NCBI GenBank assembly: GCA_038093975.1
Contig: JBBPTG010000188.1
Span: 1-47,053 of the forward strand
Direction: 5' to 3'
DNA: 47,053 bases
Origin: Chalciporus piperatus
Taxonomy: Eukaryota; Basidiomycota; Agaricomycetes; Boletales; Boletaceae
A program made the position numbers and the translations under genes. The notes under the pieces were generated by a model. It was not told the DNA's origin and did no database searches. It worked only from the letters and a program-made list of their open reading frames with translations. This document shows, piece by piece, positions 1 through 47,053 of this stretch. The stretch's first letter is position 1; the number at the start of each line of letters is the position of its first letter.

Positions 1-999
1 AGGGCCCATGGATTGCATCCCTGGGGGCTTTTCATATACAATGTCAGTCATAAAAATGATCTCGTGTGGTGGGAATCACACATACCAATCCTATATCGAC
101 TTTAGGAAAATGATAAAAAATTCGAGTCCCAGCATCCAGGATTAAGTGTAAACCACGGAGATAGAGCCATGAACGCTGGTTGCAGACGAGATGCACAAAG
201 GCAAAGTGAATGGAAGTCCGGACCACAGGAACTTGCAGGGATGTATATCCAGTCATATGGCCAGTGTCGCGATTCAACCGAAACTCCATCATTTTCCTGT
301 ATCATAGAGGAATGACATGAAGGAACCACGGGCAGCACCGGAAACACTTCATGCTCACCATGACACTTCTGGAGATTGTGAGTGGCGAAAGATGACATAT
401 AGAAGTAGCTCCTTGCTGCGCATGATCGAACACGCATCCCATAACTTCAAGTTTTCTTGCTCATCTTCCCATAGTATTAAGACGAGATCTAGATTCCGAT
501 ATGTTTCCCAGTCAGGTTCCATATCGTACAGGACGATTCGCTTGTAGGAGTCGCAGCCAATTAGCCATCTCCCGCCAACGAGTGCAGGAACACCGCTCGT
601 TGGTAACGATCCAACGTCCAAGTCTTCACTTCTGATGGCTCGAATTTGCCGAGTCGTCCAAGTTCGCGCCAATCGTGCAGATCGTGTCAAAGTTGTTTCT
701 AGAAATCGGATCGAATGGAAGGGAAATGGGCCCGGAGGACGAGGGAGTTTGGCGTTTGCATACAACGTTCTCCATATCCAAGGATCGTGCGTGATGTCGC
801 GAAATCGCTTTGAGAGCTACGTACGAAAGCAGCAGAGCATCATGATTTAGCGGAATAGATGCGGGGAAGATGAGCAACGACTGCAAGTTGGATGTCACTT
901 ACGACTCGCGAGTCGCAAGCGGACGACGTCGAGAGGACTCAAAGAACAGAGAATCTGGCATAGGATTTCTACTGGGAGATCTCGGGGCTGGGATTCCAT
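1..999 (-). pseudogene. F-box-like gene X, left copy (frameshifted, cut by window edge)
   Basis: Paralogue of the intact gene at 20749-22445. Reading starts at the ATG at 997-999, giving MESQPRDLPVEIL, an F-box-like start. Exon 2 is open and well conserved. Exon 3 ends near position 94, and the next intron is 1 nt longer than in the paralogue, which supports calling it an intron. The fourth exon runs off the left edge. Exon 1 differs from its paralogue by a 7-base insertion (a tandem CTCGCGA, around 903-915) just before the first splice donor. This throws the downstream exons out of frame unless splicing has shifted. F-box proteins normally link substrates to SCF ubiquitin ligases; here that role is inferred only from the N-terminal motif. 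I call it a probable pseudogene, but a splice-site change could rescue it. Confidence 0.65.
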
Positions 1000-1412
1000 C
1001 CTGGACGAAGCCCAGTGTTATCATGATGGCGGGAGTTCCTGTGTCAGACGTCTACTACTATGGGTAATGGCAGTGCCTAAATTTGACCCACGCTCTGTAA
1101 TATGTATGCTGAACGGTCATGAACTTGTCACAGAAATCAGAGAGCTTGTTAGAGCTCAAGACCTGATCGTTTTCCCTCAGGCTCATGAGTCACTGAACGA
1201 CGATTGGGAAGGCTCCCAGAAGTTGCGCGAACATCCAGCGGCTTCGTTCAAGTTGAACCATCGCCAACTTTTGAACGACCACACCAATATCACCGCCATA
1301 GTGTTGATCAAATATTGAACTCGCAGTGTTTTTGATGAACTCGAGTCTCGCGGACATCATGCATCATGATTGGTGAGTGTTTCACTCATCACACATTCCC
1401 GATCACATTGCA

Positions 1413-1424
1413 GGGTCGCGACCC
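1413..1424. promoter_or_regulatory. 12-bp perfect palindrome upstream of secreted-protein gene S (left)
   Basis: GGGTCGCGACCC lies about 130 bp upstream of the S start codon. The same perfect palindrome lies at 20158-20169, upstream of the other intact S copy, although neighbouring bases differ. Conservation of a symmetric site in diverging promoters suggests a dimeric transcription factor site; this is inference. Confidence 0.4.
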
Positions 1425-1466
1425 GCTGTTACGTGCAAGAAAAAAGTTAGCCGAGCAGAATGGTTG

Positions 1467-1473
1467 TATAAAG
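1467..1473 (+). promoter_or_regulatory. TATA box of gene S (left)
   Basis: TATAAAG, 88 bp upstream of the ATG at 1555, followed by a C/T-rich leader typical of strongly expressed fungal genes. The paralogue has TATAAAAG at the equivalent place. Confidence 0.5.
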
Positions 1474-1554
1474 GGCCACCCTCCCCTCCTCTCATCTTGT
1501 ACTTACAACTCTCAGTCTCAGCCTCGCTACCTACTACTCTTCATCCCATCCAAC

Positions 1555-2059
1555 ATGTTCGCTAAGCTCAGGTATGCCACCTCTCACCTTTGGTGTTGCA
1601 CTCTGACTCATCGCTGACCCCCTCAACAGCGCTCTCGCAGTCCTCCTCCCCTTCGTTTCTGCCCTCACCATCACTTGCCCCGATGAGGTCATCGTTGGTG
1701 CGACCGTCGAGGTCACCGTTGACACGCTCCCCGCTGATCCCTCTGTGGCTGCTTTCCTCCTCGTCGGCCCTGGCGTGGATGTCACACTGAACGCCAACGT
1801 TGCCCTCGATGCAACTGTCACCTTGGATATTCCCGGTGATCTCACGATTGGGTATGGAGACAACTGGTCGTCCAGACGCTTGCTAATTGATTGAAATTGA
1901 CATCCAACAGCGCTGGCTACGTGATCGTCGCTGCCAACGTTGAGTACGTGTCCTTTCTCTCTACCTTGTCCATCCCGTGAACTGACTTACTTCCCAAGCA
2001 ACGTGAACGAGCCTCTGGCTCAAACGGCTCCATTCACCTGCGTCGACTCGGACGACTGA
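1555..2059 (+). CDS. small secreted protein S (left copy, intact)
   Basis: Four exons, 1555-1571, 1630-1851, 1911-1943 and 1999-2059, joined at GT-AG introns of 55-59 nt with consistent phases, give a 110-residue protein. Residues 1 to about 18 form a signal peptide (MFAKLSALAVLLPFVSA). The mature part is rich in Val, Thr, Asp and Ala with alternating hydrophobic residues, as expected for an all-beta secreted domain, and has only two cysteines. The style recalls short Kre9/KNH-like secreted fungal proteins, but I cannot assign a family. It sits between the divergent F-box-like genes X and Y, and the trio is repeated elsewhere in the window. A TATA box and a C/T-rich leader suggest strong regulated expression. 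Function unknown; the gene model itself is well supported by its paralogue at 19529-20038. Confidence 0.8.
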
Positions 2060-2284
2060 GCTCAGGGACTTGTCAGGACCGGGTGGGGTGTGTCGTAGAC
2101 AGATTCTGTCATTTGTAAACTGGTCTATTTTGTTGGGTCTAATTTTACTTTCTCTCGATTCTCTTCAAGTTGGCTATCATTGAGAGCACGTATCTGATGT
2201 CAGCTTTTGAGTCCCCTCCACCCTGCATATCACGGTGTTGATTGAAAAAAAGAATCATCATACAACGTACACTGCAACGTGACT

Positions 2285-3830
2285 CTACCAAACATCCATG
2301 ATCGAAACAGTTGATGAACCCCGAGTGGGACTCCAATGATGTACCCTACCTCTTACTCCATCGAACCATAACCCTGCCGAACGAAATACATAATCCCTGC
2401 TTGCTTTTGGTGGCGACACCATGCCACGAACATCGTGGCATTCATCCGGGGTACCATCAATCGTAAACTTGGTAATGAAAAACTTGCCGGTCGGGGAGGC
2501 AAGATGCAAGCTTAATAGAGTATGACGCACGTAAATCCCTCTGACATGTCCATCAGGGGAATGGTCAAGGCGGATGAAAAATCCCTCCGTGGTTAGATCA
2601 CGCCAGGGGTGATCGATGCTGAAGAGGTGATGCGCAATGATAGATAAAGGGAGGACACTGTCGTCACCAGGGTCAGCTTTGAGGAGTTTGAGATCGACAC
2701 AACGGAATTCCATGGAGGAAAAAGGCTGTGCTGAGCTTGTGGAAAACGCAACGTTGTAGTTCCAGTCATGAAATCGACTGTGGGTTGTTCGATCACGGGT
2801 ATGTCCGCGAATACGTCCTGCATTTCCCCTTCGTGGGTGAGCTTGAGGATACCAAAACCTTGGCTAGTTTGCCTCCGATTCGCAGGCACGGAGAAAGCTT
2901 GGACGAGCGTAGTACCATTGCCCGCAAAGAAAGCGATGATGTATGTATCTGTGAGCAAGACTGATGCTGATTCTGGGTCGTAGGTGGCTGTTGAAACCTG
3001 CGAATGAAGTGAGATATCATAGTGACCCCTGATGTTCTAGACGTACCAATTCCGTACTGAATTCAGGGAAATGATAGCAAGTTCTACTGCGTGTATCAAA
3101 GATAATACGTGCATTGATGATATAGAGGAATGGTCCCTGGGAACAGAAGAGCTTCATATATCCTCCAGGGTATGTCGGAATATCCAGGGATATGGTCTTT
3201 TTCAACTGACCAGTGTTGATATCCAACCGAAACTCCAACAGTGTCCTGAGAATGAAGAGATCATGGATGCCGTGTGTCAAGTGCGAAGGGATAAGACATA
3301 CCATACGACGCTCGGACTCGGCCCGGGCGCCCTCAGCGGGCCAGCCAAGAAATAAACGAGGTGTTCCTCGCTTGACGTGATCGAGCACGCATCCAACTCT
3401 TGATCATGCTCCCATAGGACCTGCACACTTTGCTGAGAATGGGGTGTCTCAGGCTCGGTATCACGCAACACGATTCGTTTGCCGGATTGCCAAGTGACAA
3501 GCCACCTTCCGCCGACGAGTATGGGCTCACCTCCCGCCGACGAGTATGGGCTCACCGCCCGTCGGCTCTAGAAACTGGGTCGAGTGGGATGGAAATGGGC
3601 CTGGGGGAGGGAGTTGTGCGTTTGCATACAAGGATCTCCAGTCATAGGTGGGATTGCGGAATCGCTTTGAGACCTGCGACGCAAATTCAGCACAGTCGTT
3701 TTGAACAAGATATGTGGCGATAAGCGTGAATTTGACTGACGACTCGCAAGCGGACGACATCGAGAGGGTTCAACAAGCAGATAATTCTGCAGATAATCTC
3801 CTCTGGGAGGACGTGTGGTCGGGATTCCAT
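2285..3830 (-). pseudogene. F-box-like gene Y, left copy (pseudogene)
   Basis: Aligns over its whole length with the intact gene at 17716-19339. It begins at 3830 with MESRPHVLPEEIICRIICLLNP (split here: F-box core LPEEII then LLNPLDVV). It is broken three ways. A stretch of roughly 90 nt after the residues QFLE is deleted. A 25-nt tandem duplication at about 3515-3565 (repeating GAGCCCATACTCGTC) shifts the frame and makes a TGA. A one-base deletion near 2715-2735 shifts the frame before the conserved MEFRCVDLK block. The C-terminal block through FDGVRG and the terminal DVW-stop are otherwise kept. Introns occupy the same places as in the intact copy. Confidence 0.85.
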
Positions 3831-3970
3831 ATTGTCGCTAGATGATGGTCGTCGGACGGAAGATGCTGGTGGGCGTGGTCATTCCCACTTCGTAGTTCCC
3901 CTTGCAATTTCGTTGAAAGTGACCCTACTTATGTTGCGCCGTGCTCGTCTTAAGATGACGAGAAGTATTT

Positions 3971-3975
3971 GTGTC
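3971..3975. repeat. target-site duplication GTGTC (left)
   Basis: GTGTC here and at 4538-4542 flank the inserted element. Removing the element and one copy restores continuous similarity to the paralogous sites near 11950 and 17465. Confidence 0.7.
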
Positions 3976-4537
3976 TGTGTCGTTTCGTACGAATCCCTTA
4001 GCGGATGGTGAGGAGGGGCCCGGACCGGCTCGTTCCGGCGCCCGGTACTGCATGGACGCGATACAAATGCCGACGGAAGTCCCGAAAGGGTTTCCCTCTG
4101 CTCCGATGGCCTGTGGGAGCATACCTTTTAATAGGTCCCTGCTGGTTTTTGCTGATCGAAAGTCTCTCTTTCCCCACTCGCCATACCCCACACATATGAT
4201 ACCAGCCTCTCGGTGGGTCGTGCATACGCTGTCGCAATCTGTCGTCCCTGCCTACTCCCCCTGAGTGATATAGCTGGGAGCGTTCCTAAACAGCCCTGGA
4301 CGGGCGGCGGTTGGGGTAGCGGTAAGCCCCCTGATGAGAGCTTTCGCAGGCTCGAAACCGCTGCTCACCCGCCCCCTTCCCTGCCTCTGTGCATACTGTA
4401 CACGGCCATGATCTTCGGAGAATGGTGTCTGACGGATGCAACATGCAGTTTCGACAGCCCAGGTACCTCTCCCTCACACACAGACATAGAACTGGGAGGC
4501 TCGCTTCGCTCACCTCCCCAGTTCTCCCCGCAGTGCA
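3976..4537 (+). mobile_element. solo LTR-like insertion carrying a hammerhead ribozyme
   Basis: A 562-bp block that starts TG (TGTGTCGTTTCG) and ends CA (GCAGTGCA), flanked by the 5-bp direct repeat GTGTC. The block is absent from the two paralogous loci in this window: about 11950-11980, and about 17450-17490 in inverted orientation. These are the hallmarks of a solo LTR left by recombination. It encodes no convincing protein. It contains several strong RNA hairpins: one near 4073-4095 with a GAAA loop, another at 4489-4524 with an 11-bp stem and one bulge, and the complete hammerhead fold at 4302-4366. No second copy exists in the window, so the parent element is unknown. A small non-autonomous retrozyme-like element is the nearest known analogy. 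Confidence 0.7.
4302..4366 (+). ncRNA. type III hammerhead ribozyme
   Basis: All parts of the hammerhead can be traced. Stem III is 4302-4310 with 4358-4366, 9 bp including two G-U pairs. U16.1 is 4311 and the cleavage-site base H17 is U at 4312, so cleavage is predicted after 4312. Stem I is 4313-4317 with 4326-4330, an 8-nt loop and one G-U pair. The core CUGAUGA is 4331-4337. Stem II is GAGC (4338-4341) with GCUC (4350-4353) and an 8-nt loop, and the first pair is G-C as usual. The core GAAA is 4354-4357. No core base is missing. The site triplet is GUU rather than the common GUC, which is still a permitted NUH. Self-cleavage is inferred from the fold. Confidence 0.8.
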
Positions 4538-4897
4538 GTGTCAGTGCCAACACTTTTCCCTTCATTTGTTCAACCACGATGATCAACCATTCCCCATCAT
4601 CCCCCCACACTGGCAGCACTCGCCCATCGCACCAAGGCTTTTGTGCAATGGCTCCCTCGACGCTATGGATGGATTTACAAGCGACCGGGTCATTCAACAT
4701 CACCTAGGCAGAGCAGAATTGTCGATTTGGTTTGGTATGGTTCTTGTATACCGTGAGCGTTTCTTCCAGGTTTCAATGACACACTGACTTGGGCAAAGGT
4801 TTTTTTGCATCACGATGTTTCGACATTGGCGTGACGCGTCCCTCGGGACAGAGCGTCGAACACGCATGCATGGACGTCTGTTACACCGGCTCCTCTC

Positions 4898-5020
4898 TAT
4901 GATCCGTACGTAGACTCGAACCTGACAGACCTCGTACCCCGCCTGTCCCTGCCAACGAGCCACACCACCATCATATCCTACGAGTCTGAACAGAGCCTTC
5001 TTCGCGGCCAACAATACTAA
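4898..5020 (+). other. short coding-like remnant, possible methyltransferase C-terminal piece
   Basis: An open stretch reads YDPYVDSNLTDLVPRLSLP then HTTIISYES before a TAA. The pattern YDPY, a helix, then TTIIISYE recalls the C-terminal part of the lysine/protein methyltransferase family Methyltransf_16, but no S-adenosylmethionine-binding motif is found upstream. The paralogous stretch at 12140-12250 has several small indels in the same place. If it is a gene remnant, it was duplicated with the F-box block and is decaying. Weak identification. Confidence 0.2.
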
Positions 5021-6139
5021 TCGGATGGGTACGAAGACTCGGTAAGTTGATCAGGCTTCAGGCTATGGATGCATCTCATTTCGTAGAGACTGTTCTAATC
5101 AGCAAGAACGATGACACCGCGGGTCCGGTCAACCTCTTTCTTCCAACCACTATTATCACTTCCCAACCTCCTTCGACTGCCTGTTCGTCACCTCCCGATC
5201 GACGACGTATAGATGTCAGTTTTCAGTTCTGTCATATCTTGATAGAGCCGTGCCCGCTGGCAGATCTAGAGCTAACCGCATTTGCGAGCTTGCCAAATCA
5301 ATACACTATTTAGTATTCATACACTATTTTTCCTTTCACAGACAGAAATCCAAGGCACCACTGGCCTTTTTGCGCGTGGTGTGATCCGGAAGCTTATCAT
5401 GATCCCGAAGAATTCATCCCGGACAGATAATTGCCGAATCCGGAACATGTACTATGTACTCCATGCCCAGATCCATTTGCTACTATCCTCTGGGGTTTCG
5501 GACGAAGGTAATATGTCTGTTACACGTAGTCGTGTGTCCATGAATTTGAACTTGGATCTCCTAGGATCTGCCCCGGTCGTCATCTCGCAGATGTTTCGCA
5601 GTGGATCCCAATGGTGACTTTACTCCGGGCGTTCGAGTTCTGAAGGCCCCGGGACCAGCAAGGTAACGTAATCGAACCAAACATAGTTCACGGAAACAAC
5701 GTAGTCGCTCCCTCGTACACTCCTCGGTGTTTTGCTGAATATTTATTGAACCCTAGCATTCCGAGCACATTTTCGTGTCTGATAATACCTCTGGCGAAGC
5801 ATATCACTGATCAACACTTTCGGCACCGTCCCCAATGTAGAAGGTGTCGAGATGGTCGAAATCTGCCTTCATCCGCGCAGCGTTAAATTTCGGAGATCCC
5901 AGAGTTGTTTTCGCGTATCGCAGAACATTCAACCATGCGTTGATCTCTATCTCGCATGTTTCCCCCAGAACTCGGGATGAGATGGGTCGGTTCCGTTCCC
6001 GAACCCGTTCACCCAACGGTCAGTGCCTTCATACTGTTCGCCCCCAGCCAAAAGCGAGGCGAGAGCCCAGCTGTTCTGAAAACGGATGGTTCGAGACTAC
6101 CACACGCCACTAATGAAACTCATTGTGAAGTCTATGCCC
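5021..6139. other. intergenic stretch without recognisable gene
   Basis: No open frame here resembles a known family. One minus-strand frame at about 5804-5975 has coding-like composition ([12 protein letters not shown], then [12 protein letters not shown]) and could be a lone exon of a decayed gene, but nothing around it extends it. Confidence 0.3.
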
Positions 6140-9135
6140 TTCGAAGAACAAGGAAGTATAGTATAGGAAGCACGAGATGATATACACGACATACACCGCA
6201 AATCCAAAGGCGTGTGTTCGAACACACAGGTACAACATGAAGGGGCTGACGATGGAGGGCATACAGTGATCGCACGGAACCTCCAAGATACAGTAATAAC
6301 GACGTATAAGGGACATCAAGGTTTAGATGACGGTTTATCAAATAGACTCTGTTCTATCCCTGGATAAAGGTTATCGAGGTCAGAACCTGAGATACGCAGT
6401 TGTGCCCAAGAGGCCCGGCCCAAAGGACGAGAAGAAAGGTGACCCTCTAGAGTCAACGTAGACTTTAACTCCTAAGCTTTGAGGTTTCCGGCCAGCTGGC
6501 AGATCCTTGAACAACTTGCGCATCACGCGCTCCTCCTCCTCCCTATCCGAGGCCTCCTTGAACTCCTTAGACCGCCCGAAGTCAATCAGCCTGAAACTCA
6601 GGTCTCCCGACGACGTGCCTTCCAGCGGGAAGTTGGTCGGACGCCGTTTTTGTACGAGGACGTTGCGAGGGTAAACAGATTCGTGCAGCCAACCTCCGTG
6701 ATGGAAACGCACAAACAGACTCGCGCATTCCTCTTGCTCCTCTACGGAAAGGCTAGTGGTATCAATAGGCTTGCCGCAGTGCTCGATCAGGAGGATTGTG
6801 CTGAGATAATTCTTTGTCGCGGATACGCTTTCTTCTCCATGCGCCCCCTTGTCCCTCAGAGTATAGAATCCATAAAATTGCGGGACGATTGCAGTCAGAG
6901 GAACAATCCTGTTGAGCCGTTTAAGGAAAGTATAACCACTCCAATGCTCGAAGAAGTAATCTGGAAACCCCTGGTAATTCCTTGCCTCCGCTTCAAGGTG
7001 TGTGTCCTCCTTGAGAGAGAGCTTGGCAATGACCTTGAACTTGGCGGTCCGTGGAACAGGGGATGTCGGATCATGGGAGCACAGGGTGTGAGGAAGGGAA
7101 GGGTTGCAGTATGACACTGTTGAATTGATGCGGATGGTGGAGGCCGATCGGGATTCAGCTGCGTTGACCTCGTCCCCTTCTGCGAGCCAAAGCAGGACAC
7201 TTGTCTTGTCTCTGTGACGCATGAGATCGTTCCATATTCCCCTTTCATCGATCATTCCAAGGACCTCCATCGGCGGGACGTCGGGTGAAACGACACAAAC
7301 GATGTCCCGCTTGAGAATCTCCCCATCCTTCTCGCAGATACTGGTAGTAGGTGGGTTACCAACCTCATCCATCTTATCTGATCCGTCTCCCGTTTGAGAA
7401 GCACCGACGGTCCCCTCAGAGGCTCCTGACGGCCGCAATATACTGTCCCATTCTCCGGTAGCTTTGAGTCTCTCGATCTCCTTCTCAGTGCTCTCCTTGA
7501 CGCAAGGAGTGCAGATCTTCGGTCTCGCGAGCAGATCCCGAGGAAGCTCCCACTCTGCCTCATATACTACCGAGTGATTACCTGTACCGGCCTTGCCTAG
7601 CGGGGAGAGGTAAAGGTGACCCTCTTCGACTTTGGTAAGGCGCCGCGGATAGGGAGGAAGCGTCACTTCGATGATTGGCTCGTGATCTTGCATCTGTTCT
7701 ATGGTCTGCGTATACCGCAGGATGATCGACGTGTGCGCCTTGAATTCCTCAAGCTCTTCTGCCTTTTCCCGCTCCTTTTTGACTTCCGTGAGTGTCGCTT
7801 CGCGCAAGTCAAGTGTGTAAGTATGGATGACATCGGGTTTGGATGTCCACGCGTGAGTATACGATGTTGTCGCGACAGCAGAGAGCAAGTTGAACGGGTC
7901 GTGCACGTAGAGAGTTTGTGGTAAGAGGTAGGGTGGGATTCGCTCCTGTAGAAGTACCTGTGTACGCTCGAAGGGGATGGACGGCCACGACGAGGGATAG
8001 TGAGACGGGTGGAAGGGAGATGTGATAGGGATATCCAACCCGTGTGCCGATGTAGTATCGCGAGCTGCCGAGCATCCGGAGTGCTCCGTCCTGGATCGAT
8101 TCACTTCTTCCTCGATCATTTCGATGAGAGCTTGTGTTGATGCAACGTTCTGCACCTTGGGCTCCCCCTCCGACTTTGCCCACTCAATCTCATGTTTGGC
8201 CTTTCGAAGTTCCCCAAATTCTTTCATTGTCCGCAGGAGTTGACTGCTCGTCATGACAGACGTTTCGTTCGGGTTACTAGCCGGAGTCGTCTTAACTTTG
8301 AAGAAGTCATGAAGTGTCGCTCCCCATGCGTAATCATCAGGAGTACGCTTTCCCCTGTGCTTGTTAGATTGTTTGATAGGCTTTCCTCCATCCTCACGCG
8401 GCCAGAAGAGGGACACAGCGTGCTTTTGACCGGAGGAGGGCAACATGAGGTGGTGCATCTTTTCCTCGCGAAGCTGGCGGGCCCGACCTCGAGTTCCAAG
8501 ACGAGGGTGAAGATCGAGTGATGAGCTCTTTGTACTCTTTGTACCAGGGTCGACAAGATTTCTAGATCTCTGTGAGATCGTATCTTACGACAAGTGACAA
8601 AACATACACATCCACATGCATCTCTTCACTCGCGCCTGGTTCTTCTGCGTTCCCCTCGCGATCGGCAGAGGGATGGAGTGACATTGGAGTAGATTCTGCC
8701 AGTGTTGTGGTTGCATCCACGACGCCACTCGGGGTCGTCGCATCGATTCTGATAGAAGCAGTTAGATATTTAACGATAGCCGACGATAAGACGTACGATG
8801 CTTCAATATCCATGCTGGCTTCGACAGTCCCTGCGTTCTTCGAACGATCAGGTTTGCAATCGTCGATTTGGAGTGCTGACCCAGTGGGAAAAAGAGCGGG
8901 GCAGGCTGGGAGGACACGACTCCGAGTCCTAATTGTCCGACGCGAAGCCGATGGGCGCTACATCAGCCACGTGAGTGAGCAGTACTAGTAGAACTGCATG
9001 AGGAAAAGAACTTGAAGAGATAGTGCGGCGGGAACTAAGTTCGAGAACCCAACTCGGTGTTTGGTGCTCAAAACTATCTGATGCGGGCGCTGAGACCAAG
9101 AGGTCTGGAGAACTAAGTACTGCAGTCGTATACAG
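6140..9135. repeat. kinase module K, left arm of inverted duplication
   Basis: This segment, read on the minus strand, matches 27895-30810 read on the plus strand. The match covers about 300 bp of promoter, both small introns, the coding region and about 250 bp of 3-prime flank. Confidence 0.8.
6380..8813 (-). CDS. protein kinase-like protein K (left copy)
   Basis: Three exons, 8813-8797, 8748-8610 and 8569-6380, give 781 residues. The introns are 48 and 40 nt and match those of the paralogue at 28052-30522. Kinase-fold landmarks are a Gly-rich loop (GKAGTGNHSVVY), a VAIK-type lysine (VIAKLSL) after a long low-complexity insert, the loop HESVYPRNVL and a DFG motif (LIDFGRSK). The catalytic HRD aspartate is a serine in HES, so phosphotransfer may be lost or unusual; the paralogue has the same change. 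It may belong to the expanded fungal kinase-like families; I cannot pin the subfamily. The equivalent of the paralogue's start codon has become GGG, so translation probably starts 27 codons later at MDIEAS. The C-terminus also differs after GRKPQ. Confidence 0.75.
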
Positions 9136-10330
9136 TGTAACAACTTGAACTTGACGATCGTGATTAATTGATTCGTGAAACAGTGGCGGAAGACCGGTTT
9201 TCTTGCACAGCATCGTCTTTGACACGACTACAGTCTAGTACAGACTCGGAAAACAACCTAAAACAACAGACAACGACAACGACCATGCAATCAAATCTGA
9301 ACGAAATCCTACAAGAACTTCGAGAGCTAAGGGGAGCTCGCAAGAGAACTCCGGGAAAGAGAGAAAGGGAGAGAAAGCTGCAGCTCGGATCCTGACGTGC
9401 GGGTCGACCTGGACTTGCAGCTGCAGCCCCAAATCGACGCCACATGTCAGGAGAGCGAAGCTACAAGCCTAGCTCAGGCCCGATACCCTTGGCGAACAAC
9501 TGAGAAAGGTGTCTGAGCAAAACTCATGATTGATCAGCGAAAAGTGCACTAGGCACCGCTCGTTAAACGAGAAATTTTCTTCCTGACAGCGTCGATTGCA
9601 GGCAGCCTATACGAAAAGGAATCCTGGTTCTAGTACCATCATCCATCATCCATGATGGTACTAGCACCATGATTTGTTTTCGTTTGTATTTTCCTGTAAT
9701 CAGACACGACGGATAGTCTGCATGGCGAGGACACCCATTGATTTTGTACTTACCCCCGACTCAACAGTCGCTGTCTGCGCCCATAGCTCGCACCGGCAAG
9801 ATGCAGACGTTCCTCGCTAAACCACGTCAGGTAAATGTTTGGATCGTCTACATGTGCCTGTCTTCTTCATCTTGCCCAGTTTTTTCTCTGACTTTCTCCA
9901 CGACGAGATGGACCAAAGACTGCTCCTGAATCCTGATTACTGTAACAATCGACAATCGACAACGAGGAAGCTGAGGACGTTTCTCGTAAGATTCACAAGC
10001 TACTCGCGGCATCTCGAGGTCTCAAGAAGATACTTCTGTTCAATCCGAAATCGTTGTTCGTAGCGATACATGTATTCGTCAACATTTCCAAACGCTGACT
10101 CTAGACTTTGCTCGTAGGTTTCCCAATCGATTTCCGATGAACCAATACCTCAAACTCAGGTAGCTATGTCTGTTCAAGCTGAAATCGTGGTTCGAAAAGA
10201 GGTATGCTTTACTGTTCTTATGGCTCCCATGGATCATTTGACGATATCAGCATGCTACTACCCGGGCCGATTCGATCTCTCGCCCCAAAGCCAGAGATCT
10301 GGAACACGCCATCGACCATCAGACGTCAAA
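9136..10330. other. unassigned stretch between K and the middle S/Y relics
   Basis: No firm gene. A plus-strand ATG at 9285 opens a short Glu/Arg/Leu-rich, coiled-coil-like frame (MQSNLNEILQELRELR), ending after about 37 codons; a one-base shift would extend it through another 60 codons of similar character. It may be a decayed exon. A strong hairpin lies at 9630-9664. Around 9960-10060 another frame reads RKIHKLLAASRGLKKI, unassigned. Confidence 0.3.
9630..9664. repeat. 13-bp perfect inverted repeat, 9-nt spacer
   Basis: CTAGTACCATCAT at 9630-9642 and its exact reverse complement at 9652-9664. It could be a hairpin in RNA, a terminator-like structure or the end of a small mobile element. 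No gene is directly attached. Confidence 0.6.
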
Positions 10331-10582
10331 TGTGGAACTGTCCATCCTGGACAAAGCCCAGCGTTATGGGTGCGTTATCGCGGAGTCTGTCAGACGTCCG
10401 TGGCAGTGCCAAAATTTGGTCCACACTTTCTGTTTGCTGACGGTCATGATCAGAAACTTGCTACGCTAGGAGTCAACTACGTAGCTTGCAGTAAGAGCCC
10501 AGCGTAACCTCACTGAACGACGATTGGCAAAGCTCCCAGATTTTGCGCGAACATGCAGCAGCATGTCGTTCAAGCTGAACCG

Positions 10583-10926
10583 AGTCCTCCTCCCCTTCGT
10601 TTAGCCATCACTTGCCCCACTGAGGCTACCATTGGTGCGACTGTCTATGTCACCGTTGACACACTCCATACCGATCCCTTGGTGGCTGCTTTCAAGTTGC
10701 TCCTCGTCGGCCCTGGCGTGGATGTCACGCTGAACACCAACGTTACCCTCGATGCAACTGTCACATTGGATATTCCTGGTGATCTTATGGTTGGGTATGG
10801 AGACAGCTGAATGATCATCCAGACGCTTGCTAACCTTTCCCGTGAACTGACTGTACTTCTCAAGCAACGTGAACGAGCCTCTGGCTCGAACGGCTCCTTT
10901 CACCCTGCGTTGACTCGGACAACTGA
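10583..10926 (+). pseudogene. secreted protein gene S, middle copy (pseudogene)
   Basis: Clearly homologous to the S genes at 1555-2059 and 19529-20038. Exon 1 with the signal-peptide start is absent. The signal region is interrupted by a TAG (CGTTTAGCC, near 10600). The body of exon 2 is well kept (TLDIPGD). Exon 3, 33 nt in the intact copies, has been deleted with its flanking intron halves, so intron 2 runs straight into intron 3. The last exon remains up to the terminal TGA. It cannot encode a secreted protein. Confidence 0.85.
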
Positions 10927-11146
10927 GCTCCAGCGACTTGCCAGGACCGGGGTCGTAGACGGATTCTGTGCACATGCAGACTCGGGTCTAATTTTCCTTT
11001 CTGACTGCTTTCGGGAGGTTGTGATTCTCTTGGCTTCATTGAGAGCACCCATCGGATGTCATCCTCTTGAGTCCTCTACTTTGCATATCATAGCATTGAC
11101 AGAAAAAGAAAATCATCATACAATATATGCACACTCCAATGTGACT

Positions 11147-11775
11147 CCACCAAACATCCAGAATTGAAACAGTTGATGAACCAGCATTCGACCTCCAATG
11201 ATACGCCTTACCTCTTACCCCATCGAACCATACCCCGCCCGGACCAAACACATAGTCCGAGAATTCTGTTCGTGACGAGGACATGCCACGAACCTCAAGG
11301 CATTTATCTGGGGTAGCGTCGATCGTGTTTTTTCAAAAACTTGGAGGTGGTCGAATCACATGCTACCCGAGTATATAAACGAGGTGCTCCCGCAGACGAC
11401 TTTGGGCACACCGAACATTGATGACGTTTCTACGTCCAGGCTATGACTTCTGATGACCTGAACTGGCTGAGACGTCCATGTCCGTGCTAGCCAGATCGCA
11501 CGAGTGTTTTCTCTAGAAACTGGATCGATTGGGATGGAGATGGGCCTGGGGGACGAGGGAGTTGTGCGTTTGCATACAAGGATCTCCAGACCAACGGATC
11601 ATAGGTGAGATCGCGGAATCGCTTTGAGACCTGCGACTCAAATTCAGCACAGTCGTTTCGGACAAGATTTGTGAATGCAACTGACGACCCGCAAGTGGAC
11701 GACATCGAGAGGGTTCAACAAGCAGATAATTCTGCAGATAATCTCCTCTGGAAGGACGTTTGGTTGGGATTCCAT
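11147..11775 (-). pseudogene. F-box-like gene Y, middle copy (truncated pseudogene)
   Basis: Exon 1 (from the ATG at 11775: MESQPNVLPEEII and LLNPLDVV), the first intron and the start of exon 2 are still close to the intact copy at 17716. The sequence then jumps near 11385-11340 to the last part of exon 4 (TSKFLKK, then FDGVRG and SILDVW), so more than 800 nt of coding sequence are lost. The terminal TAG has become TGG. The adjacent middle S copy is also dead, so this whole middle unit is a relic. Confidence 0.85.
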
Positions 11776-12414
11776 ATCGTCGCTATAACCAGATGACGGT
11801 CGTCGTTAAGAATGATGGTGTCTGGCGGCCTCCTGAGTAGGAGCACTTCCCGCGTCGCTCTCCTTTGCAATTGTGTCTTTCTCGTCCTCTGGTTGCCAAT
11901 GTTCAACGTTTATATCTCGCTGAAAGTCGTCCGAGATGACGGCGAGGAGCATTTGTGGCAGTGCTGCCAACGTCTTTCCCTTCAACCACGATGATCAACC
12001 TGTACACTGATGATTTGTACAAAAGTTTGTTTGCATCATGATATTTCGCCATTGGCGTAGACCCGACCCGGGTACACATTGACGCGTCCCGCGTCGAACA
12101 CTCATGCACGTCTGTTACACTGGCAGCGGCTCCTCTCTATGGATAGCTATCCCTACGTAGACTCGAACCTGACCGACACGCTCGGTTATGCGGACATCAG
12201 TCTGAACAGATGGGCTTCGCGACCAACACACCAATCGGAGTGGATGCCCGTCGTCTTGAAGCTCGGTGAACAGGTTTTCACTTTGGGGGTGACGGATGTA
12301 CAGACCTCTGACGTGCGTATTGGCCAATTTACATCCGCAGCGCTTCGCCTCTTGGGGTGTCGCATAACAGTGCAAGATCCATCTTGAAGGATCAATATTC
12401 GCTGGGGTCGTCAT

Positions 12415-13335
12415 GAGTAAGTCTTGTCCTCCAAGAGTGAACGTGAAACGATGCGTGAGTTTGTGCGAGTGCGTAGTGCGTATGAATTAGATCCAAGGAC
12501 TGATGCCAGAGAAAACTCGCACTGGGGCAATATGGGACTCCTTCTCAGTGCCCACTGCCAAGTTTCCCTGTGAGACTTGAGTTGGAACATGTCGCTGCCA
12601 TGTGTTTGATGAGCACGGGAGCAAACGTCAACCGGACAATGTTGGAGTCTAGTCTATCTATAAGGCAAGCCGTCGATGGGTTGGAGTCATGAGAGGAATC
12701 AATTGGTCTGGCTCGGAGTAAAGCAAACGGATTCCAGAACGTTTCAACAGAAATCTAGAATCGTATTAGTCTCGTAGTCACCCAGGCTGCTGTGAAGGTA
12801 CTGGCAACTGCCCAACTTGAACTGGCCTCGATCGCCTGTCGCTGGCATCGTTCAAGACTCCAAGTTGACAGCGGGGGCTATTGGCTGACTCTTGGCCCTG
12901 TGTTCATCTGACCTCGAGGCATTCCTTGCCATCGCGACAAGTCTTCGGACTCTTCCATAACAACTCACCTCTCTCGTCGCATCGACTCACTACCCGACCC
13001 TCTCATCGTGTCTCGATCGCAACCACATCGAAACGCCAAGTCGACGCCTTCATAGCCTTCCACGACGCCTTACCGTCGGTTCGCAACGTTGGGCCGTTTG
13101 ATGATCAGATTTCACTGACCAAATCCCTTGGTGTTCAATTCATTCTGTTTCCGAGTTCCAGCGCTCCATTCCATCGCCTTTTTTTTTTTTTGCTCCCCTG
13201 CCTCGTTCCATCGTTCCATCGTCCCAATTTCATTTCAAACCGTTTTTCATCTCTCCTTGTTGCTTTCTTTCTCGACCACCCTTTCAGTCTTCAGTTTTTT
13301 CTGCTCTGCTCTCTTCTCTGAATCTCTCAATCACC
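12415..13335. other. spacer and 5-prime leader before the UBL3-like gene
   Basis: Similarity to the duplicated arms ends near 12240-12410. No gene is recognised. The last 250 bp before 13336 are strongly T/C-rich, including a run of 12 T at about 13179, a common fungal promoter and leader composition, and end in the start context CACCATG. Confidence 0.35.
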
Positions 13336-14543
13336 ATGCTCTCCTCGTCTCCTGATTCCACCCCGACGCCAACCCAACCCTCCTCACAACCCCAGTCCCA
13401 GTCCCAGTCCCAGCCCCAGCCCCCCTCACCGTCACCCCCACCCAGACGATCCATCTCCCCACCCTTTGCAGACACCGTCATCCGTCCCTTTACCTCCCAA
13501 GGCAGCACATTTTCCACGCCTCAATTATTCAACTACCCACCCCCACCTCCTCTCTCGTCCAACGCCTCCGCACACGCACACGCACACGCACACGCACACG
13601 CACACGATGCCCAACTGGATCCACCCCCACCTAAATCAAATTTCGGCCCCTACACCTCTGCGAGCGCTAGAACGTCGTATACGAGAGTAGAGGATTCGTT
13701 GACGGCGCCCGTCTATCCCCAATTGCCAAGCCTACCCGGCGCGTCGAGCGAACCCGCCCGCGTCGGCGACAACGAACCAGCGCCAATACCTACGACGACG
13801 ACGACGACGACGACGGCGATGACGGATGGCTATCAGAACAACGTGGCAACAGCACCGGCAGACCCACCCATCCCACAAACACCCCAAGTGTCGCTCACGT
13901 TTTTGCTCGTGTCGGGTTGTCGAAAGACACAGTCGTTTGATCCGGAGACGACCGTTGGGAGGATGAAAGAGTTGGTGTGGAGCGCGTGGCCTGTGCGCGA
14001 TGCAGGTTCGTCTCCCGTTTTCCGTTTTCCGTTGCTTGCAATGTTTCCGTCCCCCCCGCCCCCGCCCCGGTCACACGTAGCTCATGCATGGTTTTTTTTC
14101 GATTTACGACGCATTCTAGATTGGCAAGACGAACGACCACCTGCGCCCTCATATCTCCGTATACTCTATCTAGGAAAGATCCTCCAAGACGACGAAACCC
14201 TTCTCCGTGAGTCTCCCCTCCCTCCCTCCCCTCCTCTCAGTCATCAAGCCTTTTGAACAAACATCCAACTAACCACCCCCTCCCCTCGATCCTTCCAGGC
14301 ATCGGATTCCCAACATCCCTCCCATCCTCCCCAACGCCCACCCAAACCATCGTCCACCTGTCCATCCGCCCGTACGCACCCCCGTCTGACGATCCGGCGT
14401 TGAATAAGAAGCGGAAGCTGAGCGTGGCTATAGGACGGAGGGCGTCCGCGACGGCGACGGCGACGGCGACGACGGGTGGGGAGGGCGATGTGGCGCAGGA
14501 GGGAGAGAGTGCGGGGTGTTGTACTGGGTGCGTCGTTTGCTGA
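13336..14543 (+). CDS. membrane-anchored ubiquitin-fold protein (UBL3/MUB-like)
   Basis: Exons 13336-14005, 14120-14206 and 14299-14543 give 333 residues. The start has a strong CACCATG context. Residues 1-180 are low complexity: Ser/Gln/Pro repeats, a His-Ala repeat from six CACACG units (13571-13606) and a Thr run from seven ACG units (13792-13812). Residues about 185-280 form a ubiquitin-like domain (VSLTFLLVSG, then YLRILYLGKILQDDETLL and IVHLSIRPY). The protein ends GCCTGCVVC, so it carries a CaaX-type box (CVVC) plus upstream cysteines that could be palmitoylated. That pairing defines UBL3/MUB proteins, which are prenylated and act at membranes in ubiquitin-conjugating-enzyme docking and protein sorting. 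The long disordered N-terminus is unusual, since animal and plant members are about 120 residues. Highly likely a real, intact gene. Confidence 0.8.
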
Positions 14544-14987
14544 TCTTTTAGGTTTGTGTCGAGGGGGTTGGGGGGTTGGAGAGTGGGGACGACGGCTCGT
14601 TTGTCGTGTGCTATGACTGATGTGATCCCACATTGGAGAGTTTGGACGGACGGACGGATTGGGGGGACTGTTGGGGCGCGTGGTCCACGCGTTGTGTTGC
14701 ACACGTGTTGGCGTTGGCGTTGGCGTTGACGACGGGGACGTTCATATGACGATGACGTAGCTATGACTACTATGTTCACTCTCCAGGGCTTTTTATTCAG
14801 TTTGTCGGTATATTGATATAACTCACGGATAATTTTTTGATCACCCTTTGGACTGTGCATGTGAGTTCGTCTGGTGGCATATCCGGTATCATACAACAGA
14901 CAAACTATGGTACATTGCGACTGTGGTCTCTGTCTGCGCCTGGATATCCTCCCCCAGGACTCGGAGTCGTATGGACGTTCCCTGGTA

Positions 14988-16500
14988 TCACGCCTTGGGT
15001 TTCAGCTGCCACTCAACTTCTTCCTTGATGCTCTTCAGCATATCCTCGGTCGTATATTTCGGCTTCCATCCCAACCCACGCGCCCTGTTGGCCTTGCATC
15101 TCGAGTTCGTCCCGAGGGACTTCAACTACAATCATTGACACCATCGCTCGTCAGCCCACGACGCACGTCCTACACGCAATGAAAAAAAACGAAACTCGAA
15201 ACACTCACCGATTTATTCTCAGGTCTCGCATAATCCTCCTCATCAAACGACGTCGGCTCCGGCACGTCGCTGATCTTGAACTCCCAGAGGGCTTCACCGA
15301 TCTTGAGAGCAACGTCTTTGAGCACGTGTTCGCCGTTCTCTCCAAAGTAGACACCGTCGCGTCCGTGACCTGCCCGTTCTTTGACGATGCCGTCGTAGAG
15401 GACGATGTAGAGGTCGCCGACTTGGGGGGACCAGTTATTTCATGATGTCAGTTCAGTCCGACTCGCGTGCGAGACTTACTATCGTCGATATGAACATTTG
15501 GCCACCGATTGAGCCCCTTTCCGACCATCCCGCCTCGCTTCCTCGTAATACTCGCAGAGACCATCCGAGGGAGTTGCATCGAGCGTGAGTTTTGAATACC
15601 TTTGTCTACGAGTTTACCCTCGTGCAACCTCGTAGATCGTCGAGGGGAGGACGATATGCGTGCGAGCGTATCCTATGAGTGATGCATGAATATCCGTTTT
15701 TGCGTTGCGGGCTTGACAACAACGCATATAGACAGGCCTTTTTACTTGCCTTGTTTGTCGGCGGCAAGGACCACGAGGTCGACGTTTCGGTGGGGTTGGG
15801 TGTCTGGGAGAGTTTCGAGTTGGTCGGGGTTCGTGTCGTCCCAGATGGTATCGGATTCATAGTTTCCTTCCGCGTTATCGGTGAGCACGCCTGGGTTAGC
15901 CAGAGAGCGTTAATGAAATAACGCGGTTCGAGATCACGACCCTAAGGCGTACCAGTGCCGGACTAATGGGGTGTAGTTCAGCATAGATCCGCACGGTATG
16001 GGGGATTGGACTTGCGGTATGGATAAGGATGGGTGCTTTGCCAGTCGCTTCGTGTCTCTTCTTCAACCCCTTCAAGATAGCCTTGCACGCGCCTACATGA
16101 TCCGCGTCTGCCTGCCCAAACCAATTACCCATCATCGCACACACGATCGCTCTTCAAAAGACTCTTGACCAATAATAGTTGGAGAGAGCACACTCACGCA
16201 AGCAAACACGACATCGCTCAACGACGCCTGGTTCTCGAGTATGTTTTCAATCCTCGTGAGACCCGATCACGGTCTCCACCTTGATGGATGTGAACAAGGG
16301 GACTTTGTCGGCTTTGCGAACGAGCGCTGTGATCGTGGAGGACCCGAAGGAGGGGTGTTTGAGGAGACGCGATAGAACGGCGCCTCCGATGTAGCCTAAC
16401 AGGGAGCGTTTGGGTTCAGCTCCGAGTCTAGACAAGGGGAAGAGTGGGATGTGGATATACCTGTAGCGCCTGTGATGAACACCTGTCTCTTGGTCGACAT
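14988..16500 (-). pseudogene. NAD(P)-dependent epimerase/dehydratase-like gene with two frameshifts
   Basis: Seven exons: 16500-16461, 16395-16198, 16111-16012, 15890-15750, 15672-15480, 15420-15209 and 15125-14988. All splice phases agree and give 339 residues, except for two extra single bases. One is at about 16249-16255, after GSHED; the other is at about 15616-15621, in a GGG run after STIYEVARG. The Rossmann start is FITGATGYIGG, split by intron 1. Later blocks are AILKGLKKRHEATGKAPILIHT, DTQPHRNVDLVVLAADKQ and GRDGVYFGENGEH. It belongs to the extended short-chain dehydrogenase/epimerase superfamily; the substrate is unknown. Intron 4 uses a GC donor (AG|GCAAGT). Either the gene died recently or the two indels are sequencing errors. 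A second, badly truncated copy of the last exon lies at 22647-22755. Confidence 0.75.
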
Positions 16501-16633
16501 GATGGATGTTGGATGACTGTGAGAGATAAAGATAGAACGAGGATGATCACCTGCTCGACCCATCGAAATAAAGTATGACGTCAGCTGGAACAGGAGACAA
16601 GTTCATTGCGATACGACCATCATCGTCAAGTAA

Positions 16634-17183
16634 TTGCATACCAGAATGCGCAACTCATACAACCAGAATGAAGATATAATGGAAACCTTGCAAAGATTTT
16701 CCGATGCTGTCTGGAAGAAACCAACCGCTCTCCAGCAAACTCTCAAGAGGGGCTCATCCCACCACATCGAGTACATCGAACTCGGTGAACATTTCGATGC
16801 AGTCAAGTTCAACCTCCTGCAACCTATTGAAAAGCAGTAAGATCCTCGTTCGGGAAGAGTACCGTCTCGCAAAGGAAGCCTTACAGTCTGATGTCTACGA
16901 AAACGGGGCATGTGTTACCGGCCAACCTGGTATCGGTAAGACCATGCCAGTGCTCTCTTGACAGAATGGTGGCTAATCGTGTTATTCCACTCTGACAGGT
17001 AAAACTTACTTCCTGGTTTACCTCCTTGTGGAATGCCTTAGAAACGGACACCCGGTAGCCTTCCAAATGACCGATGGAGAATCTTATGCTCTGTTTGGCA
17101 GTGGGATAGGGGTGGCCATTCTCCCCAAGGAAAAGTCTATGCCAGCACGACAGAATCGTAGGCCCCGTACATCGTTTATCTAG
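16634..17183 (+). pseudogene. fragment of a P-loop ATPase gene (Crinkler/RHS-like type)
   Basis: A first frame (16634-16840) reads HIEYIELGEHFDAVKFNLL. After a frameshift a second frame gives SSKILVREEYRLAKEAL and the Walker A motif GQPGIGKT, split by a 63-bp phase-compatible intron (GTAAGACC to CTGACAG). It continues YFLVYLLVECLRNGHPVAFQ and stops at 17183. Basidiomycete genomes hold many such ATPases, related to retrotransposon-hot-spot/Crinkler-type proteins, with the same ILVREEY - VTGQPGIGK - FLVYLLL pattern. Only the piece around Walker A survives here; no Walker B or later part is seen. Confidence 0.55.
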
Positions 17184-17715
17184 AAAAAGATTGTCTGAAA
17201 GAAATCCGTTGGCATAAATCATACGTAAATCCATCAAACCTGGTGCGGGTGGGGACAACGCTTTTTTCAGCGGTGAAAACGACACCCATCGCTACTATGT
17301 ATATGCTCACATCTATACGTCGTCCGGAGGTGGTTTATAGCCACCAAAAGTCGAAGGGGGTTGGGTAACATAGAAGGGATAAGGATGAATCACACGTAGG
17401 GCGGGCGACTCGGAGTTGATCATCGTGGTTGAAGGGAAAAGAAGTTGGCAACGTGACTGCCACAAATACTTCTCGTCATCTCAGACGACTCGGAGCACGG
17501 CGGGTTAGATGGGCAACTTATCCACTTTCAACGAGATATTAGCGTTGAACATCAGGTAGATGACGAGGAAGACACAATGGCAAGGAGAGCGACACTGACG
17601 GGAAGTACATACTCTAGTACTGGCTGGAAAGACATGCCAGGTATTCCACGGGCTCCGATGGCCGCGCCGCCAGACACCATCTTAACGACGACCGTCATCT
17701 AGCTATAGCGACGAT

Positions 17716-19339
17716 ATGGAATCCCGACCAAACATCCTTCCAGAGGAGATTATCTGCAAGATTATCTGCTTGTTGAACCCTCTCGATGTAGTCCACTTGC
17801 GGGTCGTCAGTTACATTTACAAATCTTGTCCGAATCGACTGTGCTGAATTTGCGTCGCAGGTCTCAAAGCGATTCCGCGATCTCACCTATGATCCGTTGG
17901 TCTGGAGATCCTTGTATGCAAATGCACAACTCCCTCGTCCCCCAGGCCCATCTCCATCCCAATCGATCCAGTTTCTAGAGCAAACGTTGGTGCGATCTGC
18001 ACAGTTAGCACGAACGTGGACGTCTCAGCCAGTTCAGGTCATCAGAAGTCATAGCCTGGGCGTAGAATCGTCATCAATGGGCGGTGCGCCCAGAGTCGTC
18101 GGCGGGAGGTGGCTTATCACTTGCCAATCCGACAGACGAATCGTCTTGCACGATACCGAGCCTGAGACGCCCCGATCTCAGCAAAGTGTGCAGGTGCTAT
18201 GGGAGCAAGAACAAGGAAATCTCACTCTCTGGGATGCATGCTCGATCACGTCGAGCGAGGAACACCTCGTTTATTTCGTGGCTCGCCCGCTGTTGGTGCC
18301 CGGGCCGAGTCAGAGCGTCGTATGGTATGTCTTGTCCCTTCGCACTTGACACACGGCATCCATGATCTCTTTATTCTCAGGACACTGTTTGAGTTCCGGT
18401 TGGATATCAACACTGGTCAGTTGAAAAAGACCATATCCCTGGATATTCCGACATACCCTGGAGGATGTATAAAGCTCCTCTGTTCCCAGGGACCATTCCT
18501 CTATCTCATGGGTGCACATATTGTCTTTGATACACGCAGTAGAACTTGCTATCATTTCCCTGAATTCAGTACAGAATTGGTACGTCCAGAACATGAGGGA
18601 TCATCATGATATCTCACTTCATTCACAGGTTTCAACAGCCACCTACAACTCAGTATCGGTATCAGTCTTGGTCACAGATACACACATCATCGCTTTCTTC
18701 GTGGGCGATGGTACCACGCTCGTCCAAGCCTTTTCCGTACCCGCGGATCGGAGGCAAACCAGCCAAGGTTTTGGGATCCTCAAGCTCACCCACGAAGGAG
18801 AAATGCATGACGTATTCATGGACATGACCGTGATCAAACAATCCACAGTCGATTTGATGACTGGAATCATAACGCTGCGCTTTCTACAAGCTCGGCAAAG
18901 CTCTACTCCTTCTATGGAATTCCGTTGTGTCGACCTCAAACTCCCCAAAGCTTACCCTGGTGACGACAGTGTCCTCCCTTTATCCATCATCGCGCACGAC
19001 CTCTTCAGCATCGATCACACCTTGAGTGATCGACCCATGCATGGCTTTGTCATCCGCCTTGGCCATTCCCTTGATGGCCACATTAGAGGGATTTACGTGC
19101 GTATTACTACTGGGCCAACACCTGATTCGACTACCTCCAAGTTTTTTATTACCAAGTATACGATCGACGCTAGCCCGGATGAATGCCATGAAGTTCGTAG
19201 CACGTTGTCGCCACCACAAGAAAGCACGGATCATGTATTTCGTTCGGCAGGGATATGGTTCGATGGGGTGAGAGGTACGGTGCCTCATTGGAGTCCTGGT
19301 CCTGGTTCATCACCTGTTTCAATCATGGATGTTTGGTAG
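17716..19339 (+). CDS. F-box-like protein Y (intact copy)
   Basis: Exons 17716-17805, 17861-18324, 18381-18579 and 18629-19339 give 487 residues. The start is set by the F-box, which follows at once: LPEEIICKIICLLNPLDVV, then LRVVSKRFRDLT and VWRSLYA across intron 1. The rest (GGRWLITC, RRIVLHDTEPET, a repeated pattern of beta-strand-like stretches, LTHEGEMHDV, CVDLKLP, FTIDASPDE-type blocks and FDGVRG) resembles the uncharacterised C-terminal half of many agaricomycete F-box proteins and may be a propeller-like fold. As an F-box protein it would bring a substrate to an SCF ubiquitin ligase; the substrate is unknown. It diverges from the neighbouring S gene and is a paralogue of X, with identical intron positions (exons 2+3 total 663 nt in both). 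Confidence 0.85.
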
Positions 19340-19528
19340 AGTCACGTTGCAGTGTGCATTGTATGATGATTCTTTTTTTCAATCAACACCGTGATATGCA
19401 GGGTGGAGGGGACTCAAAAGCTAACATCAAATGGGTGGTCTCAATGATAGCCAAGAGAATTGAGAGAAAGTAAAATTAGACCCGACGAAATAGAACAGTC
19501 TACAAATGACAGAATCTGTCTACGACCG

Positions 19529-20038
19529 TCAGTCGTCCGAGTCGACGCAGGTGAATGGAGCCGTTTGAGCCAGAGGCTCGTTCACGTTGCTTGGGAAGTA
19601 AAGTCAGTTCACGGGATGGACACGGTAGAGAGAGAGGTCACGCACTCAACGTTGGCAGCGACAATCACGTAGCCAGCACTGTTGGATGTCAATTTTCATC
19701 AGTTAGCAAGCATCGCGATCATCATTCAACTGTCTCCATACCCAACCGTAAGATCACCGGGAATATCCAAGGTGACAGTTGCATCAAGGGCAACGTTGGC
19801 GTTCAGCGTGACATCCACGCCAGGGCCGACGAGGAGGAAAGCAGCCACGGAGGGATCGGTGGAGAGCGTGTCAACGGTGACCTCGACGGTCGCACCAACG
19901 ATGACCTCATCGGGGCAAGTGATGGTGAGGGCAGAAACGAAGGGGAGGAGGACTGCGAGGGCGCTGTTGAGGGAGTCAGCGATGAGTCAGAGTGCAACAC
20001 CAAAGGTGAGAAGTGGCATACCTGAGCTTAGCGAACAT
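19529..20038 (-). CDS. small secreted protein S (right copy, intact)
   Basis: Mirror copy of 1555-2059 with the same four-exon structure. The start codon is at 20038-20036 and the TGA at 19531-19529. It keeps the signal peptide (MFAKLSALAVLLPFVSA), the core VTLDIPGDLTVG and the acidic end CVDSDD, with a few substitutions such as TLSTDPS for TLPADPS. Upstream are a TATA box and the conserved 12-bp palindrome. Both intact S genes lie between an X and a Y gene. The function is unknown; a surface-exposed or secreted role is inferred from the signal peptide. Confidence 0.8.
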
Positions 20039-20114
20039 GTTGGATGGGATGAAGAGTAGTAGGTAGCAAGACTGAGACTGTGAGTTGTGGATGATGAGAG
20101 GAGGAGAAGGGGGG

Positions 20115-20122
20115 CTTTTATA
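20115..20122 (-). promoter_or_regulatory. TATA box of gene S (right)
   Basis: TATAAAAG on the minus strand, 77 bp upstream of the ATG, matching the TATA position in the left copy. Confidence 0.5.
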
Positions 20123-20157
20123 TCTGTTCGGATAACTTTTTCCTTGCACGTAAGAGC

Positions 20158-20169
20158 GGGTCGCGACCC
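20158..20169. promoter_or_regulatory. 12-bp perfect palindrome upstream of gene S (right)
   Basis: GGGTCGCGACCC, identical to 1413-1424 and at a similar distance (120 bp) from the start codon. Candidate binding site for a dimeric regulator. Confidence 0.4.
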
Positions 20170-20748
20170 TAATGAATGTGATCGTGAATATGTGATGAGT
20201 TCAGGACACTCACCGATGAGTCCGCAATACTGGAGTTCATCAAAAACACTGTGAGTTCAATCAACTTTGATAAAGAAAACAATGAAGGTCAACGGATTTG
20301 CCTTTACGTGGCTGCATTTCAGATGTATTGCGCAGTCTGCGTCGCAGCCTATTGTCGTGTTGAGGCTGCTGTTTTGCTAGTCGCCAACCAACGGCAGCCT
20401 TAGGACGTAACACTATGGGCGTCGCGTCGACAAGAGCTTTCAAAAGTTGCGGACAGTTCAACTTGAACGAGTCGCATGCCGCTCACTGGCCGCTGCATGT
20501 TCACGCAACTTGTGGGAGCCTTCCCAATCATCATCCAGTGACGAGGCTGAGGGGAAACGATCAGGCAGTGACGCTGGGGTTCTTACTGCAATGATCAAGC
20601 TTGTCTAACAACCTATTTGACTTCTAGCGTGGTTGGTTCATGACCGACAGAGCGTAGTACAGGCACTGCCACAGATGTCCAGCTGACAACTTCCCGCCAT
20701 ACTAACTTGTCCATCATGAACGCCGGGCTTCGTAGGGCTTCGTCCAGG

Positions 20749-22445
20749 ATGGAATCCCAGCCCAGAGATCTCCCAGTAGAAATCCTATGCCAGATTCTCT
20801 GTTCTTCGAGTCCTCTCGATGTCGTCCGCTTGCGAGTCGTAAGTGACATCCAACTTGCAGCCGTTGCTCATCTTCCTCGCATCTATTCCGCTAAATCATG
20901 ATGCTCTGCTGCTTTCGTACGTAGCTCTCAAAGCGATTTCGCGACATCACGCACGATCCTTGGATATGGAGAACGTTGTATGCAAACGCCCAACTCCCTC
21001 GTCCTCCAGGCCCATTTCCCTTCCATTCGATCCGATTTCTAGAAATAACTTTGACACGATCTGCAAGATTGGCGCGAACGTGGACGACTCGGCAAATTCG
21101 AGCCATCAGAAGTGAAGACTTGAACGTTGGATCGTTGCCAATGAGCGGTGTTCCCGCACTTGTCGGCGGGAGATGGCTAGTTAGCTGCGAGTCCTACAAG
21201 CGAATCATCCTGCACGATACAGACCCTGAGACACACCAGACTCAAGATCCCGTCCGAGTCCTATGGGAAGATGAGCAAGAAAATCTGAAGTTTTGGGATG
21301 CGTGTTCGATCATGTTCAACGAGGAGCTACTTCTATATGTCATCTTTCGCCCCTCAAAATCTCCAGAAGTGTCATGGTGAGTATGAAGTGTTTCCGGTGC
21401 TGCCCGTGGTGCCTTCATGATTGATCTATGATACAGGAAAATGATGGAGTTTCGGTTGAATTGTGACACTGGCCATATGAATGAATATACACTCCTGCAA
21501 GTTCCTGTGATCCGGACTTCCAATCAATTTACCTTTGTGCATCTCGTCTGCAACCAGCATTCGTGGCTCTATCTCCGTGGTGCACGCTTAATCCTTGATG
21601 CCAAGACTCGAATTTTTTTCCATTTTCCTGAAGTCGATTTACGACTGGTATGTGTGATTCCCAGCACACGAGATCATTTTATGACTGACATTGTATATAA
21701 AAAGCCGCCTGGAATGCAATCCATGGGCCCTCACATAGTGGTACTCACGAATACCCATGTTGTCGCTCTATATTCCCGTTACGGCGACGGTGCAACACTT
21801 GTCAAAGTGTTCATCGTTCCTACAGATCCACAACCGACTGAGCAGGGTTCTTACTTCCTCCAGCTCACCCACGAAGGCGAAACACGCCCCAATTTCCCAA
21901 CCCTTCTTGTCATCACACAGCCTTCCATCAGTCCGATCACTGGATCCACAACATTGAGGTTCCTGCAGTCACTAGAGAACAACACGAGCACACATTCTGC
22001 CCTTCAGTTCCGCTGCATTGATATAACCCTTCCCGACATTCACGCCAACGTCGCCTTGCCCTTGCCAATTTCTATTCATTCCCATGACCTCTTCGGCATC
22101 GATGACGCCTCGTGCCATTCCCTTGACCACAAAAGTGCCACTTACATAGAACATTCTCCCGCCGGACACGTCAGGGGCATTTATATCCGTCATGCCGCTC
22201 CTCGGTCGCTCGCTCCTGGCCCTCCCAGTTCCTTGATCACCAAGTTCACGATCGATGCGAGTCCGGATGAATGCACCGCCGTTCATGGCTCCTTTTCGCC
22301 ACTCATAGCGCACAAGGGCGACGTGCTGTCTCGTTCGACTGCCATACTGTTCGATGGAATAAGGGGGAAACTTTATTATGGGATCCCGGGAGGGAGCAGG
22401 CGTCCAAGCCCTCATGCGAGCGTTGCGATCGTGGACGTCGAGTAG
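20749..22445 (+). CDS. F-box-like protein X (intact copy)
   Basis: Exons 20749-20838, 20925-21376, 21437-21647 and 21705-22445 give 497 residues. I choose the ATG at 20749 (MESQPRDLPVEIL) over the in-frame ATG at 20716 because Y and the left X share the MES start and the upstream stretch is not conserved in frame. The third intron (57 nt) could be read through. Its equivalent in the left copy is 58 nt, and with it removed exons 2+3 total 663 nt as in Y, so it is a true intron. F-box motif: LPVEILCQILCSSSPLDVV then LSKRFRDIT. The C-terminal part is homologous to Y (FTIDASPDEC, FDGIRGKLYYG). Role as an SCF substrate adaptor is inferred from the F-box. Confidence 0.85.
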
Positions 22446-22646
22446 AGGGTTTCCTCGCGGTGCGCATGGGACATCTGACAACGACTGGCTACTTTCTTTT
22501 GATTGAATCGTGGATACTAGATTGCAAATCGCAGTGCTGGGTAGACTGTATAATGTTCCAGAGTTTAGAATATTCAGAAGTGTACTTTGACCCTTTCTGC
22601 CCCTCAATGGCGCTTTGTCGTCCTGATTGTTGAACATCTTGGAGTA

Positions 22647-22755
22647 TCACGCCTTGTGCCGCAGCTGCCACTGAATCTCTCCCTTGACTCGGATGCTGTC
22701 TAACGTATCTTCAGTCGTATGCTTGGGCTTCCACTGGCACCCCAAACCAAACGAA
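22647..22755 (-). pseudogene. remnant of the last exon of an epimerase-like gene
   Basis: The minus strand reads LGCQWKPKHTTEDTLDSI then EIQWQLRHKA-stop. This parallels the last exon of the gene at 14988-16500 (LGWKPKYTTEDMLKSI, then EVEWQLKPKA-stop). No Rossmann part is present upstream. It lies about 200 bp beyond the end of F-box gene X, so a second epimerase-like gene once sat here. Confidence 0.7.
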
Positions 22756-23299
22756 CACCGGAAGGCGAGGTTTCCAAGTCACTGTTAGATACTTTGTCCT
22801 CTGATTTCAGAAACCTGAGTGTCTTGCTTCCAGTGATCGAGATCAACGGACCATTACGGACGATTGTTTGATCACGGAACCACCTGTGGATTTGTTGTCC
22901 ATTTTTCCTTCAACTTGAAGGGTGAGCTCGAGGCTGAGATCTGAGAACCCGTTGGTGGGTCTTCGGTGTTGCATTGGTAGGAACAGTGAATTCGAGTGCA
23001 CGTGGACAAGATCGGAATCGCTGCGGGCCGAGAGGCGGACGACTTGTGTGCTCGTCATCAAAACCGACTTCGCCTCATGTATGGAATGTCGAAGGCTTAT
23101 AACAATCGCGACAACAAAAAGGATCGACCAAGCAGCCTTTAAAGACTGGAATCGTGCGATTCGTTACTTGAACATATGTACTGCTGATCGACTTGCCAAA
23201 ACGAAAAAAACACGCGAATGAGGCCACTAATAGTGACGTGAACCAAGTAGTGCAAACGAGACAGGCATGATCTTGTACGACGATGCGCATTTGCATTCA
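22756..23299. other. stretch between epimerase remnant and GH127 gene
   Basis: A minus-strand frame at about 22843-23061 has coding-like composition (PTNGFSDLSLELTLQVEGK) but no family is recognised, and it ends abruptly. Otherwise nothing is seen. Confidence 0.25.
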
Positions 23300-26200
23300 C
23301 TAGTTCGTGAACGTCGGGAACTCTCCAATGCGAAGCTTAGTCGCCTGTACGATGATGGGGGAATAGAACGAGGACTGAGCGAACCAAGGTAAAGCCAAAG
23401 AATACAACATAAACTCACCCCGTATGGCCAAAGAGTAATGTTCTTGGCGTCTCCGATACAGGCAGGGTTCGTCGGTGGCGACGTCGCGAAGTTGCTTCCC
23501 GCCAAGCCCCACTCGATCGGACAAGCGAGGACTGTCATCGAGTACGGAGGCAAACCAGAATCGAAAACGGGCGAAGGAAGGTGACCGGATGCAGGAGGGT
23601 TGTTGTGGAACGTCAACGTCGATGGGTCGATGGCATATTGCCAAGCTTCGGTGGGAAGGAACTGCAAGTCGACTGCGAGAGGTTGTTGGGCGTTTTGCTT
23701 GAGAAGAGTCTGGTTACGGGAGATGTCGAAGGCGTAGTGGAGGGGGCCGCGGTGAACGGCGATCGAACCCTCAGGTCTGTTCTCTGTCAACTCGCGAGTG
23801 AGAAGAAATCGAATGAGGGGCAAAGGATCATTAATTTACCGAGGGTGATTTCCGAGGGCAAGTCGAGGACGAATGTCGTTCGTCCTGCACCAACGTTGAC
23901 TGCTTGGAGGCCATTGGAGGGGTGGACGGCTTGGGAGGGACCACCGTTTACTGAGATCGTACCACCGCTGACCCAGCTTGGAATGCGGACATAGTATGTG
24001 AAGGGGGCGGATGCGATGATTGTTGTCGTGAGCGAATCAGAGAACGGGTAGAGAGTGTCGGTCTTGACGGTAACCATATTTCCTATATGACGCAATTAGA
24101 TTCGGTCAAATCGTCGAATGCAGAGCATACCATTTGCGAGCCTGGTCTCTGTATTGAATGGACCCAAGTAGACGTGTACCAGGGAGACCTTGTCTGGAGT
24201 AGTCACGAATGCGTTCGCGACGAACTTGGGAAAACCTTGAGGATGGTTGACAGTGCAGCACCTGAGAGACGAGGGGCAGTCAGATAAATGCAAAGCAACA
24301 GATCATGTAGTTAGGGCTTACGGGTAGTTGGGTTCGAGTCCGAAGACGTTCGAGTAAGGCCTTCATGTCGTCAGAGAAACTGTCCCGTATATATCAAGGA
24401 ACGATCTTACCCGTCGTTCGGGAAGGGGTTCCTACCGTAAAACTGTCAGTCCATTCGACCCACGTGTGATATGATAAAGAGGCCTCACGGTGTCATATTC
24501 ATGGAGGCGACCTGGTTTTGCTGTTGAAGGTACTGACGTGACCACATCGCTACAGAGAAAATGTCAATCGTTCGCGACCACCTCGAAATGCATGAGACTT
24601 GCATCCGGTCAGTGTTCCTGGGAGGGAGTTGTACGCAATTCTTTCGACCTATACCCAGTTAAGCTTGAGATTGGGAGACTGAACTGGCGTGATTAACGCA
24701 CCCTATCTGCGAACTTGAGATCGCCGATGACTTGGTAGAGATATGAACCCCTGGAGCACATTAGTCTAATATTCCATACAGAATGGTCGCAATACGAACG
24801 AGAACATTGTTTCCTGTGCACCCCGTCAGTGATGACACAAATGAAGAGGCGTCTGTGTACGACTTACCACAACGTCACAGAGCTCTGTGCTGTTCGTGGA
24901 GGTTAGCTCTATGGGCCGTCAAAAAGATGCCCGTAATGAATAGCATACCCTCGAATAGCTTCAAGACCCGCAAGGTATTCGTCAGCGGCAAATATACCAG
25001 ATGGACGACCGTGGTACTGGAACAGAAGATCCCATCCTTCACTGATGATGTCGAGGTCTAAAAAAACTCGCCAATCAGTATAGCGAATCGCACATGCTGT
25101 ATCAAAGTGCTGACATGTCTGGTTGTGCGTGAAGCGGTACGACGCTGGCATAGACTTGAGACCTTCTGCCAAGTTGACACCGTGCCAGATCAAGGAGTTG
25201 TTGAAAGGGTTAGGCAGGTTTTCGATCGCTTCGGTAGGGAAGTACTGGGGAAGTCACCTCAATGATCAGAAGGTCGAAAATACATCGAAATCGTACCTCT
25301 TTCAGGAAAACCAATTCCCATGGATCGCCAGTTGACTTGGACAATGCCATGGTATCTAACAACAATTGCTCGTTCCCGTTGGGGTAATTCTCGTACAACC
25401 TAAAATATGAGCCAGTGAGTAGATCTCGAACGCTAGAATGGCATTCACCATTGTAGGGCAATGACAAAATCTTCCCATCGTGTGTTAGTCCATGGTTCAA
25501 GGCCTTCGCCCTTCTGAAGCATCGAGTGGGCCAGCTCGACGAACTTGTAGATACGAGGAATCACGGTGTCTGCCAAGGACGGATTGTACTCCATCATCTG
25601 CATCGCGCCAAAAAGGAATGGATATCTAAAGTCTCAATGTTGGAATGGTGTACTATCAGATGACGGCAAGCGGTCTCTACCTCGCCCAAAGGTAGCGCGG
25701 TTTTGTGGAGTTAAACACCTCGGGGCCAATCCAGCCAGTGGAGTCTTGATGGTCGAGGACGAAGTTGAGAAACTGCATGGTTTGCGACTGAATAGTTTTG
25801 TCATCCATAATAACACCGTTAGGTACGAGCCCATTCTACAGGATGAGACTGGTCAGATCGCCATATATGTGAAGCTCAGGTCGGCGCACGTACAAACCAG
25901 TAACTTCCAGCTATGGGGGAGAATGTTGGCATCAGGAAATCATTACAGGGTCCTGCACTTACCTTCTTCGAGATTCGAATAGAAAGAGGGACCGCCGAGC
26001 CAATCGGTCTGAGCGACACTGGAGTGTGGAAGGGAAATAAGTTTCACGGGGTGCAAAGAGTTTGACAACTTACTAATCGTAGAATTCGTGCTCGTGTCCC
26101 GCCAGACCGTTTGTCTGAATCATTAACTTCAAGAGTGCAGCGAATGGTATCAGTGAAATCGAAAAATGAAAAGAGACAATCCAACCTGATCATAAAGCCA

Positions 26201-26376
26201 TCCAGACGGCTTGGTAGCTCCAAGTGGAAGGGGGTCATAAGCCCTTGGAGCAACTATAGCTTAGTTCAGCAGAAGTACGAGGAAATCGAGGATTTTAGCT
26301 TACGCCCGGAGACAGATTGCCCAAAGGCCTGTCTACTGGCTACGAGGAGAGTGAGTGCTGCTGCCACAGAAAGCAT
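23300..26376 (-). CDS. secreted glycoside hydrolase, GH127/DUF1680 (beta-L-arabinofuranosidase-like)
   Basis: From the ATG at 26376 to the TAG at 23300, about 21 exons join in consistent phase to about 658 residues. Residues 1-20 are a signal peptide (MLSVAAALTLLVASRQAFGQ). Family features are PRAYDPLPLGATKPSGWLYDQ near the start, WFNGLVPNG, DSTGWIGPEV, and YPNGNEQLLLDTM. Zinc- and catalysis-related residues known from GH127 are present: an E-x-C motif (TELC, about residues 315-318) and a CC pair about 81 residues later (CCTVNHPQGF, about 399-400), in which the first Cys is the nucleophile of the characterised bacterial enzyme. The end is ITLWPYG, then ATKLRIGEFPT. Intron 14 has a GC donor (GCAAGT). 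Expected role: release of arabinose or a related sugar from plant cell-wall or glycoprotein glycans outside the cell. The gene looks intact. Confidence 0.85.
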
Positions 26377-27894
26377 CTTTCAAACGACGTGGCGAACAAC
26401 TGAAATCAGCCTCTTAAATAGCCAGTCAAGCGCTCTCTGATGCGATGAAACGGCCGAAGATTTCACAAGCAAGCAAGGCTTCTGGGGAAGAAGTGGAGTT
26501 ACATTACCAAGCTGACATTCTTCCGAGATCAAGAAACTGTGCAGATGACCTTGCCTGACGCATGAATAGAAGAACGAAGGGATGCACGAGGAGCACATTC
26601 CGCGGCCCGGTTCCAGCCCGCGGGCGTGAGACAGGAAAATTCAACCGAAGATAAATGGTGGACGGCCGGGAAGAGCTTCTTTTCATCGAATCTAACAGCA
26701 TGTGGAAGTTGTGTGCTGTCAAACGAGATGGCTTGAGAGCAACGGAAATGATCACCCGCTCCAATGATGACGTGTGGTGAGATGCTCCTCTTGTCATTGG
26801 AGTCCACCGTTTGATCCCGTAGGTCCGGCTTTGGTCAAGGCATAGCGATCGACCGGACCGCTCCATGCAACGTGACACCATTTCGCTGTCCCGCGCGGGA
26901 CCTACCTCTCGACCTCCCCGGATGATTTCATTATGGGTACCGATGCTGAACAAGCCGGATGTTCTGGAATCGCCTTTACCGTTGTCTTTCCTTCCATACA
27001 CCAGCTCGTGAAGGAATTAATCGTATAAAAAAAAGTGTATCACGGATAGAACCATACCCGACCCTTTCCTCCAAACGACTCGACAGATTGGTGCTTCCGC
27101 TGGCATGAAGCGAGCAGGTGCGTGCGACGTCGGATGCGGTGACCATTGACTGACGAGATGAGGTCAATGATGACGATAACATTGAGCACCTTTTCACACA
27201 CCCCGAGCCATCTTGTCATCCGTCTCCATGGTCGGCGGCCAAGTAAACCTCTTGCAAAGTCGACATGTAGTCACTCAGTCTAAGTGCTCAAGCCACCCGA
27301 CTTGGCGTGATACGAGTCTAACTTAAGGTGCTTACCTGCTCTGAGATCAACAATTATTGGCACGGACGAAACAGATCAGGGAAGCGTACAGACGACAAGA
27401 TGAAAGAGTGACGAAGGACGTGACGCGGCGAGAGAGTCAATCGGAGAGGAACTCACGCCGGCAACTCCCGCGCCTCATAATAAGCTTGCTTGCTGCTTGT
27501 CCAGAAAACAACTTTGGGCAGAAGTTCCAACCATAGATACCCGACAGCAAGTTCCAACAACGATCATTACCCGTGCGCTCATTTACTCTGGAAAACTGGC
27601 CGACGACCGCCGGTCTCCTTCTGCGACTGCGGTGTATTCTATTCAGCACTCTTGAAGGATTGTCCTCCGAGTCGCTTTCTTCAACATTGTCAGTGAGCGT
27701 GTTGGAGACTTGATAGGAAAATCTGCTTGTCTTCAAGTTCCGACTGGTTCTGATGCACCGAGGTTCGGGAACCTGTACCGCTGCTTTGCGATCGGTGGAT
27801 TCAATTGCAGAGTGGTGGATCCTGAATACTCGGTCCGTTTACATTTCTCTTCATGCTCTTGCACACATCTTGTTACGGACTCGGTCTCAGTTGC
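26377..27894. other. intergenic region between GH127 and kinase-like gene K
   Basis: Holds the divergent promoters of the GH127 gene (minus) and K (plus). No reading frame here has a recognisable domain. It has no counterpart between X and K in the left arm, so the epimerase remnant, GH127 gene and this spacer were either inserted in the right arm or lost from the left. Confidence 0.3.
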
Positions 27895-28051
27895 TACGCC
27901 GTGTACGATTGCAGTAATAGTCCAAACCTTTTGGGTCTCAGCACTCGCATCACATAGTTTTGAGCTCAAAACATCTAAGTAGTAGTCCTACTGCTCACTC
28001 ACGTGGTTCAGACGTCGGACAATAGGGGTCGTGTCCTCCCCTCTTTCGCCC

Positions 28052-30522
28052 ATGTCAGCACTCCAAACCGACGAGCTATCTTGCAAACCTGATCGTGCGG
28101 AGAACGCGAAGACTGTTGAGGCTAACATGATAATTGAAACAGGCGACACGTACGTTCTTATCGTCGGCTATCGTTCAATATTTAACTGCTTCGATCAGAG
28201 TCGATGTGACCCCGAATGGCGTCGTGGATGCAGCCGCATCATTGGCAGAATCTACTCCAAACTCAGTCCATCCCTCTACCGATCGCGAAGGGAACGCAGA
28301 AGAACCAGGCGCGAGTGAAGAGATGCATGTGGATGTGTATGTTTCGCCACTTGCCGTAGGATACGACCTCACAGAGACCTAGAAATCTTGTCGACCCTGA
28401 TACAAAGAGTACAAAGAGCTCATCCCTCGATTTTCACCCTCGTCTTGGAACTCGAGGTCGGGCCCGCCAGCTTCGCGAGGAAAAGATGCACCACCTCATG
28501 TTGCCCTCCTCCGGTCAGAAGCACGCTGTGTCCCTCTTCTGGCCGCGTGAGGATGGAGGAAAGCCTATCAAGCAATCTAGCAAGCACAGCGGAAAGCGTA
28601 CTCCTGATGATTACCCATGGGGAGCGACACTTCATGACTTCTTCGAAGTAAAGACGGCTCCGGCTAGCAACCCGAACGAAACGTCTGTCATGACGAGCAG
28701 TCAACTCCTGCGGACAATGAAAGAATTTGGGGAACTTCGAAAGGCCAAACATGAGATTGAGTGGGCAAAGTCGGAGGGGGAGCCCAAGGTTCAGAACGTT
28801 GCATCAACACAAGCTCTCATCGAAATTATCGAGGAAATGAATCGATCCGGGACGGAGCTCCCCGGATACTCGGCAGCCCGCGATGCTGCATCGGCAGCCG
28901 GGTTGGATATCTCAATCACACCTCCCTTCCACCCGTCTCACTCTCCCTCGTCGTCGTCATACATCCCCCTCGAGCGCATGAACACCCAGGTACCTCTCCG
29001 GGAGCGAATCCCATCTTACCTCCTACCACAAACTCTCTACGTGCACGACCCGTTCAACTTACTCTCTGTTATGTGGAGAATGTCGTATAACTACGCGTGG
29101 ACGTCCAAACCCGATGTCATCCATACTTACACGCTTGACTTGCCCGAAGGGACACTCGCGAATGCCGAAAAGGAGAGGCAGAAGGCAGAAAAGCTTGAGG
29201 AACTCAAGGCGCATACGTCGATCATCCTGCGGTATACGCAGACCATAGAACAGATGCAAGATCACGAGCCAATCATCGAAGTGACGCTTCCTCCCTACCC
29301 GCCGCGCCTCACCAAAGTCGAAGAGGGTCACCTTTACCTCTCTCCTGTAGGCAAGGTTGGTACAGGTAATCACTCGGTAGTATACAAGGCAGAGTGGGAG
29401 CTTCCTCGCGATCTGCTTGTGAGACCGAAGATCTGTACTCCTTGCATCAAGGAGAGCACTGAGAAGGAGATCGAGAGACTCAAAACTACCGGAGAATGGG
29501 GCAGTACATCGCGGCCATCGGGAATGGCCTCGGAGGGGACCATCGGTGCTTCCCAAACGGGAGACGGATCAGATAAGGTGAACGAGGTTGGTCTCCCGAC
29601 TATCTGTGAGAAAGATGGGGAGATTCTCGAGCGGGAGATCGTTTGTGTCGTTTCACCCGATACCCCGCCGATGGAGGTCCTTGGGATGATTGATGCAAGG
29701 GGAATATGGAATGATCTCATGCGCCACAGAGAAAAGACAAGTGTCCTGCTCCGATTCACAGAAGGGGACGAGGTCAACGCGACTGAACCCCGATCGGCCT
29801 CCATCATCCGTATCAATCCAACAGTGTCATACGGAGATCCTTCCATCCCTTGCATCCTGTGCTCCCATGATTCGGCGTGTCCTGTTCCGCGGACCGTCAA
29901 GTTCGGGGTCATTGCCAAGCTCTCTATCGAGGGGGACACACACCTCGAAGCGGAGTCAAGGAATTACCAGGAGTTTCCAGATTACTTCTTCGAGCATTGG
30001 AGTGGTTATGCATTCCTTAAACGGCTCAACAGGATTGTTCCTCTGAGTGCAATCGTCCCGCAATTTTATGGATACTATACTCTGAGGGACAAGGGGGCAC
30101 ATGGAGGAGAAAGGGAATCAGCGACCAAGAATTATCTCAGCCCAATCCTCCTGCTCGAGTACTGTGGCAAGCCTATTGACACCACTAGCCTCTCCGTAGA
30201 GGAGCAAGAGGAATGCGCGAGTCTATTTGTGCGTTTCCATCACGGAGGCTGGCTGCACGAATCTGTTTACCCTCGCAACGTCCTCGTACAAAAACGGCGT
30301 TCGACCAACTTCCCGCTGGAACGCACGTCGTCGGGAGATCTGAGTTTCAGGCTGATCGATTTTGGGCGGTCTAAGGTGTTCAAGGAGGCCTCAGATAGGG
30401 AGGAGGAGGAGCGCGTGATGCGCTTGAAGTTGTTCAAGGATCTACCAGCTGGCCGGAAACCTCAAAACTCCTTAGCAACTTATGGTGGAGTTTTCGCGAG
30501 GGTTCAAATCCCGGATAACTGA
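28052..30522 (+). CDS. protein kinase-like protein K (right copy)
   Basis: Exons 28052-28149, 28199-28334 and 28375-30522 give 793 residues. The second intron is only 40 nt but is kept in the paralogue and is needed to join the acidic linker (GNAEEPGASEEMHVD) to the main exon. Kinase landmarks: Gly-rich loop at residues 404-410, lysine 593 in VIAKLS, loop H706-E-S-V-Y-P-R-N713 and D740-F-G742. The residue at the catalytic aspartate position is Ser708, so it is a possible pseudokinase. A large insert separates the Gly-rich loop from Lys593. The last 18 residues come from a short inserted sequence that replaced the original C-terminus. Partner and substrate are unknown. Confidence 0.8.
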
Positions 30523-30560
30523 AGTAATATACCAAGGAGCTACTAGAGTCTACCAGAGGT
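30465..30560 (+). other. short insertion with hairpin and tRNA B-box-like motif
   Basis: About 95 bp present in K-right but not K-left. It contains AAAACTCC and GGAGTTTT as an 8-bp inverted repeat (15-nt loop), then GGTTCAAATCC, which matches the RNA polymerase III B-box, with an A-box-like TAGCAACTTATGG about 28 nt earlier. The spacing is too short for an intact tRNA. It could be a SINE or tRNA fragment. It changes the C-terminus of K-right. Confidence 0.35.
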
Positions 30561-30810
30561 TCTGCTCGGCCTTTGGGCCGGGCCTCTTGGGCACAACTGC
30601 GTATATCAGGTTCTGACCTGAGATTCTGCTTGATAGAAGTTTTCTTCCTCTAAATCTTGATGTCCCTTGTAGGTCGTTATTATATTGTAGGTTCCGTGCG
30701 ATCACTGTATGCTCTCCATCGTCGGCCCTCGTACCTTTCGAACACATGTCTTTGGATTTGCTTTGTTGTATGTCGTGTATATCATCTCGTGCACTTCCTT
30801 GTTTTTCATA

Positions 30811-31916
30811 CTGGGAGCTACTAGTAGTTACTAGTCAGCCTAGTTTCTTATGTAACTTCGCCAACGAGCGGCTGCAAAACTTTACCTGCTGGTCTTATCC
30901 ACATCATGGATGATAGTACTCGGCGTTCAAGGGAGTCAAGGCGCTGCAGATCATTCGGGATCCCTAACGTTCACTGTTAGTAACCATTTCAACGGTCCTG
31001 TCACCTATGCCTTCACCCCAATTTCGTCTCCCTCCTTCATGGTTCCACAGCTGGCGCAGAGGGTGCGGGGTTCCATCAACCCATTCGTCAAGGGCTTTTT
31101 CATCGGCAGGGCGATCGCCACTCAACAAATTTTCAAGCCTATGTGTGCCCCTTCGACACCTCGCAAGAGAACGGATGCCCACACTTCGAGAAGACGGCGC
31201 TGATGAGCAAGATCGTGATCATGATGACGACAATGCGCTGAACGCTTCCTCGGGTCTTACACCCTGTGGCGTTGCGGGAGAGTTCCGAGCTGCCCTGGAT
31301 ACCCCTTCGATACTCTTTCGGAGAGACGGAGCTGCGTTGTGCTCTGCATGAATCCCAACGACTCACACTATTTCGCTTGGAAACCTCCGTCGAGCCCAAG
31401 CTGCGAATCTGTCCCTTGACACTCCGTCCCTGCAACTGACTGGGAAATCACAATGTGTTGATGAGGAGCCGATTGTCAAGTTGAGCGTGATGGGTGGCCC
31501 AGCAAGGGACAAGGTCGAGGAGACGAGAAACGCGCTCGGTACGTGGGACATCGGTATCGTGCTTGGGCAGTGCAAGGTAGTTTGAGTTCGCTCTACGGAA
31601 TGTTGTGTGGAGTCTCATGTCTTCTCGTCTCTTAGGTCTTCCTGTCTCAAAGATGCCTTTCATGCGCTCGAGGACCGTATTTGTGCTCCTGACGTTGAGG
31701 AGCAGAAACGGACTTGTCGCTGCGACGTGTGTGTGTATGTTTTCGTTTGTAATCTGGAGCATGCTTACTACCACCCGCAAACCACCCGCTTATATAGCTG
31801 TAGCTACTGCGGCATTCTATGAGTGCGGTGGAGGACCGCGCAGCGCGGCGGGCGTGGCCTGAAAATTTGCGGCTTAATGTGCTGATTTATAACATCATAA
31901 ATGATGGCGTCAAGAA
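30811..31916. other. unassigned stretch
   Basis: No recognisable gene. A minus-strand frame at about 30990-31180 (LENLLSGDRPADEKALDEW, then TPHPLRQLWNHEGG) and another at 31448-31560 (RTERVSRLLDLVPCWATHH) look coding-like and may be exons of a decayed gene. Confidence 0.25.
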
Positions 31917-32090
31917 GAGAGAAGTCGTCCAAGTTCTTGACGACGTAGTCTTGGTAACCCCTTATCGTGACTATGTGTTACCTTGCGAGCGGTGTTGACC
32001 TGAAGGAGCACATCTTTGAAAAGACTTTCATTCGAGGGCTTTTTTCCATGTCGTCGGCAAAGGACTGGACGGCTGGAGTATGGCGCCCCT
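31917..32090 (-). pseudogene. PSD-family relic A (5-prime part, inverted)
   Basis: The minus strand matches the first exon end, the intron (mostly deleted) and the second exon start of the intact gene at 34709-36124: FADDMEKS-like, VLLQVNT, then DYVVKNLDDF. It is in the opposite orientation to the rest of the relic that follows. Confidence 0.75.
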
Positions 32091-32134
32091 CAGCGCCCTT
32101 TGTGTCCTTCAGATAGCTACGAAGAGCCATGGTT

Positions 32135-32751
32135 GATCTCGAGCGGTACACGAAACCCCTCTCCTTCAGTGAGACCTATGGCTACCCAACGATAAAGGGT
32201 TCCAATCTTGGGATGCCTTCTGTACCAGAAAGGTCAACTCTCCGGTAACGACGAGTTCATCCATAACGCTGCGAGTCCACCGTCCTTATCATCGCTACCC
32301 ACGTCCAGCTCCATGACCAGTTCTGGCTCAAGGCACAGAAACACCCCCTACCAAGCGTTCCTCCGTCCTCCGAGTCAGGACTATCATCATTGACACGACA
32401 CCGATGCAGTGAGGATTCCAATGACCTACCACGCGGTCTTACGGTGCTGGCGAAGGTGACCCTCACGATGCCCTCGTTCAGCCCTGGCTTACTGTCGCTG
32501 CCACTCGTGCTCTAGTCTTCATCCAGGAAAACAACCCTGGCATTGGCTTAATGTGTTTCATGATCAGCATGCTGGAGGTGTTGAGTTGCCAGCTCACCGT
32601 GCGGGCTGCGAATAATGTCGAGATGGGCCAGCAGCTGATCTTCACATGCGCTCATTTTTGGCCTCAAGACCAAGAAGATGCTCACCACGAGCCCATCACG
32701 TCAGGCACCCACTATTGGGTGTCGATCATTGGACGTGCTCTGAAGCAGTAA
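32135..32751 (+). pseudogene. PSD-family relic B (3-prime part)
   Basis: The plus strand matches patches of the intact gene from its middle to its end: around NVQLHDQFWLK, then TRALVFIQENNPGIGLMCF, and SIIGRALKQ with a TAA at 32749-32751. The catalytic YHRWH and GGSS regions are lost or disrupted. Together with relic A it looks like one gene copy whose 5-prime part was inverted. Confidence 0.8.
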
Positions 32752-32949
32752 TCGAGGGGTGACTGCAGAGTGATGTGTCCCATAAAGTGTTCCTGTAAGG
32801 TACGTGAATATTGTTGTGTGTTAGGAACACATTGCTAGAGAATTCACCCACTGTCACCCTGCCAGTAGGGTGCGTAGCTGCCACATCTTTGATTCCCACA
32901 AAATGCCAGGCATGGCCAACTCTCCTCAGCGCTACTTGGCTTGCATCAC

Positions 32950-33115
32950 CCCCTCCTGAGACCAACCTTGATCCCAAGGTATCCCTCGTCGGTTCACTGA
33001 TGATGGTGCCGTCCTCACGCTCGGCCTTGTACTATCGTGAACGACGACATCGAGCATATACAGGAGGGTATCGACGTCCGTGACAACGTATTCTGGGTCA
33101 ACTTTGACACCGATA
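32950..33115 (-). pseudogene. PSD-family relic C
   Basis: The minus strand reads KVDPEYVVTDVDTLLYMLDVV and then, after frame changes, a stretch matching EDGTIIGE of the intact gene. Only the beginning of exon 2 is preserved. Confidence 0.65.
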
Positions 33116-34137
33116 ATCCTGGTTGGTGTTCCCATGCTTCTTTTCTTCGACATCGCCGGCACGCTGGTCCCGTGAATGAGAACTTGAGAACTTGAAGGGA
33201 TAAAATCAGAGCCCTTGTGAGAATCGTCAATAACGTTACAAGACTGCGCTGTAGATCTGAGTGCGACTCGATCTGTATAGCAGACGAGTACTAACGTTAT
33301 TAATTTGCTGGACGACTCTCTTGTACGGCACTTTCCCTGAAATTCTCATGCATTCCTGTTCTGTTCAATCATTGAGTGGCCAGCCGGCCGCCGGCCGCCG
33401 ATCTGTAACGCACTGACACCTTCTAATTAAATGTTATGTTACAAGATCTACGGCTTTGCAGATCATTAGCGCCATGGTCAGTGGTCACGCAACGTTTTTG
33501 ATTGCCGCGATTGGTAAGCTCTGACTGGTTGGACACTTCGCAAATAAGGGGCATGTCTACTAACCATCAAAGTAAAGGACAACACTTTGGATGTGGTTTC
33601 TGTCTGGCAGATGCGGGCCTTGCCCTCGCTGAAGGTAGTCGCGACCAAGTCGCGACCCTGCATTTGTCCTTCCATTCCCACAATGTCAAGGTTAGTTGTA
33701 GGGGATCGACAATAGTCACCTCGCGGCTGAAAATCGGCGCACACGGTCACCGTGTCTTTGAATATGTCAGGTGGACCCACCATGATGTGTTGAATGTCAA
33801 ATCCTGGACACCCAGCTTCACACATGGTGTCTGTCATACTTCAGACGCGAACTTGAAATCGGGATGGCATTCTCTCACATCGAATCCGTAAGTGCCAGGG
33901 CAAAGCTACCCTGAAATCCATTTGCCTCGAACAAACTTGAAATTTGCAGCTGGTTCCCATTCTTCAAATCAAGGACCAAGTCCTTGGTGAGCGGTACTAG
34001 TGGATGTTTCATTCAATGTGCACATATCGGATCAATGACGGTTTTCTTCGACAGTTTCGACAGTTATCACAGCGCAGTTGTAACTCCCCCCATTCTTACC
34101 ACGCATATGACGGCGCTCCCATCGACAACACCTCAAG
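33116..34137. other. unassigned stretch between PSD relics
   Basis: No gene recognised. It holds two copies of the 8-bp palindrome TAACGTTA inside a 10-bp inverted repeat (33229-33238 and 33292-33301), and a GC-rich palindromic patch near 33380-33402. Confidence 0.3.
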
Positions 34138-34238
34138 CCAGCCAGCCCTTGGATGTCGTCTCTGCCACCCGTGCCTTGATCTTCGTCGAGGCGGATAACC
34201 CTGACATCGGTATGAGGTGCTTCGTCAGGATCATTGTC
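34138..34238 (+). pseudogene. PSD-family relic D
   Basis: The plus strand reads VSATRALIFVEADNPDIGM, matching TASATRGLVFIQADNPDIGLM of the intact gene, then decays. It lies about 470 bp upstream of the intact copy. Confidence 0.7.
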
Positions 34239-34708
34239 TTAACTCGGGGACGACTCGGATAACGCAAACTCCACCGGTAAACCTACTGGTTTACTTTCCC
34301 GATATTTTTGACATTGATCTCTCCTCGTGGGTTCTCGAAAATATTCATTTCTCTCGACCAGATGCGTTACTGAATTATACCTGTGGAATAAAGCCGTGCC
34401 GTCACATGGTCAAGTGAGAAGTTCCAACCACATGCTGGTCAGTTGGTTGATAGTTGCACCGATCAGAGTTTTCAATTGATTCGCCATATGACACACACCC
34501 TGAGGTCACCGTCACTGACCAGGGATTGCAGTAGCGGAATACAGCGACTGAGATCAGGTCGTGGGTCTCCATGCAGGGGAACGGAGAAATGGACACGCAC
34601 CACTGTCGCAGTCATGGCCAGGTCCAGGTATAAATTGCTGCACCCAAGGACCACCCAACGAGACCACCGTCCTCACACAATTCTCCGACAGCACCAGCTT
34701 ATCTCGCG

Positions 34709-36124
34709 ATGTCACAAGCTGTTCCCATCAAATATTCTCTCTACCACGGACGGGCCAACCCTGAGGTCGTGAGGCCTTTCGAGACGACCAAGTTTCAAGT
34801 TGGGGGTGTCATCGCTCGTCCCAAACACTTGAATGGCTCTAAGCCGCCCTATAGTCCAGCCATGCAGTCATTTGCCGAAGACATAGAAAAAAGTCCTCGT
34901 ATGCGAAGCCTTTTTAAAGACCTTTTCCTTCAGGTCAACACCGATCGCAAGGTAACACATAGTCACGATAAGGGGTTACAATGACTAATTGTTTTCTCCC
35001 AGTGGGTCGACCCCGACTACGTCGTCAAGAACTTGGACGACTTTCTCTCTCTCCTTGACGTCGTCATTCAGAAGCCCCCCGCGTATTACGAAGCAAAGCG
35101 CGAGGATGGCACCATCATCGGAGAGATAGTTGGAGTCCCCATGTACCTTGTCTTCGACACACTCAGCAACACCCCTGCGGGCTATGACTTGTTCCGTATG
35201 GACGAGTTCAACAGATCGCTCGAGACGTTGCTGAACGCATGGGGCAAATACCTCTCTGGGCCCGGGTCCACCACTACCCTCCACTCCGGGCCCGCAGGGT
35301 GGTTCAGTCCAGCTGCGCTGACTGCTCTGGAGCGTTGCACCGGGTCCCTTTCCTTCAACCAGACCTATGTCTGCCCAAACCCAGAAGCCGAAGCTCGAGG
35401 TTTCCCATCTTATGATGCCTTCTTTACCAGAGAGCTCCAACCCACGGCCCGTCCTGTTCGCTTCCCGGATGACAATAATTTCATCCACAACGCCTGCGAG
35501 TCCAGCACCCTTCGCATCGCTACCAACGTCCAGCTCCATGACCAGTTCTGGCTCAAGACGCAGAGATACTCCCTCTATGACATGCTCGGTTCTCAGGAGG
35601 ACGCCTTGCCTTTCGTCGGCGGGACTGTATACCAAGCCTTCCTCAGTGCGCTTGACTATCATCGTTGGCACAGCCCTGTAAAGGGTGTTGTCACCAAGGC
35701 AGTCGTCATTCCAGGGACCTACTTCGCAGTCTTGCCTGATGATGGTGCTCCCGAAGGTGACCCCGAACTCAAACCGGGTGACCCTCACAGCGCCATTGTT
35801 CGTTCCCAGTCTTGGCTCACTGCTTCCGCCACTCGTGGTCTGGTCTTCATCCAGGCAGACAACCCCGACATTGGCTTGATGTGCTTCATGGCGATCGGCA
35901 TGTTGGAGGTATCCACTTGCGAGTTTACCGTAAAAGCTGGCGACAACGTGGAGATTGGCCAGCAGCTTGGAATGTTCCACTTTGGTGGATCTTCCCATGC
36001 GCTTATATTCGGTCCTCAGGCCACGATTCGCTTCGAAACCTACGAAGAAGACCATCAGGAACCCATCAAGCTAGGCACGCACCACTGGGTCAAATCGATC
36101 ATTGGGCGTATTGTGAAGGAATGA
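34709..36124 (+). CDS. phosphatidylserine decarboxylase-family enzyme (soluble, amino-acid-decarboxylase-like branch)
   Basis: Exons 34709-34951 and 35003-36124 give 454 residues. PSD-family hallmarks are the catalytic-type His in YHRWH (residues 300-304), the pyruvoyl-forming serine region GGSS (409-412) within FHFGGSSHAL, and a preceding IGLMCFMAIGMLEVSTCE block. There is no mitochondrial presequence or membrane helix. The N-terminal domain (PMYLVFDTLSNTPAGYDLF) is of the kind found in fungal soluble PSD-like decarboxylases, which include enzymes acting on free aromatic amino acids such as tryptophan. Auto-cleavage at the GGSS serine would make the pyruvoyl cofactor. The substrate cannot be told from sequence. 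Four broken relatives lie just upstream, so this is the survivor of a local gene family. Confidence 0.85.
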
Positions 36125-36404
36125 TTGGTCGAGGTAATGGCCTCAAAGTGATGTGTTCGATAAGGCGGGCCAGTAAAATATGATTCCAATCCCATTTTCT
36201 GAAAAAAGGCGGGATCACTTTGTACACAGTTGTTGAATCCGAATATGCTAGCTCTTGTCCAACTCTCTTCGGCGGATCAAGGCTTGAATCCATATTCAAT
36301 ATGATCTACTGCGACGGCGATCAACGACAAAATCTGCATGTTGCCCATCATCGTTACGTACACGCAGACGCTATTCATTCGTAAGCTTATAGGAAGACCA
36401 GCCA

Positions 36405-37052
36405 TCATCGCCATCCACCAAGTCCGACTCCGACGACGCCGCGGGACCAGAATGAGAAAGGGAAGGGTCCCCCTGTTCCCGGAGGTTTCGCAACCTCCTT
36501 CGCTCTTCTTTCCGGGGAAACTTTAGCGAGGACAGCAGCGATACCGGAGAGCTTGAGGTATGGATCTGCACCAAGCACAGACAGCAGGAGCGTCAATGCA
36601 GTTTGGTACCCCTTTTACTATGAACGGGAACGACATAGGTGACGCGGCGGGAGCGAATCCGAGGAACGTGAAGAAATGTGTCAGGGAAAAGAGAAGACAC
36701 CTGAATGTGATGAACGCACCGAGCAAGGAATCATTCGCTCAGAGCGAGATCACCCTGATGTTCAGTCCTAATCCCAGCACACAAACCTTACGGAGCTCTA
36801 CCGGCCAGAGCGTAAACGAGGTGTAAAATTCGTACCTGTGTTGATGAATGTCCGAGTGAAGACGATGGTGAGACTGGGAGGATGTTCAGTGGTGAGGAAG
36901 GACGCACAGACAGTAGCTCCTCCTCCGAAAACGAGCGTTGATACACGAACGTCCCTGTTGCGATATAGCCATCCAGTCTTGCCAAATGGTCGCGCCGTCG
37001 TGACCGGACGCGTTGGAGGATTGAAAACGAAGTTGAACGGTATTCCGGACAT
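36405..37052 (-). CDS. possible small membrane protein
   Basis: The ATG at 37052 opens MSGIPFNFVFNPPTRPV and a stretch with a hydrophobic segment (STLVFGGGATVCASFLT). Downstream on the same strand are a second segment (AFITFR, then a likely intron) and a third (TALTLLLSVLGADPYLKLSG, then AAVLAKVSPERRAKEVAKPP), ending at 36405. The exons between are uncertain because several splice choices fit. The composition suggests a multi-span membrane protein. It is convergent with the PSD-family gene. I do not recognise the family. Confidence 0.35.
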
Positions 37053-38117
37053 TGAAAATCGAGGCAGGTATTCTGTCTTTAACGTGTTTTGACGAGCGCC
37101 AGGTAGCTTGTAGCGGACATCTTGAAGGAGGTCTAACCGTGGCTTGGCTGAGCCTGTCACCGACACTTGATCGACACGGCAATCAATGCCTGCCAGTGGG
37201 ACGCACTCGAGTAGCCCCCAATTATCTCTCCCACAAGAACCCAATGGATGCAGATAACTCGAAGGTACGGTCACCGGACTCAAAACCGAAGACGCACCCA
37301 ACTTCGGGCTTTGACCAGGGACAAGTTCACATCTCTCTCCTCGACGCATGATTCTCGATAGAGCAAGAACGACTGTCTTCTGCTCATCGAGAGTCTGGGT
37401 TTGGGAGACTAACGCATGATGGACTTGCACTCGAACCTACGTGTTTTTCGTTTGGCTAGTGTCCGAATTTTCGCCATGCGCCATGTAATTCGCTGTAAGT
37501 AGGCACGAACTGGCCACCTACATCAATGATCACCGGGTGGCGGGCCACTCGTGATCGTTGGGCTCGCCATGTTGTCAAATTTTCTGTGGGACGTAGCAGG
37601 AGTATGGTGGTGGGCGAAGCCCACCAACGCAGCGTCACGCTTATGTAAGCTGGAGCAGCAGATACTGAGACTGAGACATGGCACACTTTCGAGAGTGCAC
37701 CACCTCGGGCCGTAGATAGATGCAAAATAGTGTAGGTACATTCATACATGGCAGATATACCTGGTCTGTGGTCCCGCAAAGCATGAATTGAAGATAGCAT
37801 TGAAATATGAGGATATAAGTGGTTTAGGTGAAGGTCAAAAGTCGTAATTGTGACATCTACAGTAAAGTACTTTAAAAGCCACTGCATAGATGTTAACGAG
37901 GGAGCAAAATGCGTCAATTTTTCTCTATATACCTGCAGTTATTGACGTGTATTCAGTACAATCTCGAACAACCACCTGGAATACCCCTGTACATGCTGAA
38001 GCAGCCCGGATCGGGATTCGGGTAGGGCTTCTTCGTTAATGCAATACACTATTCCTCCAGCAAAACGCCGTCCGTGCGTCCAAACAAGCTCGTCTTGCCT
38101 CCTTTACAAGGTTTGCG
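37053..38117. other. intergenic region before the copia element
   Basis: No gene recognised. It contains a hairpin at 37608-37626. DNA just before 38118 shows no copy of the sequence that follows the element at 44193. Confidence 0.3.
37608..37626. repeat. 8-bp hairpin with GAA loop
   Basis: TGGTGGGC and GCCCACCA flank GAA. A compact, very stable stem-loop without an adjacent gene end. Confidence 0.5.
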
Positions 38118-38356
38118 TGTTGAACGTATTACGCTCATAGTGTATAGTTCACTACGTTTCCATAAACGATAGTTGATTAGGTAATCACCACTGTACACTT
38201 ATATATTCAAACTCAGTCGATCTGAGTTAATACAACTCTTTAACCACAACCACAACGTTGCAATCAGGTGAGCGAGCACAAACTCCCTTTGTGTCTACGC
38301 AGTATGCTGCTCTGGTAGTCCATAGCCTTATGGCTTAGGACGACACCAGTTCAACA
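38118..38356 (+). repeat. copia 5-prime LTR
   Basis: 239 bp, beginning TGTTGAAC and ending GTTCAACA (8-bp inverted ends). A TATA-like TTATATATTC lies in the middle. Confidence 0.95.
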
Positions 38357-38368
38357 GGTTATGAGCCC
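38357..38368 (+). other. copia primer-binding site (initiator Met tRNA, internal)
   Basis: GGTTATGAGCCC directly follows the LTR. Its complement, GGGCTCATAACC, is the anticodon stem-loop of initiator Met tRNA, so priming probably uses a half-tRNA, as in Drosophila copia. Confidence 0.65.
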
Positions 38369-38622
38369 TGCCAGCACACTTGTGCTTGGCATCATCTGAA
38401 CGCTCTGGATGACGATGCGTCTTCACGCTCTGAATCCATGTGCTTGTACCACCGCGTTCTAGAAGCGTTTTCACGCTCTAGTTTCTGCGCTTAAGGCAAG
38501 CGACCATGGGGTCGCTATGCTGGTACGAATCCAGAAGCTCTGACTGCGCTTTTTTCATTCTTTATTGAACGATAAACTTACGCGTTACTCTTCAGATTCG
38601 ATATTACCATCCATCTCCTACA

Positions 38623-41600
38623 ATGTCTTCCTCCACCTCGACCTTCGCCTCCATCCCCACGCTCAACGGCTCGAACTACCTTACTTGGGCCCCCAAGATG
38701 CGCGCCTACCTTATGTCCATCGGAGTTTTTTATACGACTCAGAAGGCAGAAGATGATGGTGATGCCGATTGGTCTAAGAACACGGAGAAGGCAGTCGGTT
38801 CTCTCTACCTGAAGCTCAACGCTTCTCTCCAACGTCGCTGGGAGGAGGAGAATAACGCCAAGGCCCTTTGGGACGCCCTCAAGGACGCCTTCTCCCATCC
38901 TACTTTCGCAAACGTTTACGAAGAGTACGACACCTTCGAGAACATCAAGTTCTCTCTTCACGAGTCCCCGGCTGGGACTTTCTCGAAACTCAGGACCGCG
39001 TTCCAAAAGTTCGACCAGTACAAGTTCCCTCTCTCGGATCGTTGGCAGATCTTGATGACGTTGAGGAAACTGAAAGTACTTCCTTACATGTCAACATTTT
39101 TACAGCTGCTTAACGCGAAGTCTGGAGATTCGTTGAAGGACGTCACGACTACGGAGATACAGATCACAGGCACGGGCGAAACGGCAGTGAGAACTCCACA
39201 CGTCGTCACTCGACCTGGCACCCTTCCATTTACCCTCGACGAGATTGAGCAAACCGCTCTTGGTGCTTGGTCTCAACAAAATTCTTCGAAGGCTCCCGCG
39301 CCTGCAAAGCCTGCGCAGACTGCTCAGGCGTCCAAGATCTCGGCTGTCAAGCCGAAAGGTCAGGACCCGCAGTTTACACAGCAGCAGCAGCAGCCGACGA
39401 ACTCGAACAACGGTCAAGGGAACGCCAACTCGAATGGCAAGAAGAAGAAGAAGCGCGGAACTCGTTCCGCAGAAGGTCAGGCAAAGAACGAGACTCGCAA
39501 GTCTCGTGCCAATGCCAACGACGCTTCGGCGTCCTTCGCCTTCTCTTCCTTCACCACCCCTCCCGTTGTTATCGCACCTGCAGCCACCGACTTCACCACG
39601 CCCGCCGTCGACCCTCGTCAACTTGCCCACTCCTCTGGTGCTACCCAATATGGGCCACCAGCTTTTCCACAGACCCTGCGCAGCATTGACCTCGCGCACC
39701 GCATTCTGATCACGCCAACTCCCCAGACGCTCCGTCGTCTCGACAAGGTGGCAAACCCACCTTCGGACACGTTGTCTGAGGAACGGCCCAACAAGTGCCT
39801 CCATTTAATGGAGCGCGTCGACGTTTCGACCCCGTTTGCATCTGTCGTGGAACTCCCTGACGAGGTTCCCATCGCACCTCTCGCTCCGCCCCCTCCTCGT
39901 CGCCTTACCTTGCGCGAACGTCTCGAAGCACGTTTGCCGGAGACTCCGTCTCCATCACCATCTCCACCACCAACGAATGACCCCATTGTCCGCTTGCCCG
40001 GACATTGTCGGCAGTCGACGTTCGGTGAGATTGACCCTGGCACCTTCGCTCTGCCATTCATTACCACGGTTGCTCCTCTACCGGAAGAGGATATAGTCTC
40101 TCTGGGGGAGGAATACGATATCGACGACTACATTGAGCGTTTTTACGCCGATGATGAAGTCGAGTCGCAACCACTTGATGAGAGGATCGGAGAAGTCTTC
40201 TCAGACATGGGAGAGTACTTTGACTTCGACTATGATATGACTGAAAGGTCTGTCTATTCACCCTCGCATCTTAGCGATGACAACTCACAACTGCCTTATT
40301 CACAGCAGTATGTAGAGTATATACTGTCATCTGTCTTAGATAGCGAAGTACCAATGTGTATGTCGATGTTCGATCTCGACCCGTGTGAAGAATGCTTTAA
40401 GTTGAGCGATCCTGACGTTAAGTCGGATATTTGGCTCCTTGACTCTGGAGCATCGTCTCACTTCACTTATAATATGTCCGATTTTTCGGAATACAAAGAA
40501 TTTGAAGTCCCTAGGCAATGTAAGACAGCGAACGGTCTAGTACCTATCAAAGGTCAAGGCACTGTCTTGGTTAATTTCAAGGGATCTATCGTCAGATTAT
40601 CCCCTACCATCTATATGCCCACAACGGACATCAAGCTCATTTCTATGGGCACTTTACTCCAAGATCAAGACATCACTCTACGGTCCGCTGGCAACGGAAC
40701 ATTGATAGATTTTTGGCATGCCCGTAAAAAGGCTACCATTCTTCAGTTCCACTCGCATCCTGGCTCCACAATGTATTTTATACGCGCCGATGTTGTCAAG
40801 ACCAAACAATTCTCAACTGTGAAGTTATATGCGACAGACTATGATGTTTTACATCGTCGCTTAGGACATGCTTCCAAAGATGTCATACGTGCAGCTAAGA
40901 AGCACCTCAAGGATTTCCCTGCGGTTGAAATACCAGCGGATGATCATGTTTGTCCTGGCTGTCAACTAGGCAAACAACCTAATCGTGCATTCCCGCCTAC
41001 TCAACGACGTGCCACTGAACCGTTTGAACTTGTTCACTCGGATCTCAAGTCGTTTGAAACGGAATCGTACTATAGGAACAAATATATCATCGTTTTTTAT
41101 GATGATTTCACTTCAATGTCTTGGATCAAGCCGTTGCGAAACAAAAATGACGCACTGCCTGCTACTCGACAATTTATCAAAATGGTCCAAACGCAATGGA
41201 AAAGCCAAGTAAAAGGCTGGATGTCCGATGCTGGAGGAGAATATAAGTCTAAGGCTTTTGACGAAATGCTTCGAAATGAAGGAATTCTCATATATCAAAG
41301 CGCCCCACACACTCCTCAGCAGAACGGCAGAGCAGAACGGCATATCCGTACGCTCATGGACAAGGCACAAGCAATGCGTCTTCATGCTTGCTTACCATCA
41401 TCATTCTGGGAATTCGCAGTTCAACATGCTCGGTATCTCCATAATAGAATCCCTAACAGGAGACTTAACTGGAAAACTCCATTAGAGCTACTAACTGGCG
41501 AACTTTCATCTCTCAATCACGTTCGCATATTCGGATGTGGTGCCTATGTGCATCTTCCCGAAGACACTCGTGGTGGAAAGTTGCAACCAAAATCACAGCT

Positions 41601-43887
41601 AATGGTTTATCTGGGAGTTTCTCCTACGAACGAAGCCAATATGCAATTTTTGCGACCTAATAATTCCATCCACACGTCTGCACACGCAGTTTTTGATGAG
41701 AATTTATTCCCCAAGTGCCCAAATTCAAAACCTCATCGTGCTGTATCCCTACCGAGACGAAGACGTCATCATCAAGAAGATGGAGACGCTAATCAAGAGG
41801 ATGGAGACACTAATCATCCTGATAGTGATCCAGAGGATGAGAACCCCCGTCGCCCAGAGCAACCACGGGTTCCACCCCCTCAACGGCCTGAGGAAATACC
41901 CCGCGATGATGAATCAGCGGATGATGACGAAGAAGAAGCAGAAATTCCTCCTGCACCAGTCACACCCCCTCGTCGTGTACCGACGAACAATGCTCCACCA
42001 GCATTACCACCTAAAAGCGACCGTACTAGTCGCAGAGAACGTCCACAACGTGATCGCAAGATCCCGCTTCGACCTGGAAATGTCTACGGCGAACGCGAAC
42101 ATCCCACTAAAACAGTAAAAGAAGTGGAACGCCTCTCACGCTGGAAGGAACTCACTGGAGAATCATCCTCCAAAGTACCAAATATTCCCGGTGGTTTACC
42201 ATCAACTCCTGAGCCACCCGCTCCTGAAACAGCATCAGCTGAGGACTCAGAAACGGAGATTGAACGACTAACCCGGGAAGGGGGAGTAAACTTGGCACGT
42301 TATTTATGTGCTAAAGCTATCAATGATACAGAGGAAAAACCCAATCACCGCGAATGGTCTTTCAAAGACATTCAGCGATTACCACCCGACGAACAGAAGC
42401 TTTGGCGTGAAGCATGCATGAAAGAATTGCAAATGCTCAAAGAACGCAAAGTGTATGAAGTAGTCGACAGACCCAAAAATCGGAAAGTCATTAAAAACCG
42501 ATGGGTCTTTGACGTCAAAACCGACGGTCGTAAACGCGCCAGATTGGTTGCGAAGGGTTTTTCCCAGATCGAAGGAATTGATTACGATGAGATCTTCTCT
42601 CCAGTTGTTCGATTTGAGACAGTGCGAATGATGCTTGCACTCGCCGCTCTAGAAGATTGGCACATCACTGGACTAGACGTGCGTTCCGCATATCTATATG
42701 GTCCACTGGAAGAAGAAATCTATATGGAATTTCCAGAAGGTTTTGCCACACCTGAGTTAGCCGGCAAAGTTCTCAAACTTCGACGCGCACTATACGGCCT
42801 TAAACAAGCTGGTATTACATGGTGGCGCGAATTAAAGAAGTCTATGGAGGAACTAGGCTTTAAAAAGATTTACTCAGACGCAGGCATTTATGTCTACACA
42901 CGCGGCAAAGTCTATGTCGTTGTTTATGTGGATGACGCCTTCTTTTGCGGTCCCAACAAGCTTGAGATTGATCAACTCAAAGCAAAGTTTATGAAACGAT
43001 GGGAATGCCGCGATCTCGGTGAGACAAATGAATTTCTCCGCATGAGAATTCGTCGAGACCGATCCAAACGCTTGATCTTTGTTGATCAATGCGATTACCT
43101 TGATAAGGTGGTTGAACGTTGCGGTATGCAAGATGCAAAACCAGCACGCACCCCTTTGCCTCAGGGATATTATCCGATCAAAAACACACAAGATGTTGAC
43201 CCTGTGTTACGGACGCGTTTCCAAGTGGTCATCGGATCCCTACTCTATATCATGCTCGGCACACGCCCGGACATTGCCTACGCAGTTACTCAACTTGCGA
43301 GACAATCGGCAAATCCGACTCAAGAGCATCTTGATAAAGCACTCTATATCGTGAAGTACCTAAAGGGAACACGAGACTATGCTCTCGTATACGATGGAAA
43401 GAGTGGTTCTGGTTTAATCGGACTCTCTGACTCTGATCTCGGAGCTGATCCAGAACGTTCACGCTCGCAGACAGGATACTTCCTGAAACTCGCGAATGCA
43501 GCTTTCATGTGGAATTCGCATCTTCAAAAGAATACAGCGAACAGTACCACTGAAGCTGAGTACATTGCTTTGTCTAATTGCTGCAACCAAATCATTGGTG
43601 TAAAGCAAATGCTGAGTGAATTGGGATATAATCTCAAACCCGTTCCTCTCTGTGGCGACAATCAGGGATCGATATTTTTATCGCAAAATCCCGTCAACCA
43701 GAAAAAGCATAGACACATACGTATTGCTTATCACACAATTCGTGATGCAATCGAGGAAAAGCACGTTGAACTTTTCTACATCGAAGGAAATGAAAACCCT
43801 GCAGATATCTTTACAAAGAATCTGGGTTATATCAAATTCGAGAAGTTCCGTTCACTCCTTGGTCTAGTGATACATCGCGCCGATTAG
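38623..43887 (+). CDS. copia Gag-Pol polyprotein
   Basis: One uninterrupted ORF of 1754 residues. Gag is residues about 1-210 (NYLTWAPKMRAYL, LWDALKDAF), followed by a Lys-rich linker without a CCHC zinc knuckle and an acidic stretch. Protease: DSGAS at 607. Integrase: HRRLGH from 744 with CPGCQLGK, catalytic D807, D869 and E905 (D-35-E). Reverse transcriptase: RARLVAKGF to YVDD (1435-1438). RNase H: SDSDLGAD near 1603, TTEAEYIA, CGDNQG and HIRIAYHTIRD. No stop or frameshift is present, so the element could be autonomous. Gag and Pol are in a single frame, as in many fungal and plant copia elements. Confidence 0.95.
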   Translation: MSSSTSTFASIPTLNGSNYLTWAPKMRAYLMSIGVFYTTQKAEDDGDADWSKNTEKAVGSLYLKLNASLQRRWEEENNAKALWDALKDAFSHPTFANVYEEYDTFENIKFSLHESPAGTFSKLRTAFQKFDQYKFPLSDRWQILMTLRKLKVLPYMSTFLQLLNAKSGDSLKDVTTTEIQITGTGETAVRTPHVVTRPGTLPFTLDEIEQTALGAWSQQNSSKAPAPAKPAQTAQASKISAVKPKGQDPQFTQQQQQPTNSNNGQGNANSNGKKKKKRGTRSAEGQAKNETRKSRANANDASASFAFSSFTTPPVVIAPAATDFTTPAVDPRQLAHSSGATQYGPPAFPQTLRSIDLAHRILITPTPQTLRRLDKVANPPSDTLSEERPNKCLHLMERVDVSTPFASVVELPDEVPIAPLAPPPPRRLTLRERLEARLPETPSPSPSPPPTNDPIVRLPGHCRQSTFGEIDPGTFALPFITTVAPLPEEDIVSLGEEYDIDDYIERFYADDEVESQPLDERIGEVFSDMGEYFDFDYDMTERSVYSPSHLSDDNSQLPYSQQYVEYILSSVLDSEVPMCMSMFDLDPCEECFKLSDPDVKSDIWLLDSGASSHFTYNMSDFSEYKEFEVPRQCKTANGLVPIKGQGTVLVNFKGSIVRLSPTIYMPTTDIKLISMGTLLQDQDITLRSAGNGTLIDFWHARKKATILQFHSHPGSTMYFIRADVVKTKQFSTVKLYATDYDVLHRRLGHASKDVIRAAKKHLKDFPAVEIPADDHVCPGCQLGKQPNRAFPPTQRRATEPFELVHSDLKSFETESYYRNKYIIVFYDDFTSMSWIKPLRNKNDALPATRQFIKMVQTQWKSQVKGWMSDAGGEYKSKAFDEMLRNEGILIYQSAPHTPQQNGRAERHIRTLMDKAQAMRLHACLPSSFWEFAVQHARYLHNRIPNRRLNWKTPLELLTGELSSLNHVRIFGCGAYVHLPEDTRGGKLQPKSQLMVYLGVSPTNEANMQFLRPNNSIHTSAHAVFDENLFPKCPNSKPHRAVSLPRRRRHHQEDGDANQEDGDTNHPDSDPEDENPRRPEQPRVPPPQRPEEIPRDDESADDDEEEAEIPPAPVTPPRRVPTNNAPPALPPKSDRTSRRERPQRDRKIPLRPGNVYGEREHPTKTVKEVERLSRWKELTGESSSKVPNIPGGLPSTPEPPAPETASAEDSETEIERLTREGGVNLARYLCAKAINDTEEKPNHREWSFKDIQRLPPDEQKLWREACMKELQMLKERKVYEVVDRPKNRKVIKNRWVFDVKTDGRKRARLVAKGFSQIEGIDYDEIFSPVVRFETVRMMLALAALEDWHITGLDVRSAYLYGPLEEEIYMEFPEGFATPELAGKVLKLRRALYGLKQAGITWWRELKKSMEELGFKKIYSDAGIYVYTRGKVYVVVYVDDAFFCGPNKLEIDQLKAKFMKRWECRDLGETNEFLRMRIRRDRSKRLIFVDQCDYLDKVVERCGMQDAKPARTPLPQGYYPIKNTQDVDPVLRTRFQVVIGSLLYIMLGTRPDIAYAVTQLARQSANPTQEHLDKALYIVKYLKGTRDYALVYDGKSGSGLIGLSDSDLGADPERSRSQTGYFLKLANAAFMWNSHLQKNTANSTTEAEYIALSNCCNQIIGVKQMLSELGYNLKPVPLCGDNQGSIFLSQNPVNQKKHRHIRIAYHTIRDAIEEKHVELFYIEGNENPADIFTKNLGYIKFEKFRSLLGLVIHRAD

Positions 43888-43946
43888 TTTGTGCGCATGA
43901 ATATACATTCTTACTATGCTCGCATATACTAGCGTACACTAAGCAT

Positions 43947-43953
43947 GGGGGAG
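43947..43953 (+). other. copia polypurine tract
   Basis: GGGGGAG directly before the 3-prime LTR; the plus-strand primer for reverse transcription. Confidence 0.7.
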
Positions 43954-44192
43954 TGTTGAACGTATTACGCTCATAGTGTATAGTTCACTACGTTTCCATA
44001 AACGATAGTTGATTAGGTAATCACCACTGTACACTTATATATTCAAACTCAGTCGATCTGAGTTAATACAACTCTTTAACCACAACCACAACATTGCAAT
44101 CAGGTGAGCGAGCACAAACTCCCTTTGTGTCTACGCAGTATGCTGCTCTGGTAGTCCATAGCCTTATGGCTTAGGATGATACCAGTTCAACA
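43954..44192 (+). repeat. copia 3-prime LTR
   Basis: 239 bp. It differs from the 5-prime LTR by one G-to-A and two C-to-T changes; two of the three are at CpG sites, and all point to cytosine deamination. Confidence 0.95.
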
Positions 44193-44716
44193 CCGACTCT
44201 GAAACGACCCAAAACTCGTATTGAGATCAGGTCTACACTATCGCCAAGTGAAGTGGTTTAGAAGAAGAGAGTGGAGAACAACTGAGATAGGACGGTTGAG
44301 TCTTGGGGAAAGACCAAGTGAACTAAGCTGGGGTTACCAGCAGTTCCTTGGGGTTTATATACTATCCTAAGTGTTTGTACATGTTTGTACTAACTATAAC
44401 TAAATAAGGAGTTACCCTGAACCCATGAGAATAGAAGCGAGATAAGGAGGCTGTGAGACATAGCCGAGATAGCGGAGATTAAGTACATGAGGTGAAAGGC
44501 TGTGGCATAGCCATGCGCAGCACGGAGATTAACTGTCAAGGTAAGGCAGTGCGTGAGAATGAATATAACCATAAGGGGCGACCGTGCGAAGAGTGAAAGT
44601 GAATGAGCACGTGTCTGAAAGATAAGATGAGAGAGATTAGATAAGATCGAATGGAACGAAACGTTGAAGTCCAAGAAGTGTCTGTGAAGGTGAGAGAACC
44701 GTAATGAACCGTAACA
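44193..44716 (-). repeat. Ty3/gypsy 3-prime LTR (partial or of unknown end)
   Basis: On the minus strand the sequence AGGAAGGGGGTAG (polypurine tract, 44717-44729) is followed at 44716 by TGTTACGG, a standard LTR start. A TATATAAA lies at 44354-44361. The far end meets the copia 3-prime LTR without a clear CA end, so the LTR may be cut by the copia element. Confidence 0.6.
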
Positions 44717-44749
44717 CTACCCCCTTCCTATGGATCAACTTCCAGGTGA

Positions 44750-45220
44750 TCAGTTTTCCATGTTGTCTGCGTCATGGAACTGCTGCCAACCGTGTGCGTC
44801 TAGGTTATGAGGAACGTCAAGATGACCGTTGACCAGGGTGGGTGAGGGTGTTGGTCTCAGCGAAGCCACTAGGGCTGGGATAGGGTCATCTGCGTAACGA
44901 GGGGGCAAGACGTCGGGGTGCATAACTTTGAGAGTCATCCACATCTCGCTCCACGAGATCTGGTACTCGACGATGGTGGTACGATCCGTCACGAGCATGT
45001 GAACGAATCGGAGGGAGGTGTAGAGCACGATGAGTGTTACGACCAGCGTAATGACGACGAGGAGGAGAAGGAGGACATAGATGACGACCGGCATGGCCAT
45101 CAAGAGGAAGAGGGAGGCGCTGATGACAGCGAGCCACGCGGTGCGATGAAGCTTGTTGACCGACATGTCGGTCTGAGCGAGGGGGCGAGTGTAGGCAACA
45201 CCGTTGAGGTATGCGTCCAT
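44750..45220 (-). CDS. small membrane protein ORF inside the gypsy element
   Basis: 156 residues, complete from ATG to stop, lying between the integrase/chromodomain ORF and the polypurine tract. It has one very hydrophobic region (residues about 29-72: LAVISASLFLLMAMPVVIY, then LLLLLVVITLVVTLIVLY), enough for two membrane helices, and an acidic, Pro-containing C-terminal tail. An own promoter is likely: TATATAAGG at 45284-45292, about 65 bp before the ATG. Its position is where envelope-like ORFs occur in some Ty3/gypsy elements, but it has no recognisable envelope feature. It could also be a captured host gene. Function unknown. Confidence 0.5.
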   Translation of the reverse strand: MDAYLNGVAYTRPLAQTDMSVNKLHRTAWLAVISASLFLLMAMPVVIYVLLLLLVVITLVVTLIVLYTSLRFVHMLVTDRTTIVEYQISWSEMWMTLKVMHPDVLPPRYADDPIPALVASLRPTPSPTLVNGHLDVPHNLDAHGWQQFHDADNMEN

Positions 45221-45283
45221 AGTGATTTATTGTGTATGAGGAGTGTTCGTTGGGAAATGAAGGATGGTGGGTGGGCATCCAGG

Positions 45284-45292
45284 CCTTATATA
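45284..45292 (-). promoter_or_regulatory. TATA box of the 156-residue membrane ORF
   Basis: TATATAAGG on the minus strand, followed by a C/A-rich leader and the start codon at 45220. It lies only about 25 bp after the stop of the gypsy Pol ORF. Confidence 0.45.
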
Positions 45293-45316
45293 CATTGTCC
45301 CCCTATTTGGCACTGT

Positions 45317-47053
45317 TTATGTGGGCGTAGCCCGTGTTTTTAATGGACTGGACAGGTTTGCCATGAGTCTATCAATTCTGGCTGGTCCGTTGTCCGTGAG
45401 ATTTTCTGGACGTTTCTGGAATAGGAACAAGAAATCTGCGGGATTAATGGATAGAGCACGAGGTGCGGCTGGATTCTTTGCGTAGAAATCCTTCAAGCAG
45501 CCTTTGGCATTTGCCAGATTAGCTCTTGGTTCCCAAGTGCGATCGGTCTCATCATAACCTTTCCAGTGCACGAGGTATTCCAGTTTCTTTCCCTTGTACC
45601 GTGTGTCAACGACGTAGTCGACTTCCCATTCGTTGTCTCGTTCTTCCGTAACAAGGACTGGTCCAGGCCGTGCTGTAGGCTGGCCCTCAAGGCGGTCCTT
45701 GTAAGGCTTGATTCGACGGACATTAACCACAGGGTGGATTCGAATGTCTCGTGGAAGCTGTAGTTTTACTGCATTTGGTCCTGCCAAGGCGATAATTTTA
45801 AATGGACCCAGCCATCTTTCAGATAATTTGTCTGATGCGCGTGTCAAACGTAAGTCTGTGGTTGACAGCATGACTTGCTGTCCAATTTCATATTCGGGTG
45901 CAGCCGAGCGGTGTTTGTCGGCTAGCGATTTCATGTGTTCCTGGGCCTTGGCCAGGTTCTTTTCTACATCGGCAATCGTTTTTCGCATTGCGTCCGTGAA
46001 TGATTTGGCAGCTGGTGCCTGAGAAGTAGAAGCATATGGCTCTGTGCCCATGCGTGGTTCGTATGACCGTGTGACTTCAAACGGCGATTTCTTCGTGGAA
46101 GTGTGATACTTGTTATTAATAGAGAACTGGGCGATGGCTAGCCAGTCTACCCATTGGTTTTGTTTATCGAAGCAGTAGATTCGTAGGAACTTTCCAACTT
46201 CTTTGTTTACGATTTCTGATTGTCCGTCTGTCTGCGGATGGAATGCTGTACTGAGCTTGGTATCAATACCAAGAGCATTATTGATTTCTTTGGCTACTTG
46301 CGCCGCGAACTGCGGGCCTCGATCTGATGTAATGGATAAAGGAAGTCCATGATGCTTCCATACGTGAGAAAGGAATAGGCGAGCGGTTTCCAGGGCCGAA
46401 CACGTTTTTGTGCATGGTATGAGTTCGACTTCTTTCGAGAAGCGATCTACTACCGTCAAGATTGCATTAAAACCACGTGATTCGGGTAAACCCGTAATGA
46501 AATCCGCAGTGATGTGTTGCCAGGGTCCGCTAGGGACCGGTAAGGGTTGGAGAAGGCCTGCAGGTGCCTGATTCGTTCCTTTGAATCTTTGGCAGGTCTG
46601 ACAGTGGGACACGTAATCTTTTACGAGAGTGGCGAGTCCAGGCCACATGTAAGATCGTTGAATGAGTTCTAATGTTTTTTCGTAACCGGGATGTCCTGCA
46701 GCCGGTGTGTCGTGATGTAAACGAATGATGTCCATTCGGAGTATGTTATCTTCCGGAATGTACAGACGATCTTCTTCGTCGTAGAGTAAGCCATCAAGCT
46801 TTTCATGGATGCCCTTCTTTTGGAACTTCTGGACTTCTGTCTCAGATACCTTGCACGTTGCAAGGAAGACTCTTTGCTTGATCCGTGCCCCTTCATCTGT
46901 CAGGGCGACTGTGCGGATATTTTCGGGAGCAATGACCAATATTCCTTTATTGTCATTTTCAACTCCGATGGCGTGGTCTTCTCGACGTGAGAGAGCGTCA
47001 GCTTTTGCCATAGAAGGTCCAGGTTTGTAAACCCAGAGCATATTGAATCTAGA
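45317..47053 (-). CDS. Ty3/gypsy chromovirus Pol, C-terminal part (cut by window end)
   Basis: The frame is open to the right edge. Seen in order: end of RNase H (AKADALSRRED), the integrase zinc domain (LHHDTPAAGHPG, then CQTCQRFK), catalytic residues in TADFITGLP, TSDRGPQF and QTDGQSE, the GPFKII-type GPY/F module, and a C-terminal chromodomain (VDYVVDTRYKGKKLEYLVHWKGY, split: VDYVVDTRYKG and LEYLVHWKGYDETDRTWEP). The chromodomain marks it as a chromovirus, which targets insertion to chromatin. Reverse transcriptase, protease and Gag lie outside the window. No stop or frameshift is visible. Confidence 0.9.
   Translation of the reverse strand, partial: SRFNMLWVYKPGPSMAKADALSRREDHAIGVENDNKGILVIAPENIRTVALTDEGARIKQRVFLATCKVSETEVQKFQKKGIHEKLDGLLYDEEDRLYIPEDNILRMDIIRLHHDTPAAGHPGYEKTLELIQRSYMWPGLATLVKDYVSHCQTCQRFKGTNQAPAGLLQPLPVPSGPWQHITADFITGLPESRGFNAILTVVDRFSKEVELIPCTKTCSALETARLFLSHVWKHHGLPLSITSDRGPQFAAQVAKEINNALGIDTKLSTAFHPQTDGQSEIVNKEVGKFLRIYCFDKQNQWVDWLAIAQFSINNKYHTSTKKSPFEVTRSYEPRMGTEPYASTSQAPAAKSFTDAMRKTIADVEKNLAKAQEHMKSLADKHRSAAPEYEIGQQVMLSTTDLRLTRASDKLSERWLGPFKIIALAGPNAVKLQLPRDIRIHPVVNVRRIKPYKDRLEGQPTARPGPVLVTEERDNEWEVDYVVDTRYKGKKLEYLVHWKGYDETDRTWEPRANLANAKGCLKDFYAKNPAAPRALSINPADFLFLFQKRPENLTDNGPARIDRLMANLSSPLKTRATPT

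Follow-up and report, generated by a model that had tools for sequence, protein, structure and literature searches.

A small LTR-less repeat with a type III hammerhead motif in the agaricomycete Chalciporus piperatus, probably a mobile element copied through RNA

The closest described relatives of the locus reported here, as far as the available excerpts of the cited sources go, are hammerhead-bearing repeats of plants, animals and fungi. Plant retrozymes are non-autonomous, noncoding elements of a few hundred base pairs that carry a type III hammerhead, long terminal repeats (LTRs) and 4-bp target-site duplications (TSDs) (PMC4918200). Metazoan non-LTR retrozymes are small dispersed elements without LTR, PBS or PPT, and contain type I hammerheads in tandem repeats of 150-300 bp (PMC7761336). 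Telomere-associated Penelope-like elements and Terminons combine a reverse transcriptase frame with a type I hammerhead, followed by a 3′ end at CCCTAA-type repeats (PMC6431247). Among fungi, hammerheads accompany interspersed repeats in the ascomycete yeast Yarrowia lipolytica (PMC3088659), and five type 3 loci were found with Rfam 11 in the genome of the agaricomycete Pleurotus ostreatus (PMC5040776). A 2020 review assigned type III hammerheads mostly to plants and the circular RNA agents infecting them (PMC7761336), and the word stem 'fung' is absent from the available text of two hammerhead reviews (PMC6155905, PMC7761336); viroid-like RNAs have been reported from fungi (PMC13343976). Among the matches listed from the open-licence literature, no title or abstract opening described a basidiomycete type III hammerhead element, an absence that by itself weighs little.

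We analysed a 47,053-nt stretch of contig JBBPTG010000188.1 of Chalciporus piperatus (contig label C188), hereafter called the window. That its host is a basidiomycete, as had been claimed from the letters alone, agrees with a decarboxylase-like protein encoded in the window, whose best named relatives are from Agaricomycetes (e.g. Boletus reticuloceps, 64% identity). On the plus strand, positions 3974-4529 form a 556-bp dispersed element, family A, which is delimited by ends common to other contigs and by empty sites and has a type III hammerhead that lies about 160 nt from the 3′ end of the element. We consider it likely that this agaricomycete element is mobile, small and non-autonomous, and that it is copied through RNA.

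Family A resembles plant LTR retrozymes in size, in being non-autonomous and noncoding and in its hammerhead type, but it has a single hammerhead, neither an LTR pair with hammerheads nor a 4-bp TSD, and a fungal host (PMC4918200). It was rejected as a retrozyme of this kind, and also as a solo LTR, for want of a TSD and because its ends do not fit. With metazoan non-LTR retrozymes it shares the small, dispersed, LTR-less format, whereas its hammerhead is of type III, stands single and sits in a unit of ~550 bp (PMC7761336). Unlike telomere-associated Penelope-like elements and Terminons it has no telomeric 3′ end, and at 556 bp it is too short to encode a Penelope-type reverse transcriptase of its own, which excludes it from that class (PMC6431247). 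By their description, the Yarrowia repeats are alike as fungal interspersed repeats with hammerheads, the host being an ascomycete yeast rather than an agaricomycete (PMC3088659). The Pleurotus loci are alike as type III annotations in an agaricomycete genome, again by description, which in the accessible text names no carrier element (PMC5040776). The first-pass annotation knew of no standard hammerhead annotation in mushroom genomes, and the absence this implies is contradicted by the Pleurotus loci. The motif class is already known, in mushrooms too by annotation. The apparent novelty lies in the element that carries it: small, without LTRs, housed in an agaricomycete and outside the retrozyme, SINE, Helitron and Penelope-like definitions tested.

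The hammerhead occupies positions 4302-4366 on the plus strand. Direct reading and a descriptor script both recovered the complete type III architecture, i.e. CUGANGA, GAAA, the U16.1-A15.1 pair, H17 and three stems, open at stem III. The 5′ strand of stem III (GGGCGGCGGU, 4302-4311) ends in U16.1 and forms 10 contiguous pairs with the 3′ strand (ACCGCUGCUC, 4357-4366), which shares the last A of GAAA (4354-4357), so that A15.1 is position 4357. H17 is U4312, and cleavage is predicted 3′ of this base, a position deduced from the motif; the six family A copies examined have T or C here, never G. Stem I pairs GGGGU (4313-4317) with GCCCC (4326-4330) over 5 bp, the last a U.G pair, and measures 5 bp in four of the six copies. 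The loop between its strands (AGCGGUAA) includes GCGG at 4319-4322, which could pair with UCGC of loop II (4344-4347) in a possible kissing pseudoknot. Across the stem I/loop I region, four of six copies (window, C65, C358 and C66) contain GCGG, and loop II reads UCGC in five of six and UUGC in C190. Pseudoknots that tie stems I and II together are common, and critical for fast hammerheads, by published account (PMC3088659). The catalytic core CUGAUGA (4331-4337) is followed by the stem II hairpin GAGCUU-UCGC-AGGCUC (4338-4353), in which 4338-4343 pair with 4348-4353. The first-pass annotation had described a complete type III hammerhead at these coordinates, with this cleavage position and a 5-bp stem I, all of which we recovered; its lengths for the other two stems fell short, 4 bp being given for stem II and 9 for stem III, which measure 6 and 10 bp; the tenth pair of stem III is U16.1-A15.1.

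The descriptor matches sites with the core, U16.1, an H17 other than G, a stem II that begins with a G-C pair and stems of a minimum length. It matched the window exactly once over both strands, with 5, 6 and 10 bp in stems I, II and III. In 3.48 Gb of random sequence (single-strand, order-1 Markov, window composition), eight matches had at least 4 bp in stems I and II and at least 3 bp in stem III, and in one of these eight stem III reached 6 bp or more; calculated from this single match, ~3e-5 such motifs are expected by chance in the window and ~0.02 in the genome of the host (G000; 35.5 Mb, 484 contigs), the sole fungal genome searched. An exact 29-base pattern had no match in viral contigs.

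A covariance search, which the first-pass annotation had proposed as a check, gave a divided answer. No family reached its gathering score in an Rfam scan of the window. On the window copy, RF00008 aligned to 4317-4363 with 19.8 bits (E 0.25; gathering cut-off 48.5 bits), close to the lack of a significant score that the first-pass annotation had named as refuting the ribozyme. The register of this alignment was also a different one: UAGCGGU, the loop I strand, is paired there with ACCGCUG, and stem I is unformed. The diverged copy C358 scored 32.2 bits (E 0.0051) in the register of the first-pass annotation, and was the only match at E ≤ 5 among eight diverged family A loci plus C97 (C154 and C82 left out). 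The 48.5 bits by which Rfam defines the family are reached neither by these two copies nor by the type III hammerheads of two further families, B (36.0 bits) and C (31.2 bits), described below. Over the whole genome RF00008 had two matches, both below the cut-off, on C16 (31.2 bits) and in the window (19.8 bits); with 68 of its 7,852 candidates scored at first look and both C358 and family B missed, this search is no census. Sub-cut-off RF00008 matches mean little alone, as they also turn up in 7 of the 14 prokaryote genomes used as controls.

A 121-base hammerhead query had 11 matches in the genome, 10 of them beyond the window, and a 901-base query had 14. Leaving out C37 (a flank match only) and joining two pieces on C97 gives 12 family A loci: C188 (the window), C97, C154, C65, C358, C66, C111, C190, C18, C34, C82 and C50; the search was seeded by shared words, and these counts are lower bounds. 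Beyond the window, the 307-base 5′ part of the element was found only on C97 and C154, and the 160-base 3′ part only on C97 and C82. As 10 further loci match it and two match either end, the hammerhead region is better conserved than any other part of the element.

By a strict descriptor (stems of at least 3 bp), the whole motif is present in three of the 12 loci, i.e. the window, C65 and C358. Both other copies have diverged from the window with the motif intact (C65, 76.7% identity over 146 columns; C358, 81.7% over 104 columns). Their stem I end pairs are U-A and C-G respectively, compared with U.G in three copies including that of the window and an unpaired end in C18, and loop I of C65 is longer than that of the window. 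The remaining loci are damaged in various ways. The nearest copy, C97, is without the 5′ half of the motif, with a 61-bp gap between its two matching pieces; the core reads CUAAUGA in C66, CUGAUGG in C190 and CUGGUGA in C111 and C50; C18 has CUGACGA, a permitted change, and a broken stem I; C34 is without a core, which is also lost in C154 and C82. Homologues with an unconserved core had been named in advance as evidence against the ribozyme, and such copies were indeed found, if in softened form: the motif is incomplete in nine of 12 loci and intact in three. Six copies retain both halves, and in these 88.1% of cells were paired, as compared with 38.7-53.2% with slid partners, a control that favours structures read from the same sequences. 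In the same six copies, the paired cells were not above shuffles (417 of 500 reached the value) and neither was covariation, which failed as proof of a hammerhead, 308 of 500 shuffles equalling it.

The 5′ end of the element at 3974 is common to the window, C97 (99.7%) and C154 (74%), and its 3′ end at 4529 to the window and C97. A terminal hairpin (4488-4525, plus strand, from RNA folding) stops 4 bases before the 3′ end. On C37 (L030), a duplicate of window positions 2400-3979 (99.4% identical) continues after GTATTTGTG, which ends at 3973, like window positions 4530-4546 at 16 of 17 bases, and then diverges. A paralogous site without the element also lies within the window itself, on the minus strand at 17415-17497, with the junction between 17461 and 17460. 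Here GTATTTGTG is followed directly by GCAGT..GCCAAC..TTTTCCCTTC..AACCACGATGATCAAC; the left side is 88.6% identical to C37 over 44 bp, and the right side resembles, by eye and with gaps, the window from 4530 onward. We read C37 and this 17.46-kb paralogue as empty sites of the element. If so, the insertion would comprise 556 bp and be precise, with a target-site duplication of 0 bp at the empty site. It is probably recent, because the C37 duplicate is only 0.6% diverged.

Related frames and repeats occur in the window at 2285-3388 (minus strand) and at 18079-19224 and 21441-22445 (plus strand), of which 18079-19224 is an inverted relative, 86% identical to C37. Since 2400-3979 (99.4%) and 18079-19224 (86%) are both related to C37, duplications are frequent in this region. 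Judged by eye, a 1754-aa open frame at 38623-43887 (plus strand) looks like a Copia-type polyprotein, a 574-aa frame at 45317-47041 (minus strand) resembles a Ty3/Gypsy integrase end, and two paralogous frames, one of 692 aa at 6380-8458 (minus strand) and one of 678 aa at 28486-30522 (plus strand), have an end that looks kinase-like.

No tail or terminal repeat links the element to a known enzyme. The longest direct repeat in window positions 2500-6300 has 25 nt and lies outside the element, and the three frames of at least 100 aa that overlap the element all run across its 3′ end. Helitrons start with 5′ TC, end in 3′ CTRR preceded by a hairpin, and insert between A and T. Family A has the TC start and the 3′ hairpin, but ends in ..TTCTCCCC and sits between G and G, and was rejected as a Helitron. 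It was likewise rejected as a tRNA-derived SINE or a Helenus TRIM, since ARAGORN found no tRNA, the A and B boxes are weak and there is no TSD; Helenus TRIMs of fungi have a TSD of 5 bp (PMC10886601).

We infer that family A moves through RNA. In this scheme, the transcript would cut itself after U4312, and the cutting of tandem or read-through transcripts would release units with 5′-OH and 2′,3′-cyclic phosphate ends, perhaps as circles. A reverse transcriptase provided in trans, possibly by telomere-associated Penelope-like elements, would then copy the RNA into breaks.

While the type III hammerhead motif is real, self-cleavage by the window copy is open to doubt on the basis of predicted folding. 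As an isolated 65-mer, the hammerhead of the window copy lies 2.0 kcal/mol above the minimum free energy (MFE) structure; the gap is 1.5 kcal/mol for isolated C358, 2.6 for family B and 6.5 for family C. With at least 20 flanking bases, the gap is 8.5-10.8 kcal/mol for the window copy, 3.4-7.6 for C358 and 13.7-18.4 for C65, and stays at 2.6 kcal/mol for family B, the least ambiguous of the folds; these nearest-neighbour energies omit core and loop contacts. The MFE structures of the window copy in 85- and 121-base folds pair AGCGGU of loop I with the 3′ strand of stem III. Such a competing fold in longer transcripts counts against efficient cleavage by the window copy. The helix itself does not discriminate between the two structures, because it has at least 5 bp in five of six copies and stem III has at least 5 bp in six of six.

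The hammerhead may accordingly be a fossil, once active in the family and now dead in the window copy, which would fold into the competing rod. This is a real possibility, although we lean against it. It would fit the better folding of the rod in flanked transcripts and the decay seen in nine of 12 loci, the nearest copy C97 among them. However, the window copy has lost neither a core base nor any of the three stems, it was inserted after a duplication that is now 0.6% diverged, and the isolated hammerhead comes within 2.0 kcal/mol of the MFE before any stabilization by core or loop-loop contacts. A fossil would be compatible with an RNA-copied hammerhead family and would deny activity to the window copy only.

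The conserved block could also be the internal Pol III promoter of a tRNA-derived short element, whose D-arm-like and T-arm-like parts mimic a hammerhead. The A box would be TGGGGTAGCGG and the B box GGCTCGAAACC, one and two changes away from the respective Pol III consensuses. The B-box stretch is the best conserved one, C34 retains GGTTCGAAACC without CUGAUGA, and the plus strand of the window has four such rows (in three places) as compared with 0-2 in each of eight Markov sequences. Yet A/B pairs of like quality are common, with five places in the window over both strands, and ARAGORN predicted no tRNA in the window or in 15 loci examined. Conservation also continues upstream of the B box across CUGAUGAGAGC, a stretch dispensable for Pol III, and the boxes would fall in the middle of the element rather than at its start. 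Taken together, we regard the promoter as improbable. That the motif arose by chance in an unrelated repeat and was copied along afterwards is least probable of all: the low Rfam score and a covariation not above shuffles would suit it, but only ~0.02 such motifs are expected genome-wide, every part is retained in C65 and C358, whose stem I end pairs differ, with a longer loop I in C65, and other repeats of the same genome have further hammerheads.

These further hammerheads were read by running the descriptor over all collected loci. A pattern, CTGATGAG N4-30 CGAAA, matched the genome 62 times (35 forward, 27 reverse) as compared with 16 for the reversed control; 30 of these matches were excised as loci, 13 more belonged to loci collected before and the other 19 were seen as matched letters only. 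Family B has two copies on the minus strand, L052 (C8:411816) and L065 (C46:86532), with a textbook type III hammerhead (stem I 7 bp, stem II 4 bp, stem III 5 bp plus 5 past a mismatch; RF00008 E 4.1e-5). They share ~541 bp at 98% identity, and their 3′ end lies in telomeric CCTAACCCT-type repeats. Family C is a single type III hammerhead, L041 (C16:281857-281912; RF00008 E 8.1e-5), 74% similar to B over 85 bp, which runs into CCTAACCCTA ~190 nt downstream. The type III loci of B and C thus both run into CCCTAA telomeric repeats. Family A is similar to B or C at chance level only, and resembles them in layout alone.

Family D comprises eight loci with CTGATGAGTYATTATAACGAAAC (L009, L011, L015, L016, L021, L023, L024 and L025), seven of which match the descriptor for a type I hammerhead, with a stem II mismatch in C344. 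Stems I, II and III have 8, 4 and 4 bp, stem III being closed by a further hairpin, and the MFE structure of one copy keeps stems I and II, with part of the core paired to the stem III side. Rfam did not find this type I hammerhead at E ≤ 5, and L011 alone gave 12.8 bits (E 3.5) with RF00008. The copies run into CCCTAAYC-type sequence, and an open frame with reverse-transcriptase motifs (L082, 600 aa) lies upstream of the intact D copy on C425. This 600-aa piece scored 23.3 bits with Pfam RVT_1, below the cut-off of 29.6, and had no PDB match; the C-terminal 203 aa matched no Pfam family, and in PDB only at E 0.88. The frame is probably Penelope-like, as judged from its telomeric setting, the hammerhead and reverse-transcriptase motifs that we take to be those of this group. 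With telomere-associated Penelope-like elements and Terminons, D shares a reverse transcriptase frame, a type I hammerhead before the 3′ end and a 3′ end at CCCTAA-type repeats (PMC6431247). Two further D copies (C425:1241-1512 and 5753-6008) are without the same 58 bp including the ribozyme core, a loss that resembles the 61-bp ribozyme loss in the family A copy C97.

Beyond family A itself, we tentatively propose a wider scheme, which we think somewhat doubtful: agaricomycetes may harbour small non-LTR type III hammerhead retroelements, or 'fungal retrozymes' (A, B and C), whose self-cleaved, perhaps circular RNAs would be reinserted by a reverse transcriptase that telomere-associated Penelope-like elements supply; through their CCCUAA 3′ ends, B and C would prime on telomeric overhangs. 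The layout in question is a unit of 556 bp in A and ~541 bp in B, with the hammerhead ~160-200 nt before the 3′ end. Type I hammerheads, located at telomeric retroelements, are present in this genome as well. If the scheme is true, type III hammerhead elements of fungi would stand as a chromosomal equivalent of the reported fungal viroid-like RNAs (PMC13343976), and would offer a tractable system for asking what a ribozyme does in a retroelement.
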